Positions 1 through 64,000 of a stretch of DNA of 64,000 nt are shown here, in pieces. The DNA is taken from positions 1-64,000 of the forward strand of contig NZ_JAERJA010000005.1 of NCBI RefSeq assembly GCF_016827675.1. Reading direction: 5' to 3'. Within the stretch, counting starts at the first letter, position 1. The number at the start of each line of letters is the position of its first letter. The position numbers and the translations under genes were made by a program. Source of the stretch: Nocardioides limicola. GTDB taxonomy: Bacteria > Actinomycetota > Actinomycetes > Propionibacteriales > Nocardioidaceae. The notes beneath the pieces are model-generated. The model did not search any database. It was given only the letters and a program-made list of their open reading frames with translations, and had not been told where the DNA came from.

Positions 1-299
1 CCGACCAACACCTCCACACCGATCCCCCAATGCGGCCGCCACACGCACGCCGCCTCCAAATCCGACGCGTACAAGGTCCGCGTTCCAGGCCGATCCCCGG
101 TCCGCCACTCCGCATAATCCTCAGGATCCAACAGATCGCACGGATCCACCGGGGCCTCGACAGGCTCGACCGGCGGGGCGGGCTCAATGGTGGGCTCAGT
201 CGTGGGCGCCGGGGCACCCGTCGGCTCCGACGTCCCACCACCCGTGCAGCCAGCCAACAACACGCCGACCACCACCGCCACCCCGAGAAGACCCCGCAT
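1..299 (-). CDS. Lipoprotein, ESX-locus paralogue (partial, runs off left edge)
   Basis: Read leftward from an ATG at 299, the first 99 codons are open to the window edge. The N-terminus has a signal peptide ending in a lipobox (LLAGC, Cys18), then a Pro/Thr/Glu linker and the segment PVDPCDLLDPEDYAEWRTG. The next gene upstream (299-1312) has nearly the same segment, so the two are tandem paralogues. Its start overlaps that gene's stop by one base (TGATG), which implies translational coupling. It is predicted to be a lipid-anchored cell-envelope protein; the function is unknown. Lying downstream of the esx genes suggests an accessory role in, or dependence on, the type VII locus, but that is inference from context only. 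Confidence 0.85.
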   Translation of the reverse strand, partial: MRGLLGVAVVVGVLLAGCTGGGTSEPTGAPAPTTEPTIEPAPPVEPVEAPVDPCDLLDPEDYAEWRTGDRPGTRTLYASDLEAACVWRPHWGIGVEVLV

Positions 300-1312
300 C
301 AACCCACCGCATCCCGCCACGCCTGGATCAACACATCCATCAACTCATCAAAGTCCGCCTCCGACACACCTGCAGGACGCGACCCCGACTCCGCATCCCG
401 GAAGTTCACCTCCAGCATCTGTCGCGTGGCATCGACCGTCACGTAGTCACCCCAGTCACGATCATCAGTGCCACGGAGCCGCGACATCCCCGCTGGCGCC
501 GGCAACCGACGCACCGTTCCCTGCGCTAGTGAACGGCCAAAACTCTCGTTCTCCTGCTTGAGTGCCTCCGGACTCAACGCGTAGCCTCTCGTCCGCAAAG
601 TCAGTCCTCGCGAGGAGATGTAGGCACACTCCCACCCCGCATCACCACGGGCGTACTCAACCTCACCCAACACACGCGTGAGGACCGGATGATCCACCGG
701 AGGGCACTCCTCGGGCAGCACGATCGGATGCTCATGCATCGCCGGGGAAACCCGCTCGACCACCTTCTCCAGCAACGGCCGCACATCCTCCAACGGCACC
801 AGACTCCGATTCACCCGCACCCACACCGTGTGCTCCCCCACCCGCGCCGCGCCCATCGTGTGACCAGCCGGAGTGTGGTAGGCCACCCGCACCGGCAACC
901 GCTCGGTATGCCCGAACGCCGCATCACCGATCCCATCCCAGGCCACCAACTCAGCGAAACTGAGGTTCTCCTCCAGCCGCTCACGCTCATCCTCGAACTG
1001 GTCACCGGGCACCATCGTGTATCCGATCAGCACATCGGACCCGATCCCCCACTGCGACGGCATCAGACACACCGCCGAGGCAGGAGGACCGAACAGCGAC
1101 ACCCGCGGTTCCTGGTCCCCGGTGCGCCACTGCTCGTAATCCTCAGGATCCAACAACTCACACGGATCCACCGGAGCCTCGACCGGCGAGGCCGTCGGAG
1201 CTGGCTCCGTCGTGGGAGCCGGGGAACCAGTCGGCTCCGCCACCCCACCACCAGTGCAGGCAGCCAACACCAACATCAGACCAGCCAGCGCGACCGCACC
1301 ACGTACCCGCAT
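299..1312 (-). CDS. Lipoprotein, ESX-locus paralogue
   Basis: About 337 residues. I chose the ATG at 1312 because it opens a clean signal peptide (MRVRGAVALAGLMLVLAAC, lipobox LAAC) and is preceded by GGGAG at a 5-nt gap; an in-frame start at 1378 would add a non-signal N-terminus overlapping the upstream gene. The mature part begins with a Thr/Pro/Ala linker, then PVDPCELLDPEDYEQWRTGD and a second Cys-containing half, which may be two related domains. It resembles actinobacterial lipoproteins of unknown function. It lies 62 nt after the Gly-rich ESX protein and overlaps the next paralogue by one base, so it belongs to the same minus-strand operon. Confidence 0.85.
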   Translation of the reverse strand: MRVRGAVALAGLMLVLAACTGGGVAEPTGSPAPTTEPAPTASPVEAPVDPCELLDPEDYEQWRTGDQEPRVSLFGPPASAVCLMPSQWGIGSDVLIGYTMVPGDQFEDERERLEENLSFAELVAWDGIGDAAFGHTERLPVRVAYHTPAGHTMGAARVGEHTVWVRVNRSLVPLEDVRPLLEKVVERVSPAMHEHPIVLPEECPPVDHPVLTRVLGEVEYARGDAGWECAYISSRGLTLRTRGYALSPEALKQENESFGRSLAQGTVRRLPAPAGMSRLRGTDDRDWGDYVTVDATRQMLEVNFRDAESGSRPAGVSEADFDELMDVLIQAWRDAVG

Positions 1313-1374
1313 CAACACTCCCGAGGAGAGAAGGGAAACAAGAACCCGAAGTCTGCCACCCCCCACCCCGGGGC

Positions 1375-2777
1375 TCACTTCAACACCGGCGGGCCACCCT
1401 TGTCGTCATAGTCCTCGAACCACTCATCCCAAGCCCCACCAGACCCAGCATCCTTGCGATCCCGACCCCGCTTCCCCCCAGCACCACGACCACCCGCAGC
1501 CCCCGCCGCGCCGCCGCGGCCACCCGCAGCCCCCGCCGCGCCACCACGACCACCCGCGGCACCGCCACGACCACCCGCAGCACCCGCGGCACCGGAACGT
1601 CCCGCACCCGCAGCACCCACACCCCCACGCACCCCACCAGCACCCGTGCCACGACCCGCAGCAGGCGCATTCGTCAACAACCCCCGCGGCGACACACCAC
1701 CAGCACCCTTCGACGCCCCAGCCCCAGCCCCAGCCCCACGCACACCCTGACCACCCGCAGCCACACCACCCTTCAACGCCGCCGCACCACCAGCCAGCGC
1801 AGCCGCACCACCCACCAGGCCACCAATCAACCCCGCAGCAGAACCCCCCACACCACCAGGCGCCGGCACCGCCCCACCCAACACCGGCGGCCCATACGAA
1901 CCCGGCTCATCACCATTCCACGACCCATCAGGCAACGACGCCACCGGCGGCAACCCACCCACCGGCACCACACCAGGCCCAGTCACCGGCTGACCAGACC
2001 CCGCACCGGCACCCGGACCAGACACCCCAGGACCAGTACCCGATCCAAGCGCGGGACCCGCAGACACCGGCCCAGCCACACCCCCAGGCACCGAACCCCC
2101 CACACCACCAGGGACACCACCGGCACCCCCACTCACAGGCGTCGCAGGAAGATCCTCCTCATCAGCAAGCAACGCAAGCTTGTCCGCAGACTCCTGCAAC
2201 CCCTCATCCATCTCACCAAGAATCTCCGCACACAACGCCTCCCGCTCAGCAGCCCGCTCCGCCTCCAACGCGGCCACCCGCTGCTCCCACCGCTCCACCG
2301 CCAACCGATGTTCCCGCTGCGCCGTCCCCACCGGATCCTCATCCCGCGGATCCAACCAATCCCGCATCACCGGCCGAGGACCCGACATCGCCTCAGACAC
2401 CGACCAATCCCGATCAGTCACCTCCTGCTTGTAACGCGACTCCGCACCACGCACCGCACCCCGCGCCTCCCCCACCGCCACACGCGCCGCATCCATATCC
2501 TCAACCCGCCGCGCCAACGCCTCCTGCAACGCCTTGAACCGCGGATAAGCCTCGCGGTTAGCTGCCCCCTCTAGTGGACCTCCCCCGAGGCCCCCACTGC
2601 GGGCCCCCGAACCCCCACCGCTGTCGGCTTCCAGCGACTTGGCCATCTTCTCCAGCTCGTCGACCACCGACTGCAACCGCGACCGCCGCTGCTGCCAGTC
2701 ATACGACGCACTCGCCGTGTCGGAGGAATCAAACTCATCCAGACTGGCCCGCAACCGCTGCTCGTTCGGCCCCTGAC

Positions 2778-2784
<7 letters not shown>
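1375..2784 (-). CDS. ESX-associated protein with long Gly/Ala-rich region
   Basis: 469 residues. The N-terminal ~200 residues are charged and helical (heptad-like stretches around residues 30-55 and 95-200). The middle and C-terminal part, roughly residues 210-450, is low-complexity Gly/Ala/Pro/Val with GGRGGAAG repeats, ending in an acidic tail (WDEWFEDYDD). This helical head plus disordered tail resembles large ESX-secreted PPE/EspB-type substrates, but I see no diagnostic PPE or PE motif. It overlaps the upstream 178-residue-class gene by 7 nt and follows two WXG100 genes, so it is probably a secreted or surface partner. The repeat-rich DNA also gives a long Pro/His-rich antisense frame, which is not a gene. 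Confidence 0.8.
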
Positions 2785-3311
<527 letters not shown>

Positions 3312-3396
3312 GCCACCCCCTCACAACAACGGCCAATGCCGGGCCCGCCCCACACAGGGGACGACCCGGCACCAGCACACCAACACACAGCAACCT

Positions 3397-3693
3397 TCAG
3401 CCACCGAAACGGCCAGCACCCCGCTGATCAGCAGCCCGATACTCATCATTGGACGACGACACCGCCCGCGACACATCCTGGAGCAGCAACATCATGTCCT
3501 TCATCGCCCCATCCCACTCAGTCTTCGCCACCTGATACTGAGCCTTCGCGTTACCGTCCCAATCACTCTTCAACGGCGCCAACTCACCATCAAGCTGATC
3601 CAACCGGCCACCAATCTTCTGCGCCGTCGACATCAACTGCGCCGCAGCACCCTCAAGACCACCGTGATCAACCTTGATCCCGTCAAACGACAT
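3397..3693 (-). CDS. WXG100 family protein, EsxB/CFP-10-like
   Basis: 98 residues from the ATG at 3693, chosen because AAGGGG lies at good distance upstream; a GTG nine bases earlier is possible. It has the WXG turn (W45-D-G47) between two predicted helices and a C-terminal YxxxD (Y85-R-A-A-D89), the secretion signal recognised by the EccC ATPase in type VII systems. Length and layout match CFP-10-like partners. It is expected to form a heterodimer with the neighbouring EsxA-like protein and be exported by the EccC/EccD machine encoded just to the right. Confidence 0.93.
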   Translation of the reverse strand: MSFDGIKVDHGGLEGAAAQLMSTAQKIGGRLDQLDGELAPLKSDWDGNAKAQYQVAKTEWDGAMKDMMLLLQDVSRAVSSSNDEYRAADQRGAGRFGG

Positions 3694-3727
3694 CACACAC
3701 ACCCCTTCACAGAACCGTCAAAGACCG

Positions 3728-4039
3728 TCACGACAACCGCGACGAGATATTGGTCATCACCGCAGAAGCCGCCTCATCAGTGGCCACGTTGTCCTTCTCC
3801 GTCTCAATCAACGACGACTCAAACCCATCCAACGCAGCCGTGATCCGCCGCTGGTTCTCCAACCACGCCGTCTTCAACCGCTGAAACGCCACCGCACCCT
3901 GCCCACCCCAACGAGCACGCAACGCCTCCATCTCGCCATCCATCTGCTTCGCCAAACCATCCAGGTCACCCTTGCAACCCGCCACCTTCTCAGCGGCCCT
4001 GGTCAAAGCCCGATCCGCTGCAGAGAAGCCCTGAGACAT
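3728..4039 (-). CDS. WXG100 family protein, EsxA/ESAT-6-like
   Basis: 103 residues with a central WXG (W44-G-G46) between two predicted helices, the standard ESAT-6 family size. It has no YxxxD tail, as expected for the partner that rides on the signal-bearing EsxB-like protein encoded 35 nt downstream. It is the first gene of the minus-strand ESX unit. Upstream lies the motif AGTGGGTAGGAC, also found before the satellite ESX operon near 43.1 kb. Confidence 0.92.
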   Translation of the reverse strand: MSQGFSAADRALTRAAEKVAGCKGDLDGLAKQMDGEMEALRARWGGQGAVAFQRLKTAWLENQRRITAALDGFESSLIETEKDNVATDEAASAVMTNISSRLS

Positions 4040-4087
4040 CCCCCAACTCCCTTCACTCGGAACCGGACACCATGCCCGGCACCCTGA

Positions 4088-4099
4088 GTCCTACCCACT
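4088..4099 (-). promoter_or_regulatory. Shared ESX upstream motif AGTGGGTAGGAC (copy 1)
   Basis: This 12-base string lies about 50 nt before the EsxA-like start. It recurs exactly before the satellite ESX operon (43086-43097), in both cases after GGTTTG and followed by a purine-poor start region. It may contain a -10 element (GTAGGAC) or a regulator site. No experimental support. Confidence 0.5.
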
Positions 4100-4103
4100 G
4101 TGG

Positions 4104-5465
4104 TCAGGACCCAAACCTCGATGATGAAAATTCCCAAAGATTTCTGACCAGACCGGTCGAGACCACCATCGCGGCAAGCGCGAACGCGCCGCTGAGTGCC
4201 TCACCGATCTCGGCACGTCGCGACCACCACAGCGAACGCCAACCCCGACCCGTGGCCACCGCGGCGATCACGAGCAGGGCCGCGGACCCGACCGCGACAC
4301 CTGTCACCCACAGGCTGCCATCGACCGTCCAGGAAGGCAACAGGGTCACCGTCAGCACCGTCCAGCAGACCAGCCCTGCGGCTCGTAGCAGCACCCGCGC
4401 CTGGGGATGCCGGTGGCTGCGAGCCGCGAAGAGCAGGCTCGCGCCCGTGCAGAAGACCAACACCCGGACGCCGATCCGATCGATCGGCAGCGTCACCGAG
4501 GCCACCGCCATCGGCGCCACCACGGCGCTCAACAGCAGCAGCGCGGCCGCGGACGCCACCACCATCCGCGTCCCCCGGGCAGCGATGGTGGCCACCTGCG
4601 CTTCCCTGACCGCGATCCGGGCCCGGGTCGCGGGGCGCCCGTCGCGAGCCGACCAGGCGGTGATCGCGAGTCGCTGCAGGTCGATCAGCGCATCGTCGGG
4701 TACGTCGATCGCGAACTGCGGCACGTACCTGGCGGCCAGCGCCACCAACAGCAACAGCACCGGCCACACCGTGCCGGGGGGCGCTCCCAGCACCGACGCC
4801 ACCCCGGTGATCACGAAGACCAGCCCGCCGGCGTACATCCACACGGTCAGCGCCTCGTCACGGACCGGGGCCAGGCTGCGTGCCACCGCCGCGGTCACTG
4901 CGGCGGCGATCGCCGCCAGCCCGAGCAGCATCGGCAACCGTTCCCAGGCCGGATCCCACATCCACACGACGGTGGCCGCGGCCGAGAAGACCGGGGCAGC
5001 CAGCGCGCGGGCGCCCGCGCCGCGACCGAAGGGCAGCACGCCCACCAGCGCCGCAGCCCACAACAGCCCGCCGGTCAGTTGGGCGACCGAATCGCCGGTC
5101 GCGATCGCAGCGACCGCAGCACCGGAGGCCAGCAGACCGGCCACCAGCGACGACCAGCCGCCACTACCTCCGCCCGCAGCCGCCGCGACGGGCGACTGAC
5201 CTGGCCGCGACGCGGCGACCCGGCCCTGCTCGGTGACCACCAGCAGGGCGCCCGACTGCACGCCGAGCCCCAGCAGCGGCCGGTCCCAGGGCAGCAGGGC
5301 CCCGTCCGGGGTGTGCACGCTCAAGGCCTGACGGAGGCCGACCTGCGCGGCGTAGGCGGCGGCCACGTCGCCCGCCGAGGCCACGGTGGGGACGGTCAGG
5401 TCCAGCACCCCCAGGGGTCCGTGCACGCTCAGTGCGACCACACCCGAGTGTTGGTCTGCGACCAC
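4104..5465 (-). CDS. eccD: Type VII secretion integral membrane protein EccD
   Basis: 453 residues. The N-terminal ~85 residues look like the ubiquitin-like (YukD) domain of EccD (VALSVHGPLGVLDLTVPT...). About eleven hydrophobic segments follow from residue ~105 to the C-terminus, matching the EccD channel subunit. The GTG at 5465 has GGGAAGGA at a 7-nt gap, so I accept it. It is divergent from eccC across 148 nt. EccB, EccE and mycosin are not visible here and may lie to the left or elsewhere. Slightly short for the family (usually ~460-510). Confidence 0.92.
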   Translation of the reverse strand: MVADQHSGVVALSVHGPLGVLDLTVPTVASAGDVAAAYAAQVGLRQALSVHTPDGALLPWDRPLLGLGVQSGALLVVTEQGRVAASRPGQSPVAAAAGGGSGGWSSLVAGLLASGAAVAAIATGDSVAQLTGGLLWAAALVGVLPFGRGAGARALAAPVFSAAATVVWMWDPAWERLPMLLGLAAIAAAVTAAVARSLAPVRDEALTVWMYAGGLVFVITGVASVLGAPPGTVWPVLLLLVALAARYVPQFAIDVPDDALIDLQRLAITAWSARDGRPATRARIAVREAQVATIAARGTRMVVASAAALLLLSAVVAPMAVASVTLPIDRIGVRVLVFCTGASLLFAARSHRHPQARVLLRAAGLVCWTVLTVTLLPSWTVDGSLWVTGVAVGSAALLVIAAVATGRGWRSLWWSRRAEIGEALSGAFALAAMVVSTGLVRNLWEFSSSRFGS

Positions 5466-5613
5466 CGTGTCGTCCTTCCCTGCGTTCCCCGGTCCGGTTG
5501 GCAGGGTAGTCCGCCCTGCCGCACCACGCCTATCATCATCTTCGAGTCGGCTCCGGGTGCCAGACCCGGGGCGTCATCTATGCGGCCCAAGGGGGCCCTG
5601 AGGGGAGCATCAG

Positions 5614-8600
5614 GTGAGCACCAGCCTCCGCCGTGGGCAGAAGCTGGAGGAGCCCGACCTCCCCACCGGCGAGATCGCGCTGCAACCCCCTCCGGAGCTT
5701 CAGGACCACGAGGGCGCCGCAGGCGTGATGATGAACGCGATCCCGATGCTGGGCAGCCTCGGCTCGATCGTGCTGGTGGCCACCATGGGCAGCGCCACCG
5801 GTGGGCGCAGTCTGATCGCGGCCGGCATGTTCCTCTTCGCCACGCTGGGATTCATCGTCGTGCAGATCGACCGGCAGCGGAAGCAGAAGAGCCAGCAGGT
5901 CACCGGCTCCCGGACCGAGTATCTGCGCTACCTGCGCGGCGTACGACGCACCATCCGCGACGCTGCCACCCAGCAGCGCCGCGCGCTGCACTGGCACCAT
6001 CCCGACCCGCAGAGCCTGCCGGCGATCGCGGAGGACCGCACCCGGCTGTGGGAGCGTGGCCCGTCCGATCCTCAGCACCTGCAGGTCCGCTACGGCCTCT
6101 GCGCGCAGCCGCTGTCGATGAAGCTGGTCCCCCCCGAGCAGGCTCCCGCCGACCAGGTGGACCCGGCGGCCGCCTCGGCGCTGCATCGGCTGCTGGTGGT
6201 GCACCGTCTGCAACCGGACCTGCCCGCTTCGCTGGACCTGAGGGCCTTCGACCGGATCGAGGTGTGCGGCGAGGAGGAGCCGGCCCGGTCCCTGGTCCGG
6301 GCCCTGGTCTGTCAGGCGACGGCCTTCGCCAGCCCGGAGCACCTGGTCGTCGCGGTGCTCACCACCGAGCGCAACCTCGAGCACTGGGACTGGCTGAAGT
6401 GGCTGCCGCACAACCTGAGCAGCCGACTCACCGACGCCGTCGGTCCGCGACGGATGGTCACCACCAGCCTCGACGAGCTCGCAGACCTGCTGCCGGCCGA
6501 CCTCGCCGACCGGGCCCGTTTCGGCGCCGACGACCGGCAGCCCGGCACCCAGGTGATGCTCATCCTCGACGACGTCACGCTGCCGCCGGGCAACCACGTG
6601 ATCCCTCCCGATGGCCTGCACGGCGTCACCCTGATCGACATACCGCGTCGCTGGCATGCCCTGGAGGACGCCACCCGGCTGCGACTGGAGTTCATCGGCG
6701 AATCCGGCGGGCATCCGATGATCGAAGCGGTGCGCTACCGGGACGAGCCGGTCGAGGCGAAGGCGGACCAGTGCAGTCTCGCGGTCGCCGAGGCGTTCGC
6801 GCGGCGGCTGGCGCCGCTGCGTGACACCGGCTCCGAGAGCGCGGCCGACCCCGGGTCCGCGTCGGGCGAGATCGCCGGCAGCGTCGACTTCATGGACACC
6901 CTCGGGATGGGTGACGTGCACACCTTCGACCCGGCCGCCGCCTGGCGTCCCCGTCCGGCGCGCGACCAGCTGCGGGTGCCGATCGGCGCCGGCGAGGGCG
7001 GCACCCTGGTGCACCTGGACATCAAGGAGTCCGCCCAGCAGGGAATGGGACCGCACGGTCTGGTGATCGGTGCGACGGGCTCGGGCAAGTCCGAGTTCCT
7101 GCGCACCCTGGTGCTCGGCCTGGCGATGACGCACTCCTCCGAGCAGCTCAACATGGTGCTGGTCGACTTCAAGGGTGGCGCCACCTTCGCCGGCATGTCG
7201 GGGATGCCGCACGTCTCCGCGGTGATCACCAACCTGGAGGGCGAGCTGACCCTGGTCGACCGGATGCAGGATGCCCTCTCCGGGGAGATGGTGCGCCGTC
7301 AGGAGCTGCTGCGGGCGGCCGGCAACTACGCGTCACTGAAGGACTACGAGAAGGCACGCGCGGCCGGGGAACCGCTGGCGCCGTTGCCGTCGCTGTTCAT
7401 CTGCGTCGACGAGTTCTCCGAGATGCTCAGCGCCAAACCCGAGTTCATCGACCTCTTCGTGGCGATCGGCCGGCTCGGCCGTTCGCTCGGGTTGCATCTG
7501 CTGCTCGCCTCGCAGCGGCTGGAGGAGGGCCGGCTCCGCGGGCTGGAGTCGCACCTGTCCTACCGAGTCGGCCTGCGGACCTTCTCCGCCGCCGAATCGC
7601 GCACCGTGATCGGCGTACCGGACGCCTACGAGTTGCCGCCGGTGCCCGGCCTGGGCTACCTCAAGCCCGACCAGTCGACGCTGCTGAAATTCAAGGCCGC
7701 CTACGTCTCCGGGCCGCCGTCCACCCGGGCCCGGGTGCAACGCGACTCCGGCGGCCAACTGCTCGGCATCATGCCGTTCACCATCACCGAGGTGCTGGCC
7801 GACCGGACGGTCGTCGAGGAGGTCGAGGAGGCGCCGGCGCCGGTCAAGCAGGAGGGCGAGCAGCCCTCCCTGCTGGACATCGCCGTCCAGCGGATGACCG
7901 GCAAGGGACCCGAGGCGCACCAGGTGTGGCTGCCGCCGCTGGACGTTCCGGACACCCTCGACGAGCTGATGGGGGACCTGCGGGTCGACCCGCAGTTGGG
8001 TCTGGTCAGTCCCCGGTGGCGCGGCCACGGCGGCCTGCTGGTGCCGTTGGGCACCGTCGACCGTCCCCGCGAGCAGCGTCGTGACGTCCTGACCGTGGAC
8101 CTGGCCGGCGCCGCTGGCCACGCCGCGGTCGTCGGTGGCGCGCGCACCGGAAAGTCCACGCTGCTGCGCACCATGGTCGCCTCGATCTCGCTGTGCACCA
8201 CTCCGGTGGAGTCGCAGTTCTATGTCCTGGACTTCGGCGGCGGCACCTTCGCGCCGCTCGCCCAACTGCCGCACGTGGCGGGTGTCGGCACCCGTTCGGA
8301 GCCCGACGTGGTGCGCCGCATCGTGGCCGAGGTGAACGGGATCGTGGACCGCCGGGAGCAGTACTTCCGCGCCCAGGGCATCGACTCGATCGAGACCTAC
8401 CGGTCACGGCGGGCCCAGGGCCGGGCCGACGATGGGTACGGCGATGTGTACCTGGTCGTGGACGGCTGGAGCACCCTGCGCGCCGACTTCGACGACATCG
8501 AGATGCAGTTGCAGCAGTTGGCCGGCCGGGCCCTGACCTTCGGTCTGCACCTGCTCGTCGGCGCCGCCCGCTGGGCCGACTTCCGTTCGTCGATGCGCGA

Positions 8601-9603
8601 CGTGTTCGGCACCAAACTGGAGCTGCGCCTGGGCGACCCGATGGAGTCCGACATCGACCGCAAGATCGCGGGACTGGTGCCGACCGGTCGGCCGGGTCGC
8701 GGACTCGTCCCTGGCAAGCTCCACTTCCTGGGTGCGCTGCCCCGTATCGACGGCGACCACAGCGACGCCACCCTCGGTGACGGCGTCGAGGATCTGATCG
8801 CTCGCAGCCGCGACGCCTGGCAGGGTCCGCGCGGACCCAAGCTGCGGCTGCTGCCGGAGCGGATCACCTTCGACGAGGTACGCCGGATGGCCGGGGACTC
8901 CAGTGCTCGCCGGCTGCTGGTCGGGATCAATGAGCGCGACCTGGCCCCAGTCAGCCTGGACGTCGACGCCGAGCCGCACCTGTTGATCTTCGGTGACGGT
9001 GAGTCCGGCAAGAGCGCCGTCCTGCGCGGCTACCTGCACGAGCTGATGCGGACCCGGTCTCCCAAGGAGGCCCAGATCGCGGTCGTGGACTATCGGCGCA
9101 GCCTCCTCGGTGAGGTCCCCGACGAGTACCTGTTGCAGTACAACACCAACGCCAACCAGGCGACGCCCGGCCTGGCCGAGTTGGCCACCTATCTGCAGAC
9201 CCGGATCCCGGGCACCGAGGTGACCGCAGACCAGTTGCGGAACCGGTCCTGGTGGACCGGGGCCGAGGTCTTCGTGGTCGTCGACGACTACGACCTGGTG
9301 GCCACCCAGAGCTCCTCACCGGTGCAGTCGTTGCAGCCGTTGATGGCTCAGGCCCGCGACGTCGGACTGCATGTGGTGGTGGCTCGCCGCTCCGGTGGCG
9401 CCTCGCGGGCGCTCTATGAGCCGATCATCCAGTCGATGCGGGATCTGGCGATGCCCGGTCTGGTCCTCTCGGGCAACCCCGACGAAGGGGCCCTGATCGG
9501 GAACGTCAAACCCGCCAAGGGACCGGCAGGTCGGGGCCGGCTGATCACCCGCAGCGGCGGCGTCGAGGTCGTTCAGACGGCGTGGCAGGAGCCGATCGCC
9601 TGA
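5614..9603 (+). CDS. eccC: Type VII secretion FtsK/SpoIIIE ATPase EccC
   Basis: 1329 residues. Two membrane segments (about 40-58 and 65-84) precede three FtsK-type ATPase domains. Their P-loops are GATGSGKS (~residue 486), GGARTGKS (~841) and GDGESGKS (~1126). A Walker B with adjacent acid (FICVDEFSEM, ~597) is clear in domain 1; domains 2 and 3 have weaker versions (VVDGWS, VVDDYD), as usual for EccC, where domain 1 is the main motor and the distal ones bind substrate. The GTG start at 5614 is preceded by GAGGGGAG. It recognises the YxxxD tail of Esx pairs and powers export. Confidence 0.96.
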   Translation: MSTSLRRGQKLEEPDLPTGEIALQPPPELQDHEGAAGVMMNAIPMLGSLGSIVLVATMGSATGGRSLIAAGMFLFATLGFIVVQIDRQRKQKSQQVTGSRTEYLRYLRGVRRTIRDAATQQRRALHWHHPDPQSLPAIAEDRTRLWERGPSDPQHLQVRYGLCAQPLSMKLVPPEQAPADQVDPAAASALHRLLVVHRLQPDLPASLDLRAFDRIEVCGEEEPARSLVRALVCQATAFASPEHLVVAVLTTERNLEHWDWLKWLPHNLSSRLTDAVGPRRMVTTSLDELADLLPADLADRARFGADDRQPGTQVMLILDDVTLPPGNHVIPPDGLHGVTLIDIPRRWHALEDATRLRLEFIGESGGHPMIEAVRYRDEPVEAKADQCSLAVAEAFARRLAPLRDTGSESAADPGSASGEIAGSVDFMDTLGMGDVHTFDPAAAWRPRPARDQLRVPIGAGEGGTLVHLDIKESAQQGMGPHGLVIGATGSGKSEFLRTLVLGLAMTHSSEQLNMVLVDFKGGATFAGMSGMPHVSAVITNLEGELTLVDRMQDALSGEMVRRQELLRAAGNYASLKDYEKARAAGEPLAPLPSLFICVDEFSEMLSAKPEFIDLFVAIGRLGRSLGLHLLLASQRLEEGRLRGLESHLSYRVGLRTFSAAESRTVIGVPDAYELPPVPGLGYLKPDQSTLLKFKAAYVSGPPSTRARVQRDSGGQLLGIMPFTITEVLADRTVVEEVEEAPAPVKQEGEQPSLLDIAVQRMTGKGPEAHQVWLPPLDVPDTLDELMGDLRVDPQLGLVSPRWRGHGGLLVPLGTVDRPREQRRDVLTVDLAGAAGHAAVVGGARTGKSTLLRTMVASISLCTTPVESQFYVLDFGGGTFAPLAQLPHVAGVGTRSEPDVVRRIVAEVNGIVDRREQYFRAQGIDSIETYRSRRAQGRADDGYGDVYLVVDGWSTLRADFDDIEMQLQQLAGRALTFGLHLLVGAARWADFRSSMRDVFGTKLELRLGDPMESDIDRKIAGLVPTGRPGRGLVPGKLHFLGALPRIDGDHSDATLGDGVEDLIARSRDAWQGPRGPKLRLLPERITFDEVRRMAGDSSARRLLVGINERDLAPVSLDVDAEPHLLIFGDGESGKSAVLRGYLHELMRTRSPKEAQIAVVDYRRSLLGEVPDEYLLQYNTNANQATPGLAELATYLQTRIPGTEVTADQLRNRSWWTGAEVFVVVDDYDLVATQSSSPVQSLQPLMAQARDVGLHVVVARRSGGASRALYEPIIQSMRDLAMPGLVLSGNPDEGALIGNVKPAKGPAGRGRLITRSGGVEVVQTAWQEPIA

Positions 9604-9622
9604 GTGGTGTGGCGGGCGGAGT

Positions 9623-10072
9623 TCACACCGGGTCGTGGCGTGGCGCGAGGGTGACCTTGGCGCTGGGCAGGTCCTTCAGCGACCAGGTCAGCTCGTAGGT
9701 GCGCGCGTAGCCGGTGGCCGCGATCAGCCACTCACCGTCGACGCGCCGGTAGCGGTCGGCGTAGATCCCCGCACCCTCGAGGACGTAGTCGAAGTCGGGG
9801 GCGATCACCTTGTCCTGCAGGTACCAGCGGCCGGTCGCGGTGTCCCCGTCGACCTCGATCTCCGGGTGGTGGCACTGGTGCAGGGTGACCACCTGCGGGC
9901 CAAGGTTCTGGCGCATGTAGTCCACCAGGGTGTCGCGCCCGTCGAGGTCCAGTCCGGCGTACCTGCCCTCCACGTCCTCGGTGAGGGTGGCTCCGAACGC
10001 GTCCCACTCCTTGGTGTCCAGGGTCCGCAGGTAGCGGTACTTGAGTTGGCAGATCTGCTCCACATCGCTCAT
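9623..10072 (-). CDS. SnoaL-like / NTF2-fold protein
   Basis: 149 residues. The opening (EQICQLKYRYLRTLDTKEWDAFGATLTEDV) and closing (YADRYRRVDGEWLIAATGYARTYE) are typical of the SnoaL-like domain, a cone-shaped alpha+beta barrel found in small isomerases, hydratases and dehydratase-like proteins. The substrate cannot be told from sequence. It converges on eccC with only 19 nt between stop codons and seems to be a single-gene unit. A role in polyketide or steroid metabolism is possible by family, with no contextual support. Confidence 0.82.
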   Translation of the reverse strand: MSDVEQICQLKYRYLRTLDTKEWDAFGATLTEDVEGRYAGLDLDGRDTLVDYMRQNLGPQVVTLHQCHHPEIEVDGDTATGRWYLQDKVIAPDFDYVLEGAGIYADRYRRVDGEWLIAATGYARTYELTWSLKDLPSAKVTLAPRHDPV

Positions 10073-10216
10073 TGCTGCAGGTTACAACCACCGAGCGTGT
10101 TCGGCATCACAACCGCTGATACATGCGCTTAACCGTCCGTGCACCTGCCGGTCTCACATCACCTGCACAGTTGTCCTCAGATCGACACGGGGTCGACCAT
10201 CCGAAGGAGGAACGCC

Positions 10217-10372
10217 ATGGAGAACGAGATCAGCTCACTGCACACGAAGCGCGAGGAGGCCCAGGCCCGCCGTACCCGCGAAGCAGCCGCGCTGCTGGAC
10301 TCACGTCACGACCTGGAAGGGATCTCCGCCATGGCGGAGCACTTCCGCGACGCGGTCCGCTGGACCGCCTGA
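10217..10372 (+). CDS. Small hypothetical protein (51 aa)
   Basis: A 51-residue, highly charged, probably helical protein (MENEISSLHTKREEAQARRT...). Support for it being real is an excellent ribosome-binding site (GAAGGAGG, 6 nt before the ATG) and a strong hairpin terminator just downstream. It has no recognisable domain or membrane segment. It is transcribed alone, divergent from the SnoaL-like gene and convergent with the HerA-like ATPase. Confidence 0.7.
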   Translation: MENEISSLHTKREEAQARRTREAAALLDSRHDLEGISAMAEHFRDAVRWTA

Positions 10373-10434
10373 CCTGAGACCCGGGGGAGGCCAGCACACG
10401 GCCCGGGGCAGGGGGTTGCCGGGCCGGCTGGAGA

Positions 10435-10473
10435 CCGCCGGGGTGGCGCGCTGCTGCAGCGCCACCCCGGCGG
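10435..10473. terminator. Strong bidirectional hairpin terminator
   Basis: A perfect 15-bp inverted repeat (CCGCCGGGGTGGCGC, 9-nt loop, then its complement), followed on the plus strand by TTCGTTT. It sits between the convergent small-protein gene (ends 10372) and the ATPase gene (ends 10485), so it can serve both. Confidence 0.85.
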
Positions 10474-10484
10474 TTCGTTTCGTG

Positions 10485-12071
10485 TCAGCGCCGGCGGCCG
10501 GAGCCGAAGAGACTCCTCGCCACCTCACGGGCGGCCACCCGGGTGAACTCCTTGACCGCCGGATTGTCCAGGATGCCCGGCTCCTTGCGGGTGGTACGCC
10601 GGGTGGTCGAGCCGGACTTCTTGGCGAGCCGGTCCGCCTCCTTCTGCAACTGGGTGCGCTCGGCCTCCAGCGCGGCCCGCTCCTGCTCCAGGGCCGCCTG
10701 CGCGGCACCCTCCTCCAACGCCCGGGCCAGCATCTCGTGGGCCGAGTCGCGATCGATCGCCTCGGCGTACTTGTCGTGCCGGGGGCTCGCGGTGACGACC
10801 GCCTTCATCTCGGCCTCCTCCGCCGGACCCATCCGTGACTCGGGGGCACGAAGCTTGGTCCAGGCCACCGGGGTGGGCGCACCCTTCTCGTTCATCACCG
10901 TCACCACCGCCTCACCGATCCCGAGCGTGGTGATCACCTGACCCAGGTCGTCGTACGCCGAGTGCGGGTAGGTGCTGACCGTGGCCCGCAGCGACTTGGC
11001 GTCGTTCGGGGTGTGCGCGCGGAGCTGGTGCTGGATCCGGGAGCCGAGCTGGGCCAGCACCTCGTCGGGCACGTCGGTGGGCGTCTGGGTGACGAAGAAG
11101 ACGCCGACACCCTTGGACCGGATCAGCCGCACGGTCTGCGCGATCTGCTCCAGGAAGGCCTTCGAGGCGTCCCGGAAGAGCAGGTGTGCCTCGTCGAAGA
11201 AGAAGACCAGCTTGGGCTTGTCGGCGTCACCGATCTCGGGCAGGTGCTGGAACAGGTCCGCGAGCAGCCACATCAGGAACGTCGAGAAGACGGCCGGCTT
11301 GCTGGCCAGGGTGGGCAGTTCGACCAGGCTGATCAGGCCGCGACCGTCCTCGGCGACCTGGAGCAGGTCACCGGCGTCGAACTCCGGCTCGCCGAAGAAC
11401 GCCTCGGCGCCGGCGTCGGCGAAGGTGATCAGCGAGCGCAGGATCACCCCAGCGGTGGAGGTGGCCAGGCCGCCGAGGTCCTTCAGGTCGGCCTTGCCCT
11501 CGTCGGAGATCAGGTGCTTGACCACGGCCTGCAGGTCCTTGAGATCCAGCAGCGGCAGACCGGCCTTGTCCGCGTAATGGAAGACCAGCCCGAGGCTGGA
11601 CTCCTGGGTGGCGTTGAGACCGAGCACCTTGCTCAGCAGGACCGGGCCGAAGGAACTGATGGTGACCCGCAACGGGATGCCGATCCCGTCGCCGCCGAGC
11701 GCGTAGAACTCGGTCGGGAAGCCGCGGCCCTGCCAGTCCTGACCGATCGACTCGCACCGCCTGATCAGCTTCTCGCCGCCCTCACCGGCGGTCATCACCC
11801 CCGACAGGTCGCCCTTGATGTCGGCGGCGAAGACGGGCACCCCGTGGCTGCTGAGCTGTTCGGCGAGCAGTTGCAGGGTGACGGTCTTGCCGGTGCCGGT
11901 GGCGCCCGCGACCAGTCCGTGCCGGTTCAGCATCCGCAGCGGGATGCGGATGTCCACTCCGCCTGCGGTGTCCGCATCGACCATCAGGCCGCCGAGTTCC
12001 AGGGCCGGTCCATCGAAGTCGTAGCCGGAACGCACTGCGTCGGCGATCGGGTGCTGCTCGCTCTGGGTCAT
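10485..12071 (-). CDS. HerA-like ATPase (DUF853 family)
   Basis: 528 residues with a Walker A (GATGTGKT, residues 56-63), a Walker B (LVFFFDEAH, ~residue 290) and the IPLRMLNRHGLVAGATGTGKT entry typical of the helicase HerA-like/DUF853 group. A Lys/Glu/Ala-rich coiled coil lies at ~440-490 and an Arg-rich C-terminus ends it. Family members are hexameric ATPases related to HerA/FtsK; a DNA-translocation or nucleic-acid role is likely but not proven. It stands alone on the minus strand, 30 nt after the response regulator gene in the same direction. Confidence 0.88.
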   Translation of the reverse strand: MTQSEQHPIADAVRSGYDFDGPALELGGLMVDADTAGGVDIRIPLRMLNRHGLVAGATGTGKTVTLQLLAEQLSSHGVPVFAADIKGDLSGVMTAGEGGEKLIRRCESIGQDWQGRGFPTEFYALGGDGIGIPLRVTISSFGPVLLSKVLGLNATQESSLGLVFHYADKAGLPLLDLKDLQAVVKHLISDEGKADLKDLGGLATSTAGVILRSLITFADAGAEAFFGEPEFDAGDLLQVAEDGRGLISLVELPTLASKPAVFSTFLMWLLADLFQHLPEIGDADKPKLVFFFDEAHLLFRDASKAFLEQIAQTVRLIRSKGVGVFFVTQTPTDVPDEVLAQLGSRIQHQLRAHTPNDAKSLRATVSTYPHSAYDDLGQVITTLGIGEAVVTVMNEKGAPTPVAWTKLRAPESRMGPAEEAEMKAVVTASPRHDKYAEAIDRDSAHEMLARALEEGAAQAALEQERAALEAERTQLQKEADRLAKKSGSTTRRTTRKEPGILDNPAVKEFTRVAAREVARSLFGSGRRR

Positions 12072-12101
12072 GGCGGGCAGCCTATGACGAAGCGGCGAGG
12101 G

Positions 12102-12770
12102 TCAGCGAGGGTCGGTGGGGGCGAGTCCGTGCTCGTAGGCGTACACCACGATCTGCACCCGGTCCCGCAGTGCCAGTTTGCGCAGGATCGCGCCGACGTG
12201 GGTCTTCACGGTCGACTCGCTGGCGAAGATCTCGCCGGCGATCTCGGTGTTGCTCAGTCCCTTCGCCACCGTCGCGAACACCTCCCGCTCCTTCTCGGTG
12301 AGGGTCCGGTACGCCGGCGGCGGGGGCACGGCGGCCAGGTGTTGGCCGTCGAGAAGGGCGGTCAGATCCGCCGGCGCCAGCACCGCGTTGCCGGCGTGCA
12401 CGGTGCGGATGGCATCGCGCAGCTGGGTCGGGGTGGCGTCCTTGAGCACGAAGCCACTGGCCCCGTGCCGGATCGCGGTGGCGGCCCGGTCGTCGAGGTT
12501 GAACGTGGTCAGCACGATCACTCGCAGCGGCTTCTCCCGAGCCGCGACCCGGGCGGGTGCGAAGAGTTGCCGGGTGGCCTCCACCCCGTCCATCTCCGGC
12601 ATCCGGATATCCATCAGCACCACGTCCGGTTGCAGGTCGTCGGCGCGCCGCACCGCCTCGCGACCGTCCGCTGCAGTGCCCACCACCTCCATCCCCTGCT
12701 GGGCGTCGACGATGATCCGGACACCTTCCCGGAAGAGTTCCTGGTCGTCGACGAGAAGGACACCGATCAC
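12102..12770 (-). CDS. LuxR/NarL-family response regulator
   Basis: 222 residues. The receiver domain has the acidic pair D8-D9, phospho-acceptor D54 (VVLMDIRMPEMDG) and Lys at LKDATP. The C-terminal LuxR helix-turn-helix is REVFATVAKGLSNTEIAGEIF...TVKTHVGAILRKL. The GTG start at 12770 overlaps the kinase stop by 4 nt (GTGA), so the longer reading frame upstream is not used. It is the cognate regulator of the histidine kinase encoded just before; its targets are not evident. Confidence 0.95.
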   Translation of the reverse strand: MIGVLLVDDQELFREGVRIIVDAQQGMEVVGTAADGREAVRRADDLQPDVVLMDIRMPEMDGVEATRQLFAPARVAAREKPLRVIVLTTFNLDDRAATAIRHGASGFVLKDATPTQLRDAIRTVHAGNAVLAPADLTALLDGQHLAAVPPPPAYRTLTEKEREVFATVAKGLSNTEIAGEIFASESTVKTHVGAILRKLALRDRVQIVVYAYEHGLAPTDPR

Positions 12771-14107
12771 CGGTCGCCCTCGCCTCGGTGGTCGCGCACC
12801 GGCACCCAGGCGGTGGCGGTGAAGGTGACCTGGTCGGCGTCGGTGCGCCGGCGTACGTCGAGACGGCCACCGACCGCCTCGAGGCGGCGTCGCATCCCCT
12901 CGATGCCGTTGCCCAGCGCCAGTGTGGGTTCGCTGCCTGGGTCGCTGCCTTCGGGTGCGGGGTCGGCGACGGTGTTGCTGACCTCGAGCCGCAGCGTGTC
13001 TCCCCAGCCCGGCTCGGGCCAATGCCGCTCCACCCGCACCGGGTGGTCGCGATGGCCGTGCCGGATGGCGTTGGTGAGCATCTCCTGGAGCACCCGGAAG
13101 GCGACCGCCTGCAACTCCGGCGGCAGCGGCTGCGGTTCACCGAGGACCGTCGACTCGACCACGTGGCCGCCGGTCTCGATGCGACGGATCAGTGCGTCGA
13201 GGTCGCCCTCGCTGGGCGCCGACTTCGGGTCCAGGACGTGTCTGACGTCCTGCAGCGAGGTGCGGGCCGAGGTGGCGATGGTGGCCACGGTCCGCTTCAA
13301 CTGCTCGGGGTCGTCGAGGTACTGCGCCGACTCGGCCTGGGCCAGGATCACCGCCAGCGAATGGCCGACCACGTCGTGCACGTCCCGGGCCAGCCGAGCC
13401 TGCTCGTCCTTGAGCCGGGCAATCTCCTGGGCCTGCTGGGCGGCGCGCCGGGCGCCGGCGGCGGCCTGCTCGGCCTCGGCCGCCTGCTGTTGGGCAACGG
13501 CCTGTGCCGCCTCGGAGTCCGAGGCCCGGCTGGCTAGCCGGACCACCAGTCCGGCCACCCAGGCGGCGATCACGAGCAGAGGCGGTGCCAGGCCGACGCC
13601 GACGTGGTTGAAGAACGCAGGCAGCTGCGGGTAGCCGGTGACCACTGCCGTTCCCACCACGTAGAGCGCCAACAACAGCGGCAGCACCACCGCCGCTGCG
13701 AACGCAGCGAACGAGGTGAGCGGCCTGCCCCATCGGGCGGCTCCGAAGAAGACCGCCAGGACCGCGAAGTCGACCAGCAGGACGCCGACCCCCAACACCA
13801 CATGAGCGGCGCCGAGCAGCACCGCCACTCCCAGCGCGAGGGCGGGTCGCCTCCGGCAGAGCAGCACGGCCGCGGCCGCTCCGAAGGCGAACAGGATCGT
13901 CAGCCAGTGCCCGGTGAAGGTGAACACCCCGACCCAGAACTCGACCAGGCCGATCATCAGCACCACGCCTGCCGCGACGCCTTCGGGGATCCAGCGGCGC
14001 CACTCCTCGGGCTGCACGATCGCTTGTCCGGGTTGCGGCGGGACGGCTTCGATCATCTGTGTCTGTGTCATGTCTTCCACTCTTGCCGAGGGCTGCGGGG
14101 TGAGCAT
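12767..14107 (-). CDS. Two-component sensor histidine kinase (HisKA_3 type)
   Basis: 446 residues from the start at 14107, or 434 from the ATG at 14071; both have weak purine-rich sites. Five or six membrane segments occupy residues ~45-190, with no large extracellular loop, so it probably senses a membrane-associated signal. An Ala/Gln-rich coiled coil leads to the phospho-acceptor block RDVHDVVGHSLAVIL (His244), an N-box (EMLTNAIRHG) and a G-box (GNGIEGMRRR). This is the DesK/NarX-like architecture, typically paired with a LuxR-type regulator as here. Confidence 0.94.
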   Translation of the reverse strand: MLTPQPSARVEDMTQTQMIEAVPPQPGQAIVQPEEWRRWIPEGVAAGVVLMIGLVEFWVGVFTFTGHWLTILFAFGAAAAVLLCRRRPALALGVAVLLGAAHVVLGVGVLLVDFAVLAVFFGAARWGRPLTSFAAFAAAVVLPLLLALYVVGTAVVTGYPQLPAFFNHVGVGLAPPLLVIAAWVAGLVVRLASRASDSEAAQAVAQQQAAEAEQAAAGARRAAQQAQEIARLKDEQARLARDVHDVVGHSLAVILAQAESAQYLDDPEQLKRTVATIATSARTSLQDVRHVLDPKSAPSEGDLDALIRRIETGGHVVESTVLGEPQPLPPELQAVAFRVLQEMLTNAIRHGHRDHPVRVERHWPEPGWGDTLRLEVSNTVADPAPEGSDPGSEPTLALGNGIEGMRRRLEAVGGRLDVRRRTDADQVTFTATAWVPVRDHRGEGDR

Positions 14108-14157
14108 CCACCTCGGGTACCGACTCCCCCTCCGAGAGTACGACGCGCCGCGGCACC

Positions 14158-15543
14158 TCAGGGCAGCGCGGCGTCCAGCTCGGTCCGCAGCGTCGCGACC
14201 TCATCAGCACCGCGGGCCGCGAACCGCAGCCAGGTGTCGTCGAGCCCGGGGAAGGTGTCCCCGCGGCGCACCGCGATGCCGCGATCGCGCAACCGGGTCC
14301 GGAGCTCGGCCGCATCGGCGCGCCGGGCCAACAGGAACGGTGCCGCCGCGTCCGGTGTCACCTCGAATCCGCGGTCGATCAGCGTCTGGGTGAGGCGATG
14401 CAGCCGGGCCGGCAGGTCGGCGCGCACCTGGGCGGCGTACTCCCGGCCCTCTTCGCCGACGCACGCCTCAGCGGCGGCGGCGGCGAGGGTGCCCACTGGC
14501 CACGGCGTACGACGTCGGGTCAGCGTGGCGAGCCGGTCCGGGTGGCCGATCAGGTAGCCGACCCGGAGTCCGGCCAGCGCGTAGGTCTTGGTGAGGCTGC
14601 GGACCACCAGCAGGTCGGGGTCGGCGGCGGCCTTCGGGGCGAGGCTGTGTCGGGGGGTGTCGATGCCCTCGACCGCGTCCATGAACGCCTCGTCGACCAC
14701 GAGAAGCCGGCCCGGGGTTCTAAGTCGGGCGAGCTCCGCGTGCGTGTGCAGCCGGCTGGTGGGGTTGGTCGGGTTGCCGACCATCACCAGGTCGGGGTCG
14801 GTCTCGGGTTCGGTGGTGATCCGGAACCCGGTGCCGCTGGTCAGCAGGAGTCGGGCCGGGGCGTGGCCGGCGGCCCGCAGCGCCGCCTCTGGTTCGGTGA
14901 ACTGGGGGTGCACCAGCAGCGGAGAGCGCCACGGCTGCTGGGCGATCAGCGTGAACGCCTCGGCGGCGCCATGGGTGAGCAGCACCGACTCGGCCGGCAC
15001 GCCGTGGGCTGCGGCCACCGCCGCCCGGCCGCGGTGCGGGTCGGGGTAGGCGGCCAGTTCGGCGATCGCGTCGGTCACCGCGGCGCTGAGGAAGGGCGGC
15101 GGTGCGGTGCCGTGCACGTTGACGGCGAAGTCGACCAGCCCGCCACCGACCTCGGTGTCACCGTGATGGTCCAGGTCCACCACCCGCCCCAGCGCGACGG
15201 TCCAGTGCGTGCTGCGTCGGGTGGCTCCGAGCAGGTCGGCGCCGGCTGCCCGAACGGCCGCCTCCGCGACACTGGGGGTGCCCACCGCGGCCCGGGTGCG
15301 GGCGCTCGGCGCGGCGACGGGTTGGCGGGCGAGTTCGGCGGCGGTGTGGCTGCGTACGGCGGCTGCCAGCGTGGCTGCGAGATGCCGGATCCCGGGATGG
15401 TCCGCGCGCCGGTCGAGGGTGGCCACCGCAGTGACCTGGTCGGCGTTGACGCCGTGGTCGGCCAGCAGTTTCCCGGCCAGCTCGCGCAGCTCTCCCGCGT
15501 CGGCCTCCGGGCGGCCCCCGACGCCGAGCAGGTACTCGCTCAC
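14158..15543 (-). CDS. cobC: CobE/CbiG-C domain fused to CobC aminotransferase-fold protein
   Basis: 461 residues with two parts. Residues ~1-125 match the CobE / CbiG C-terminal domain (DHPGIRHLAATLA and GTPSVAEAAVRAAGADLLG). Residues ~130-461 are a PLP-dependent CobC/CobD fold (NPTNPTS, VVDEAFMD, PLP-lysine context RSLTKTYALAGLRVGY). The CobC part makes the (R)-1-amino-2-propanol side-arm precursor, typically by threonine-phosphate decarboxylation; the CobE role is uncertain. The GTG start overlaps cobB by 4 nt. Last gene of the riboswitch-led cob operon. Confidence 0.9.
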   Translation of the reverse strand: MSEYLLGVGGRPEADAGELRELAGKLLADHGVNADQVTAVATLDRRADHPGIRHLAATLAAAVRSHTAAELARQPVAAPSARTRAAVGTPSVAEAAVRAAGADLLGATRRSTHWTVALGRVVDLDHHGDTEVGGGLVDFAVNVHGTAPPPFLSAAVTDAIAELAAYPDPHRGRAAVAAAHGVPAESVLLTHGAAEAFTLIAQQPWRSPLLVHPQFTEPEAALRAAGHAPARLLLTSGTGFRITTEPETDPDLVMVGNPTNPTSRLHTHAELARLRTPGRLLVVDEAFMDAVEGIDTPRHSLAPKAAADPDLLVVRSLTKTYALAGLRVGYLIGHPDRLATLTRRRTPWPVGTLAAAAAEACVGEEGREYAAQVRADLPARLHRLTQTLIDRGFEVTPDAAAPFLLARRADAAELRTRLRDRGIAVRRGDTFPGLDDTWLRFAARGADEVATLRTELDAALP

Positions 15544-17075
15544 GGCGTCGCGACCTCGCGGGTGACCGGCGCCTGCGGCTTGACGGCGAGGGTCCCGGTG
15601 CCGGCCTCGGCGCTAGCGGCGGGGCCTCCAGCCGCGAAGGTTCGGGCGGCCTCGACCAGCCGGCGCGCATGCTCGGGATGCCCCGCCCAGTGCACATGCA
15701 GGTACGACGCATGCACGGTGGCAGTGGCCCACCCTTCGGTGACCCGCCCCCCGCCGTACACCCCCCACTCCCACGCCGAAGTGGGGTTTGTGGCCGGCCG
15801 AGGTGGGGTTTGTGGCCGGTCGAGGTGGGGTTTGTGGTACGCCGCGACCGTCCGGTGGAACTCGTGCCCCCGCACCTGCTCGCCCACCCGAGTGAGGGGT
15901 GAGTCCGCGAGCGCGACGGCCTGTCGGTAGCCGAGGGTGAGCCGCTTGGTCATCTGCGAACTCATGGGTACGACATCAGCCATCGGGACCCCGTCGAGGG
16001 TGCGGCCCAGATAGAGGAGGCCGGCGCATTCGGCGACCACCGGCCCGCCGGCCTCAGCGAACCGTCGTACGTCGGAGCTCAGCGCCGCGTTGGCCGCCAG
16101 CCGCTCCACGTGCATCTCCGGGAAGCCGCCGCCGATCACTACGGCGGCCGTGTCCTCGGGCAGTCGGTCGCCGGCGAGCGGGTCGACTCGGATGACGTCG
16201 GCGCCGGCGGCCTCGAGGAGTTCGATGTCCTCGGCGTAGGTGAACGAGAAGGCCGGACCCCCGAAGACGGCGATCCGCGGACGAGATGTGACACCTCGAC
16301 CGCCCAGAACTGGCACGTCGGCGGGGGCTGGCACGTCGGCGGGGGTCGGGGACCAGGGGGTGACGGAGAGGGCCGGGGCGGAGGCGGCCAGCGCCAGGAT
16401 CGCGTCAAGGTCCACGTGGGTGGTGATCAGTTCGGCCAGCGCCTCGACCGCGGCGACGGCCTCGGGGCGACGTTCGGCGACCGGCACCAGCCCGAGGTGC
16501 CGCGACGGCACCACGATCTCGGGGAGCCGCGGCACCACCCCGACCACGTCGATGCCCCGGATGGAGGCCCGAGCCTCGGCCTCGTGACGAGGGGAGGCGA
16601 CGTTGTTCAGGATCACCCCGGCCACCTGGAGTTCCGGGTCATAGCTGGTGAACCCGTGCACCAGCGCGCCGACCGACCGGGACGCAGCCGCACAGTCGAC
16701 GACCAGCAGCACCGGGGCGGCGAGCAGGGTGGCCACGTGTGCGGTGGAGGAGAACCCCTCCCCGCCCAACTGCCCGTCGAAGAGGCCCATCACCCCCTCG
16801 ACCACGGCCACGTCGGCACGGGTCGGCGTGTGCGCGCCGTGCAGCAGCAGCGGCGCGATCAGTTCCTCGCCGACCAGGTAGGGGTCGAGGTTGCGACCGA
16901 CCCGCCCAGCCGCCAGCCCGTGATAGCTGGGGTCGATGTAGTCCGGCCCCACCTTGTGCGGGGAGACCGCCAGGCCACGGGCGCGCAGCGCCGCCATCAG
17001 CCCGGTGGCGATCATCGTCTTGCCGTGCCCGGAGCCGGGGGCGGCGACGACGAACCGCGGCAGCGCAACACTCAC
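15540..17075 (-). CDS. cobB: Hydrogenobyrinate / cobyrinate a,c-diamide synthase
   Basis: 511 residues. The N-terminal synthetase P-loop is APGSGHGKT (residues 12-20) and the C-terminal glutaminase domain has its nucleophile at Cys350 (VVAECAGLLYLG). It amidates side chains a and c using glutamine and ATP. Near residues 413-434 a 22-residue insert (HKPHL, PQTP, ATNPTSA) is encoded by three tandem 22-bp repeats in the C-terminal glutaminase region. The start is GTG at 17075, overlapping the cobO stop as GTGA; another GTG lies one codon earlier. The stop overlaps cobC. Confidence 0.95.
   Translation of the reverse strand: MSVALPRFVVAAPGSGHGKTMIATGLMAALRARGLAVSPHKVGPDYIDPSYHGLAAGRVGRNLDPYLVGEELIAPLLLHGAHTPTRADVAVVEGVMGLFDGQLGGEGFSSTAHVATLLAAPVLLVVDCAAASRSVGALVHGFTSYDPELQVAGVILNNVASPRHEAEARASIRGIDVVGVVPRLPEIVVPSRHLGLVPVAERRPEAVAAVEALAELITTHVDLDAILALAASAPALSVTPWSPTPADVPAPADVPVLGGRGVTSRPRIAVFGGPAFSFTYAEDIELLEAAGADVIRVDPLAGDRLPEDTAAVVIGGGFPEMHVERLAANAALSSDVRRFAEAGGPVVAECAGLLYLGRTLDGVPMADVVPMSSQMTKRLTLGYRQAVALADSPLTRVGEQVRGHEFHRTVAAYHKPHLDRPQTPPRPATNPTSAWEWGVYGGGRVTEGWATATVHASYLHVHWAGHPEHARRLVEAARTFAAGGPAASAEAGTGTLAVKPQAPVTREVATP
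15777..15837 (-). repeat. 22-bp tandem repeat, three copies, inside cobB
   Basis: Units begin at 15777, 15799 and 15821; the coding-strand core is CCACAAACCCCACCTCG. Twenty-two is not a multiple of three, so the copies read in three successive frames and together keep the cobB frame. The same element, same orientation relative to translation, lies inside cobG. Confidence 0.95.
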
Positions 17076-17686
17076 CACTCGATGCCCCTCTGCCCCTTCT
17101 GGCCGGCGTCCATCGGGTGCTTGATCTTGGTCATCTCGGTGACCAGATCGGCAGCCTCGACCAGCGCCGGCGCCGCGTCGCGGCCGGTGATCACCACATG
17201 CTGATGCCCCGGGCGACCGGTCAGCGTCTCCACCACGTCCTCGACGTCGACCCAGCCCCACTTCATCGGATAGGTGAACTCGTCGAGGATGTACAGATCG
17301 TGACGCTGGTCGGCCAGCCGCTGCTTGATCTCGGCCCACCCGTCGCGGGCAGCCGCGGCATGGTCCTCGTCGCTGCCCTGCTTGCGGGACCAGGACCAGC
17401 CCTCGCCCATCTTGTGCCACTCGACCGGCCCGCCCTGGCCGGTGTCGGCGTGCAGTTGGCCGAGCGCCTTGTACGCCGCTTCCTCGCCGACGCGCCACTT
17501 GGCGGACTTCACGAACTGGAACACCGCGATGTCCCAGCCCTGGTTCCAGCCGCGCAGCCCGAGCCCGAACGCGGCGGTGGACTTCCCCTTCTGGACTCCG
17601 GTGTGCACGATCAACAGCGGACGGTTGCGACGCTGCCGGGTGGTGAGGCCGTCGTCGGGGACGACAGCGGGGACTCCCTGGGGCAT
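17072..17686 (-). CDS. cobO: Cob(I)alamin / corrinoid adenosyltransferase
   Basis: 204 residues. The P-loop HTGVQKGKST (28-37) and the later ILDEFTYPMKWGW and GQKGQRGIEW blocks identify the CobA/CobO family, which transfers the adenosyl group from ATP to the cobalt of reduced corrinoids. The ATG at 17686 overlaps the chelatase stop (TGATG), so I reject a longer upstream extension. It is the third gene of the riboswitch-controlled operon. Confidence 0.96.
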   Translation of the reverse strand: MPQGVPAVVPDDGLTTRQRRNRPLLIVHTGVQKGKSTAAFGLGLRGWNQGWDIAVFQFVKSAKWRVGEEAAYKALGQLHADTGQGGPVEWHKMGEGWSWSRKQGSDEDHAAAARDGWAEIKQRLADQRHDLYILDEFTYPMKWGWVDVEDVVETLTGRPGHQHVVITGRDAAPALVEAADLVTEMTKIKHPMDAGQKGQRGIEW

Positions 17687-19905
17687 CAGGCCACTCCTCG
17701 TCGGTGGGTCGAACTGCTTCCGGTCGTACCGGGTCCACTGGTCGCGCCGGGTGCGACCACCCGGTCCCGGACCAGGCCGGCGATGGTCGCGGCGCCCACG
17801 TCGCCCATCGGCAGGTGCTCGGCACCCAGGCGGACGGCCAGGTCCCGGGCCAGGCCGAGGCGGACGGCGCCGGCTTCGGCGTCCACGACCACCCAACTGG
17901 CCGGATGGTCGGCGAGCGCACCGGCGGTACGACGGGCCCGGGCCAGGGCTCCCGGCCCGGCGGTCGCGCGGCCGTCGGTGATCAGCACCACCAGCGGGCG
18001 GCGCTGTGGATCGCGGGCGCGTTCCCGGCGTACCACCGCGTCGGCGGCCACCAGCGCTTCGGCGAGCGGGGTCCGTCCGCCGGTGGGGACCTCGGCGAGC
18101 ATCCGTTCGGCGCGGTCCACGCTGGAGGTGGGCTCCAGGGCCACGGTCGCGCGGGCCCCGGAGAACGTCACCACGGCGACCTTGTCGCGGCGCTGATAGG
18201 CGTCCAGCAACAGGCTGACCACGGCGGTCTTCACCTCGCGGACCCGGCGCGCCGCACCCATCGAGCCGGAGGTGTCCACCACGAAGACGACCAGGTTGCC
18301 CTCTTTGCCCTGGCGCAGGCTGCGGCGCAGGTGCTGGGCTTGGAGGCTGAGCGGGTCTCGACGAGCTCGATCGGCGAACTGGTCTTGACCGGCGGGAGTG
18401 ACGGCAGGGTCCCGCCGGGCGCGGTCTGCGGCGGCGGCCAGCACGGTGCTGATGGCGTGGATGCCCTGGCCTTGCGGATGGTCCAGGGGTACGGCGCGCA
18501 GGTGTCGGCCGACGACGGTCTGGGCGGTGGACCGGCGCCCGGTGACGCCCTGCCCCACCCGGTCGACCTGAAGCAGCCGGGCCGCGTACGGGGTGCCCGC
18601 CTCGACCCGGGTCCCCTCCCCGTCGACTTGGGCCCCATCCGCGTCGAGTTGGGCCTTATCCGCGCCGACTTGGGCCCCATCCGCGCCGAGTTGGGCCTTA
18701 TCCGCGTCGACTTGAGCCTCCGACGGATCCGGGGGTGGCGGGGGCCCGCCGGTCGACTCAGGTCCGCCGGTCTCCTCCCCGCCGTTCTGCTCAGGTCCGT
18801 TCTCCGACCCGCCGTCCGGCCCGGAGTCCGACCCGCCGTCCGGCCGGCCGTCCGGCCCACCATCGGGACCGCCGTCCGGGTCATCCTCCGGATCATCCGG
18901 CGCATGCTCGTCGAGCAGCCGCTCCAGGTCCGTGCCGGAGTCGTGGTCATCGAACGGGTTCCGCCGACGCCGGTGCGGCAGCGCCAGCCGCGCCGCGACC
19001 CGCACGTCCTCACTCGTCACCTCGGCACGGCCGCACCACGCCGCGTGCGCGATCGCCGTTCTGGCCGTGACCAGGTCGCCACGAAGCCCGTCCACGTCGT
19101 ACGCCGCACACAAGGTGGCGATCTGCACCAGCACCGCGTCGGGCAGCCTGATCGAGTCGAGCAACGCCTGGGCGGCGGTGATCCGGGCGGCGATGTCCCG
19201 GTCGGCGGTCTCGTGCTTGGCGACGAACGAGGCCGGGTCGGCCTCGAAGGCCAGCCGACTGCGGATCACCTCGACCCTCAGCTCCGGGTCGCGGGAGGCG
19301 GTCACGTCGACGGCCAGACCGAACCGGTCCAGCAACTGGGGACGCAGCTCGCCCTCTTCGGGGTTCATCGTGCCCACCAGCACGAACCGGGCGGCGTGGG
19401 TCACCGAGACCGCCTCCCGCTCCACCCGGGCTCGGCCCATCGCCGCCGCGTCCAGCAGCGAGTCGACCAGGTGGTCGGGCAGCAGGTTGACCTCGTCGAC
19501 GTAGAGCAGTCCGCGATGCGCCCGGGCCAACAACCCGGGCTCGAAGGCGACCTCACCGGTGCCGACCAGTCGGTCCAGGTGCAGCGCACCGACGACCCGG
19601 TCCTCGGTGGCACCGACCGGCAACTCCACCAGCGACACCGGCCGGGAGACCGGGGCTCGATCGTGTACGGCCAGGTCGGGGCAACTGGGGTCCGGATCGG
19701 CCGGGTCACAGCCGAACCGGTCGCCGTCGACGACCTCGATCGGCGGCAGCACCGAGGCCAGGCCGCGGACCATCGTGGATTTGGCGGTGCCCTTCTCCCC
19801 GCGCACCAGGACGCCACCGATCTCGGGGCTCACCACGGCCAGGCAGAGCGCCAGTCCGAGGTCGTCCTGCCCGACGACCGCGGAGAACGGGAAGATGCCG
19901 TTCAC
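17686..19905 (-). CDS. ChlI/ChlD-type chelatase subunit (probable cobaltochelatase partner of CobN)
   Basis: 739 residues fusing a ChlI-type AAA+ domain (P-loop GEKGTAKS, 36-43; sensor region MNPEEGELRPQLLDRFGL) to a ChlD-type von Willebrand A domain with the MIDAS motif DTSGSMG (D544). The linker (~335-430) is acidic and Gly/Pro-rich and contains five 7-residue repeats. In actinobacteria such fused subunits are thought to replace CobS/CobT in driving CobN. The GTG at 19905 overlaps the cobN stop. A repeated ADRARRDP segment before the VWA domain coincides with a GTCTCGA-type element. Confidence 0.92.
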   Translation of the reverse strand: MNGIFPFSAVVGQDDLGLALCLAVVSPEIGGVLVRGEKGTAKSTMVRGLASVLPPIEVVDGDRFGCDPADPDPSCPDLAVHDRAPVSRPVSLVELPVGATEDRVVGALHLDRLVGTGEVAFEPGLLARAHRGLLYVDEVNLLPDHLVDSLLDAAAMGRARVEREAVSVTHAARFVLVGTMNPEEGELRPQLLDRFGLAVDVTASRDPELRVEVIRSRLAFEADPASFVAKHETADRDIAARITAAQALLDSIRLPDAVLVQIATLCAAYDVDGLRGDLVTARTAIAHAAWCGRAEVTSEDVRVAARLALPHRRRRNPFDDHDSGTDLERLLDEHAPDDPEDDPDGGPDGGPDGRPDGGSDSGPDGGSENGPEQNGGEETGGPESTGGPPPPPDPSEAQVDADKAQLGADGAQVGADKAQLDADGAQVDGEGTRVEAGTPYAARLLQVDRVGQGVTGRRSTAQTVVGRHLRAVPLDHPQGQGIHAISTVLAAAADRARRDPAVTPAGQDQFADRARRDPLSLQAQHLRRSLRQGKEGNLVVFVVDTSGSMGAARRVREVKTAVVSLLLDAYQRRDKVAVVTFSGARATVALEPTSSVDRAERMLAEVPTGGRTPLAEALVAADAVVRRERARDPQRRPLVVLITDGRATAGPGALARARRTAGALADHPASWVVVDAEAGAVRLGLARDLAVRLGAEHLPMGDVGAATIAGLVRDRVVAPGATSGPGTTGSSSTHRRGVA
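18351..18379. repeat. GTCTCGA...GCTCGA dispersed element in chelatase gene
   Basis: The string GGGTCTCGACGAGCTCGATC lies in frame in the chelatase subunit, in the second of two nearby ADRARRDP segments. It belongs to the same family as elements in cobN, cobIJ and cobQ/L. Confidence 0.75.
18621..18725 (-). repeat. 21-bp tandem repeat (x5) in the chelatase linker
   Basis: Five 21-nt units start at 18621, 18642, 18663, 18684 and 18705. On the minus strand they encode 7-residue repeats of the pattern A-Q-(V/L)-(D/G)-A-D-(K/G), alternating between two variants. Unit loss or gain would be in frame, so linker length can vary. Confidence 0.95.
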
Positions 19906-22900
19906 TCCTGGGCCCCTTCGATCTGGCCCTCGGTCTCCAGCAACACCTCGGTCAGCGCCTGGGTCATCTCCGCAGGCGGCGCCTCCCACAGGCCACGCGA
20001 CTGGGCTTCGAGCAGCCGTTCGGCCATCCCGTGCAGCGCCCATGGGTTCGCCTGCTCCAGGAACGCCCGGTTGTCGGCGTCGATCACGTAGGCCTCGGTG
20101 AGCTTCTCGTACATCCAGTCCGCGATCACCCCCGTGGTCGCGTCGTACCCGAACAGGTAGTCCACCGTCGCGGCCATCTCGAAGGCGCCCTTGTAGCCGT
20201 GCCGGCGCATCGCCTCGATCCAGCGCGGGTTGACCACCCGGGCCCGGAACACCCGCGAGGTCTCCTCGACCAAGGTGCGGGTGCGGACGGTCTCGGGTCG
20301 GGTGGAGTCCCCGATGTACGCCGCCGGGGCCTCACCGGTGAGCGCGCGGACGGTGGCGACCATGCCGCCGTGGTACTGGAAGTAGTCGTCGGAGTCGGCG
20401 ATGTCGTGCTCGCGGGTGTCGGTGTTCTTGGCGGCCACCGCGATCCGCCGGTACGCCGTCTCCATCTCCTCACGCGCCGGCTCACCGTGCCGGTCGCGAC
20501 CGTAGGCGTAGCCGCCCCAGACCGTGTAGACCTCGGCCAGGTCGGCGTCGGTGCGCCAGTCCTTGGAGTCGATCAACTGCAACAGCCCGGCACCATAGGT
20601 GCCCGGACGGGAACCGAAGATCCGCGTGGAGTTGCCGTCTGCGGCCACGTGCGCGCGGACGTAGTTCTGCTCGGCCGGCTCGTCCTGGGCGGCGGCCATC
20701 TTGACGGCGTCGTCAAGCAGCGCCACGACGTGCGGGAAGGCATCCCGGAAGAAGCCGGAGATCCGCATGGTGACGTCGATCCGCGGGCGACCCAGCTCCT
20801 CGAGGCTGATCGGTTCGAGGTGCGTGACGCGACGCGACGCCTCGTCCCAGACCGGGCGGATCCCCAGCAGGGCCAGGCATTCGGCGATGTCGTCGCCCGC
20901 GGTCCGCATCGCCGAGGTCCCCCACATCGAGAGCCCGACGCTGGCCGGATAGTCGCCGGTCTCGGCCTTGTGCCGCTCCAGCAGCGAGTCGGCCAGCAGC
21001 TGTCCGGTCTCCCAGGCGAGTTGGCTCGGGATCGCCTTGGGGTCGACGGAGTAGAAGTTGCGCCCGGTCGGCAGCACGTTGACCAGCCCCCGCAGCGGCG
21101 ACCCGGACGGGCCCGGCGGCACGAACCCGCCGCGCAGCGCACGGACGAGGTGGTCGAGCTCGTCGGTGGTGGCGTCCATCCGGGGCGCCACCTCGGCGAC
21201 GGCGAACTCCAGCACCCGGCGTACCGCTCGCTGGTCGATCGCGCCTCGTCGGTCGAGTCCCTCTCGCTGGTCGAGTGCCGAGCTCTCTCTTCGGTCGAGT
21301 GCCGCCGAGGGACGAGGCGGTGTATCGAGACCACCCTCCAACACCGACAGCGCCTTGTCGATCGCGGCCTCCGCCCAACCGCCACCGTCGAGTACGGCGA
21401 TCAGCTCGCGGGCCACCGCCTCGATCCGGTCCGAGCCACCCCGGTCCCGCGCGGACTCGTCCAGGCCGAGCGCCTCCCGCAACCCCGGCACGTGGGCGCT
21501 GCCGCCCCAGATCTGCCGGGCCCGCAGCACCGCGAGCACCAGGTCGATCTTGGCCTCACCGGCCGGCGCCTGGCCGAGCACGTGCAGGCCGTCGCGGATC
21601 TGGGAGTCCTTGATCTCGCAGAGCCAGCCGTCGATCTCCATGATGATGTCGTCGAAGCGTTCGTCGTCGGGCTTGTCGATCAGCCCGAGCTCACGGTCCA
21701 TCTTCGCGGCCTGCAGCAGGGTCCAGATCTTGCCGCGCAGGCTGGGCAGCTTGGCCGGATCCATCGTGGCGACGTTCCCGTACTCGTCGAGCAGTTGCTC
21801 GAGCCGGGCGATGTCGCCGTACGACTCGGCGCGCGCCATCGGCGGCACCAGATGGTCGACCAGGGTGGCGTGCGCGCGGCGCTTGGCCTGGGTGCCTTCG
21901 CCGGGGTCGTTGACCAGGAACGGATAGATCAGCGGCAGGTCGCCGAGTACGGCGTCGGGGGCGCAGTCGGCGGACAGGCCGGCGTTCTTGCCCGGCATCC
22001 ATTCGAGGTTGCCGTGCTTGCCGAGGTGGATCACCGCATCCGCACCCCAGCCGCCGTCGGTCGGCGAGGCGGCCAGCCAGCGGTAGGCGGCCAGGTAGTG
22101 GTGGCTGGGCGGCAGATCGGGGTCGTGATAGATCGCGATCGGGTTCTCCCCGAAGCCTCGCGGCGGCTGCACCATCACCACCACGTTGCCGGACTGGATC
22201 GCGGCCAGCACGATGTCGCCGTTGTCGACGAACAGGCTGCCCGGGGCCTCACCCCAGTGCTCGACCATGTCGCCCCTGAGCCCCTCGGGCACCGTCTCGA
22301 ACCAGCCGCGGTAGACCTCGGCCGGGATCCGGTTGGTGTTCGCGTTGAGTTGGGCTTCGGTGAGCCAGTTCTCGTCGTACCCGCCCGCCTCGATCAGCGC
22401 ATGGATCAGCTCGTCGCCGTTGCCGGACGCGACGCCGGGGAGCTCCTCTGCACCAACCCAGCCCTCGGCCGCGAGCCGCCGCAGCAGCGCCACCGCCGAG
22501 GCGCCGGTGTCCAGGCCGACGGCGTTGCCGATCCGGGCGTGCTTGGTGGGGTACGCCGACAGCACCACCGCGACGCGGTGCTGTGCCGGGTCGACGTACC
22601 GCAGCCGCCCGTGGCTGACCGCGAGGCCGGCGACCCGAAGCGCACGCTCGGGGTCCGCGACGTACGCCGGAAGTCCGTCGGTGTCGAACTCCTTGAAGCT
22701 GAAGGGCACGGTGATCAGCCGGCCGTCGAACTCCGGCACCGCGACCTGGGTGGCGGCATCGAACGGTGAGACGCCCTCGTCGTTGGCTTCCCAGTCCGCG
22801 CGGGTGGAGGTGAGGCAGAGCGCCTGCAGGATGGGGCGGTCGAGGTCGGCGAGCGCGCCGGTGTCCCAGGATTCGTCCTCCCCGCCGGCCTGGGCCTTGG

Positions 22901-23648
22901 CGGGGGTGGTGCCGCCGGCGGCGAGGACGGTGGTGACGATCGCGTCGGCCTCACCGAGCGCCGCGAGCAGGTCGGGTTGGGCGTCGCGGAGGCTGGCGCA
23001 CCAGATCGGCAGCGCGATTCCGCCCTTGGCCTCGATGGCGTCGCTGAGTACCTCGACGAACGAGGTGTTGCCGGACATCTGGTGGGCGCGGTAGTACAGC
23101 ACCGCCACCTTGGGCCGCTCGCCGGTCGAGTAGCCGTCGCGAGGCGCGGCCGCCGGCGCACCCTCCTCGCCGGTCGAGTAGCCGTCGCGAGGCACGAGCG
23201 TCGGCGTATCGAGACGCTCCGGCCGACCCCACGCCGGCGCCGCCGCAGGAGCGTCGAAGCCCTCGCCCGTCAGCAGCACCGTGTCGGAGAGGAACCGTGC
23301 CAGGTGCTCGAGGTTGGCCGGTCCGCCGTGCGCCAGGTAGGCGTGCGCCTGCGCGGCGACTCCGGCGGGCACGGTCGAATGGCCCATCAGTTCGGCGTCG
23401 GGGGCCTGCTCGCCGGTGAGTACGACGACGGGCCGGGGCCCGGCGAGCAGCCGGTCGAGTCCCTCAGCCCAGGCCTGCCGACCGCCGAGGAGCCGAACCA
23501 CGACCAGGTCGGTGCCCTCCACCAGTGCGTCGAGGTCGGCAAGGGTGGTCCGCGCGGGGTTGGCGTAACGCCACGACACCGGGGCATCGGTGTTGGCAGC
23601 GCGGGCGCTCATCAGGTCCGTGTCGGAGGTCGACAGGAGCAAAAGCAT
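19902..23648 (-). CDS. cobN: Cobaltochelatase large subunit CobN
   Basis: 1248 residues, the usual size for CobN, with characteristic blocks such as HLGKHGNLEWMPGKNAGLSADCAPDAVLGD and VQPPRGFG. It inserts cobalt into hydrogenobyrinate a,c-diamide with ATP-driven help from the ChlI/D-type subunit encoded next. I start it at the ATG at 23648, which has AGGAAGG upstream and follows the riboswitch; a longer upstream frame would run through the riboswitch. It has two in-frame repeat-derived inserts (about residues 144-178 and 773-806) that look like extra low-complexity loops. Confidence 0.96.
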   Translation of the reverse strand: MLLLLSTSDTDLMSARAANTDAPVSWRYANPARTTLADLDALVEGTDLVVVRLLGGRQAWAEGLDRLLAGPRPVVVLTGEQAPDAELMGHSTVPAGVAAQAHAYLAHGGPANLEHLARFLSDTVLLTGEGFDAPAAAPAWGRPERLDTPTLVPRDGYSTGEEGAPAAAPRDGYSTGERPKVAVLYYRAHQMSGNTSFVEVLSDAIEAKGGIALPIWCASLRDAQPDLLAALGEADAIVTTVLAAGGTTPAKAQAGGEDESWDTGALADLDRPILQALCLTSTRADWEANDEGVSPFDAATQVAVPEFDGRLITVPFSFKEFDTDGLPAYVADPERALRVAGLAVSHGRLRYVDPAQHRVAVVLSAYPTKHARIGNAVGLDTGASAVALLRRLAAEGWVGAEELPGVASGNGDELIHALIEAGGYDENWLTEAQLNANTNRIPAEVYRGWFETVPEGLRGDMVEHWGEAPGSLFVDNGDIVLAAIQSGNVVVMVQPPRGFGENPIAIYHDPDLPPSHHYLAAYRWLAASPTDGGWGADAVIHLGKHGNLEWMPGKNAGLSADCAPDAVLGDLPLIYPFLVNDPGEGTQAKRRAHATLVDHLVPPMARAESYGDIARLEQLLDEYGNVATMDPAKLPSLRGKIWTLLQAAKMDRELGLIDKPDDERFDDIIMEIDGWLCEIKDSQIRDGLHVLGQAPAGEAKIDLVLAVLRARQIWGGSAHVPGLREALGLDESARDRGGSDRIEAVARELIAVLDGGGWAEAAIDKALSVLEGGLDTPPRPSAALDRRESSALDQREGLDRRGAIDQRAVRRVLEFAVAEVAPRMDATTDELDHLVRALRGGFVPPGPSGSPLRGLVNVLPTGRNFYSVDPKAIPSQLAWETGQLLADSLLERHKAETGDYPASVGLSMWGTSAMRTAGDDIAECLALLGIRPVWDEASRRVTHLEPISLEELGRPRIDVTMRISGFFRDAFPHVVALLDDAVKMAAAQDEPAEQNYVRAHVAADGNSTRIFGSRPGTYGAGLLQLIDSKDWRTDADLAEVYTVWGGYAYGRDRHGEPAREEMETAYRRIAVAAKNTDTREHDIADSDDYFQYHGGMVATVRALTGEAPAAYIGDSTRPETVRTRTLVEETSRVFRARVVNPRWIEAMRRHGYKGAFEMAATVDYLFGYDATTGVIADWMYEKLTEAYVIDADNRAFLEQANPWALHGMAERLLEAQSRGLWEAPPAEMTQALTEVLLETEGQIEGAQE
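21231..21332 (-). repeat. GTCTCGAT...CTCGACC element, in frame in cobN (copy 2)
   Basis: On the coding strand the element opens with GGTCTCGATACACCGCC and carries several CTCGACC strings. It encodes an Arg/Asp/Leu-rich insert with repeated (A/G)LDRR and (A/I)DQR motifs between two otherwise CobN-like segments. Confidence 0.85.
23116..23218 (-). repeat. GTCTCGAT...CTCGACC element, in frame in cobN (copy 1)
   Basis: The coding strand reads GTCTCGATACGCC ... CTCGCGACGGCTACTCGACC, with the second half (encoding PRDGYSTGE) duplicated about 48 bp on. This is the arrangement of a common type of actinobacterial dispersed palindromic repeat. It adds a flexible loop in the N-terminal part of CobN. Confidence 0.85.
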
Positions 23649-23697
23649 GGGGATCGGCCTTCCTGGGGTGTCCTCGCCCCGGGGGTCATGCGGGCGA

Positions 23698-23826
23698 CAG
23701 GAGTTCCTGACTTGACGACGGGTACGTCGTACACAGTGGCGGGACCGTGCCGGAGTCTCACCGGCTTCCTCCGCTGTGTCGCCCACGGTGGCGGCGCGTC
23801 CGGGTGGACGCACCGAGGCCGAGCAT
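23698..23826 (-). promoter_or_regulatory. Cobalamin riboswitch upstream of cobN
   Basis: The minus strand carries the conserved core GGAAGCCGGTGAGACTCCGG (23769-23750), then CACGGTCCC, then the B12 box GCCACTGTG (23740-23732) and the 3' element GTCAGGAAC. These are the diagnostic blocks of the AdoCbl riboswitch. It lies 50 nt before the cobN start. A possible -10 (TATGCT, 23827-23822) sits at its 5' edge. Binding of adenosylcobalamin is expected to reduce expression of cobN-chlID-cobO-cobB-cobC. Confidence 0.94.
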
Positions 23827-23927
23827 ATCCGCCGCCGGGTGTGGGCGGACAGGCCAGCCGCCCGGTCGCCACGGCTGTGCCGGTACGGCGGTCGACTGGT
23901 CTGCGCTGTCAGGGGCGGATGACGGTT

Positions 23928-24380
23928 TCAGGATCCCTCGCCGTGGCCCTCATCCCACTCCGGCGGATAGGGCGGGTGAGCGAGCAGCAAGGCGCTCAAC
24001 TCCGACTCGGACAACGGCGGCAACTCGTTGTAGGGGTGCCAGGTGTTGTGCCCTGCGGTCAGGAAGGCACTGACCTCGGGGGGATCGCCGATCAGGTAAC
24101 CGAGTTGCCGCAGCGCGGGCGTCAGCGTCTCGGCGAGGTACTGGTGAAGGCGACGCAGTTCGGACTCGCCACGACGCCGCCGGTAGCGCGGATGCAGCGG
24201 GTATCGGCGCTCACAGAGCAGGACTGCCGCGTCAAGGTCCCCCGCCCGCTCCAGTGGGGTGTCGCCGAGGTGGTAGCCCGAGAACCCATCCGACCGTGCC
24301 TCGAAACCCTGCTCACGCAGACACTGGGCATGGACGTCACCGAGCTCACCAGGGGAGATGAAGCGGACGAACTCACTCAC
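23928..24380 (-). CDS. Hypothetical protein
   Basis: 150 residues, soluble, no signal peptide or membrane segment (MSEFVRFISPGELGDVHAQCLREQGFEARSD...). I recognise no family. It is rich in charged residues with a C-terminal Pro/Glu tail. It lies upstream of the riboswitch on the same strand, 102 nt before it, and is preceded in the same direction by another small unknown gene, but there is no clear link to cobalamin synthesis. Composition is a little less biased than the cob genes. Confidence 0.65.
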   Translation of the reverse strand: MSEFVRFISPGELGDVHAQCLREQGFEARSDGFSGYHLGDTPLERAGDLDAAVLLCERRYPLHPRYRRRRGESELRRLHQYLAETLTPALRQLGYLIGDPPEVSAFLTAGHNTWHPYNELPPLSESELSALLLAHPPYPPEWDEGHGEGS

Positions 24381-24451
24381 CTCTGCACCTCCCCAAACCG
24401 AACTGACCCCGCGAGACCGGTGTGATCACCCGCACCGATCCTGCCACCAAA

Positions 24452-24868
24452 TCACCGATAGCTCTCGTAGCGGACAGTTTCGGTGGCGCAACCCCAGGGA
24501 AGATGCAATCGGGACCACGAGGCGGTGAGATCACCGGCCTGGACCCGGGCGGCGACGACCCGGTCTCCTTTGTGCCGCAGCGTCTCGACGATCCAGCCGT
24601 CACGGGCATGATGGATCCACCCCACTACTCCCCGCAGCACCATCTCAAGATCGGCACCTCCTGGGGCCTCCTCGTCGATCTGCACCGACCCGACGCGGTA
24701 CCGGGCACCGCCGTCGACGTCGTACACGACGACCGTGCAGTGGTGGTCGCTGTCCTGGGTGGCGGTGACCTCGACGCTCGGCCCAGGAGCCACCTCGATG
24801 CGGACCCGCGGGTCTGCGCCGAAGGCATTGGCCAGGTGGCGGCGCACCGCTTCGACCCAGTCCTCCAT
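24452..24868 (-). CDS. Hypothetical protein
   Basis: 138 residues, predicted soluble alpha/beta protein (MEDWVEAVRRHLANAFGADPRVRIEVAPGPSVEV...). No motif is recognised; Trp and His are frequent in the second half (WIHHARDGWIVETLRHKGD). It is divergent from cobG across 56 nt and may share that promoter region. It is followed 71 nt on by another unknown gene. Confidence 0.62.
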   Translation of the reverse strand: MEDWVEAVRRHLANAFGADPRVRIEVAPGPSVEVTATQDSDHHCTVVVYDVDGGARYRVGSVQIDEEAPGGADLEMVLRGVVGWIHHARDGWIVETLRHKGDRVVAARVQAGDLTASWSRLHLPWGCATETVRYESYR

Positions 24869-24924
24869 TCCGCGAATCCTGCCACCTACGGCACCGAGCC
24901 GGTGCGCGCGTAGGCTCCTATCCC

Positions 24925-26049
24925 GTGATCGAGCAGCCAGAGTCCGTCGACGGCGACCGCTGCCCCGGCGCGCTGCGTCTGCATCAGGCCGACGACGGGC
25001 ACGTCGCTCGGATCCGGGTGCCCGGCGGGCGGCTCACGGCGCGGCAGTTGGTGGCCCTCTGCGATCTCGCCGACGACCTGGGGGACGGCTGCCTGCATCT
25101 GACGTCGCGGGGCAATGTGCAGGTGCGGGGGCTTGCTGGCGACGTCGGGCCCGCGCTGGCGACCCGGCTGTCCGCGGCCGGTCTGCTCCCGTCGCTGGCC
25201 CACGACCGGGTCCGCAACGTCGTCGCCTCCCCGGCGCCGGACCTGGACGGCGTACTGGCCGAGTTCGATGCGGCCCTGTGTGCGGATCCACGGCTGACCG
25301 CGCTGTCGGGGCGGTTCCTGTTCGGCCTCGACGACGGCTCCGGGGAGATCCTTGCCCTCGCCCCCGACCTCGCCACCCAGCGACGAAGTGTCACAAATGG
25401 GCCGACGAGGTTTCAGTTGTGGGTGGCCGGGGTGCCCACAGGCCTGTACGACGACCCGGTGCCGCCGCTGCTCCGGGCAGCCGCCGCGTTCCTCGACGTA
25501 CGTCCCGACGGAGCCTGGCGGGTCACGGACCTGCCCGCACCCGAACTCGCCGCCCTCCGCGGTGACACAGCGGCCACAGGCCCCACCTCGACGGGCCACA
25601 AACCCCACCTCGGCGGGCCACAAACCCCATCTCGGCGGGCCACAAACCCCACTTCGGCGGAGGGGTGGATGCCGTTGGGGAGCGCGGTGACGTCGCAGTG
25701 GCGGGTCGTGGCCTCGCTGGTGCGGGAACAACTGGCGCAGGCGCAGTTGGTGCTGACGCCGTGGCGGAGCGTGGTGCTGCGCGGCGTGACACCAGCCGAG
25801 GCCCACACGGCCCTGCCCGACTGGGGGTTCGCCGCCGACTCACCTCAGGCGCTCACCAGCGCCTGCATCGGGGCCCCCGGCTGCGCCAAGTCACTGGCCG
25901 ACGTACGCGCCGATGCCGCCGGCCTGGCCAGCGCGAATCCCGGCCGCCGACTGCATGTGAGCGGGTGCGCCCGCAGGTGCGGGCACCCGATCGGGGATCA
26001 TCTGGAGGCGGTCGCGACCAGCGACGGGTACCAGGTAGGAGAGCACTGA
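24925..26049 (+). CDS. cobG: Precorrin-3B synthase (siroheme/4Fe-4S reductase-like)
   Basis: 374 residues. It belongs to the nitrite/sulfite reductase ferredoxin-like family (LTSRGNVQVRGL) with the 4Fe-4S ligand pattern C314-x5-C320 ... C348-x3-C352 (CIGAPGC, SGCARRC). CobG uses O2 to make precorrin-3B and marks the aerobic pathway. Around residues 217-245 four tandem 22-bp repeats encode a foreign-looking insert (HKPHL, PQTP, ATNPTSA) also present in CobB. GTG start at 24925. The stop overlaps cobH by one base (TGATG). Confidence 0.94.
   Translation: MIEQPESVDGDRCPGALRLHQADDGHVARIRVPGGRLTARQLVALCDLADDLGDGCLHLTSRGNVQVRGLAGDVGPALATRLSAAGLLPSLAHDRVRNVVASPAPDLDGVLAEFDAALCADPRLTALSGRFLFGLDDGSGEILALAPDLATQRRSVTNGPTRFQLWVAGVPTGLYDDPVPPLLRAAAAFLDVRPDGAWRVTDLPAPELAALRGDTAATGPTSTGHKPHLGGPQTPSRRATNPTSAEGWMPLGSAVTSQWRVVASLVREQLAQAQLVLTPWRSVVLRGVTPAEAHTALPDWGFAADSPQALTSACIGAPGCAKSLADVRADAAGLASANPGRRLHVSGCARRCGHPIGDHLEAVATSDGYQVGEH
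25572..25659 (+). repeat. 22-bp tandem repeat, four copies, inside cobG
   Basis: Units start at 25572 (diverged), 25594, 25616 and 25638; the core is GGCCACAAACCCCACCTCG plus three bases. They are read in sense orientation and, over copies 2-4, give the same peptide blocks as the cobB copy. Confidence 0.95.
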
Positions 26050-26681
26050 TGCAGTACGAGAAGGACGGCAACGCCATCTATGAGGAGTCCTTCGCGACCA
26101 TCCGCCGCGAGGCCGACCTGGGTCGGTTCGACGCCGACACCGCCCAGGTGGTGGTGCGGATGATCCACGCCTGCGGTCAGGTCGACCTGGCTGCCGACGT
26201 GGCGCACACCCCCGGACTGGTCACCGCCGCCCGCACCGCCCTGGCCGCCGGGGCGCCGATCCTGTGCGACGCCCACATGGTCGCCTCAGGGGTCACCCGA
26301 ACCCGGCTGCCGGCCGACAACGAGGTGATCTGCACGTTGCGCGACGAACGAGTCCCGGCGCTGGCCGTCGAGCTCGGCACCACCCGCTCCGCCGCCGCCC
26401 TAGAGCTGTGGCGCGACCGACTCGACGGCGCCGTGGTCGCGATCGGCAACGCCCCCACTGCACTGTTCCACTTGCTGGAGATGATCGCTGCCGGCGCACC
26501 CAGGCCCGCTGCCGTGGTCGGCATCCCGGTCGGCTTCGTGGGCGCGGTGGAGTCCAAGCAGGCGCTGGCCGAGAGCGACCTGGGTCTGGAGTGGCTCGTC
26601 GTACACGGCCGCCGCGGCGGCTCTGCGATCACCGCAGCCGCCCTCAACGCCCTGGCCACCGAGCAGGAGATCATCCGCTAG
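26049..26681 (+). CDS. cobH: Precorrin-8X methylmutase
   Basis: 210 residues. It matches CobH/CbiC throughout (VVRMIHACGQVDLAADV, ILCDAHMVASGVTR, IGNAPTALFHLLEM, GIPVGFVGAVESK). The active-site His is expected in the MIHACG block. It moves the C11 methyl to C12, forming hydrogenobyrinate. The ATG overlaps the cobG stop. The next gene 3' is a vapB antitoxin 40 nt away rather than another cob gene. Confidence 0.96.
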   Translation: MQYEKDGNAIYEESFATIRREADLGRFDADTAQVVVRMIHACGQVDLAADVAHTPGLVTAARTALAAGAPILCDAHMVASGVTRTRLPADNEVICTLRDERVPALAVELGTTRSAAALELWRDRLDGAVVAIGNAPTALFHLLEMIAAGAPRPAAVVGIPVGFVGAVESKQALAESDLGLEWLVVHGRRGGSAITAAALNALATEQEIIR

Positions 26682-26710
26682 TGGTAGAGTGGTACCTTCT
26701 GATGGTAGAG
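26682..26710 (+). promoter_or_regulatory. Direct-repeat region before vapB (possible operator)
   Basis: Two TGGTAGAG copies (26682-26689 and 26703-26710) 21 bp apart, about two helical turns, flank GGTACC. This is the spacing expected for cooperative binding by a ribbon-helix-helix antitoxin. It also contains a -10-like TAGAGT. Inference only. Confidence 0.4.
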
Positions 26711-26721
26711 AGGGTAGACGC

Positions 26722-26973
26722 ATGGGTCTGAACATCAAGAACGAGCATGTTCACCAGCTCGCCCGCCTGGCCGCCCAGCGCACCGGGACCACCCAGACCG
26801 GCGCCATCGAGGCTGCGCTCGAGCAGTACCTCGCCGGTCTCGACGAGCCTCAGCAGCGCTCGGCGCGGCGGGCCCGCGTCGACCTGATCCTTGCCGATGT
26901 CGACGCCAGGCTCGGGGATGGGCCCGGGCTCAGCACCGACGAACTGTACGACGACGCCGGGTTGCCCGCGTGA
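26722..26973 (+). CDS. vapB: VapB-type antitoxin
   Basis: 83 residues. The N-terminal ribbon-helix-helix-like segment (MGLNIKNEHVHQLARLAAQRTGTTQTGAIEAALEQYL) binds DNA in such antitoxins. The C-terminal acidic tail (LSTDELYDDAGLPA) would wrap the toxin. I use the ATG at 26722 with AGAGGG upstream. Its stop overlaps the vapC start (GTGA). It lies between cobH and cobIJ, so the pair is carried inside the cob operon. Confidence 0.9.
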   Translation: MGLNIKNEHVHQLARLAAQRTGTTQTGAIEAALEQYLAGLDEPQQRSARRARVDLILADVDARLGDGPGLSTDELYDDAGLPA

Positions 26974-27368
26974 TCGTCGACAGTTCAGCCCTGATCGCCG
27001 TGTTGGCGGCCGAACCCCTCCGTCCGCGACTGCTTGACGCGATGCTGGCCGCCGAGCGGCTGCTGATGTCGGCAGCCACCTACCTGGAGACCGCCGCCGT
27101 CATCGATCGCCGCGGCGACCCGGTGCTCTCCCGCCGGCTCGACGAGCTCCTCGAAGCCCTCGGCCTGGAGATCGTCGAGGTATCCCCGGACCAGGCCCGG
27201 CTCGGGCGGGAGGCCTACCGTGACTTCGGCAAGGGCTCGGGGCATCCGGCCGGCCTGAACTACGGGGACTGCTTCACCTACGCGCTGGCCAGGGACAGCG
27301 GGCTGCCGCTGCTGCACACCGGCGACGACTTCAACCACACCGACGTACGAACGGAGACCGTTCAGTGA
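26970..27368 (+). CDS. vapC: VapC-type PIN-domain toxin
   Basis: 132 residues. PIN-domain acids are visible: D4 (MIVDSSAL), E40 (TYLETAAV), the Asp of NYGDCFTYALA and the final Asp pair at HTGDDF. These ribonucleases cut tRNA or rRNA when antitoxin is lost. The GTG start overlaps vapB. The stop overlaps the GTG of cobIJ by 4 nt, so toxin translation and cobIJ translation are coupled. All catalytic acids look intact. Confidence 0.93.
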   Translation: MIVDSSALIAVLAAEPLRPRLLDAMLAAERLLMSAATYLETAAVIDRRGDPVLSRRLDELLEALGLEIVEVSPDQARLGREAYRDFGKGSGHPAGLNYGDCFTYALARDSGLPLLHTGDDFNHTDVRTETVQ

Positions 27369-28948
27369 CGGCCATCGAGACCTCCCGACCCACCCGTCCG
27401 GGACGTTTGTACGGCGTCGGGCTGGGCACCGGCGACCCCAAGCTGTTGACGCTGCGAGCGGTCGAGGTGATCGATCAGGTCGACGTGGTCGCCTATCACT
27501 CCGCCCGCCATGGGCGCTCGCACGCACGGCGGATCGCGTCCGCGCACATCCGCGCCGACCACATCGAGGAGCACCTGGTCTATCCGCTGACCACCGAGAC
27601 CACCGACCACCCGGGTGGGTATCGCGGCGCCATCGAGGAGTTCTACACCGAAGCCGCCGCCCGGCTCGCCGCGCACCTGGACGCCGGCCGCGACGTGGCC
27701 GTGCTGTCGGAGGGTGACCCGCTGATCTACTCCTCCTACCAGCACATGCACAAGCGGCTGGCGCATCGCTATCAGACCGAGACCGTGCCTGCGGTCAGTT
27801 CGATCTCGGCGTCCGTGGCTGCACTGGGGGTGCCGCTGACCGAGGCCGACGAGGTACTCACCGTGCTTCCGGGCACGCTCCCCACCGAGGAACTGGCCGC
27901 CCGGCTGGCCTCCACCGACTCCGCGGTGGTGCTCAAGCTGGGCCGCACCTTCGGGTCGGTGCGGGAGGCGTTGGCGCGCGCCGGGCGACTCGAGGACGCC
28001 TGGTTCGTGGAGCGGGCCACCATGGACGAGCAACGGATCGCGCGGTTGGCCGAGGTGGATCCGGACGAGGTGCCGTATTTCTCGATGGCGGTGCTCCCCT
28101 CGAAGGTCGCCGGGATGACGCCGAGGATCGGCACCGTCGACGGCGAGTCGCTCAACGAGTCGCTGGTCGAGCCTGTCGAGACCGAAGCCTCCGGGACGGC
28201 CGCCGGCTCGGTGACCGTGGTCGGCACCGGCCCGGCCGGACCGATGTGGCTCACCCCCGAGGTCAAGGGCGCGCTGGCGACCGCCGACGACATCGTCGGG
28301 TACACGACGTACGTGAAGCGGGTGCCCGAGCGTCCCGGCCAGGTCCGGCACCTGTCGGACAACAAGGTCGAGTCCGAGCGCGCCGAGTTCGCGCTCTCGC
28401 TGGCTTCGCAGGGGCGCCGGGTGGTGGTGGTCTCCAGCGGCGACCCGGGCGTCTTCGCGATGGCCACCGCGGTGCTGGAGGTCGCTTGCGAGCCGCGGTA
28501 CGCCGGCGTACCGGTGCAGGTGCTGCCGGGGATGACCGCCGCGCACGCCGCCGCCGCCCGGGTCGGCGCCCCGCTGGGGCACGATTACGCGACCATCTCG
28601 CTGTCGGACCGGCTCAAGCCGTGGGACGTGATCGCCCAGCGGATCCGGGCCGCCGCCGAGGCCGACCTGGTGCTGGCCATCTACAACCCCGCCTCCTCGG
28701 AGCGGCGCTGGCAGGTCGAGGCGCTCGCCGAGTTGCTGATGGAGATCCGCAAGCCCGACACCCCGGTGGTGCTCGCCCGCGATGTCGGCGGGCCCACCGA
28801 ACAGATCCGGATCGTCGACCTGGCCACCCTCGACCCGGATGTGGTGGACATGCGCACCCTGATCCTGGTCGGCTCCTCGCAGACCCAGCGGGTGGACCGC
28901 GCTGGCGGGGACACCGTGGTGTGGACGCCGCGGCGCTACCCGGAGTAA
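27365..28948 (+). CDS. cobIJ: CobI-CobJ fusion: precorrin-2 C20- and precorrin-3B C17-methyltransferases
   Basis: 527 residues with two class III SAM methyltransferase domains. CobI is ~1-245 (YGVGLGTGDPKLLTLRA, VLSEGDPLIYSSYQH). CobJ is ~283-527 (VTVVGTGPAGPMWLTPEV, VVSSGDPGVFAMA, IYNPASSERRW). CobIJ fusions are known in mycobacteria. The linker (~245-282) contains a GGTCGAG-CCT-GTCGAGACC element in frame. GTG start coupled to vapC. The TAA is one base from the convergent gene's stop. Confidence 0.95.
   Translation: MTAIETSRPTRPGRLYGVGLGTGDPKLLTLRAVEVIDQVDVVAYHSARHGRSHARRIASAHIRADHIEEHLVYPLTTETTDHPGGYRGAIEEFYTEAAARLAAHLDAGRDVAVLSEGDPLIYSSYQHMHKRLAHRYQTETVPAVSSISASVAALGVPLTEADEVLTVLPGTLPTEELAARLASTDSAVVLKLGRTFGSVREALARAGRLEDAWFVERATMDEQRIARLAEVDPDEVPYFSMAVLPSKVAGMTPRIGTVDGESLNESLVEPVETEASGTAAGSVTVVGTGPAGPMWLTPEVKGALATADDIVGYTTYVKRVPERPGQVRHLSDNKVESERAEFALSLASQGRRVVVVSSGDPGVFAMATAVLEVACEPRYAGVPVQVLPGMTAAHAAAARVGAPLGHDYATISLSDRLKPWDVIAQRIRAAAEADLVLAIYNPASSERRWQVEALAELLMEIRKPDTPVVLARDVGGPTEQIRIVDLATLDPDVVDMRTLILVGSSQTQRVDRAGGDTVVWTPRRYPE
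28165..28183. repeat. GGTCGAG...GTCGAGACC element in the CobI-CobJ linker
   Basis: A 19-bp imperfect palindrome, complement of the canonical GGTCTCGACAGGCTCGACC form, sits in frame (encoding LVEPVETE) exactly between the two methyltransferase domains. Confidence 0.85.
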
Positions 28949-28949
28949 G

Positions 28950-29510
28950 TCACCGGCGTCGTATCGCGAAGAGCTCCTCATCGGTGATCGGGGTGAAGGT
29001 GCCCGCGCGCCACTCTCCCCAGGCTCCGCCGCTCTCGGCGAGCCACGCTGCGAGTTCCTCGACGTAGTCGGCAGCGGCGGCATTCAACTGCGCCGCGTCC
29101 ATCTCCGGCTCGGCCAAGGCATAGTCGAACCGCTCGCCGAAGGCCCGCACGCACGCCCATCGCAGCTCGTCGGGGGCATCGTCGCCGTCAGGTCCGAGTC
29201 GGAAGTAGCCCTTGGACGCGTCGACCTCCCCCGCACCGGAGAACTCGTCGTCGTTGGCGGGATGACCCGGGAACTCCCCGAAGGCGACCTCCATGACGGA
29301 CTCGTAGGTGCGTTCGGTCGCCGCCTCGAACCAGCTCTCGATCAGCGCCCACGACACTCCATCCACCGGATTCCGCCCCACCAGAACCGCCACCTCGAAA
29401 GGCTCCCCCGGCTGAGCGAGGCTGCGCACCAACGGACCCAGCAGTCGGTCAAGGAGCCACGACGAGTAGGGGTCGGTGGCCGGGGCCGAGAACGGATCGC
29501 TGGTCACCAT
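28950..29510 (-). CDS. Hypothetical protein
   Basis: 186 residues from the ATG at 29510, which has GGAGAGG upstream. Soluble, acidic, Trp-rich (WLLDRLLGPLVRSLAQPGEPFEVAVLVGRNPVDGVSWALIESWFEAATERTYESV). No family recognised. Its stop lies one base from the cobIJ stop (convergent) and its 5' end faces the luciferase-like gene (divergent, 131 nt). It may be an immunity-like or regulatory protein, but nothing visible supports a specific role. Confidence 0.65.
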   Translation of the reverse strand: MVTSDPFSAPATDPYSSWLLDRLLGPLVRSLAQPGEPFEVAVLVGRNPVDGVSWALIESWFEAATERTYESVMEVAFGEFPGHPANDDEFSGAGEVDASKGYFRLGPDGDDAPDELRWACVRAFGERFDYALAEPEMDAAQLNAAAADYVEELAAWLAESGGAWGEWRAGTFTPITDEELFAIRRR

Positions 29511-29641
29511 GTGCCTCTCCGTGGGTAATAGCGGGAGTACCGGTGCGCCCGAGCGGCAGTCGAGTGCACCGCGCCACACTATCCGCTCCTGCCCGATCTG
29601 CGCCGCCTCCCGGAATAGCGCCCCGACCCCCGAGGTTGGTG

Positions 29642-30634
29642 ATGACCGTGCCCACCCCACTCTCGATCCTCGACCTGGCCACCGTCGCCCGCGACTCCAC
29701 TCCTGCCGAGGCGTTCGAGGCGAGTGTGGCGCTGGCCCGGGCCGCGGAACGGCACGGATACGCGCGGGTCTGGTACGCCGAGCACCACAACATGCCCTCG
29801 ATCGCCTCGTCGGCCACCGCGGTGCTGATCGCCCACATCGCCAACCACACGTCGACCATCCGGCTCGGCTCCGGCGGGGTGATGCTGCCCAACCATCCGC
29901 CGCTGGTGATCGCCGAGCAGTTCGGCACCCTGGCCACCCTGCACCCGGACCGGATCGATCTGGGCATCGGCCGGGCGCCGGGCACCGACATGCAGACGGT
30001 GCGGGCGTTGCGCCGCGACGCGGGCGCCGCGCACTCCTTCCCCGGCGATGTGCGCGAACTGCAGGCCTTCCTCGACACCGACGTGGACGGCGTACGGGCC
30101 ATCCCGGGGACGGGCACCAAGGTGCCGATCTACGTGCTCGGGTCGTCGACGTACGGCGCCCAACTGGCCGCGGAGTTCGGCCTGCCGTACGCGTTCGCGT
30201 CGCACTTCGCGCCCGCGGCGCTCCAGCAGGCGGTGGCGCTGTATCGAGCCGAGTTCCAGCCGTCGGAGCAGTTGGCCGAGCCGTACGTGATCGCCGGCGC
30301 GAACGTGATCGCCTGCGACACCGACGAGGAGGCCGCCGACTGGTTCCGGATCGTGCGGCGGTCGCGGGCGCGACGCTTCCTGGGACGCAGCGGGCTGGGC
30401 GATTTGAGCGACGAGCAGGTCGACACGCTGCTGGAGACCCCGCAGGGTCAGCAGGTGGCGCAGATGCTGCACTACTCCGCGGTCGGGTCGCCGGAGACGG
30501 TGGCGGCGTGGATGGGTGAGTTCGTGACGCACAGCGGGGCCGACGAGGTGATCACCGTGCACTCGGTGCCCGGCCTTGAGGCGCGGCTGCGGTCGGTGGA
30601 GTTGCTGGCCCAGGCCTGGGGGTTGGGCGCTTAG
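29642..30634 (+). CDS. LLM-class (luciferase-like) flavin oxidoreductase
   Basis: 330 residues. The start MTVPTPLSILDLATVARDSTPAEAF and the blocks YARVWYAEHHNMPSIASSATAVLIAHIA, IRLGSGGVMLPNHPPLVIAEQFGTL and LGIGRAPGTD are the classic signature of the group I luciferase-like family (YwbO/limB-like). It probably uses FMNH2 or F420 with an unknown substrate. The ATG at 29642 is chosen for this conserved N-terminus. Convergent with cobK; the stop codons overlap by 4 nt (TTAG). Confidence 0.92.
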   Translation: MTVPTPLSILDLATVARDSTPAEAFEASVALARAAERHGYARVWYAEHHNMPSIASSATAVLIAHIANHTSTIRLGSGGVMLPNHPPLVIAEQFGTLATLHPDRIDLGIGRAPGTDMQTVRALRRDAGAAHSFPGDVRELQAFLDTDVDGVRAIPGTGTKVPIYVLGSSTYGAQLAAEFGLPYAFASHFAPAALQQAVALYRAEFQPSEQLAEPYVIAGANVIACDTDEEAADWFRIVRRSRARRFLGRSGLGDLSDEQVDTLLETPQGQQVAQMLHYSAVGSPETVAAWMGEFVTHSGADEVITVHSVPGLEARLRSVELLAQAWGLGA

Positions 30635-31341
30635 CCCAACCAGTCCAGTACGCCGTCCACGTCGCGCACGTGGGCGATCCCGTCGGGGAGCGGCGGGCGG
30701 TCCACCACCACCACCGTGACACCGAGCTCCTCGGCTGCGGTGAGCTTGGCCTCGGTCGCGGGGGAGCCCGAGTCCTTGGTGACCAGCATGGTGATCTCGT
30801 GGTCGCGTAGCAGGGTGCGTTCGTCATCCAGGGTGAACGGGCCGCGGGCGAGCAGCAGTTCGTGGTGCTCGGGCAGCGGCGGGTCGGGTGGCTCGATGGC
30901 TCTGATCAGGAACCATGCCGGTGAGTTCGCGTACGCCGCGACCTCCTGCCGACCGATGGTGAGGAACACCCGTCCGGCGGCGACCGCGGCTGCGGCCGCA
31001 TGATCAGCGACCCTGGTCCAGCCGGGTCGGTCCGACCACGCCGGCCGGCGGAGCACGACGTGGTGGGTGCCGGTCATCGCCGCGGCGGTGACGGCGTTGG
31101 CGGTGATCGTGGCGGCATAGGGGTGGGTGGCGTCCACGAGTGCGTCGTACCCGACCTCGGCCAGGTGGGCCGCCAGTCCGCCGGCGCCACCGAACCCACC
31201 GACCCGGACCGCGCCCGGCGGCAGCAGCGGATCGGTCACCCGCCCGGCCAGCGACGAGGTGACGTTGTGGCCGGCAGAGATCAGGACGCCCGCCAGCGCC
31301 CGCGCCTCCGCGGTCCCTCCCAGAATCAACACCCTCGCCAT
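30631..31341 (-). CDS. cobK: Precorrin-6A reductase
   Basis: 236 residues. The NADPH-binding start RVLILGGTAEARALAGVL and the blocks DALVDATHPYAATIT, RVFLTIGRQEVAAY and MLVTKDSGSPATEAKL identify CobK/CbiJ, which reduces precorrin-6A to 6B. The ATG at 31341 has GGGGGAGG nine bases upstream, better placed than the ATG at 31350. Divergent from cbiD over 131 nt, where two 22-bp repeat copies lie. Confidence 0.94.
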   Translation of the reverse strand: MARVLILGGTAEARALAGVLISAGHNVTSSLAGRVTDPLLPPGAVRVGGFGGAGGLAAHLAEVGYDALVDATHPYAATITANAVTAAAMTGTHHVVLRRPAWSDRPGWTRVADHAAAAAVAAGRVFLTIGRQEVAAYANSPAWFLIRAIEPPDPPLPEHHELLLARGPFTLDDERTLLRDHEITMLVTKDSGSPATEAKLTAAEELGVTVVVVDRPPLPDGIAHVRDVDGVLDWLG

Positions 31342-31381
31342 GCGGCTCATCCTCCCCCACGAGATGTACTTCATGGCCGCG

Positions 31382-31425
31382 CGAGGTGGGGGTTGTGGCC
31401 CGCCGAGGTGGGGGTTGTGGCCGAC
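31382..31425 (-). repeat. 22-bp repeat, two copies, between cobK and cbiD
   Basis: Two tandem units (31382-31403, 31404-31425) of a variant (CGAGGTGGGGGTTGTGGCC) of the cobB/cobG element. Here it is intergenic, in the shared upstream region of two divergent cob genes. Confidence 0.92.
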
Positions 31426-31472
31426 TGGTGGGCTGCTCCGTGGCTACCTCGGGGTCGGTGGATGATGGTGCG

Positions 31473-32585
31473 GTGAGCGAACAAGAGCCGGTGAGCGGTC
31501 GCGGGGCGCAACTGGCGCGCACCGGGCTGCGCAGCGGCTGGACCACCGGCGCCTGCGCCACTGCGGCGACCACGGCGGCGTACCAGGCGCTGCTCACCGG
31601 CGAGTTTCCCGACCCTGTCACCATCCGGCTGCCCGCCCATGAGCCGGCGTTCGCGCTCGCGGTCGAGGAGTTGGCCGCCGGTCACGCGATGGCCGGGATC
31701 GTGAAGGACGCCGGCGACGACCCGGACGTCACCCATGGGGCGCTGGTCCGGGTCACGGTACGACGTGGCGCGCCGGGCAGCGGGGTCACGTTCGTGGCCG
31801 GACCAGGGGTCGGCACGGTGACCAAGCCGGGACTGCCCCTGGCGGTCGGTGAGCCGGCGATCAATCCCAAGCCTCGTGAGTTCATCACCGACCACGTGCA
31901 ACGCCTGGCTGTGACCCACGGGGACGCCGGCGACCTGGTCGTGGAGATCTCGGTCGACCACGGTGAGGAGATCGCGCGCTCCACCTGGAACCCCCGGCTC
32001 GGCATCCTCGGCGGCCTCTCCATCCTGGGCACGACCGGCGTGGTCGTCCCGTACTCCTGCAGCGCATGGATCGACTCGATCCGACGCGGCATCGACGTGG
32101 CCCGGGCCGCCGGCCACAGCCACGTCGCCGGCTGCACCGGGTCGACCTCGGAGCGGGTGGCGGTGCAGACCTACGCGCTTCCCGAGGACGCGCTGTTGGA
32201 CATGGGGGACTTCGCCGGCGCGGTGCTCAAGTACCTACGCCGGCACCCGGTCCCCCGGCTCAGCATCGTCGGAGGCTTCGCGAAACTCTCCAAGCTGGCT
32301 GCGGGTCACCTGGACCTGCACTCGGGGCGGTCCCAGGTGGACCTGGGGTTCCTCAGCGCCCTCGCCACCGAGGCCGGTACGCCGCTCGAGCTCACCGACG
32401 CGAACACCGGCCTGGAGGCACTGCACCGCGCGCAAGCGGCCGGCGTACCGCTCGGCGATCTGGTCGCGGAGCGCGCCACCGACACCGCCCTCGGCGTCCT
32501 ACGCGAGGCGCCGGTCACCGTCGACGTCATCTGCATCGATCGGGCCGGGGAGGTCGTGGGGCGGAGTCAGCCGCGGTCGCGTTGA
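31473..32585 (+). CDS. cbiD: CbiD, cobalt-precorrin-5B C1-methyltransferase
   Basis: 370 residues. It matches CbiD from the start (RTGLRSGWTTGACATAATTAAYQAL) through INPKPREFI, LGILGGLSILGTTGVVVPYSCSAWIDSI and GGFAKLSKLAAGHLDLHSGRSQVD. In the anaerobic pathway CbiD methylates C1; the aerobic route normally uses CobF. I use the GTG at 31473; its Shine-Dalgarno is weak. A diverged copy of its last ~16 codons lies 0.5 kb downstream (33061-33109). Confidence 0.94.
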   Translation: MSEQEPVSGRGAQLARTGLRSGWTTGACATAATTAAYQALLTGEFPDPVTIRLPAHEPAFALAVEELAAGHAMAGIVKDAGDDPDVTHGALVRVTVRRGAPGSGVTFVAGPGVGTVTKPGLPLAVGEPAINPKPREFITDHVQRLAVTHGDAGDLVVEISVDHGEEIARSTWNPRLGILGGLSILGTTGVVVPYSCSAWIDSIRRGIDVARAAGHSHVAGCTGSTSERVAVQTYALPEDALLDMGDFAGAVLKYLRRHPVPRLSIVGGFAKLSKLAAGHLDLHSGRSQVDLGFLSALATEAGTPLELTDANTGLEALHRAQAAGVPLGDLVAERATDTALGVLREAPVTVDVICIDRAGEVVGRSQPRSR

Positions 32586-32612
32586 GCGTGACACACGCAA
32601 CCGATCACAGGC

Positions 32613-32993
32613 TCATGGCGTTGGCTTCTGCAGGCTCGCCAACCACTCGTTCGCTACCGCAATCGCGGACTCACGTTCCGGAGCAACTGTTCGCCTCTCA
32701 AGCCGCTCGACCTCCGCCAGCGCATCGGTCTTCCAAGACACAAGGGCGACGACGTGCTGGCCCCGAAAGAGCCGCGAGATCATCCACTGAACGGGAATCA
32801 GCACGAGGAAGGTCACCACCCAGGCGACCAGTTCGTGCTCCAACAGGAAGCCACCCCTAGGGACCACCCAGAAGCCACGCCGGACCACCCGAACCACCTG
32901 GGTGCGATCGCCCTCCCTCAGCGCAGGAGACTGGAAGGCAAACCAAGGCCATAGGTGGTCATCGGATGACTTGTCCTGTTCGCGAGAAGTCAC
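32613..32993 (-). CDS. Hypothetical single-pass membrane protein
   Basis: 126 residues, with one strong membrane segment at ~52-75 (HELVAWVVTFLVLIPVQWMISRLF) and charged flanks. No family recognised. Third-position bias is less GC-rich than in the neighbours. The gene sits in a segment bounded on the left by the end of cbiD and on the right by a second, diverged cbiD 3' end, which suggests it came in by insertion or recombination. Confidence 0.6.
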   Translation of the reverse strand: MTSREQDKSSDDHLWPWFAFQSPALREGDRTQVVRVVRRGFWVVPRGGFLLEHELVAWVVTFLVLIPVQWMISRLFRGQHVVALVSWKTDALAEVERLERRTVAPERESAIAVANEWLASLQKPTP

Positions 32994-33060
32994 AGGGTCC
33001 CTTTCGCCAGTGCCGTGACGGCAAGGAGGACACTAGCTCCCAAGCGAGGCTAACCACGGC

Positions 33061-33109
33061 ATCGACCGGGATGGCAAGACCGTGGGGCGGAGTCAGCCGC
33101 GGCGTCGCT
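33061..33109 (+). pseudogene. Remnant of a second cbiD 3' end
   Basis: In the cbiD-equivalent frame this reads IDRDGKTVGRSQPRRR then stop, against IDRAGEVVGRSQPRSR then stop at the true cbiD end. The DNA match spans about 50 bp. Upstream of it the frame has no CbiD similarity, so it is a fragment. Confidence 0.8.
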
Positions 33110-33113
33110 GAGC

Positions 33114-33157
33114 GGCCACAACGCCCACCTCGGCGGGCCACAAACCCCACCTCGTCA
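33114..33157 (+). repeat. 22-bp repeat, two copies, at the cobM 3' end
   Basis: Units at 33114-33135 (one diverged core) and 33136-33157. The second overlaps the cobM stop codon (33155-33157), so the repeat supplies the end of that gene. Confidence 0.93.
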
Positions 33158-33895
33158 GCGGGGGCGGGTGCAGCTGTAGAGGTGGGAGTCGCGGAAACCC
33201 TCGGCGGCCAAGGAACGACCGACCAGGATCACCGCGGTACGACGCAGCCCGGCCTCGGTGACCTGCGCGGCGATGGTGGCCAGCGTGCCGCGGAGCACCA
33301 CCTCGCCGGGCTGGGAGGCGTAGGCGACCACCGCGGCCGGACAGTCCGATCCATAGTTGGGCAGCAACTCGGCGACCACCTCATCGACCAGGTGGGTGGC
33401 CAGGTGCAGCACGATCAGCGCGCCAGCCCGGCCCAGGTTGTCCAGGGTCTCCCGGGGCGGCATCGCGGACGCCTCCCGGGCCAGCCGGGTGAGCACCACC
33501 GACTGGTTCACCTCCGGCACGGTCAGCTCACGGCCCAGCGCGGCCGCGGCCGCGGCGAAGGCCGGCACGCCGGGCACCAGCTCGTGGTCGATGCCGCGCG
33601 CCTCCAGCCTGCGGAGCTGCTCGGCCACCGCGGAGTAGATCGACAGATCCCCCGAGTGCAGCCGGACCACATCCAGGCCCCCAGCATCGGCGGCCACGAA
33701 CTCGGCCTCGATGGCGTCCAGGTCCAAGCCCTGGGTGTCCACCAGCCGGGCGTCGGCGCGACACTCGGCGAGCAGTTCAGCAGGCACCAGCGACCCGGCG
33801 TACAACACCACCGCGGCCTCGCGGAGCAACCGCTGACCACGCACGGTGATCAGGTCCGGTGCGCCGGGTCCGGCACCGACGAAACGCACCGTCAT
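33155..33895 (-). CDS. cobM: Precorrin-4 C11-methyltransferase
   Basis: 246 residues. VRFVGAGPGAPDLITVRGQRLL, AGSLVPAELL, RLHSGDLSIYSAVAEQ and YASQPGEVVLRGTL are CobM/CbiF signatures (class III SAM methyltransferase). The ATG at 33895 overlaps the preceding cobQ/L stop (ATGA). The stop lies within a 22-bp repeat copy. Last gene of the cobD-cobQ/L-cobM operon. Confidence 0.96.
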   Translation of the reverse strand: MTVRFVGAGPGAPDLITVRGQRLLREAAVVLYAGSLVPAELLAECRADARLVDTQGLDLDAIEAEFVAADAGGLDVVRLHSGDLSIYSAVAEQLRRLEARGIDHELVPGVPAFAAAAAALGRELTVPEVNQSVVLTRLAREASAMPPRETLDNLGRAGALIVLHLATHLVDEVVAELLPNYGSDCPAAVVAYASQPGEVVLRGTLATIAAQVTEAGLRRTAVILVGRSLAAEGFRDSHLYSCTRPR

Positions 33896-36588
33896 GGACT
33901 CTCCTCGGGTTTGATCGCGATCCACTGCACCACCGGCAGCGCGGCGCGCCAGCCGGTGAAGGCGCCGACATCTCCCGCGCGGGCGACCTCCAGCCGGGTC
34001 AGTGTGCCGCCCAGCTTCTCCCGCCACGTGACCAGGTCGGCGGCCGACTCCAGGGTGACCGCGTTGGCGACCAGCCGGCCGCCGGGTCGCAGCGCCGCCC
34101 AGGCCGCGTCCACCACCCCGGCACCGGTCAGCCCGCCGCCGATGAAGACCGCGTCCGGGGCGGCCAGTCCGGCCAGCGCCTCGGGTGCGGTGCCGACCAC
34201 CACCCGCAGCTGCGGTACGCCGAGTGCGCGGGCGTTGCGCTCGATCCTCGCGGCCCGCTCGGCGTCACGCTCGATCGAGATCGCGGCCGCGCCGCCGGCC
34301 CGCATCCATTCGATGCCGATGCTCCCGGACCCGCCGCCGATGTCCCACAGCGCCTCGCCGGGCCGCGGTGCCAGCGTGCTCAGGGTGACCGCCCGGACCT
34401 CGCGCTTGGTCAGCTGGCCGTCGTGCTCGAACGCCTCGTCGGGAAGCCCGGCGACCTCTGGCCAGGACACTCTCCCGGCAAACTCGACGGCGACCACGTT
34501 GAGCCGCGGATAGGGCCCGGCGACCGCGTCCGCGCGCACCCGGTGCGACGACTCCGTCGCCGTACCGAGGTCCCCGAGCACCGTCAACTCCGACTCCCCC
34601 CAGCCGTGCTCGACCAGGATCCGACCGACCTCAGCCGGCGTACCGCCGTCGACCGAGAGCACCAGCGCCCGGCCACCCGCGTGCCGCAGCAGCGCGTGCG
34701 CGTCGCCGGTCAACGTGGAGACCACCGGGGTGTGTTCGGTCGGCCAGCCCAGCCGGGCACAGGCCAGGGAGACCGACGAGACCGCGGGGATCACCCGCAG
34801 CGACTCGGGGCCGAGCGCAGCGGCGAGGGTGCGTCCCAGACCATGGGTCATCGGGTCGCCGGAGGCGAGTACCACGACCCGGCGACCTGCCTGGGCAGCG
34901 ATCGCCTCGGTCGGGTCGAACGGGCTCGGCCACAGCGTTCGCTCGGCGGTCACGTCGCCGGGCAGCAGGTCGAGTTGGCGGCGGGCACCGAGCACCACCT
35001 CGGCCTCGACGAGCAGCGCCCTGGCCAGGTCACCGAGGCCCGACCAGCCGTCGGCACCGATGCCGATCACCGGGAGGGGGTCTCGACCAGCTCGACCGAC
35101 CGGGAGCGGGTCTCGACCAACGGGGGCAACGCCGGCGTCGACGATGCGCATCAACGCGTCGTACCCGACATGCTCCTCGACCGCGTCCGCGAGCCGGTCC
35201 AGCATCGCCTCCCGCCGGTCGGCGTAGGACACCCCCGGCCGCGGTTCCCAGGCCGCACCCGACCGCGCTGCCACGTCGCCCAGGAACGCCCGGCGGAAGT
35301 CGTCGTTCTCGAAGGCGCCATGCCAGGTGGTGCCGAAGACCGGCCCCCGCGACCAGCCGTCCAGGAACGCCTCAGCGGTCGCGCCGTCGACGAGGCCAGC
35401 CACCCCGTGATGGATCTCGTACGCCGTCACTCGATGTCCGCGCCAGGCTCCCGCGGGCAGCCCGAGGACCTTCTCGGCGCCGAACTCCACCCGGGTCGGC
35501 AACAGCCCCAGCCCGGCGACCTCGCCGCCACCCTCGACCCCGGCCGGGTCGCTGATCAGCTCGGCGAGCATCTGGTGGCCGCCACAGATCCCCAGCACCG
35601 TCCCACCGGCGGCGACCCGGCGGCGCAGCACCTCGTCGAGGCCGCGTTCGCGCAGCCAGGTCAGGTCGTTCATGGTGGCCCGGGAGCCGGGCAGCACCAC
35701 CAGATCGGCCTCGGCCAGATCACCGGCCCGGCTGGTCAGGGTGACCGAGACACCCGGCTCGGCGGCCAGGGCGTCGATGTCGGTGGCGTTGGAGATCCGG
35801 GGGAACCGGAGCACCGCCACCCGCAGTTCGGAGGCCCCGGAGTCGGGGATCGCGGCCAGCGCCAGGGCGTCCTCGGAGTCGAGCCAGACGTCGTCGAGCC
35901 AGGGCAGCACGCCCAGCACCGGCAGCCCGGTGCGTTGCTCGAGGGTGCGCAGCCCGGGGGTCAGCAGCGTCACGTCGCCCCGGAACTTGTTGACGATCCA
36001 GCCACGCAGCAGGGCCGCGTCGGCGGGGTCGAGGATGCCGTGGGTGCCGTACATCGCAGCCAGCACGCCGCCGCGGTCGATGTCGCCGACCACCACCACC
36101 GGCAGGTCGACCTCGCGGGCCAGGCCGAGGTTGACGTAGTCGCCGCCGCGCAGGTTGACCTCGGCGGGCGACCCGGCGCCCTCGGCGACGATCACGTCGT
36201 AGCGGCTGGCCAGGTCGCGGTAGGCGGCGAAGGCGGCCTCGGCGAGGTGTCGTCGGCCGGTGGCGAACTCTCCGGCGTCCAGGGTCCCGGCGGGGCGGCC
36301 CATCATCACGATGTGTGAGCGCCGGTCCGAGCCGGGCTTGAGCAGCACCGGGTTCATCGCCGGCTCCGGAGTGACCCGGGCCGCGATCGCCTGCAGCCAC
36401 TGGGCTCGCCCGATCTCCGCACCGTCACCGTCGGCGGCCAGGCAGACGTGGGAGTTGTTGGACATGTTCTGGGACTTGAACGGCGCCACCGAGACTCCGC
36501 GGCGGGCCAGCAGTCGGCAGATCCCGGCGGTGACCAGGCTCTTCCCGGCGTCCGAGGTGGTGCCGGCGACCAGCAGCCCCCGGCTCAT
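33892..36588 (-). CDS. cobQ: CobQ-CobL (CobQ-CbiE-CbiT) triple-domain fusion
   Basis: 898 residues. 1-~487 is cobyric acid synthase: LLVAGTTSDAGKSLVTAG P-loop region, PFKSQNMSNNS, and glutaminase Cys335 in GICGGHQM. ~505-700 is CbiE (precorrin-6Y C5,15-methyltransferase; VVLASGDPMTHGLG). ~715-898 is CbiT (decarboxylase/methyltransferase; LWDIGGGSGSIGIEWM). The frame is continuous without a stop. The junction (~488-503) is coded by a GTCTCGA element and reads as duplicated GRDPLPV. CobQ amidates four side chains; CobL (CbiE+CbiT) methylates C5/C15. Overlaps cobD and cobM by 4 nt each. Confidence 0.94.
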   Translation of the reverse strand: MSRGLLVAGTTSDAGKSLVTAGICRLLARRGVSVAPFKSQNMSNNSHVCLAADGDGAEIGRAQWLQAIAARVTPEPAMNPVLLKPGSDRRSHIVMMGRPAGTLDAGEFATGRRHLAEAAFAAYRDLASRYDVIVAEGAGSPAEVNLRGGDYVNLGLAREVDLPVVVVGDIDRGGVLAAMYGTHGILDPADAALLRGWIVNKFRGDVTLLTPGLRTLEQRTGLPVLGVLPWLDDVWLDSEDALALAAIPDSGASELRVAVLRFPRISNATDIDALAAEPGVSVTLTSRAGDLAEADLVVLPGSRATMNDLTWLRERGLDEVLRRRVAAGGTVLGICGGHQMLAELISDPAGVEGGGEVAGLGLLPTRVEFGAEKVLGLPAGAWRGHRVTAYEIHHGVAGLVDGATAEAFLDGWSRGPVFGTTWHGAFENDDFRRAFLGDVAARSGAAWEPRPGVSYADRREAMLDRLADAVEEHVGYDALMRIVDAGVAPVGRDPLPVGRAGRDPLPVIGIGADGWSGLGDLARALLVEAEVVLGARRQLDLLPGDVTAERTLWPSPFDPTEAIAAQAGRRVVVLASGDPMTHGLGRTLAAALGPESLRVIPAVSSVSLACARLGWPTEHTPVVSTLTGDAHALLRHAGGRALVLSVDGGTPAEVGRILVEHGWGESELTVLGDLGTATESSHRVRADAVAGPYPRLNVVAVEFAGRVSWPEVAGLPDEAFEHDGQLTKREVRAVTLSTLAPRPGEALWDIGGGSGSIGIEWMRAGGAAAISIERDAERAARIERNARALGVPQLRVVVGTAPEALAGLAAPDAVFIGGGLTGAGVVDAAWAALRPGGRLVANAVTLESAADLVTWREKLGGTLTRLEVARAGDVGAFTGWRAALPVVQWIAIKPEESP
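35078..35124 (-). repeat. GTCTCGA...CTCGACC element at the CobQ/CobL junction
   Basis: Two GGGTCTCGACCA units (35078-35089 and 35108-35119), the first followed by GCTCGACC, code for the linker between CobQ and CbiE. Without it the two would be separate genes in most genomes. Confidence 0.88.
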
Positions 36589-37514
36589 CGTCGGCTCCGC
36601 AGCAGCGCGGCGGCCACGGCGACCACCAGGGCGGCCACTCCGACCCGACGCGACAGCCGGCCGACGGCAGCCACGTCGGGGACCGTCACCGCGCGTCCGT
36701 CACCCATCACGCCTCGATTCTCGGTGATGCCGTGGTAGCGGTTCTCACCGCCCAGCCGAATCCCGAGCGCCCCGGCGAAGGCGGCCTCGACCGGTCCGGC
36801 GTTCGGGGAGGGGTGGAGGTCGGCATCGCGCCGCCAGATCCGCCACGCGCCAGCCCGGTCCGGACCGATCCCGACGGTGACCAGGGCGGTGGCCCGCGCC
36901 GGCAGCCAGTTGGCGGCGTCGTCGAGTCGGGCGGCCGCCCAGCCGAAGTCGGCGTACCGGTCGTTGCGGTAGCCGACCATCGCATCGAGGGTGTTGACCG
37001 CCCGGTAGCCGAGCAGGCCGGGGACCCCGGCCACCGCGCCCCACAACAGCGGCGCGACGACCGCGTCGGAGGTGTTCTCCGCCAGCGACTCCACCGTCGC
37101 CCGGGCGAGTTCGTCCTCGCCCAGCCTGGACGGATCGCGGGCGCACAGGTGGCTGAGTCGCTCCCGTGCCGCGCCCAGGTCGCCGCGCTCGAGGCGCGCC
37201 GACATCTCGGCCCCTTCGCGCAGCAGTGAGGTGCCCCCCAGCACCACATAGGTGGCCGCGGCCACGACCGCTGTCTCGGTGGCTGGCCCGCCGCGGCGGG
37301 CCAGTCGCTCGATGGCGACCCCGCCGAGGGTCACTGCGCCGACCAGCACCCCGACGTACGCCGTGCCAGCAGCGCGGTCGGGCCGATACCGGCGCCGCTC
37401 CAGGGCGCGGGCCGCGGTGCCGAACCCGGCGACCGGATGCCCTCTGCGCGGGTCACCGAGCGTCGCGTCGAGGCCGAAGCCCAGCAACAGGCCAACGGCT
37501 CGGGCGGTGCTCAT
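36585..37514 (-). CDS. cobD: Adenosylcobinamide-phosphate synthase
   Basis: 309 residues, membrane protein (segments near 50-70, 80-100, 150-170, C-terminus). CbiB/CobD blocks: LDATLGDPRRGHPVAGFG, ATVESLAENTSDAVVAPLLWGAVAG, NTLDAMVGYRNDRYADFGWAAARLDD, PNAGPVEAAFAGALG. It attaches the aminopropanol side arm to cobyric acid. First gene of the minus-strand cobD-cobQ/L-cobM unit. No riboswitch is visible in the short upstream region. Confidence 0.96.
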   Translation of the reverse strand: MSTARAVGLLLGFGLDATLGDPRRGHPVAGFGTAARALERRRYRPDRAAGTAYVGVLVGAVTLGGVAIERLARRGGPATETAVVAAATYVVLGGTSLLREGAEMSARLERGDLGAARERLSHLCARDPSRLGEDELARATVESLAENTSDAVVAPLLWGAVAGVPGLLGYRAVNTLDAMVGYRNDRYADFGWAAARLDDAANWLPARATALVTVGIGPDRAGAWRIWRRDADLHPSPNAGPVEAAFAGALGIRLGGENRYHGITENRGVMGDGRAVTVPDVAAVGRLSRRVGVAALVVAVAAALLRSRR

Positions 37515-37538
37515 GAGGTGGCACGGTAGCCGCCCGGG

Positions 37539-37730
37539 TCAGGACCCTCCGCCACCCGCCTTGCGGCGATGCATCTTCGGCGCTCCGCCGATGACCTCGG
37601 GGCCATGCACCTTCTCCGGGGCCTCGCTGTCGTGATGGGCCTCGTGGTGCTGGTTGTTCTTGCGATCCAGGGCCTCGCGCATCTTGGCCTTCAGGTCGGC
37701 GTTCGCGTCGTTGTCGCGCTTTCCGGTCAT
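37539..37730 (-). CDS. DUF5302-type small protein
   Basis: 63 residues from the ATG at 37730 with AGGAGG eight bases upstream. The layout (NADLKAKMREALDRKNNQHH, then EKVHGPEVIGGAPKMHRRKAGGGGS) matches the actinobacterial DUF5302 family, function unknown. Hydrophilic, His-rich, with a basic C-terminus. Located just before cobD on the same strand (24 nt), but DUF5302 genes are not known to be linked to B12, so this is probably incidental. Confidence 0.82.
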   Translation of the reverse strand: MTGKRDNDANADLKAKMREALDRKNNQHHEAHHDSEAPEKVHGPEVIGGAPKMHRRKAGGGGS

Positions 37731-37864
37731 CTCCACAACCTCCTGCTTCGGTGCCCCCACCATGTCACCGTCCGGCTGGGAACCCAACCGGTTTCTGGAC
37801 GTGTCGAGGCGCCGCTTCGGCTGCGGCCAGCGGCGGCCCGGCCCGTCTCCTCTATGATCCAGCG

Positions 37865-38164
37865 GTGATCTTCAAGCGGGTGGGCGACGGGCGCCCCTAC
37901 CCCGACCATGGGCTGAGCTCGCGTGGTTGGGCGCAGGTGCCACCCCGTCAGGTGCGACTCGACGACCTGGTCACCACCAAGGCGATGCTCAATCTGGAGA
38001 GCCTGCTGGATGCGGACTCCACGTTCTACGGCGACCTGTTCGCGCATGTGGTCCGGTGGCGGGGTGACCTCTATCTGGAGGACGGCCTGCATCGGGCGGT
38101 CCGGGCTGCACTGCAGCAGCGTCTGGTGTTGCATGCCCGGGTGTTCGAGGTGGGCGACGAATGA
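37865..38164 (+). CDS. Conserved actinobacterial protein paired with LytR_C gene
   Basis: 99 residues, GTG start (MIFKRVGDGRPYPDHG...). The blocks PPRQVRLDDLVTTK, LLDADSTFYGDLFAHVV and LYLEDGLHRAVRAALQQR are conserved in many actinobacteria next to a LytR C-terminal-domain gene. Databases sometimes label this family VapB-like, but no toxin is adjacent and the strict pairing with LytR_C argues for a cell-envelope role. The stop overlaps the next gene (ATGA). Confidence 0.85.
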   Translation: MIFKRVGDGRPYPDHGLSSRGWAQVPPRQVRLDDLVTTKAMLNLESLLDADSTFYGDLFAHVVRWRGDLYLEDGLHRAVRAALQQRLVLHARVFEVGDE

Positions 38165-38670
38165 GCAACGCGATGCGGTCGGCGGCCACCTTGGCGGTGC
38201 TGTCGGTGCTGGTGCTGCTGGCCGCCGTCTGGGGGTGGCAGGCGGTGACCGCGCCGGTGCGCGAGGAGGTCGTGGAGACCGGCCCGCCGCCCCTGTGTGT
38301 GGACCGTGCGGTGGCGACCGGCGACCGGGTCACGCCCGACCAGGTGACCGTCAGTGTCTACAACGCCAGCGGTCGTGCCGGGCTGGCCAACTCCACGCTG
38401 GAGGCACTGGTGGAGGCCGGGTTCGCCCCCGGCCGGACAGGCAACGCGCCTCCCGGTGTGGAGGTGCGCTTCGTCCGGATCTGGGCCGAGGACCCGCAGC
38501 ACCCGGCGGTGCGCCTGGTGGCCCGGCATCTGGGCAACCCGGTGGTCCGACCCAACGAGGGTCTCGACACTCCGGGCGTGATCGTGCTGGTGGGCGCGGA
38601 GTTCGCCGGAGTCGAGGACGGTCCGGCATCGGTGCCGGCCCGGTTCGACGCGCTGGTCTGCGGCCCCTGA
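38161..38670 (+). CDS. LytR C-terminal domain membrane protein
   Basis: 169 residues. One N-terminal membrane anchor (residues ~8-30), then an extracytoplasmic LytR_C domain (VTVSVYNASGRAGLANSTLEALVEAGFAPG...VVVRPNEG-type end). Domains of this kind accompany LCP enzymes that attach glycopolymers to peptidoglycan; the LCP catalytic domain itself is absent. Coupled to the upstream conserved gene and convergent with the antiporter gene. Confidence 0.9.
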   Translation: MSNAMRSAATLAVLSVLVLLAAVWGWQAVTAPVREEVVETGPPPLCVDRAVATGDRVTPDQVTVSVYNASGRAGLANSTLEALVEAGFAPGRTGNAPPGVEVRFVRIWAEDPQHPAVRLVARHLGNPVVRPNEGLDTPGVIVLVGAEFAGVEDGPASVPARFDALVCGP

Positions 38671-38688
38671 CGCGCCGTACCCCGGCCA

Positions 38689-40179
38689 CTACTCCAGCCA
38701 GCGCGCCAGGCGACCGCGCTGGGACACCGCTCTGAGCCTGCGCTCGGTGGCCTCGCGGACGGCACGTGGGGTGACCACGAGCAGGTCGTCGCCGCGTTTG
38801 AGCACCGCGTGTGGGTCCGGCACCCTCGTCTTGCCGTCCCGGACGATCAGGGCGATCACCGCGCCGACGGGGAGCCGAAGCTCGCGGATCTCGACCCCGT
38901 GCAGCTTCGAGCTCGGCGCGATGGTCACCTGGAGCACTTCGGCGTCGACCCGGCCGAGGGGGGCGGCTTCGAGGTCGAAGCCCCGCGGCTCGGCCCGGCG
39001 GGAGACCTTGAGCAGTCTGGCCGCCACCGGCAGGGTCGGCCCGGTGACCAGGGTGAAGACGACCACCATCACGAAGACGATGTCGAAGAGGCGTTGCGCA
39101 TCGTCGGCGCCGGCAGCGAGGGGGATGGTGGCGAGGACGATCGGCACCGCCCCGCGCAACCCTGCCCAGGACAGGAAGCCGAGGTCGCGCCAGGGCATCG
39201 GCTGGACCGCCGCACAGACCAGCACCGACACGGGCCGGGCGACCAGTGTGAGGATGAGGCCGGCCAGCAGCGCGATGCCGACGACCTCCCAGGTGAGCCG
39301 GCTCGGTGAGAGCAGCAGGCCGAGCATCACGAACAGGCCGATCTGGGCCAGCCAGGCCAGCCCTTCCACGAAGGAGCGGGTGGCGGCCCGGTGCGGCAGC
39401 GCGGTGTTGCCGAGCACCAGCGCCGCGACGTAGACGGCGGCGAAGCCGGAGGTCCAGGCCACCGACGCGACGGCATAGCCGAGCAGGGTCAGGGTGAAGA
39501 TCGCCAGCGGGTAGAGACCCGAGGACGGCAGCGCCACCCGGCGCATCAGCATCGCCCCGCCGAGTCCGACCCCGTAGCCGAGCAGCGCGCCACCGAGCAG
39601 TTGGAAGACGATGATCGCGGCTGTCCCGCCGAAGCCGTGCTCGATGGCGGCGCCGGAGGTGATCAGGGTGACCAGCACGATGGTGGGGGCGTCGTTGAGT
39701 CCGGACTCGGCCTCCAAGGTGCCGGTGAGTCGCTGCGGCAGGGGCACCACCCGGAGCACCGAGAAGACCGCGGCGGCGTCGGTGGGGGCGGTGATCGCGG
39801 CCAGCAGTACCGCGAGCTCCCAGGGCATGCCGAGGATGTAGTGGGCGGCCACCGCGACCACGGTCACCGAGGCCGCGGTGCCCAGCGTGGCCAGCGCGAC
39901 GCCCATCCGCATCCCGGGGCGGACCCGGTCCCAGTCGGTGGAGAGGCCACCTTCGGCCAGGATGATGACCAGGGCCCCGAAGCCCAGCGCTTGAGCCAGA
40001 TCGGCGTCGGAGAAGCTGATCCCGAGTCCCGCCTCGCCGAGCGCGACGCCCATCAGCAGGTAGAGCAGCAGGCTGGGCAGACCCGCCGAGAACGAGATGC
40101 GCACCGCCAGGATCGCCAGCAGGGTGACCGTGGCGCCGACCAGCACGAACATGTTGAGCTGCTGGACGTCGAAGCTCAC
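38689..40179 (-). CDS. CPA1-family K+/Na+:H+ antiporter with TrkA_C domain
   Basis: 496 residues. About twelve membrane segments span ~10-395 with the core LAEGGLSTDW, AAITAPTDAAAVFSVLR and LEAESGLNDAPTIVLV (the ND pair typical of CPA transporters). A C-terminal TrkA_C domain (~400-480; VTIAPSSKLHGVEIRELRLPVGAVIALIVRDG) resembles NhaP2/CvrA potassium/proton antiporters. GTG start with GGAAAGG upstream. Divergent from the flavoprotein gene; their shared region holds a KstR-type box. Confidence 0.92.
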   Translation of the reverse strand: MSFDVQQLNMFVLVGATVTLLAILAVRISFSAGLPSLLLYLLMGVALGEAGLGISFSDADLAQALGFGALVIILAEGGLSTDWDRVRPGMRMGVALATLGTAASVTVVAVAAHYILGMPWELAVLLAAITAPTDAAAVFSVLRVVPLPQRLTGTLEAESGLNDAPTIVLVTLITSGAAIEHGFGGTAAIIVFQLLGGALLGYGVGLGGAMLMRRVALPSSGLYPLAIFTLTLLGYAVASVAWTSGFAAVYVAALVLGNTALPHRAATRSFVEGLAWLAQIGLFVMLGLLLSPSRLTWEVVGIALLAGLILTLVARPVSVLVCAAVQPMPWRDLGFLSWAGLRGAVPIVLATIPLAAGADDAQRLFDIVFVMVVVFTLVTGPTLPVAARLLKVSRRAEPRGFDLEAAPLGRVDAEVLQVTIAPSSKLHGVEIRELRLPVGAVIALIVRDGKTRVPDPHAVLKRGDDLLVVTPRAVREATERRLRAVSQRGRLARWLE

Positions 40180-40230
40180 GGCGGCCTTTCCGGTCGGTGG
40201 CCACGAATCCTATCGGCCACCGACGGGAGG

Positions 40231-40259
40231 TGGTCAGCGATTAGAACCTGTTCTAGTAT
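40231..40259 (+). promoter_or_regulatory. KstR-type operator over a leaderless promoter
   Basis: TAGAACCTGTTCTA (40242-40255) is a perfect-arm match to TAGAAC-NN-GTTCTA, the KstR consensus known from mycobacteria and Rhodococcus. A -10 TAGTAT (40254-40259) overlaps its right end, with TGGTCA (40231-40236) 17 bp upstream. The -10 is 6 nt before the ATG at 40266, so the transcript may be leaderless and blocked by repressor binding. Confidence 0.75.
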
Positions 40260-40265
40260 TGCGTC

Positions 40266-41777
40266 ATGGTCGAGACCGCCGGAACTGCCCTGCCCGCCAC
40301 ACTGCCCGCCTCTGTCGTCGACGGCAACACCGACATCGCCGATGTGGTGGTGGTCGGCTTCGGCATCGCCGGCGGATGTGCCGCCCTGGAGGCGGCCCGG
40401 GCCGGGGCCAAGGTGGTGCTGCTGGAGCGCGCAGCAGTCCACGGCGGCACGTCGTCGATGAGCGGCGGACACTTCTACCTCGGCGGCGGTACGGCGGTGC
40501 AGCGGGCCACCGGCCACGACGACTCCCCCGAGGAGATGTTCCGCTACCTGATGGCGGTGATGAAGGAGCCCGACGCGGAGAAGGTCCGGGCCTACTGCGA
40601 CGGCTCGGTCGAGCACTTCGACTGGCTCGAGGACCTCGGCTTCGAGTTCGAGCGGTCCTACTACCCGGAGAAGGCCGTGATCCAGCCCGGCACCGAGGGT
40701 CTGATGTTCACCGGCAACGAGAAGGTGCACCCCTTCCGCGACCAGGCGAAGCCAGCCCCCCGCGGCCACAAGGTGCCGGTGCCCGGGGACACCGAGGGGA
40801 CCCGGGTGATCATGGACCTGCTGCGCACCCGGGTCGAGGAGGCGGGCGTGGACGTCCGGTTCGAGACCGGGGCGACGAACCTGGTGCTGGCCCAGGGCGG
40901 GGCCCCGACCGACTCGACCGACTCGACCGGCGAGGGCTCGGACGGCGAGGTGGTCGGCGTCGCCTGGAAGCGCTTCACCGAGACCGGCGTGATCGCCACC
41001 CGATCGGTGGTGTTGGCCGCCGGCGGCTTCGTGATGAACGCGGACATGGTGGCCAAGTACACCCCCAAGCTCGCCGAGAAGCCGTTCGTGCTCGGCTCCA
41101 CCTACGACGACGGGCTGGGCATCCGGCTCGGCGAGTCGGTAGGCGCGGCGACGGCGTTCATGGACGAGCCGTTCATCACCGCCCCCTTCTATCCGCCCTC
41201 GTCCCTGGTCAAGGGGATCCTGGTGAACAAGCGCGGCGAGAGGTTCGTCGCCGAGGACTCCTACCACTCCCGCACCTGCGGCTTCGTGATGGAGCAACCC
41301 GACTCCGCGGCGTACCTCATCGTCGACTCCGAGCACATCGAGCACCCGGCCTTCCCGCTGGCACCGTTCATCGACGGCTGGGAGACGGTGGAGGAGATGG
41401 AGGAGGGCCTCGGCCTGCCCACCGGGTCGCTGGCCAAGACCCTGGACCGCTACAACGAGCACGCCGCCCGCGGCGAGGACCCCGACTTCGGCAAGCACCC
41501 CGACTGGCTGGCCCCGCAGGCGACCGGCCCCTGGGGCGCCTACGACCTGACCCTGGGCAAGGCGTTGTACGCCGGCTTCACCCTCGGCGGTCTGGTGACC
41601 ACGGTCGACGGCGAGGTGCGCCGCCCCGACGGGTCGGTGATCGCCGGCCTGTACGCCGCCGGCGCCTGCGCGTCCAACATCGCCCAGGACGGCAAGGGGT
41701 ACGCCTCGGGCACCCAGCTCGGCGAGGGCTCCTTCTTCGGCCGCCGCGCCGGCCGACACGCGGCGCAGCGCTCCTGA
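40266..41777 (+). CDS. FAD-dependent dehydrogenase (fumarate reductase / 3-ketosteroid dehydrogenase family)
   Basis: 503 residues. FAD-binding GxGxxG near the N-terminus (VVVVGFGIAGGCAALEAARAG), HGGTSSMSGG, and a C-terminal GLYAAGACASN...GYASGTQLGEGSFFGRRAG. This matches flavoproteins related to KstD and fumarate reductase. With a KstR-type box directly upstream, a sterol or other lipid catabolic role is likely, but substrate residues cannot be assigned here. A short Ser/Thr/Asp repeat (TDSTDST) near residue 218 comes from CTCGACCGA repeats. The 3' end runs into a 16-bp tandem repeat. Confidence 0.88.
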   Translation: MVETAGTALPATLPASVVDGNTDIADVVVVGFGIAGGCAALEAARAGAKVVLLERAAVHGGTSSMSGGHFYLGGGTAVQRATGHDDSPEEMFRYLMAVMKEPDAEKVRAYCDGSVEHFDWLEDLGFEFERSYYPEKAVIQPGTEGLMFTGNEKVHPFRDQAKPAPRGHKVPVPGDTEGTRVIMDLLRTRVEEAGVDVRFETGATNLVLAQGGAPTDSTDSTGEGSDGEVVGVAWKRFTETGVIATRSVVLAAGGFVMNADMVAKYTPKLAEKPFVLGSTYDDGLGIRLGESVGAATAFMDEPFITAPFYPPSSLVKGILVNKRGERFVAEDSYHSRTCGFVMEQPDSAAYLIVDSEHIEHPAFPLAPFIDGWETVEEMEEGLGLPTGSLAKTLDRYNEHAARGEDPDFGKHPDWLAPQATGPWGAYDLTLGKALYAGFTLGGLVTTVDGEVRRPDGSVIAGLYAAGACASNIAQDGKGYASGTQLGEGSFFGRRAGRHAAQRS

Positions 41778-41844
41778 CACCCAGCGCTCCGGACACCCAG
41801 CGCTCCGGACACCCTGCGCTCCGGACACCCTGCGCTCCGGACCT
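41768..41844. repeat. 16-bp tandem repeat, about 4.8 copies
   Basis: Unit GCGCTCCGGACACCC(A/T), starting at 41768, 41784, 41800, 41816 and 41832. The first copy contains the stop codon of the flavoprotein gene; the rest fills the gap to the aminotransferase gene. It could act as transcript-end structure or be a slippage product. Confidence 0.93.
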
Positions 41845-41870
41845 GGCGACACCTGACAGACTGAGCGGTC

Positions 41871-43040
41871 ATGACCGACCGCTGGCAGATCGCGAGTCGT
41901 GCGAACGTGCCGCCGTTCCACGTGATGGACCTGTTGGCCCGGGCCGCGGAACGGCAGCGCAGCCACGGAGATCTGGTGAATCTGGTCGCCGGCCAACCGA
42001 GCACCGGGGCACCCGCCGCGGTCCGGGCCGAGGCGAGGCGGCTACTGGCCGGCCCCGACCCGCTCGGCTACACCGTCGCCAGCGGCATCCCGGAACTGCG
42101 CGAGGCCATCGCGGCGTACCACCTCGACCAGCACGGTCTGAGCGTGGACGCGGCGGACGTGATCGTCACCACCGGCTCCTCGGGCGGCTTCCTGCTGGCG
42201 TTCCTGGCCGCCTTCGAGCCGGGGATGCGGGTGGCGATGGCCCGGCCCGGCTACCCCTGCTACCGCAACGTGCTGACCGCGCTGGGCTGCGAGGTCGTCG
42301 AGCTCGACTGCGGACCGGCGACCCGCTACCAGCCGACGGTCGCTCAGTTGGAGGCGCTCGACACGCCGGTGCACGGCCTGATCCTGGCCAGTCCGGCGAA
42401 CCCGACCGGCACGATGCTGCTGCCCGAGGAGTTGGCGGCGCTGGCGACCTGGTGCGAGGGACGCGGCGTACAGCTGATCAGCGACGAGATCTACCACGGC
42501 ATCGAGTACGCCGCCCCGCACCTGGCCCGCTCCGCCTGGCAGAGCAGCCGGGAGGCGATCGTCTTCAACAGCTTCTCCAAGTACTTCTCGATGACCGGCT
42601 GGCGGATCGGCTGGATGCTGGTGCCGGCACGCCTGCGCCGCGCGGTCGACGTCCTGACCGGCAACTTCACCATCTGTCCGCCGGTGCTGAGCCAGCACGC
42701 CGCCATCGCCGCGTTCACGCCCGAGGCGCGCACGGAGCTGGACGGTCACGTCGCCCGGTACGCCGACAACCGGGCCGTGCTGCTGGCCGGCCTGGCCGAC
42801 CTCGGGATCACCGGACTGGCCCCCGCCGACGGCGCCTTCTACGCCTACGCCGACATCGGCGACCTGACCGACGACTCGATGGCCTGGTCGCTGGCGCTGC
42901 TGGCGCGCACCGGCGTCGCCGTGGCGCCGGGCGTCGACTTCGACGTCGTGAACGGTCACCGGTTCGTCCGGTTCAGTTTCGCGGGGCCGGGTGAGGACCT
43001 GGAGCGCGGCCTCGAGCGGCTCGCCGAGGTGATCGGTTGA
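41871..43040 (+). CDS. Class I/II PLP-dependent aminotransferase
   Basis: 389 residues. Core motifs: GYTVASGIPELREAIAAYH, ASPANPTGTML, DEIYHGI, and the PLP-lysine block NSFSKYFSMTGWRIGWM. Fits the AspC/AAT-like group; substrate uncertain. It follows the flavoprotein gene by 93 nt (the tandem repeat) in the same direction and could be cotranscribed. A hairpin CCCGGAA-CTT-TTCTGGG (43045-43061) just after the stop may end the transcript. Confidence 0.92.
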   Translation: MTDRWQIASRANVPPFHVMDLLARAAERQRSHGDLVNLVAGQPSTGAPAAVRAEARRLLAGPDPLGYTVASGIPELREAIAAYHLDQHGLSVDAADVIVTTGSSGGFLLAFLAAFEPGMRVAMARPGYPCYRNVLTALGCEVVELDCGPATRYQPTVAQLEALDTPVHGLILASPANPTGTMLLPEELAALATWCEGRGVQLISDEIYHGIEYAAPHLARSAWQSSREAIVFNSFSKYFSMTGWRIGWMLVPARLRRAVDVLTGNFTICPPVLSQHAAIAAFTPEARTELDGHVARYADNRAVLLAGLADLGITGLAPADGAFYAYADIGDLTDDSMAWSLALLARTGVAVAPGVDFDVVNGHRFVRFSFAGPGEDLERGLERLAEVIG

Positions 43041-43044
43041 GAAG

Positions 43045-43061
43045 CCCGGAACTTTTCTGGG
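43045..43061 (+). terminator. Hairpin after the aminotransferase gene
   Basis: A 7-bp stem (one G-T pair) with a 3-nt loop, starting 5 nt after the stop. There is no T-run, so termination is possible but weakly supported. Confidence 0.4.
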
Positions 43062-43085
43062 TTCGGAAGGTTTGACCGGCAGCTG

Positions 43086-43097
43086 AGTGGGTAGGAC
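43086..43097 (+). promoter_or_regulatory. Shared ESX upstream motif AGTGGGTAGGAC (copy 2)
   Basis: Identical to 4088-4099 (minus) before the main esx genes. Here GGTTTGACC lies upstream, and GAGGAGG (ribosome site) and the ATG at 43116 lie downstream. Suggests joint control of the two ESX units. Confidence 0.5.
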
Positions 43098-43115
43098 CCT
43101 CATCGAGGAGGTTTC

Positions 43116-43529
43116 ATGTACGGCGACGACGACGTGATCCGGCACCGGATCGGACAGCTGCGTGAGCAGGGCACCGACCTGCGCTCGCTGGCCGACCAGT
43201 TGGTGGCCCGGGTCGACGGCAGCAACTGGACCGGGCGGGCCGGGGAGTCCCTGCGCGGCCGGGTCCGGGACCGGGCGGCCCTGCTCCGCGCCAGCGCCGG
43301 AGACCACGACACGGCTGCGGACACACTGGCCCACCACCTCACCACCGTCGAGGACACCCGGGACACCATCACCGGGATCGAACGACGAGCAGGTGCCCTG
43401 CTCACCGAGGCCAGGGCCCGCGCCGAGGCCGGCACCGACGACCCCTCCGACGCCGCCCTGCTCACCTTCACCCCACCGCCGGCGGGCCACCGCGACTGGC
43501 TCGACCTCGACCTTCCGGGACTGAGATGA
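43116..43529 (+). CDS. WXG100-like ESX-associated protein
   Basis: 137 residues. Helical hairpin with a WXG-type turn (NWTGRAGESLRGRV, residues ~37-50) and a longer second helix region. The C-terminus (PPPAGHRDWLDLDLPGLR) is extra compared with ~100-residue WXG100 proteins. GAGGAGG lies 6 nt before the ATG. First gene of a three-gene ESX satellite operon; its stop overlaps the next start (ATGA). Likely a secreted partner of the third gene's product. Confidence 0.82.
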   Translation: MYGDDDVIRHRIGQLREQGTDLRSLADQLVARVDGSNWTGRAGESLRGRVRDRAALLRASAGDHDTAADTLAHHLTTVEDTRDTITGIERRAGALLTEARARAEAGTDDPSDAALLTFTPPPAGHRDWLDLDLPGLR

Positions 43530-44410
43530 CCACGATCGACCTGACCTCCAGAGCCGCGGCTGCTGCCGCCGGACCCTTCGGCGAGTTGCCTCGCCGGGTC
43601 GGCCTGACCCTGCCCGAACTGCAGTTGCTCGCCGAGTTCGCCGGCGGCGCCCCGCTGCCGTTCGATCTGGCCGACGTGCCGGCCACGAACCCTCTCGAGG
43701 GGCGGCTCGGCGACAGCCCCCAGGGCGGCGACCGTGCCGCCCACGAGCGCGCCGTGGCCGCCCTGCACGATCCCCGTGAGTCACTGCAGCGACGCGGGTT
43801 GCTCGTCGACGACACCCCCGATGCCGGCGCGGTGGGGGCGATCGGTCTGCTGGCGGCTCCCGAGCTCGCCCTTGACATCGAGGTGGCTGTCGCCTCCGGC
43901 CAGGCCCGGGCGTGGCACCGGCAACGTGCCGGAGCGGTGGCGATGCTGGGCACGGTCGACGGGATCGTCTTCGAGCTCGCCTGGTGCGCGGCCAGGCATT
44001 GGGCCGATGAGCTGGCCCGGGTGGCGGTGCTCCCCGAGGACCTGACCCTGACCGACTCCCAGGTCCCCACTCACCTGGTGATGCCCTACTCCGTCGCCGA
44101 CGCGGTCGGCGAGGCGATGGCCACCGGACGGGGTGATGTGGTGACCACGTTGACCTCCGGGGACGCCCAGTTGGCCGGTGCCGCCACCGCCCTGCACACG
44201 GAGGCACGTGGCCGACTCCGGGTGCTGGCGGCCCGGGTGGCCGACGAGACGACCCGGATCGGGGTGGTGAGCTGGCTGCTGGTCGGTGACGGCTGGCGGG
44301 CGCTGCGGCCGCACGGTGCCGGGGACGACCTGCAGGTGGAGGTGCGGTCGGTGGAGCCTGCCGACCTCGCCGCAGAACTGGCGCCGGTGCTGACGGAGGT
44401 GCGCGCATGA
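43526..44410 (+). CDS. EspG-like ESX chaperone
   Basis: 294 residues, soluble, no signal peptide. Layout recalls EspG family proteins, which bind and keep soluble PE/PPE-type substrates in the cytosol: an N-terminal LTLPELQLLAEFAGGAPLPFDL, a middle helix-turn with AVAALHDPRESLQRRGLL, a central AIGLLAAPELALDIEV, and late VVSWLLVGDGWRALRP. Position between a WXG-like protein and a larger partner supports this. Sequence identity to known EspG cannot be measured here. Confidence 0.7.
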   Translation: MTTIDLTSRAAAAAAGPFGELPRRVGLTLPELQLLAEFAGGAPLPFDLADVPATNPLEGRLGDSPQGGDRAAHERAVAALHDPRESLQRRGLLVDDTPDAGAVGAIGLLAAPELALDIEVAVASGQARAWHRQRAGAVAMLGTVDGIVFELAWCAARHWADELARVAVLPEDLTLTDSQVPTHLVMPYSVADAVGEAMATGRGDVVTTLTSGDAQLAGAATALHTEARGRLRVLAARVADETTRIGVVSWLLVGDGWRALRPHGAGDDLQVEVRSVEPADLAAELAPVLTEVRA

Positions 44411-45639
44411 ACGACGACCGCTACATCGAGATGCTCCGGCTGGCGGAGTCCTTCGGCAACGCCGCCGAGGAGTTGCGCCACCGCGCCCGCCTGGGTCAGG
44501 AGATCCTCACCGACCCCGACGTCAGCGACTCCGCTCCGCTGTCGCCGCGCACCTTCGAGGCGGTGGAGCGCGACGTGCGGGCGGCGACCACCGGTGGCCA
44601 CGGCCTGCTGTCGCGATCCCTGGAGTTGGACGCCGACGCGCTGGTGGTCCGGGCCACCGTGCACACCTACCAGTGGATCGACGCACTGACAGCCGCCGCC
44701 CAGGCGTCGTTCGGCACGATCGCCGGTCGCGCCTTGGGCTATCTCGCTCCCGAGGTCGAGCTCGGCGGCGCCATCGTCTCCGCTGGGCTGATCGAGACCG
44801 ACGCCCTGGATCGCGACCATGTGGCGGCCTACCTCGGCGAGTTGGCCGAATCCCATCCCGAGTTGATGGACCACGTCACCAGCGGTGGCGGCGGGCTGAT
44901 CGACGCCCTGCAGATGCGCTCACTGTTGACCAGCCCGGTGCTCGCTGGCCCTGACAGCGCGGCGGCCGCCCGCGGCGGCCGGCGGGCGATCGGCATCAGC
45001 GACGTGGAGACGAGTGCCGCCGCAGCGCTGCGCGACGTCGCCGGACTGGAGTCCGCCGGGCCCGAGGCTGCCGTCGATGCCGGCTCCGGCGCCGCACCGG
45101 CGACCCTCGCCGACCTGCTGGCCGCCGTCGAGCAGAACGCGGAACCGGTGCTGGTCAGCCGCGTCGGCGACGACCGGTGGATCGCCTACCTCTCCGAAGC
45201 CAGCGCCCCGTCGGCCCGGCTCAGGCTGGTCGGCGCCGGCCCCGAAGTAGGCCGGACCGTGGCGGCGATCGCCGAGATCACCGGCCCCGGCGCCCGGGTG
45301 ATGCTGGTCGGTGGCGGCCGGGCCGGCGCCCTGGCGGCCGAGGTGGCCGCGGCAGCCACCCCGTTCACGGTCGACCAGGTGGTCACCGCCGGCGCCCCGG
45401 CAGCGCACGTGCCGCGCCTGCCCGCATCGGTGCGGATGCTGTCGCTGGAAGATGACGCGGACCCGGTGGCGCTGCTCGGATCGTTGATCAACCACGGCAG
45501 CGACAACCGGGTGACGGTCATCTACAGCAGCGACGACACCGGTTGGGCGGCTGGCGGGCGGGCCGCGGACGCCGCGGATCACCCGGCGTTGCGCGCCGAG
45601 ATCCAGCGGATCCGGGAGTTGGGTTACCTGGCCGGCTGA
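44407..45639 (+). CDS. ESX-associated protein with degenerate lipase-like alpha/beta domain
   Basis: 410 residues. N-terminal ~180 residues are helical (ESX-substrate-like). The C-terminal ~220 form an alpha/beta-hydrolase-like domain: VMLVGGGRAGALAAEVAAA occupies the place of the nucleophile elbow GHSLGGALA, and VVTAGAPAAHVPRLP and EDDADPVALLG fit the following strands of class 3 lipases. The catalytic Ser is replaced by Gly, so it is probably a non-catalytic binder or toxin-like scaffold. Coupled by 4-nt overlap to the EspG-like gene. Confidence 0.72.
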   Translation: MNDDRYIEMLRLAESFGNAAEELRHRARLGQEILTDPDVSDSAPLSPRTFEAVERDVRAATTGGHGLLSRSLELDADALVVRATVHTYQWIDALTAAAQASFGTIAGRALGYLAPEVELGGAIVSAGLIETDALDRDHVAAYLGELAESHPELMDHVTSGGGGLIDALQMRSLLTSPVLAGPDSAAAARGGRRAIGISDVETSAAAALRDVAGLESAGPEAAVDAGSGAAPATLADLLAAVEQNAEPVLVSRVGDDRWIAYLSEASAPSARLRLVGAGPEVGRTVAAIAEITGPGARVMLVGGGRAGALAAEVAAAATPFTVDQVVTAGAPAAHVPRLPASVRMLSLEDDADPVALLGSLINHGSDNRVTVIYSSDDTGWAAGGRAADAADHPALRAEIQRIRELGYLAG

Positions 45640-45654
45640 TCGCCCCTGGCCGAA

Positions 45655-45840
45655 TCAGCGGGCCCGATGGACCGAGTTGCGGTGACCGACCTCGACCACA
45701 GTGAGGGTGCGGCTGCCGAAGATGGGTGCGACCAGCGGTTCCGCGTTGCGCGTGATCGTGTACCGCTCATGCTCGCGCTCGGCGCGATCGGCGAACTCGG
45801 ACAGGTGAGCCTTGAGGTCCGACAGTGAGGTGATCTGCAT
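45655..45840 (-). pseudogene. Phd/RelE fusion remnant of a toxin-antitoxin pair
   Basis: A 61-codon frame. Residues ~1-38 (MQITSLSDLKAHLSEFADRAEREHERYTITRNAEPLVAP begins like a Phd/YefM antitoxin) are joined directly to the C-terminal strand of a RelE-type toxin (RTLTVVEVGHRNSVHRAR). The antitoxin dimer helix and most of the toxin are missing. The simplest explanation is an in-frame deletion from phd into relE. It follows the CoxE-like gene by 3 nt on the same strand. Confidence 0.75.
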
Positions 45841-45843
45841 GGC

Positions 45844-47295
45844 TCAGACGATGTCGTGCACGAAGTCGGTCAGCTGGGTGAGGTTGCGGCACTCCACCAT
45901 CGGCACCACCTCCCCGTAGGCGGTCGCCGCGGAGTCACCGGTGTCCCAGTTCCGACGGGCCTCGGGGTTGAGCCACCACGCGTGCCGGGTCTGCGCCTTG
46001 ATCGTGGTGAGGGCGTCGAGGCCGAGATCGCTCCAGTTGGAGCGGGCATCTCCGAGGATCAGCAGGGAGGTCCGCGGGCCCAGCGCGTCGGCATGCAGTT
46101 CGGCGAACTTGGTGAACGCCCGGCCATAGTTCGTCCGCCCCCACAAAGCCGCATGGGCGGTGCTGGCGGAGAGCTCCTCCATCGTCTCGACGATGTCGCG
46201 GCCCGGCCGGAAGTGGTCGGTGACCTCGTGCACGTGGTCGATGAAGGTGAAGGCGCGCACCTTGCTGAACTGCTCACGCAGGGCGTGCACCAGCAGCAGC
46301 GTGAACGAGGCGAAGTGGGCCACCGACCCGCTCACGTCACAGAGCACGACCAGCTCGGTGCGGTGCGGCCGGCGTGGCCGGTGGTGGGTGGTCAGCGGCA
46401 CCCCACCGGTGGACAGCGAGGCCCGGACGGTACGCCGGAAGTCCAGCGGGCCCCGGCGCCGGGCGTGCTGCTCCTGGGCCAACCGGGTGGCCAGCCGCCG
46501 CGACAGCGGATAGAGGAGCCGGCGCATCTCATCCAGGTCGGTGCGTCGGGCGGCGAGGAAGTCGAGGCGATCGATACTCGGCCGCACCGTCACGTCGGCG
46601 ACATGCTCGGGCCCCTTCTGCTCCGCGATCCGTCGCCGGGCGTCGTCCTCGACCCGGCGGGTGAAGTCGGCGATCCGGGAGGCGGTCAGGGTCTCGGCGC
46701 GTTCGGTGTCCTCGCCGGCGGCGACCAGGGCGGCGGCGATCCGGTCGGCGAGTTCGCCGGGTCGGATCCGGTTCATCGCCTGGTGGGCGGACCACGACGA
46801 CATGCCCTCCCCGCGGCCCGGCATCGCCCCGAACCGGGCCGTGCCCTCGACGGCCAGCCGGCCCAGCTCCGGGTCGTCCGCCGCGGCCAGGGCGGCCTCG
46901 AGGCGCGACTGGTACTCCGCCAGGGCTTCGGGCCCGTCCTGCCGGCGGCGGTGCAGCGCCTGCTGATCGAGGTCGATCCGGTCGGGCCCGTGGTCGAGGT
47001 GGTCGGGGTGGTCGAGACCCTCGTCCCCGACCCCGTCGCCGACCAGCGCGGGGAACCACAGGTCGAAGACGGTGTCGAAGGTGGTCCGGTGGTCGTGGCG
47101 TTTGACCAGGGTGGCGGCGTACACGGCGCGCACCGTCTCGCGCTCACCCCAGCCGACCCGGCCGAGCCCCGCGACCGCGTCCAGACCCTCGGCCAGCGAC
47201 ACCGACAGCCCGGCCTTGCGCAGGGCGGCCAGGAACTCGAGGTGCCGGTCCAGCAGTCCGGGCGGCACCGGTGGTCGGCTGCGGAACCGGGGCAT
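45844..47295 (-). CDS. CoxE-like VWA-domain protein
   Basis: 483 residues. The VWA domain is at ~310-480 with MIDAS DVSGSV (D320). The N-terminal ~300 residues are the helical CoxE-type region (HLEFLAALRKAGLSVSLAEGLDAVAGL). Such proteins work with a MoxR AAA ATPase, here encoded immediately upstream with a one-base overlap, in metal-cofactor assembly or complex remodelling. A GDEGLDHPDHLDHGPDRIDLD insert near 100 is encoded by GGTCGAG-like repeats. Confidence 0.92.
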   Translation of the reverse strand: MPRFRSRPPVPPGLLDRHLEFLAALRKAGLSVSLAEGLDAVAGLGRVGWGERETVRAVYAATLVKRHDHRTTFDTVFDLWFPALVGDGVGDEGLDHPDHLDHGPDRIDLDQQALHRRRQDGPEALAEYQSRLEAALAAADDPELGRLAVEGTARFGAMPGRGEGMSSWSAHQAMNRIRPGELADRIAAALVAAGEDTERAETLTASRIADFTRRVEDDARRRIAEQKGPEHVADVTVRPSIDRLDFLAARRTDLDEMRRLLYPLSRRLATRLAQEQHARRRGPLDFRRTVRASLSTGGVPLTTHHRPRRPHRTELVVLCDVSGSVAHFASFTLLLVHALREQFSKVRAFTFIDHVHEVTDHFRPGRDIVETMEELSASTAHAALWGRTNYGRAFTKFAELHADALGPRTSLLILGDARSNWSDLGLDALTTIKAQTRHAWWLNPEARRNWDTGDSAATAYGEVVPMVECRNLTQLTDFVHDIV

Positions 47296-48170
47296 CAGCG
47301 GGTCCGCAGTCGCAGTTCCCGGATGGCGCGCTCGGCGTCGGAGGCGTGCTTGAGCACGGCGCCGAGGGTGCTGGTGATCGCGTCGTTGTCCAGGTCTCGG
47401 ATCTCCAGGGCGATCAGGGTGCGCGCCCAGTCGATCGACTCGGCGATCGACGGTGCCTTCTTGAGCTCCAGTTCCCGCAACCGGGCGACCACGTCGACGA
47501 GCTGGGTGGCCAGCCGCTGATCCAGGTCAGGCACCTTCGAGGTGATGATCTCGCGCTCCCGGTCCGCCTCGGGATAGTCCAGGTGCAGGTAGAGGCACCG
47601 TCGCTTCAAGGCCTCCGACAGCTCGCGGGTGGCGTTCGAGGTCAGTACGACGAAGGGACGCGCCGCCGCGGCGATGGTGCCCAACTCAGGGATGGTGACC
47701 TGGAAGTCGGACAGGATCTCCAGCAGCAGTCCCTCGAACTCGACATCGGTCTTGTCGACCTCGTCGACCAGCAGCACCGTGGGTTCGGTGCGCCGGATCG
47801 CGGTCAGCAGCGGCCGGGTGAGCAGGAACTCCTCGGTGAAGATCTCGTCGTCCCAGACGTTCCCGATGTCGGTGGAGTCGTCACTGGCGGCGGCCTGGAT
47901 GCGGAGCAGTTGCTTCTTGTAGTTCCACTCGTACAGTGCCCGGGCCTCGTCCAGGCCCTCGTAGCACTGCAGCCGCACCAGGTCGGCGCCGCAGGCGGCG
48001 GTGACCGCCTTGGCCAGCTCGGTCTTGCCGACGCCAGCCGGCCCCTCGATCAGCAGGGGCTTGCCCAACGCGCCGGCCAGGTAGCCGATGGTGGCGGTGG
48101 CGTCGTCGGTCAGGTAGCCGACATCGGCGAGTCGGCGGGTCGCATCGGTCGGCGAGGAGAACCAGGTCAC
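47295..48170 (-). CDS. MoxR-family AAA+ ATPase
   Basis: 291 residues. P-loop GPAGVGKT (43-50), Walker B VLLVDEVDK, sensor 1 VLTSNATRELSEALKRRC. MoxR ATPases act as chaperones with VWA partners; the CoxE-like gene follows with overlapping stop/start (TGATG). GTG start at 48170. No dehydrogenase structural genes adjoin it, so the client is unknown. Confidence 0.95.
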   Translation of the reverse strand: MTWFSSPTDATRRLADVGYLTDDATATIGYLAGALGKPLLIEGPAGVGKTELAKAVTAACGADLVRLQCYEGLDEARALYEWNYKKQLLRIQAAASDDSTDIGNVWDDEIFTEEFLLTRPLLTAIRRTEPTVLLVDEVDKTDVEFEGLLLEILSDFQVTIPELGTIAAAARPFVVLTSNATRELSEALKRRCLYLHLDYPEADREREIITSKVPDLDQRLATQLVDVVARLRELELKKAPSIAESIDWARTLIALEIRDLDNDAITSTLGAVLKHASDAERAIRELRLRTR

Positions 48171-48219
48171 CCGGCCGACCCTACTGCCGGACGTCAGCTG
48201 CGGGCCGTGCGGCCGGCCG

Positions 48220-48483
48220 TCAGCTGCGGGCCTTGCGGCCGACCAGTCCCTCGGCGGTGCCGACCAGCAGCACCGCAGCGATCACCGCGATCACGAAGCG
48301 GGTGAAGGTGAAGTCGGTGATCGGCCGATCACCGAAGAGGCTGGCGATGGTGCCGGCGATCAGCGCCGCGACACAGCCGAGACCGATGGTGGCGAGCAGA
48401 CCGAGATCCTGCTTCCCGGACTTGAGAAGTCGAGCAACGGCACCGATCAACAGACCGACGATGATGAACGAGATGATTCCCAT
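48220..48483 (-). CDS. GlsB/YeaQ/YmgE-type small membrane protein
   Basis: 87 residues, ATG at 48483 (MGIISFIIVGLLIGAVARLLKSGKQDLGLL...). Three membrane segments with the Gly-rich pattern of transglycosylase-associated (YmgE/GlsB) proteins, usually stress-induced. Lies between the crotonase and MoxR genes on the same strand; cotranscription with enoyl-CoA hydratase (10-nt gap) is possible. Confidence 0.9.
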   Translation of the reverse strand: MGIISFIIVGLLIGAVARLLKSGKQDLGLLATIGLGCVAALIAGTIASLFGDRPITDFTFTRFVIAVIAAVLLVGTAEGLVGRKARS

Positions 48484-48493
48484 GACTGCGACC

Positions 48494-49267
48494 CTACCCG
48501 GGAATCGGGGCCGCAGCCCCGTGTCGGCCCTCGCCGCCGGCGAACCGGGCCGCACCGGCCAACGCGTCGCTGTGCAGCGACACCATGCCGTGCGCGAACT
48601 CCACAGCCAGTGCCTCCGGCTCGGTCAGCCCCTCACCGTCGAGCACCGAGAGCCGATCGCGCCGCAGGCAGGTCTGCGGCAGCGTCGCCAACTGCTCGGC
48701 GAGTTCGACGGCGCGGACCAGCGCGGTGCCTCGGGGCACCACGCGGTTCACCAGGCCCAGGTCCCGGGCCTCGGCGGCGCCCACCTCCCGGCCGGTGAGG
48801 ATCAGGTCCATCGCCCGGCTGGCGCCGATCAGCCGGGGCAGCCGGACCGTGCCACCGTCGATCAGCGGCACCCCCCAGCGGCGACAGAAGACGCCCAGTA
48901 CGGCGTCCTCGGCGGCCACTCGCAGGTCGGCCCAGCACGCCAACTCGAGACCTCCGGCGACGGCGTACCCCTCGATGGCAGCGATCACCGGCTTGCCCAA
49001 CTGCATCCGGGTCGGCCCCATCGGCCCGGGTCCGTCGGGATCGGCCCGGTTGCCCTGGTCGGTGCCGACCTTCTTCAGGTCGGCACCGGCGCAGAAGGTG
49101 CCGCCGGCACCGGTGAGCACGGCGACCGCGGCATCCTCGTCGGAGTCGAAGGCCGCGAACGCCTCGTACAGGGCGGCAGCGGTGGGGCCGTCAACGGCAT
49201 TGCGGGCGTCCGGCCGGTCGATGGTGATGACGGTGACCGGCCCGTCGCGGTCGATGCGAACTGTCAT
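48494..49267 (-). CDS. Enoyl-CoA hydratase/isomerase (crotonase) family
   Basis: 257 residues. GTFCAGADLKKVG (oxyanion-hole region), IAAIEGYAVAGGLELACWADLRVA and GVPLIDGGTVRLPRLIG are typical. One catalytic Glu expected for hydratases is not clearly placed in the GVFCRRWGVPLIDGG block, so the reaction may be isomerase or another crotonase chemistry. A role in beta-oxidation or sterol side-chain degradation is plausible given the lipid genes nearby. Confidence 0.9.
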   Translation of the reverse strand: MTVRIDRDGPVTVITIDRPDARNAVDGPTAAALYEAFAAFDSDEDAAVAVLTGAGGTFCAGADLKKVGTDQGNRADPDGPGPMGPTRMQLGKPVIAAIEGYAVAGGLELACWADLRVAAEDAVLGVFCRRWGVPLIDGGTVRLPRLIGASRAMDLILTGREVGAAEARDLGLVNRVVPRGTALVRAVELAEQLATLPQTCLRRDRLSVLDGEGLTEPEALAVEFAHGMVSLHSDALAGAARFAGGEGRHGAAAPIPG

Positions 49268-49303
49268 GGAGACACCCTAGGGTTTGCCGGTGATCGGGGG
49301 CGG

Positions 49304-49953
<650 letters not shown>

Positions 49954-50015
49954 CTAAGTTCGGTGGACTAAGTCCTGTCGCATCCGTTCTCGGCTGGTCG
50001 CCGTAGGCTCAGGGT

Positions 50016-50927
50016 GTGGAACCGCTCGGCCAGTACCCCGATCCCACCCATGTGGTGGCTCACCTCAGCGACCCGCATCTGCTCGCCGACAGCCTGCAGT
50101 ACGGCGCCATCGACACCGCCGCGCACCTGGAGCGGGCGCTCACCCGCCTCGGCCGCCTGCCCACCCCGCCCCAGGCGCTCATCTTCACCGGGGACCTGGC
50201 GGACAAGGCCGAGCCGGCGGCGTACGCGAAGCTCCGGGAGATCGTGGAGCCGGTGGCTGCACAGATCGGCGCCGAGGTCGTCTGGGTGATGGGCAACCAC
50301 GACGACCGGCGGGCCTACGCGCAGGGCCTGTTCGGCGTCGACACCGAGGCGCCCCAGGACCGGGTCCATGACGTCGCCGGTCTGCGGATCGTCGCGCTCG
50401 ACACCAGCGTCCCGCACTGGCACCACGGCGAACTCTCCGACGACCAGCTCGACTGGCTTCGCGACGTCCTCGCCGAGCCGGCTCCGCACGGGACCCTGCT
50501 CGCCCTGCACCATCCGCCGATTCCGGTGCCGATGCTCCGCCTGGCCGAGCTGATCGAGTTGCACGACCAACCGCGTCTCGCCGAGGTCCTCGCCGGGACC
50601 GACGTGCGCGGCATCCTCGGGGGACACTTCCACTTCACGTCGTGGTCCACCTTCGCCGGCGTACCGGTCTCGGTCGCCTCCGCGACCTGCTACACCTCCG
50701 AGCTCGCCCCGGACCAGCGGCTGCTGTCCGCCGTCGATGCCCACCAGTCCTTCACCATGCTGCACCTGTACGACGATCGGGTGGTGCACTCGGTCGTGCC
50801 GGCCACCGACGGGCCCGAGGTCAGCGGCTACGGGCTGGAGATGCTGGAGCCGTTCCTCGCCCTGACGCCCCAGCAGCGCTTCGAGATGGTCTCCCACCGG
50901 AACTCCCCGCTCAACCGGCCCGACTGA
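50016..50927 (+). CDS. Metallophosphoesterase (CpdA / class III cyclic-nucleotide phosphodiesterase-like)
   Basis: 303 residues. All metal motifs are present: LSDPH (D19, H21), FTGDLAD, VMGNHD, LALHHPP and GGHFHF. Matches the CpdA/GpdQ group hydrolysing cyclic nucleotides or phosphodiesters. GTG start at 50016 with a modest upstream AGGG. The last codons (NSPLNRPD) are duplicated just after the stop as a 30-bp imperfect repeat. Confidence 0.92.
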   Translation: MEPLGQYPDPTHVVAHLSDPHLLADSLQYGAIDTAAHLERALTRLGRLPTPPQALIFTGDLADKAEPAAYAKLREIVEPVAAQIGAEVVWVMGNHDDRRAYAQGLFGVDTEAPQDRVHDVAGLRIVALDTSVPHWHHGELSDDQLDWLRDVLAEPAPHGTLLALHHPPIPVPMLRLAELIELHDQPRLAEVLAGTDVRGILGGHFHFTSWSTFAGVPVSVASATCYTSELAPDQRLLSAVDAHQSFTMLHLYDDRVVHSVVPATDGPEVSGYGLEMLEPFLALTPQQRFEMVSHRNSPLNRPD

Positions 50928-50963
50928 GCCAGAAACTCCCCGCTCGATCGGCCGGGCTGAGCC
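50901..50963. repeat. Imperfect 30-bp direct duplication at gene end
   Basis: AACTCCCCGCTC at 50901 and again at 50934, each followed by a diverged 18 bp ending TGAGCC. The first copy contains the metallophosphoesterase stop; short GGGC-TGAGCCG echoes continue to ~50985. Confidence 0.75.
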
Positions 50964-50987
50964 GGGCCTGAGCCGGGGCTGAGCCGC

Positions 50988-51977
50988 TCAACCGTCGGCG
51001 GCTTCGACCTGCGGCGACGGCGCGACAGTCTCCAGCGCAGAGAGGAACAGCGGCAACCACTCGTCGCGGCGGAAGATCAACGAGGCATGTCCGCCGAGCA
51101 GTTCGAAGGTCCGCACCCCCGGGATCAGCGCGGCCATCTCCCGCTGCCGGACCGTCGGGATCGCCCGGTCCTTGCCGGTGATCACCACCGCAGTGGGGAC
51201 GTCGACCTCAGCCAGCCAGCCCCGGGAGTCGAACCGGCCCAACTCGCCGAGGACCATCGGATAGGCCCAGGGGCTGGTGCTGCCCAGCTCCGCCATCGCC
51301 CAGGCCCGCAGGTCGTCGGTGCCCGGAGGCGGCGTCAGATCCAATCGGGTGCGCCGGGCCTGGACCCGCTGCTTGGCGGTGCCGTGGTAGCTGCGGTTGA
51401 CCACCCGCAGGGTGGGGTAGAAGAGGCGCTCCCCGGGGTTCCCGGCCCACCGGGCCGCAGTCGAGCAGAGCACCTTGCCGGCCACCCGGTCAGGGTGCCG
51501 ACGCCAGAGCATCTGGGCGGTGGCGCCGCCCATCGAGTAGCCGGCCACCAGCACCTGATCCAGGCCGAGGACGTCCAGCACCGCGGCCGCGTCGTCGGCA
51601 CAGTCGGCGATGCTGAACCGGTCCGAACAGATCCCTCGCCCGTGCCACCGCTGGTCGAACAGGATGACCCGATAGTGCGGACGCAGCGCCTGCAGCACGG
51701 TGAACCAGGTCAGCATCCCGGTGGTGCCGATCCCATGCATCAGCAGCAGTGGCGGGGCGTCGGGGCGCTCCCCGGGCACATCCACGATCAGCGTCGAGCC
51801 CCGGCCGGGCAGGTCGACCACCTGACCGGCCGGCAGGGTGCCGACCGGGGGGATGTCCCGGTCGCCGACCGCCCGGCGTACCGCCCAGGAGGCCGCCGGG
51901 CCACCGACCCGGCCGGTGACCGACGCGGCGGTCCGAGTCGCCCGCCAGGTGTGCTGTGCCGCTGTCCGGAAGGTCAT
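50988..51977 (-). CDS. Alpha/beta hydrolase
   Basis: 329 residues. Nucleophile elbow GYSMGG (S148), oxyanion LMHGIGTTG, acid near ITGKDRAIP and His in GGHASLIF. Esterase or lipase of the alpha/beta superfamily with a probable N-terminal membrane-associating helix. Last gene of the five-gene operon led by the KstR-type box; the start overlaps the acyltransferase stop by 4 nt. Confidence 0.9.
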   Translation of the reverse strand: MTFRTAAQHTWRATRTAASVTGRVGGPAASWAVRRAVGDRDIPPVGTLPAGQVVDLPGRGSTLIVDVPGERPDAPPLLLMHGIGTTGMLTWFTVLQALRPHYRVILFDQRWHGRGICSDRFSIADCADDAAAVLDVLGLDQVLVAGYSMGGATAQMLWRRHPDRVAGKVLCSTAARWAGNPGERLFYPTLRVVNRSYHGTAKQRVQARRTRLDLTPPPGTDDLRAWAMAELGSTSPWAYPMVLGELGRFDSRGWLAEVDVPTAVVITGKDRAIPTVRQREMAALIPGVRTFELLGGHASLIFRRDEWLPLFLSALETVAPSPQVEAADG

Positions 51978-53419
51978 GCGGACTCCCGTCCAGAGGTGGT
52001 TTCGCCGTGCCCGGCCCCGCCCGGACCGGTGCGCAACTCGGCCAGCGCCTCAGGGAGGAACGAGGCGAGCGTGTCGGCATCGGGGAGCAGATCGGGGCAG
52101 GCGAGGAGGGTGAAGTTCATCCGGTCCACGTAGGACCAGACGGTGACATTGAGGCCGATGCCCTCGACCAGGGGGCCGACGCTGAACACGTCGGAGAAGC
52201 TGGCGCCGCCGATCTTCACGCGCTCCCGGGGACCGGGGACGTTCGAGACGATCACCGAGAACGGGGCCGGATGCCAGCGGGCCGCGCGGTTGCCGCTGTA
52301 GGCGCGCACCGCGGCCATCGTCGGCGCGGGAGGCAGGAACTGCGACCAGTCCACCGCGGAGCTGCCGAGCCGTTCGTTGATCGCCTTCGCGTCCCGCGTG
52401 GTCCTGGCGATCATCGCCAGCCGCTGGGTGGGGTCGTCAATGTCGGTGGCCAGCGTGGTGAACAGGTTGGACACGTTGTTGCCGAACAGTCTCGGCTCGG
52501 CGTCACGATGGTCGAGGGCGACCGGGACGCCGGCGGTCAACGACATCGACGGGCGCTCCCCATGGAGCGCCAGCCAACGCCGCAGCGCCCCGGAGACCAC
52601 GGCCAACACCACATCGTTGAGGGTGACGCCCGGGTGGTCGCGGCGTACCGCCTTGAACTCGTCGAGACGCAGGGTGACGGTGGTGAAGCTGCGCCGCGGA
52701 GTCAGCGGCCCATTGAAGGAGACCCGTGGGGCGTCGCGGATCGGCATCGGGGTGCGGGTCGGGTTGTCCCGCTTGAACCGGACCACCGAGGCCAGGATCC
52801 GTACGGTGCGCAGCAGCAGCCGCGGCAGCAACGCCAACTGCAGGAACGCATCGGTGAGGGCCTCGCGGACCAGGTGCCGATCCGAGGGGATCGCCTCATC
52901 GTCGACGGCGTCGTCGTAGACGACCGGACGCCGGTCGGCCGAGCTGACGTCGACGAGGTTGGCCAGCATCGAGTTGGCGGCCACGCCGTCGGCGACTGCG
53001 TGGTGGATCTTGGCGACCACCGCCACCTGGCCCCCGGCCAGGCCGGTGCACAGGTGCACCTCCCACAACGGCACGGACCTGTCCAGCGGGGTGCTGGCGA
53101 TCTCGCCGATCAGCTCCTCGAGGTCCGCCCGGCTGCCGGTGCCGCCGACCTGGTGACGGAAGAAGTGCCGGTCCGGGTCGATCCGGCGCTGGGTGATCAG
53201 CACCGGGTGGTTGAGCCGGAACGGGATCGGCACCACCCGACGACGCAACGCCGGCATCCGCCGGAGCCGGGTGAGCATCGCCGGGACCAGGTTGTCGAAC
53301 GTCATCTCCGGGCTGGGCTCGATGACGGCGACCTTCAGCGTGTGCATGTGCATCGCCGGCGTCTCGAGGTAGAGGAAGCTGGCGTCGGCGCCACGCATCC
53401 GGGTCAGTCGGCGGGTCAC
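51974..53419 (-). CDS. WS/DGAT: wax ester synthase / diacylglycerol acyltransferase
   Basis: 481 residues. Catalytic HHxxxDG is present (HHAVADG, H139-G145), with LYLETPAMHMHTLKVAVIE at the N-terminus and NVPGPRE near the C-terminus, as in mycobacterial Tgs enzymes. It esterifies acyl-CoA to diacylglycerol or long-chain alcohols for storage lipid. Overlaps FadD upstream and the hydrolase downstream by 4 nt each. Confidence 0.95.
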   Translation of the reverse strand: MTRRLTRMRGADASFLYLETPAMHMHTLKVAVIEPSPEMTFDNLVPAMLTRLRRMPALRRRVVPIPFRLNHPVLITQRRIDPDRHFFRHQVGGTGSRADLEELIGEIASTPLDRSVPLWEVHLCTGLAGGQVAVVAKIHHAVADGVAANSMLANLVDVSSADRRPVVYDDAVDDEAIPSDRHLVREALTDAFLQLALLPRLLLRTVRILASVVRFKRDNPTRTPMPIRDAPRVSFNGPLTPRRSFTTVTLRLDEFKAVRRDHPGVTLNDVVLAVVSGALRRWLALHGERPSMSLTAGVPVALDHRDAEPRLFGNNVSNLFTTLATDIDDPTQRLAMIARTTRDAKAINERLGSSAVDWSQFLPPAPTMAAVRAYSGNRAARWHPAPFSVIVSNVPGPRERVKIGGASFSDVFSVGPLVEGIGLNVTVWSYVDRMNFTLLACPDLLPDADTLASFLPEALAELRTGPGGAGHGETTSGRESA

Positions 53420-55041
53420 GTCGTGCTCCCCGGCAGGTCCCGGACCAGCACCTTGCCCGAGGCGTTCCGGGGCAACTCGTCGAGGAGCACCACGTCGCGG
53501 GGCACCTTGTAGCCGGCCAGCTGGCTGCGGACATGGTCGCGGATGTCGTCGGGGTCGAGCAGCTCCGCCGCGGTGGGGACGACGTACGCCGCGAGTCGTT
53601 GTCCGAACGCCTCGTCGTCGACGCCGACCACGACCACCTCGCGAACGCTGGCGAGTTGGCCGATGGCGCGTTCGACCTCGATCGGATGGACGTTCTCCCC
53701 GCCGGAGACGATCATGTCGTCGTCGCGGCCCACGACGAAGAGACGACCGGCCGCGTCGAACCGGCCGACGTCACCCGACACCATCCAGCCGTCCAGCGAC
53801 TCCTTGCCGCCGCCGTGCGTGTAGCCGTCGAACTCCGAGGCGCCACGGAGCACGATCCGTCCCACCTCACCGACCGGCACCGGCGTCCCGGTGTCGTCGA
53901 CGAGACGGACCTGGGTGCCGCGCACCGGCCGACCGGCGGTGTCCGGAGCCTGCCGGAGATCGGCGGGTCCGGCGACGCTGATCTGGCCGGCCTCGGTGGC
54001 GTTGTAGCTGTTGTGCACCACCTCACCGAAGCGGTCCATGAAGGCGAGCACCGCCTCGGACCGCATCCGGGAGCCGCTGGCGGAGACGAACCGGAGGCTC
54101 GGCAGTGCGTAGCGATCCAGCACCTCAGCGGGCAGTTCGACGATCCGCTCCAGCATCACCGGCACCACGGCGATCGCTTCGGCGTGATGCCGCTGCGCCA
54201 GCTCCAGGGTCGCCTCGGGGTCGAACCTGCGGCGCAGCACCACCGTGCAGGTCATCGTGGCGGCGATGGCGAGCTGGCCGAACCCCCAGGCGTGGAAGGT
54301 GGGGGCAGCCACCACCACGGTCTCCTCCGCGCGCCACGGGATCCGCTCCAGCATGGCGGCCATCTCGTCGGCGCCGCCGCCGGAGCGGTTGGCGCCCTTG
54401 GGGGTGCCGGTGGTGCCGGAGGTGAGCAGCACCACCCGGCCCGGCTTGACCGGCGCCGGATGCTGGCCCAGGTGTTCGCTGATGAGGGCGTCGGTGGTGA
54501 CCCGATGACGGGAGGGGTCGTCGGTCCAGGCGACGACCTCGGTGAGCTCCGGGATGGTGGCGCGGGCCTCGGCGATCAGGCCGGCGAACTCCTCGTCGAA
54601 GACGATCAGGCCGGCACGCTCGCGGACCATCACCTCGGCCAACTGGGGCGCGGAGAAGCCGGTGTTCAACAGCAGCGCGGGGACGCCGAGCCGGGCGGAG
54701 GCGAGCAGCGCGTCGACGAAGCCGCGGTGGTTGCGGCAGAGGATGGCGACCGAGGTCGGTTCGGTGAGTCCGGCCAGCCCGATGGCCAGCGCGTCGCCGC
54801 GGTCGACGAGTTCGCGCCAGGTGAGGGAGCCTCGCTCGTCGATCAGCCCGACCCCGTGCGGGTTGCGGTTCGCGGCGAGCGCGAAGCCGGTGGTGGCATG
54901 CGGGCCGTAGCGGCGCAGGATCTGCGCCATGCGCAGGTACTTGTCCGGGCGCATCGGCGCGATCATGCCGCTGCGCAGCAGCATCGAGAACGCCCACAGC
55001 TGCCGCCAGATCCCGGCGAGCACGCCCAGCACCGTCCTCAT
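53416..55041 (-). CDS. Acyl-CoA synthetase (FadD-type, AMP-forming)
   Basis: 541 residues. P-loop LLTSGTTGTPKGANRSG, adenylate motif YNATEAGQIS, hinge VSGDVGRFDAAGRLFVVGRDDDMIVSGGENV and catalytic Lys region NASGKV. ATG at 55041 has GAGGG seven bases upstream; a GTG two codons earlier is possible. It activates fatty acids or sterol side chains for the acyltransferases next to it. Lies 24 nt after the PlsC-like gene. Confidence 0.94.
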   Translation of the reverse strand: MRTVLGVLAGIWRQLWAFSMLLRSGMIAPMRPDKYLRMAQILRRYGPHATTGFALAANRNPHGVGLIDERGSLTWRELVDRGDALAIGLAGLTEPTSVAILCRNHRGFVDALLASARLGVPALLLNTGFSAPQLAEVMVRERAGLIVFDEEFAGLIAEARATIPELTEVVAWTDDPSRHRVTTDALISEHLGQHPAPVKPGRVVLLTSGTTGTPKGANRSGGGADEMAAMLERIPWRAEETVVVAAPTFHAWGFGQLAIAATMTCTVVLRRRFDPEATLELAQRHHAEAIAVVPVMLERIVELPAEVLDRYALPSLRFVSASGSRMRSEAVLAFMDRFGEVVHNSYNATEAGQISVAGPADLRQAPDTAGRPVRGTQVRLVDDTGTPVPVGEVGRIVLRGASEFDGYTHGGGKESLDGWMVSGDVGRFDAAGRLFVVGRDDDMIVSGGENVHPIEVERAIGQLASVREVVVVGVDDEAFGQRLAAYVVPTAAELLDPDDIRDHVRSQLAGYKVPRDVVLLDELPRNASGKVLVRDLPGSTT

Positions 55042-55065
55042 CCCCACACCCTCATCCCAGCTCCC

Positions 55066-55872
55066 TCATCCCAGCACCGGGAATCGGCGCTTGCGGGCGA
55101 GTCCGTCCAGGGCCTCCTGCATCCGCCGGCGTACCTCGGCGTCCACCTCGGCGATGTCGGGATCCGGACCGAACTCGGCCTCGATGTCGATCGGCTCCAG
55201 CACCTGGGTGACGATCTTGGTCGGCAGCGGGATGTTCGGCGGGAAGGCGCCGGTCAGTCCGAAGGGGAAGCCGATCGACAGCGGGAAGTAGCCGGACCGG
55301 ATCACCTTGTCCAGGCGCAGCAGCCGCCCGATCATCTCGCCGCGGGTGAGGAAGAGTTGGGCCTCGTGGCCACCGATGCTGACCGCGGGGACGATGGGTA
55401 CGCCGGCGTCCAGTGCGGTGCGCACGTAGCCGGTGCGGCCGTTGAAGTCGATCACGTGCCGCTTGTGCCAGGGCCGGATCACGTCGTAGTCGCCACCGGG
55501 GAAGACGATGGTGACGCCACCGGCCTCCAGCAGCGCCTGGGCGTTCTCCTTGTGGGCAGGCAGGAAGCCCCAGCGTCGGAAGAACGGGCCGGCGGGGCCG
55601 GTGAACATGATGTCGTGGCCGAGACAGTAGAGCGGCCGGTCGGCGCCGAAGTGGCTGAAGAAGTCCACCGCGATCACCGGCACGTCCATCGCCAGCATGC
55701 CGCCGGAGTGGTTGGCCACCAGCAGTGCGCCACCGTCGGGGACGTTCTCCAGTCCGCGGACCTCGGAGCGGAACCAGACCTTCATCGCCAGCCGAAGCAG
55801 CGGGATCAGCGTGGCCACGTAGCCCGGGTCCCGCTCGGCGAGCATCTCCTCCGGGGTCAGTTCGGCGCTCAC
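55066..55872 (-). CDS. PlsC/MGAT-like lysophospholipid acyltransferase
   Basis: 268 residues. NHSGGMLAMDVP carries the catalytic His55, with the Asp at 63 rather than the usual HxxxxD spacing, as in LPLAT/MGAT-like proteins. VIFPGGDYDV supplies the substrate-binding block. GTG at 55872 overlaps the preceding hydrolase stop. Probably provides acylated glycerolipid for the WS/DGAT downstream. Confidence 0.92.
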   Translation of the reverse strand: MSAELTPEEMLAERDPGYVATLIPLLRLAMKVWFRSEVRGLENVPDGGALLVANHSGGMLAMDVPVIAVDFFSHFGADRPLYCLGHDIMFTGPAGPFFRRWGFLPAHKENAQALLEAGGVTIVFPGGDYDVIRPWHKRHVIDFNGRTGYVRTALDAGVPIVPAVSIGGHEAQLFLTRGEMIGRLLRLDKVIRSGYFPLSIGFPFGLTGAFPPNIPLPTKIVTQVLEPIDIEAEFGPDPDIAEVDAEVRRRMQEALDGLARKRRFPVLG

Positions 55873-56684
55873 TTCCCGACCGCCTGAAGCAAGGGTTGCT
55901 GGCCACGCAGTCGGCCGGCGAGGGCACGGCGCCAGCCGAAGGGCTGCCAGTCGTCGAGGTCCTGGCTGAGCCGGTCCACCACCGCCGCCTGCACCAGCGG
56001 GTTGGCGACCATCCCGACGTGGCTGCTGGGCACCTCGACGTTCTCGGCGATCGGGTCGCGGGACTCGTCGACGCGACAGCCACGCCACGGCACGATCCCG
56101 TCGGTGCGCGACCAGATCGCGGTGACCGGGACCGGCACCGGACCGCGGAGCTCGTCGATGATGTCGCGAGCCCGCTCGGAGACGCCGTGCTTGCGGCGGG
56201 AGCGTTCGAACATGGCGGTGGCCCGGGTGCGTTCCCCCTCGGCCCGCCACGGAGAGCCCAGGCAGATCACCTGGCGCACCTGGTCGGGGTGGGTGTGGGC
56301 CAGCCAGCGGGCAAGCAGGCCGCCGAAGCTCCAGCCGACCACGCTCACCGGCTCGTCGTACTGGGCGGCGATCTCGCCGAACCGGGTCACCAGGCCGTCG
56401 ATCTTGCGGTCGGTGAGGCCGATGTTGCGGCCCTGCTGCCAGCCGTGCACCCGGAAGCCCTGGTGCTTGAGGTGGCCGCGGAGTCGCCCGGTCATCGCAT
56501 CGTCGGCGGAGAAGCCGGGCAGCACCAGCACCGGCCGTCCCTGGCCGGTCTCCCGGGGCGGGATCAGCAGATCCCCGGCCCGCGAGGCGGTGTACTCACC
56601 GAGCCAGCGGGGGAACTCCAGGAACAGCAGCGCGCGCGGCGGGCCGGCCGCGGCGGCGTCGGAGGATTCGTCGAAGTCATACAC
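55869..56684 (-). CDS. Alpha/beta hydrolase, first gene of KstR-box operon
   Basis: 271 residues. VLPGFSADD oxyanion region, GWSFGG nucleophile (S119), Asp at WSRTDGIVPW and His at PSSHVGMVANP. A lipase/esterase or thioesterase of unknown substrate. Translation starts at 56684, 15 nt from a KstR-type operator; GGGAG serves as ribosome site. Leads the operon hydrolase-PlsC-FadD-WS/DGAT-hydrolase. Confidence 0.9.
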   Translation of the reverse strand: MYDFDESSDAAAAGPPRALLFLEFPRWLGEYTASRAGDLLIPPRETGQGRPVLVLPGFSADDAMTGRLRGHLKHQGFRVHGWQQGRNIGLTDRKIDGLVTRFGEIAAQYDEPVSVVGWSFGGLLARWLAHTHPDQVRQVICLGSPWRAEGERTRATAMFERSRRKHGVSERARDIIDELRGPVPVPVTAIWSRTDGIVPWRGCRVDESRDPIAENVEVPSSHVGMVANPLVQAAVVDRLSQDLDDWQPFGWRRALAGRLRGQQPLLQAVGK

Positions 56685-56698
56685 AGGCCACTCCCAGA

Positions 56699-56714
56699 CT
56701 AGAACACGTTCTAG
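56699..56714 (-). promoter_or_regulatory. KstR-type operator before the lipid operon
   Basis: CTAGAACACGTTCTAG: 7-bp perfect arms around two central bases, matching TAGAAC-NN-GTTCTA. A -10-like TAGTCT (56701-56696, minus strand) overlaps it. Second such site in the window (the other is at 40242-40255). Confidence 0.78.
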
Positions 56715-56763
56715 ATGGTAACAGTGTTCCGGCCCGGGTGGCCAAACCTCGGCTCGCCGCTCC

Positions 56764-58395
56764 TCAGCCCCGCCGTCGGCCCACCTCGACCTCGAACGTG
56801 ACCGCCGGTTCGGAGAACCGGTCGAGTCGTGCGGAGACGGTGAAGGTCCAGGTGCCCGTCTCCGGGATGATCACGTCGCCCAGATGTCCGCCACCGGAGG
56901 CGTGGATCAGCCTGATCTCCCCCAGGTTCAGGTCCCCCTTGGTCACCCGGAGCACCGGCGACACCGTGGCGCGACCGCCTCCCGGATCCAGCAGGCGCAC
57001 TCGGATCCTGTTGCTGCCGGTCCGGGCCGGGGTGACCTCGAGCTCGATCGGGTGCTGGTCCGCCAGCACCGCGGTCTGCACCAGCGGCGGCTGCTCCCGT
57101 CCGGCCGGCGGCTGATTGACCAGGAATCCGGTGACCGCCAGCACCCCGACCAGCACCGCCGCTTCGGCCGCGACGGTACGTCGTACCGTGCCGGTGGTGG
57201 CGACCCGTGCGCTGCCGGTCGCCCGGCGGGTCCTGGGCAGCAGCACGAACCGGTTCCACGCCGCCAGCGCCACCACGATCAGCACCAGACCCGTCTTGGT
57301 CAGCAGCAGCCGTCCGTAGCCGGTGTCGATCAAGGCCTCGGGGCTCGGCACTATCCGCCACGCCAGGAGCAGCCCGGTCAGCACCAGGATGCTCAGCACC
57401 GCCGCTGCGACGGTCGAGAACCGGGACAGCAGTTGGGCCGCCAGTTCGGCTCGGCTGGTCGCCGCGGGCAGCGAGATGGCCAGCGCGATCAGCCCGCCGA
57501 GCCACACACCGCCGGCGAGCACGTGCACCGCGTCCGCAGCGGTGCTGACCAGTTCGAGCCGACTGTGGCCGGTCAGTGCAGGGGAGATCGTGGCCAGCAC
57601 CGTCCCGGCGCCGACCAGCGGTCGGGCCGGGTGGGGGCGGCACATCACCCCGGCCGTGACCGCCCCCAGACCGAGCGCCAGCAGCACCAGCGACCAGCGC
57701 AGATCCGCTGAAGCGCCTCGCCAGGCCTCGACCAGCCCGACGCTGCTGCCGAGCTGGTTGCCCACCGTCAACTGCAGCCCGGCCAGGCCGGCCAGCACGG
57801 CCACCGCCGATCCGGCCAGGGTGAGCTGCCGGATCCTCCGGGCCGCCTCGTCGAACCGACTGAGCCGCGGCAGCAGCCAGGTCGTGAAGATCGCGGTGCC
57901 GATCGCCAGGAAGAGGCCGAGGTATCCGATGAACCCCCACACCGAAAGACCCACCGTGGACGCCTCGGCGGAGCCCCCGATCGGGGCGACACTCGGACTC
58001 GGCTCCCCCACCGAGAAGGTCAATGCACCGCCCACCGGATGGGTGTCGGCGGAGATGATCCGCCAGGTCAGCACGTAGGTACCGTCGGCCAGTTCCTGGT
58101 CGACGTCGACGATCAGCCGCGCCCCTTCGGTCCGCGCCTGGGACGGCACCACGGTGGCGGTGGCGTCGTACAGCACCACCTGGTCCGGGACCAGGGTGAC
58201 CGGTTCGTTGTAGGTGAGGGTCAGCGAGCGCGGCGCCTCGGTCAGCACCTGGTGATGCGCCGGGTCGGAGTCGATCACGCTGGCGTGGGCGTGGGCGGGG
58301 ATCGCGAAGGCGGCCAGCACGGCGGCCACGACCGCCGTGGTGGCGGCGAGCCACAGGGCCCGCCGCCCCCACGTCCCGAGTCCGGGGTGGATCAT
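56764..58395 (-). CDS. CopC-CopD fusion copper protein
   Basis: 543 residues from the ATG at 58395. Signal peptide ends at AHAHA, then the CopC domain (HASVIDSDPAHHQVL...DTHPVGGALTFSVG) with its N-terminal His, then about eight membrane segments of CopD, then a C-terminal ~110-residue extracytoplasmic beta domain. CopC binds copper outside the membrane; CopD probably imports it. Overlaps ycnI by one base (TGATG). Confidence 0.93.
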   Translation of the reverse strand: MIHPGLGTWGRRALWLAATTAVVAAVLAAFAIPAHAHASVIDSDPAHHQVLTEAPRSLTLTYNEPVTLVPDQVVLYDATATVVPSQARTEGARLIVDVDQELADGTYVLTWRIISADTHPVGGALTFSVGEPSPSVAPIGGSAEASTVGLSVWGFIGYLGLFLAIGTAIFTTWLLPRLSRFDEAARRIRQLTLAGSAVAVLAGLAGLQLTVGNQLGSSVGLVEAWRGASADLRWSLVLLALGLGAVTAGVMCRPHPARPLVGAGTVLATISPALTGHSRLELVSTAADAVHVLAGGVWLGGLIALAISLPAATSRAELAAQLLSRFSTVAAAVLSILVLTGLLLAWRIVPSPEALIDTGYGRLLLTKTGLVLIVVALAAWNRFVLLPRTRRATGSARVATTGTVRRTVAAEAAVLVGVLAVTGFLVNQPPAGREQPPLVQTAVLADQHPIELEVTPARTGSNRIRVRLLDPGGGRATVSPVLRVTKGDLNLGEIRLIHASGGGHLGDVIIPETGTWTFTVSARLDRFSEPAVTFEVEVGRRRG

Positions 58396-59138
58396 CAGGA
58401 CGGGCGCCGAACCCGGAGCAGCGCGGCACCGCCGGCGATCATCCCGAGCAGCCCGGCGCCGAGCCCCAGCCACGGCAGCGCGCCACCGGTGGTCACCGCG
58501 GCACTCGCCTCGTCGGTCCCTTGCTCGTCGGTCGCGTGCTCGTCGGTCGCGGGCCCGTCGTCACCGTGCCCGTGACCGGCCGCCTCGGTGAGGACGAACG
58601 AGGGGGCCGGGTAGTCGAGGTCGTGAGCGTCCTGGCCGTCGGCGGGCACCTGGATCCAGGCGGCCTCACCGCGCTCGCAGGTCTGCACCGTCGGGAAGAC
58701 CAAGGTGTCATCGGCGGCATCCGGGAGCCGCACCGAGAGTTCGAAGGCGTCGCGTTGACCGTCGGGCAGTGGGCTGTCGGTGCGGTAGACCACCATCGCG
58801 TCGCGCTCGGTGACGGTGTTCCCATGAGCGTCGGTGATCGGCTCGTCGAGAGTCTCGGTCTCCACTCGGACGTCCCAGAGCGGGTGCCGGGTCGCGGTCA
58901 CCGAGGTGATCTGCTCGGGGATGCGGATCGCTACCTCGGTGGTGGCCGAGCCGTCGCAGCCATGCGGGACGCTCACGGTGAGCACGGCGTAGGAGTTGGC
59001 GTCGGTGGTGGTGGGGTCGACGGTCACGTGGGCGGCGGCCGGGCCGGCCAGCGCGACAGCCGCGAGGCCGGCCACAGCGGTGGCGGCGAGCATGCTTCTC
59101 ACGGGCATGGGTCGCAGGTGCATGGTTCGCAGGTGCAT
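58395..59138 (-). CDS. YcnI-family copper-associated protein
   Basis: 247 residues. Signal peptide to AAAH, mature start HVTVDP (the YcnI/DUF1775 copper-binding His), domain to ~175, Thr/Asp/Glu linker and C-terminal membrane anchor (~215-240). The ATG at 59138 has AGAGGA upstream; in-frame ATGs at 59123 and 59108 arise from CATGGTTCGCAGGTG-type short repeats. Coupled to copCD; together a copper uptake or buffering unit. Confidence 0.93.
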   Translation of the reverse strand: MHLRTMHLRPMPVRSMLAATAVAGLAAVALAGPAAAHVTVDPTTTDANSYAVLTVSVPHGCDGSATTEVAIRIPEQITSVTATRHPLWDVRVETETLDEPITDAHGNTVTERDAMVVYRTDSPLPDGQRDAFELSVRLPDAADDTLVFPTVQTCERGEAAWIQVPADGQDAHDLDYPAPSFVLTEAAGHGHGDDGPATDEHATDEQGTDEASAAVTTGGALPWLGLGAGLLGMIAGGAALLRVRRPS

Positions 59139-59219
59139 GGGATTCCTCTACTGATCATCTGGGTTCTGGGCAGGCGTACGCCGCGCACCCGAACCGGCCG
59201 CTCACCGGGAGCGGATGGA

Positions 59220-59729
59220 TCAGGCGCGGCAGAGCGCTGCCGGTGGACCCCGACGGGGTGCGGCCGTGAGGACCTGCTGTGAGCGCGGGAGGGTCGGTGC
59301 GGGCAGCGGTACGGCGAGCGTGGTCCGCACGGGGACAGGGCCGAGCGCCGGCCAGTCAATGATGCTGGCCAGCATCCGTCGGCGCAGCCGCCAGACCGCC
59401 GCAGTGAGCAGGGCGCTCACCGCATGCGCGGTCAGCATCGGCGTCGACACCTGGAGGAGGTGGGCGCCGTGGCCGGCGGCCAGCATCAGCAGCGCATGGA
59501 TGCCGAACTGGGCCACCCCGAGGCCGAGCAGCATCGGCACCATCGACGTCCGGCCCGGGACGACGAGCCACGAGGCGCCGAAGACCAGGCCGGTGAGCGC
59601 GATCAGCCAGCCGGCGCTGGGCAGCGCCCCTCCTGCCCAGGTGTGCGCCAGGGTGACTCCGACCATGATCTCGCCGGTGGCGAGAGTGGTGCGCGACAAG
59701 GAGCCGCGCGCGGGCCGAAAGGTGATCAC
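59220..59729 (-). CDS. Hypothetical membrane protein
   Basis: 169 residues, GTG start. Four membrane segments (~20-36, 38-56, 64-85, 95-115), His residues near TM3 (FGIHALLMLAAGHGAHLL), then a basic Pro-rich tail. No family recognised. Directly upstream of ycnI in the same direction (81-nt gap), so it might be part of a copper unit; the His-rich helix is consistent but not proof. Confidence 0.68.
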   Translation of the reverse strand: MITFRPARGSLSRTTLATGEIMVGVTLAHTWAGGALPSAGWLIALTGLVFGASWLVVPGRTSMVPMLLGLGVAQFGIHALLMLAAGHGAHLLQVSTPMLTAHAVSALLTAAVWRLRRRMLASIIDWPALGPVPVRTTLAVPLPAPTLPRSQQVLTAAPRRGPPAALCRA

Positions 59730-59806
59730 GGCGCGTATCCTCCCAGATCGCCCCAGCTCGGCTACACCAGGAACGGGCCGGCCGAGTCACGCCGCCCGCG
59801 GAGCCT

Positions 59807-60160
59807 TCAGCCGAGGATCTCCTCGGCGTTGGCGGCGATCCAGCGCATCAACGGCTGCAGCAGCGCTGCCAGTTCACGGCCACGCTCGGTGAGTGAGTAC
59901 TCCACATGCGGCGGCACCACCGGGTGCGCCAGCCGGGCCACCAGTCCGTCCTCACCCAGGGTCCGCAGCGTCTGGGCGAGCATCTTCTCGCTGACACCTT
60001 CGACTCGCCGGCGCAGGTCGCTCCAGCGCAGCGGCTCCTCCTCGGCCAGGGCGAGCAGCACCAGCACCCCCCATTTGCTGGTCACGTGGTCGAGCACCGT
60101 GCGGCTGGGGCAGTTCGCCGGGAAGACGCCGCCCGGGAAGATGCGATCACTTACCACCAT
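59807..60160 (-). CDS. HxlR-family transcriptional regulator
   Basis: 117 residues. CPSRTVLDHVTSKWGVLVLLAL, LRWSDLRRRVEGVSEKMLAQTLRTLGEDGLV and EYSLTERGREL are the HxlR winged-helix blocks, with a single Cys18 in the redox-sensing position of QorR/YodB-type regulators. Divergent from an NmrA-like oxidoreductase across a short palindromic operator, the usual arrangement for quinone or electrophile sensing. Confidence 0.94.
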   Translation of the reverse strand: MVVSDRIFPGGVFPANCPSRTVLDHVTSKWGVLVLLALAEEEPLRWSDLRRRVEGVSEKMLAQTLRTLGEDGLVARLAHPVVPPHVEYSLTERGRELAALLQPLMRWIAANAEEILG

Positions 60161-60163
60161 GGA

Positions 60164-60188
60164 AGTACCTTACTTCAAAGTGGGTACT
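60164..60188. promoter_or_regulatory. HxlR operator (AGTACC-N13-GGTACT)
   Basis: Inverted AGTACC / GGTACT arms lie 4 nt from the regulator start, in the divergent region to the oxidoreductase. An inner ACTTCAAAGT adds a second palindrome. Fits autoregulation plus control of the divergent gene. Confidence 0.7.
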
Positions 60189-60263
60189 CGCTCATGGGAA
60201 GTATGCGGACGACCGCGCAGTTGAGGTGATCGACACACCCCACTGATGAAAGGTCTTGCGACC

Positions 60264-61118
<855 letters not shown>

Positions 61119-61123
61119 GCGGG

Positions 61124-61525
61124 TCAGAGGAGCAGCCCGAGTCCGAGCGTGGTCAGCGACGCGGCCAGCACTGCGGCACCGACGAAGACCAGCACGATCC
61201 ATCGGCTCGGGCGCTCCCGCCCCTGGCCCAGCGAGGCGAAGAAGAAGCCTGCGGGCATCAGCAGCGCGGCTGCGGCCACCCCGGCGCGGCCGAGCCAGCC
61301 GAGCGGTCCGTCCATCCCGGCCGCGTCGGCGTAGGGCTGGACGACCAGGGCGAGCAGCAGCAGGACGCCGGCGTGGGCATGTCCGGCGCGGGCGAACTTC
61401 TCCTGGAAGGCGGTCACCTGCTCCCGGCCGGTGGTGATCCGGACCAGGTAGAGGCCGCCGGTCTCCACGGTGACCAGGGACAGCAGCAGGATCCCGGCCA
61501 GGATCTGACTCTCGGTGGACAGCAT
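61124..61525 (-). CDS. Hypothetical four-helix membrane protein
   Basis: 133 residues from the ATG at 61525 with AAGGAG five bases ahead. Four membrane segments (~8-27, 50-66, 78-97, 107-130), with His pair GHAHAG before TM2. No family name assigned. Divergent from a MerR regulator over an 18-bp inverted repeat, so it is probably the regulator's target. Convergent with the oxidoreductase gene (5 nt). Confidence 0.75.
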   Translation of the reverse strand: MLSTESQILAGILLLSLVTVETGGLYLVRITTGREQVTAFQEKFARAGHAHAGVLLLLALVVQPYADAAGMDGPLGWLGRAGVAAAALLMPAGFFFASLGQGRERPSRWIVLVFVGAAVLAASLTTLGLGLLL

Positions 61526-61533
61526 CACGACTC

Positions 61534-61577
61534 CTTGGATAGTTGACTATCTAATAGTGGATAGTCAACTATCCAAG
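61534..61577. promoter_or_regulatory. 18-bp inverted-repeat operator, MerR / membrane-protein divergent promoter
   Basis: Perfect arms CTTGGATAGTTGACTATC and complement, 8-nt spacer. Each arm contains a smaller palindrome GATAGT-TG-ACTATC. TTGACT occurs on both strands in each arm with AACTAT about 18 bp away, so overlapping divergent promoters can be drawn through the same site. Confidence 0.9.
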
Positions 61578-61598
61578 TGTCAAGATGGCTCGGTGTGG

Positions 61599-62201
61599 AT
61601 GAGTGAGCTGGCCGAGCGGAGCGGGACTCCGGTGCCGACGATCAAGTACTACCTGCGCGAGGGCCTGCTGCCGCCCGGGGAGGCAGCCGGGGCCACCCGC
61701 AGTCGCTACGTCGCCGCGCACGTCGACCGGCTGCGGCTGATCCGGGCACTGGTGGAGGTGGCCGGGCTGAGGCTCGACCAGGTGCGTGACATCCTCGCCG
61801 CGATCGACGACTCCACCGATCGCGCCCACGCCATCGGTGCCGCCCACCGACTCCTTTCCCCCGCCCCGCCGCACCCGCCCACGACGGCAGCTCAGTCCCG
61901 CGTCGCCGCCCTGCTCAGCGAACGCGGGTGGCTGCCGGAGCCCACCAGCAGCCACGCGGTCGCCCTCGCCGCCGCCCTGGACCGGCTCGACGCCGCCGGC
62001 CTGACCCTGAGTGAGACCGCGTTGGCCGAGTACGCCGATGCCGCGGGAAGGATCGCGAGCACCGATCTGGCCGGGGTCGGCGGCACCGCCGCGGCAGCGA
62101 CCGCCCACGCCGTGGTCGGCACCCTGCTCGTCGAACCGGTCCTGCTCGCCCTACGCCGCCTCGCCCAGGAGGACCTGGCCCGACGGCGCCTGGGCGACTG
62201 A
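61599..62201 (+). CDS. MerR-family transcriptional regulator
   Basis: 200 residues from the ATG at 61599. N-terminal MerR helix-turn-helix: ELAERSGTPVPTIKYYLREGLLPPGE...RSRYVAAHVDRLRLI, then a coiled coil and a ~100-residue Ala/Leu-rich effector domain without metal-binding Cys pairs. Probably controls itself and the divergent membrane protein through the 18-bp inverted repeat. Confidence 0.93.
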   Translation: MSELAERSGTPVPTIKYYLREGLLPPGEAAGATRSRYVAAHVDRLRLIRALVEVAGLRLDQVRDILAAIDDSTDRAHAIGAAHRLLSPAPPHPPTTAAQSRVAALLSERGWLPEPTSSHAVALAAALDRLDAAGLTLSETALAEYADAAGRIASTDLAGVGGTAAAATAHAVVGTLLVEPVLLALRRLAQEDLARRRLGD

Positions 62202-62305
62202 CGCCGGTTCGAATCGAGTCGCTGAGCACTGGCTGGGTGGACTGGCTGGGTGTGGACCGGCTGGCTACTGTCGACTGCGTTGACAGCGAGCGCCGGAGGC
62301 AGCAG

Positions 62306-63301
62306 ATGGCAGGTCGGTTCCTTGCCGCGACAGCACTGGTGCTGCTGCTCGCGGGCTGCTCCACGGAGCCGGTCGCACCTCCCGGCGCCCCGCCCGCGTC
62401 ACCGTCGGCGACGCCCCCGGACTCCCCGCCGACCGAGCCCCCCGCCGAAGCACCGATGCCCCACACCCTGCCCGCCTTCTTCGACCACGAGTTCTCCGGC
62501 GGGGACCTGCGGCTGGGCGCGGTCCGGGAGCGGACATCGCGCTACACGTCGTACGACGTGACCTATCGCAGTGAGGACCTGACCATCTCCGGGGTGCTCA
62601 ACGTGCCGGCGGGGCCGGGGCCGTTCCCGGCGGTGGTGCTGGCGCACGGCTACATCGACCCGGCTGTCTATGTGCGCGGGCAGGGGATGACGCGGGAGCG
62701 GACCGTGCTGGCGCAGCGCGGCTATGTGGCGCTGCATGTGGACTATCGCAACCACGCGGATTCCGACCGCGATCCCGGCCCGCTGGGGACCTTCCGGCTG
62801 GGCTATGCGATCGACGTGATCAACGCGGTCCATGCGTTGCTCGACAGTGATCAGGTGGCTGTGGATCCGGAGCGGGTCGCGATGATCGGCCGGTCGATGG
62901 GCGGGTCGGTGGTCCAGCAGGCGCTGGTGATGTCGCCGGGGCTGGTGCAGGCGGGCGTGGTCTTCGCGTCGGTGTCGTCGGATGCCTGGGAGTACGTCTC
63001 GCACTTCAGGGGCGAATCGTTCTGGGACGAGGCGATGGACCACCACGGACTGACGGACCCCGCAGCGTTCGCGGAGGCACTGTCGCCGATCAACTACTTC
63101 GACCGAATCAGCGAACCCGTACTGTCCCACCACGGCCGCTCCGACGACGTCTGCCCACCACGCTGGGCCACCGCCACCCAGCGGGCGATGCGGGCGGCCG
63201 GCGTCGACTCGCGGCTGCGCTGGTGGGACGACGGGCACGCCTTCGGGCCGGCGTTCCCCGAGTCCATGGAGGTGACGATGCGGTTCCTGGAGCGTCGGTG
63301 A
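62306..63301 (+). CDS. Lipoprotein alpha/beta hydrolase (dienelactone hydrolase / prolyl-oligopeptidase-like)
   Basis: 331 residues. Lipobox LLLAGC (Cys18) after ATG 62306 with GGAGG upstream, then a Pro/Ala/Ser linker to ~50. Hydrolase core: VVLAHGYIDPA, nucleophile GRSMGG (S197), acid at HHGRSDDVCPP and His at WWDDGHAFGP. A surface-anchored esterase or peptidase of the S9/DLH type. Confidence 0.92.
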   Translation: MAGRFLAATALVLLLAGCSTEPVAPPGAPPASPSATPPDSPPTEPPAEAPMPHTLPAFFDHEFSGGDLRLGAVRERTSRYTSYDVTYRSEDLTISGVLNVPAGPGPFPAVVLAHGYIDPAVYVRGQGMTRERTVLAQRGYVALHVDYRNHADSDRDPGPLGTFRLGYAIDVINAVHALLDSDQVAVDPERVAMIGRSMGGSVVQQALVMSPGLVQAGVVFASVSSDAWEYVSHFRGESFWDEAMDHHGLTDPAAFAEALSPINYFDRISEPVLSHHGRSDDVCPPRWATATQRAMRAAGVDSRLRWWDDGHAFGPAFPESMEVTMRFLERR

Positions 63302-63361
63302 GGAGCGGCTTAGCAGCGTGGAGTCAGTCGATATCGATGCCTGTCTCCGAGCCGGACCTGA

Positions 63362-63420
63362 ACTAGACGGTATGGAGTGAGCGCTCGGGGCTACTGAGTG
63401 GACACTCCATACCGTCTAGT
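63362..63420. promoter_or_regulatory. Perfect 18-bp inverted repeat, 23-nt spacer
   Basis: Arms ACTAGACGGTATGGAGTG (63362-63379) and its exact complement (63403-63420). It has no T-run. The right arm ends where the open frame of the next gene begins and contains its last in-frame stop (TAG). Possible operator, transcript-end hairpin for the preceding hydrolase, or recombination/mobile-element end. Confidence 0.85.
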
Positions 63421-63458
63421 CCAGCGACGACAACCGCCGCTCCCTCGTCTCCTACCTC

Positions 63459-64000
63459 GTGCTCCCCCGGCCCGATGATCTTGTTAAGGGTGCGTTTCTG
63501 TTCGGCGGAGTGATTGCCGCCAACCTGGCCAGCGGCAATGCGCCGCCAACGGACGCCGCAGACCTTGGCCGCGATCTGCTCCAGGTCGCGGCTCTGTGGG
63601 TCGCGGTCGAGGTACTCATCTACCAAGCCCGCTACCAGTGGAATGACATAGTCGGCCGCAGCGAGGACTGGGTGGCGCCGACGGCGAGCACCCGCGGTCG
63701 GCTGCCAGAGTCCCCCGGCGCCCATCACGCCTCCTGGTTGGTCATCCTGCTTCGCCTATACCTCGTCATCGTCATCGTCACCATCGACTGGAGCCCCGGT
63801 AGCTTGCAGCTCGCAGTCGACCGCGCGCTCTTGATCGCCGTGGCCGCGACCGCCGCTACGGCGATCATCTACGAGTCCCTCCGTGCGTGGCTGCGACACA
63901 GGGAGGACTGTTCGAAGCTCGGCATGTACGCCCTGCTCGCAGCCGTAGGTCTCGGCTACCCAGTGCGGTTCACCATCGGCTGGTTCGCTGTCCAGCCCGA
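63459..64000 (+). CDS. Multi-pass membrane protein, possibly UbiA-like (partial at right edge)
   Basis: Open from 63420 (after TAG) to the edge; the first plausible start is GTG 63459 (VLPRPDDLVKGAFLFGG). Four or five membrane segments follow. Between segments 2 and 3 lies YQARYQWNDIVGRSEDW...RGRLP, which recalls the NDxx...D prenyl-diphosphate site of UbiA prenyltransferases. There is no good ribosome site, so the 5' end could be truncated or start elsewhere. Codons are less GC-biased than upstream genes. Family assignment is tentative. Confidence 0.55.
   Translation, partial: MLPRPDDLVKGAFLFGGVIAANLASGNAPPTDAADLGRDLLQVAALWVAVEVLIYQARYQWNDIVGRSEDWVAPTASTRGRLPESPGAHHASWLVILLRLYLVIVIVTIDWSPGSLQLAVDRALLIAVAATAATAIIYESLRAWLRHREDCSKLGMYALLAAVGLGYPVRFTIGWFAVQP

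Follow-up and report, generated by a model that had tools for sequence, protein, structure and literature searches.

A VapB30/VapC30-type toxin-antitoxin module inserted at the cobH-cobIJ junction of Nocardioides limicola, with a putative operator and promoter of its own

The locus described here raises the question of how a vapBC toxin-antitoxin pair came to lie inside a cobalamin (B12) synthesis operon, and what its presence means for the gene that follows it. In the DNA analyzed (the window; 64,000 nucleotides of contig NZ_JAERJA010000005.1), the operon runs on the plus strand and begins with cobG, a precorrin-3B synthase-like gene (24925-26049; open reading frame and profile search), followed by cobH, encoding precorrin-8X methylmutase (26049-26681; PF02570/PRK08285) and now ending in TAG (26679-26681). 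A spacer of exactly 40 nt (26682-26721) separates cobH from vapB (26722-26973, with its ATG at 26722), after which come vapC (26970-27368) and cobIJ (27365-28948), which starts with GTG and encodes CobI and CobJ fused, i.e. precorrin-2 C20- and precorrin-3B C17-methyltransferase. In profile searches CobH, CobIJ, VapB and VapC were all well above the Pfam cut-offs. The vapC GTG (26970) overlaps the vapB TGA stop (26971-26973) in a GTGA at 26970-26973, and the cobIJ GTG (27365) overlaps the vapC TGA stop (27366-27368) in a second GTGA at 27365-27368. Because cobG and cobH are likewise joined by an ATGA overlap, at 26049, the 40 nt before vapB are the sole gap in the operon. The initial annotation had described a pair embedded between cobH and cobIJ, with vapB 40 nt after cobH and a GTGA overlap at either end of vapC; the distance is right to the base, both overlaps are exact, and the embedding is borne out by the coordinates and by the translational overlap with cobIJ.

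As in type II VapBC systems, a PIN toxin with its acidic residues is preceded directly 5' by a small antitoxin gene that overlaps it by 4 nt, and both genes are intact. VapB matches PF07704 (PSK_trans_fac) over its full length at 1.4e-17 and is the only PF07704 protein encoded in the host genome, while VapC matches PF01850 (PIN) at 1.4e-18. Among solved structures VapC is by alignment nearest to VapC30 of Mycobacterium tuberculosis (VapBC30, Rv0623-Rv0624; PDB 4xgq, 4xgr), which was its sole match (3.4e-32, full length), and residues D4, E40, D100 and D120, numbered from the translation, align with the VapC30 acids. The antitoxin may be related to VapB30: its match covers residues 1-39 (E 0.014), its C-terminal half having diverged here, and its family PF07704 is the 'Rv0623-like' one. 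Unlike VapBC30, the present pair sits inside a metabolic operon. The groups COG4423 and COG3742 presumably correspond to VapB30 and VapC30, and vapB is COG4423-like. An RHH protein of COG4423 with a PIN protein of COG3742 is a listed toxin-antitoxin pairing (PMC2701414). The toxin of VapBC10 from Sinorhizobium meliloti, like VapC here, is VapC30-like, in that case by the authors' own comparison, and cleaves the tRNA-Ser anticodon loop (PMC10945364). A second, unrelated toxin-antitoxin pair occupies 49304-49935 of the window on the minus strand, with a Phd/YefM antitoxin (49711-49935) and a PIN toxin (49304-49714).

Whether relatives join cobH directly to cobIJ had been proposed as a check, and they do: the two genes are adjacent in about 151 of about 153 members of the order having both. 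Among 145 related genomes, 86 cobH-cobIJ pairs from 85 genomes had -19 to +83 nt between match ends, and in a wider sample of the order, about 68 more genomes, all pairs were at most 95 nt apart except those of G212 (L138) and G329 (L139). In these two genomes, both of genus g22, about 1.26 kb lies between cobH and cobIJ and reads, by eye from the translation, as cobG; this junction thus accepts other genes. A toxin-antitoxin pair was present at the junction in none of the roughly 153 relatives compared. The nearest relative found (G367), whose CobH and CobIJ are 81% identical to those of the window, preserves an empty site, GAGATCATCCG-ATGA, in which the cobH stop overlaps the cobIJ start: cobH ends GAG ATC ATC CGA TGA and cobIJ begins ATG ACT GGA, the ATGA being common to both. 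In the window cobH ends GAG ATC ATC CGC TAG and the spacer follows, so that identity with the empty site stops after GAGATCATCCG at 26677 and the left junction falls at 26677-26678. The N-terminus of CobIJ reads V-T-AIETSRPTRP-GRLYGVG in the window and M-T-GNLYGVG in G367, a difference of 30 nt or ten codons (AIETSRPTRP; 27371-27400) that is probably an insertion scar. Comparison of the two junctions indicates that the insert replaces the old overlap, that a new stop closes cobH, and that the toxin stop now overlaps cobIJ; the TAG was probably supplied by the insert or lies at its edge. No VapC of the same group was detected in G367 at 1e-15. With the empty site, this implies either that insertion postdates the split from G367 or that the pair was lost there, and loss is made unlikely by the other relatives. 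On this comparative evidence the vapBC pair is a lineage-specific insertion. The arrangement goes beyond chance, since it is absent from about 153 relatives and the motif pair of its spacer (see below) is found a single time in 3.72 Mb. Neither a clear target-site duplication nor a mobile element was seen at the insertion. As a candidate duplication, the last 12 nt of vapC match the old cobH end at 7 of 12 positions, the best of 64 vapC ends but too weak to be accepted. Two weak matches were all that spoke for a phage origin, which was rejected. At 69-70%, the G+C content of vapBC differs little from that of the host (71%), and by composition the pair is therefore not a fresh foreign insert. 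The same VapC family is found in 473 plasmid records, which makes a mobile module plausible.

These comparisons also bear on the suggestion in the initial annotation that the pair stabilizes the cluster, i.e. that vapBC is an addiction element holding a horizontally acquired cob cluster in place. This view draws on the CobIJ tree, in which the species falls, together with G367, among other families (f4 and f3), far from most of the genus. However, G367 has the same cluster, collinear, without vapBC, and about 150 relatives, this sister included, keep their cob genes without it. As the sister and nearly all relatives have retained the cob genes in the absence of vapBC, stabilization is not supported, and we regard it as very improbable. 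A foreign origin of the cluster is itself uncertain, because the single discordant control gene may be the one that was transferred. That gene (50016-50924, metallophosphoesterase-like) shares 80-87% identity with those of genus members, unlike the grouping of CobIJ (window about 15.8-37.2 kb; L100), and probably one of the two, CobIJ with its cluster or this gene, was transferred. As support for stabilization the foreign cluster was set aside: one control gene conflicts with the CobIJ tree, and the flanking synteny with G034 and G082 amounts to that gene alone.

The G+C content of the spacer, 52.5%, is in the lowest 1.3% of 40-mers in the window, and a motif survey found in it a putative operator repeat 1, TGGTAGAGTGG (26682-26692), a putative operator repeat 2, TGGTAGAGAGG (26703-26713), 21 bp from the first, and a third GGTAGA copy (26713-26718) immediately 5' of vapB. 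Repeat 1 holds TAGAGT (26685-26690), a proposed -10 hexamer, and repeat 2 doubles as the vapB Shine-Dalgarno sequence (GAGAGGG). The pattern GGTAGA-N12-18-GGTAGA occurs once in the host genome, at this spacer, versus 10 occurrences of a reversed control pattern. The survey covered vapB homologues at 57 other loci, reached via their VapC, from actinobacteria, alphaproteobacteria and acidobacteria, giving 58 with the window. GGTAGA lies within 70 nt upstream in 40 of the 58, other phyla included, versus 0.7% of random 70-mers from the same loci, and at least two copies are present in 29 of the 58 versus none of the random 70-mers; some of these loci are related by descent, and the counts are therefore not probabilities. 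The usual distance between copies is 21-24 or 7-9 nt, with pair spacings peaking at 21-24 nt, and 38 of the 40 loci bearing the motif have at least one GGTAGANT, in which a copy followed by NT yields TAGANT, a TANNNT -10 hexamer. The start codon follows this T-bearing copy at about 14 nt in the leaderless type and at about 38 nt in the leadered type, to which the window belongs, and the motif recurs in surroundings that are not otherwise related. One subgroup of vapB (MALNIKN.RVC; L073, L117, L118 and L120) has a variant operator-like repeat, GGTGTAA, in place of GGTAGA. No published link of GGTAGA to VapB was found in a small search limited to open papers, those listed among the papers with both strings looking unrelated by title and abstract, and GGTAGA may be an undescribed, cross-phylum putative operator motif of the VapB30 group.

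The spacer is not cob sequence and bears these repeats, and the module would therefore have brought its own operator and promoter. We infer that VapB binds the repeats and that TAGAGT acts as the -10 element, with transcription predicted to start at about 26697. A test for a promoter at 26682-26721, as proposed in the initial annotation, gave a divided answer: there was no sigma-70 consensus match, a scan that fits actinobacterial promoters poorly, but the region holds a strongly conserved, family-specific putative operator and -10 region. If vapBC lacked a promoter of its own, it would be expressed solely within the cob operon, as its tight spacing and the missing consensus promoter match might suggest. 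Such an arrangement is quite improbable given that the motif is conserved with vapB over unrelated loci and phyla and is unique in the genome. A separate promoter together with a terminator would have isolated vapBC from the cob transcript. The promoter is probably there, whereas a terminator scan found none after vapC. Because of this, cobIJ should be read from the vapBC promoter also, and most likely it is transcribed both from there and by read-through from cobG and cobH.

The initial annotation further suggested that ribosomes leaving vapC would feed cobIJ. The overlap is real and this is plausible, but cobIJ has its own GGAG (27353-27356, identified by sequence and pairing energy) within the vapC 3' end, 8 nt before its GTG, and coupling need not be obligatory. 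The pairing energy is -6.6 kcal/mol versus -7.4 at the native junction of G367, and as random stretches also reach both values (5% quantile -8.5), the figures allow a comparison but are no proof. Since cobIJ keeps its own Shine-Dalgarno sequence, translation of the toxin gene need not be required for that of cobIJ. One could propose that vapBC was retained because it became a regulator of B12 synthesis, with VapBC autoregulation, by derepression under stress or by a bound repressor blocking polymerase from cobG and cobH, setting the supply of CobIJ. The putative operator upstream, the missing terminator and the translational overlap with cobIJ would all fit. So would the fact that no cobalamin riboswitch precedes cobG-cobH-cobIJ on its strand at Rfam's threshold; the only one in 14000-40000 (RF00174, 39.6 bits) is at 23701-23771 on the minus strand, upstream of cobN. 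Nevertheless, the arrangement is known from one genome and is not conserved, cobIJ retains its Shine-Dalgarno sequence, and read-through from cobG and cobH is possible, so that this role is doubtful. By title and abstract, no relevant published link of vapBC to cobalamin operons was found.

Taken together, we favor, with a probability of roughly 85%, the explanation that a complete, autonomous and autoregulated VapB30/VapC30-type module inserted into the cobH-cobIJ ATGA overlap, bringing its own operator and promoter and leaving cobIJ as its distal gene. A type II module consisting of operator/promoter, vapB and vapC, without a terminator, would have entered the 4-nt overlap after the split from the nearest relative, and the toxin stop would have taken the place of the cobH stop in overlapping the cobIJ start. 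The spacer would serve as autoregulatory operator and promoter, its GGTAGA direct repeats standing about 21 bp apart, the upstream one doubling as the -10 hexamer and the second holding the vapB ribosome-binding site. VapB would bind the repeats and repress, best with VapC as co-repressor, and its degradation under stress would free VapC and derepress the promoter. Repression by VapBC, loss of antitoxin in stress, toxin release and derepression make up the general VapBC cycle (PMC10945364). The freed VapC, a putatively toxic PIN ribonuclease, would by homology probably cut a tRNA, which is tRNA-Ser in the characterized relative. cobIJ would then be the distal gene of a vapB-vapC-cobIJ unit and still of the old cobG-cobH operon.

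Toxin-antitoxin pairs that bring an operator but lack a terminator are known, as are pairs inserted into a biosynthetic operon, and this locus is a well-resolved new instance of such behavior. The minimal transferring unit has been described as promoter/operator plus two open reading frames without a terminator, the next gene being co-transcribed, as for the horizontally moved mazEF (relA-mazG) and relBE-relF of Escherichia coli (PMC5120126). The present locus would be similar in this respect; however, the spacers in those cases are 9-218 bp (PMC5120126), whereas here the toxin stop and the start of the following gene share 4 nt. In Thermus thermophilus, the lysine operon of strain HB8 contains an MNT-HEPN pair that is missing from HB27 (PMC2701414), likewise a toxin-antitoxin pair in a biosynthetic operon of one lineage with an empty sister, although the toxin and antitoxin families differ from VapBC.

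The closest parallel comes from genus g8, where in G199 (L118, L140) a vapBC pair with a toxin of the same VapC family is flanked by recF and dciA, and the vapC stop overlaps the dciA start by GTGA; in G369 (L142), where the vapC-dciA junction was read and recF was not, the overlap is ATGA. This is a different operon, and G199 has the GGTGTAA variant operator. In G101 (L141) a shortened vapC tail (TALAIDLFTHTDVRRGGLR and a stop) is left and the dciA overlap persists, while G213, G248 and others of the comparison have no vapC remnant before dciA. Together with the cobH-cobIJ case, this means that embedding by overlap has occurred at least twice in this VapC family and that the overlap can outlast a decaying toxin gene. 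The decayed tail in G101 lends weight to viewing the pair as a neutral passenger, a selfish module at a site that is harmless since the overlap and the cobIJ Shine-Dalgarno sequence were kept, and one that will decay. Both genes are still intact here with their catalytic acids in place, which argues the other way, but on balance we lean towards this view, which is compatible with the explanation of an autonomous inserted module.

It is possible, although unlikely, that VapB30-type modules repeatedly land at operon start-stop overlaps and thereby bring CobIJ and DciA under a toxin-antitoxin circuit; if so, an enzyme of B12 synthesis would answer stress signals that degrade VapB. The locus offers a base-level view, before and after, of a toxin-antitoxin module entering an operon with translation of the downstream gene unbroken, and a simple test case for whether a biosynthetic gene can come under the control of a toxin-antitoxin promoter. 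The locus holds a caution as well, since deletion of such a pair would be polar on cobIJ. By a loose test, an open frame starts -30 to +40 nt from the vapC stop at about 11 of 62 vapC loci, with a 4-nt overlap in three, and most modules are therefore not embedded in this way. In G143 (L080) a vapBC of the same family adjoins divergent cobU- and cobS-like genes, one case that is within chance.
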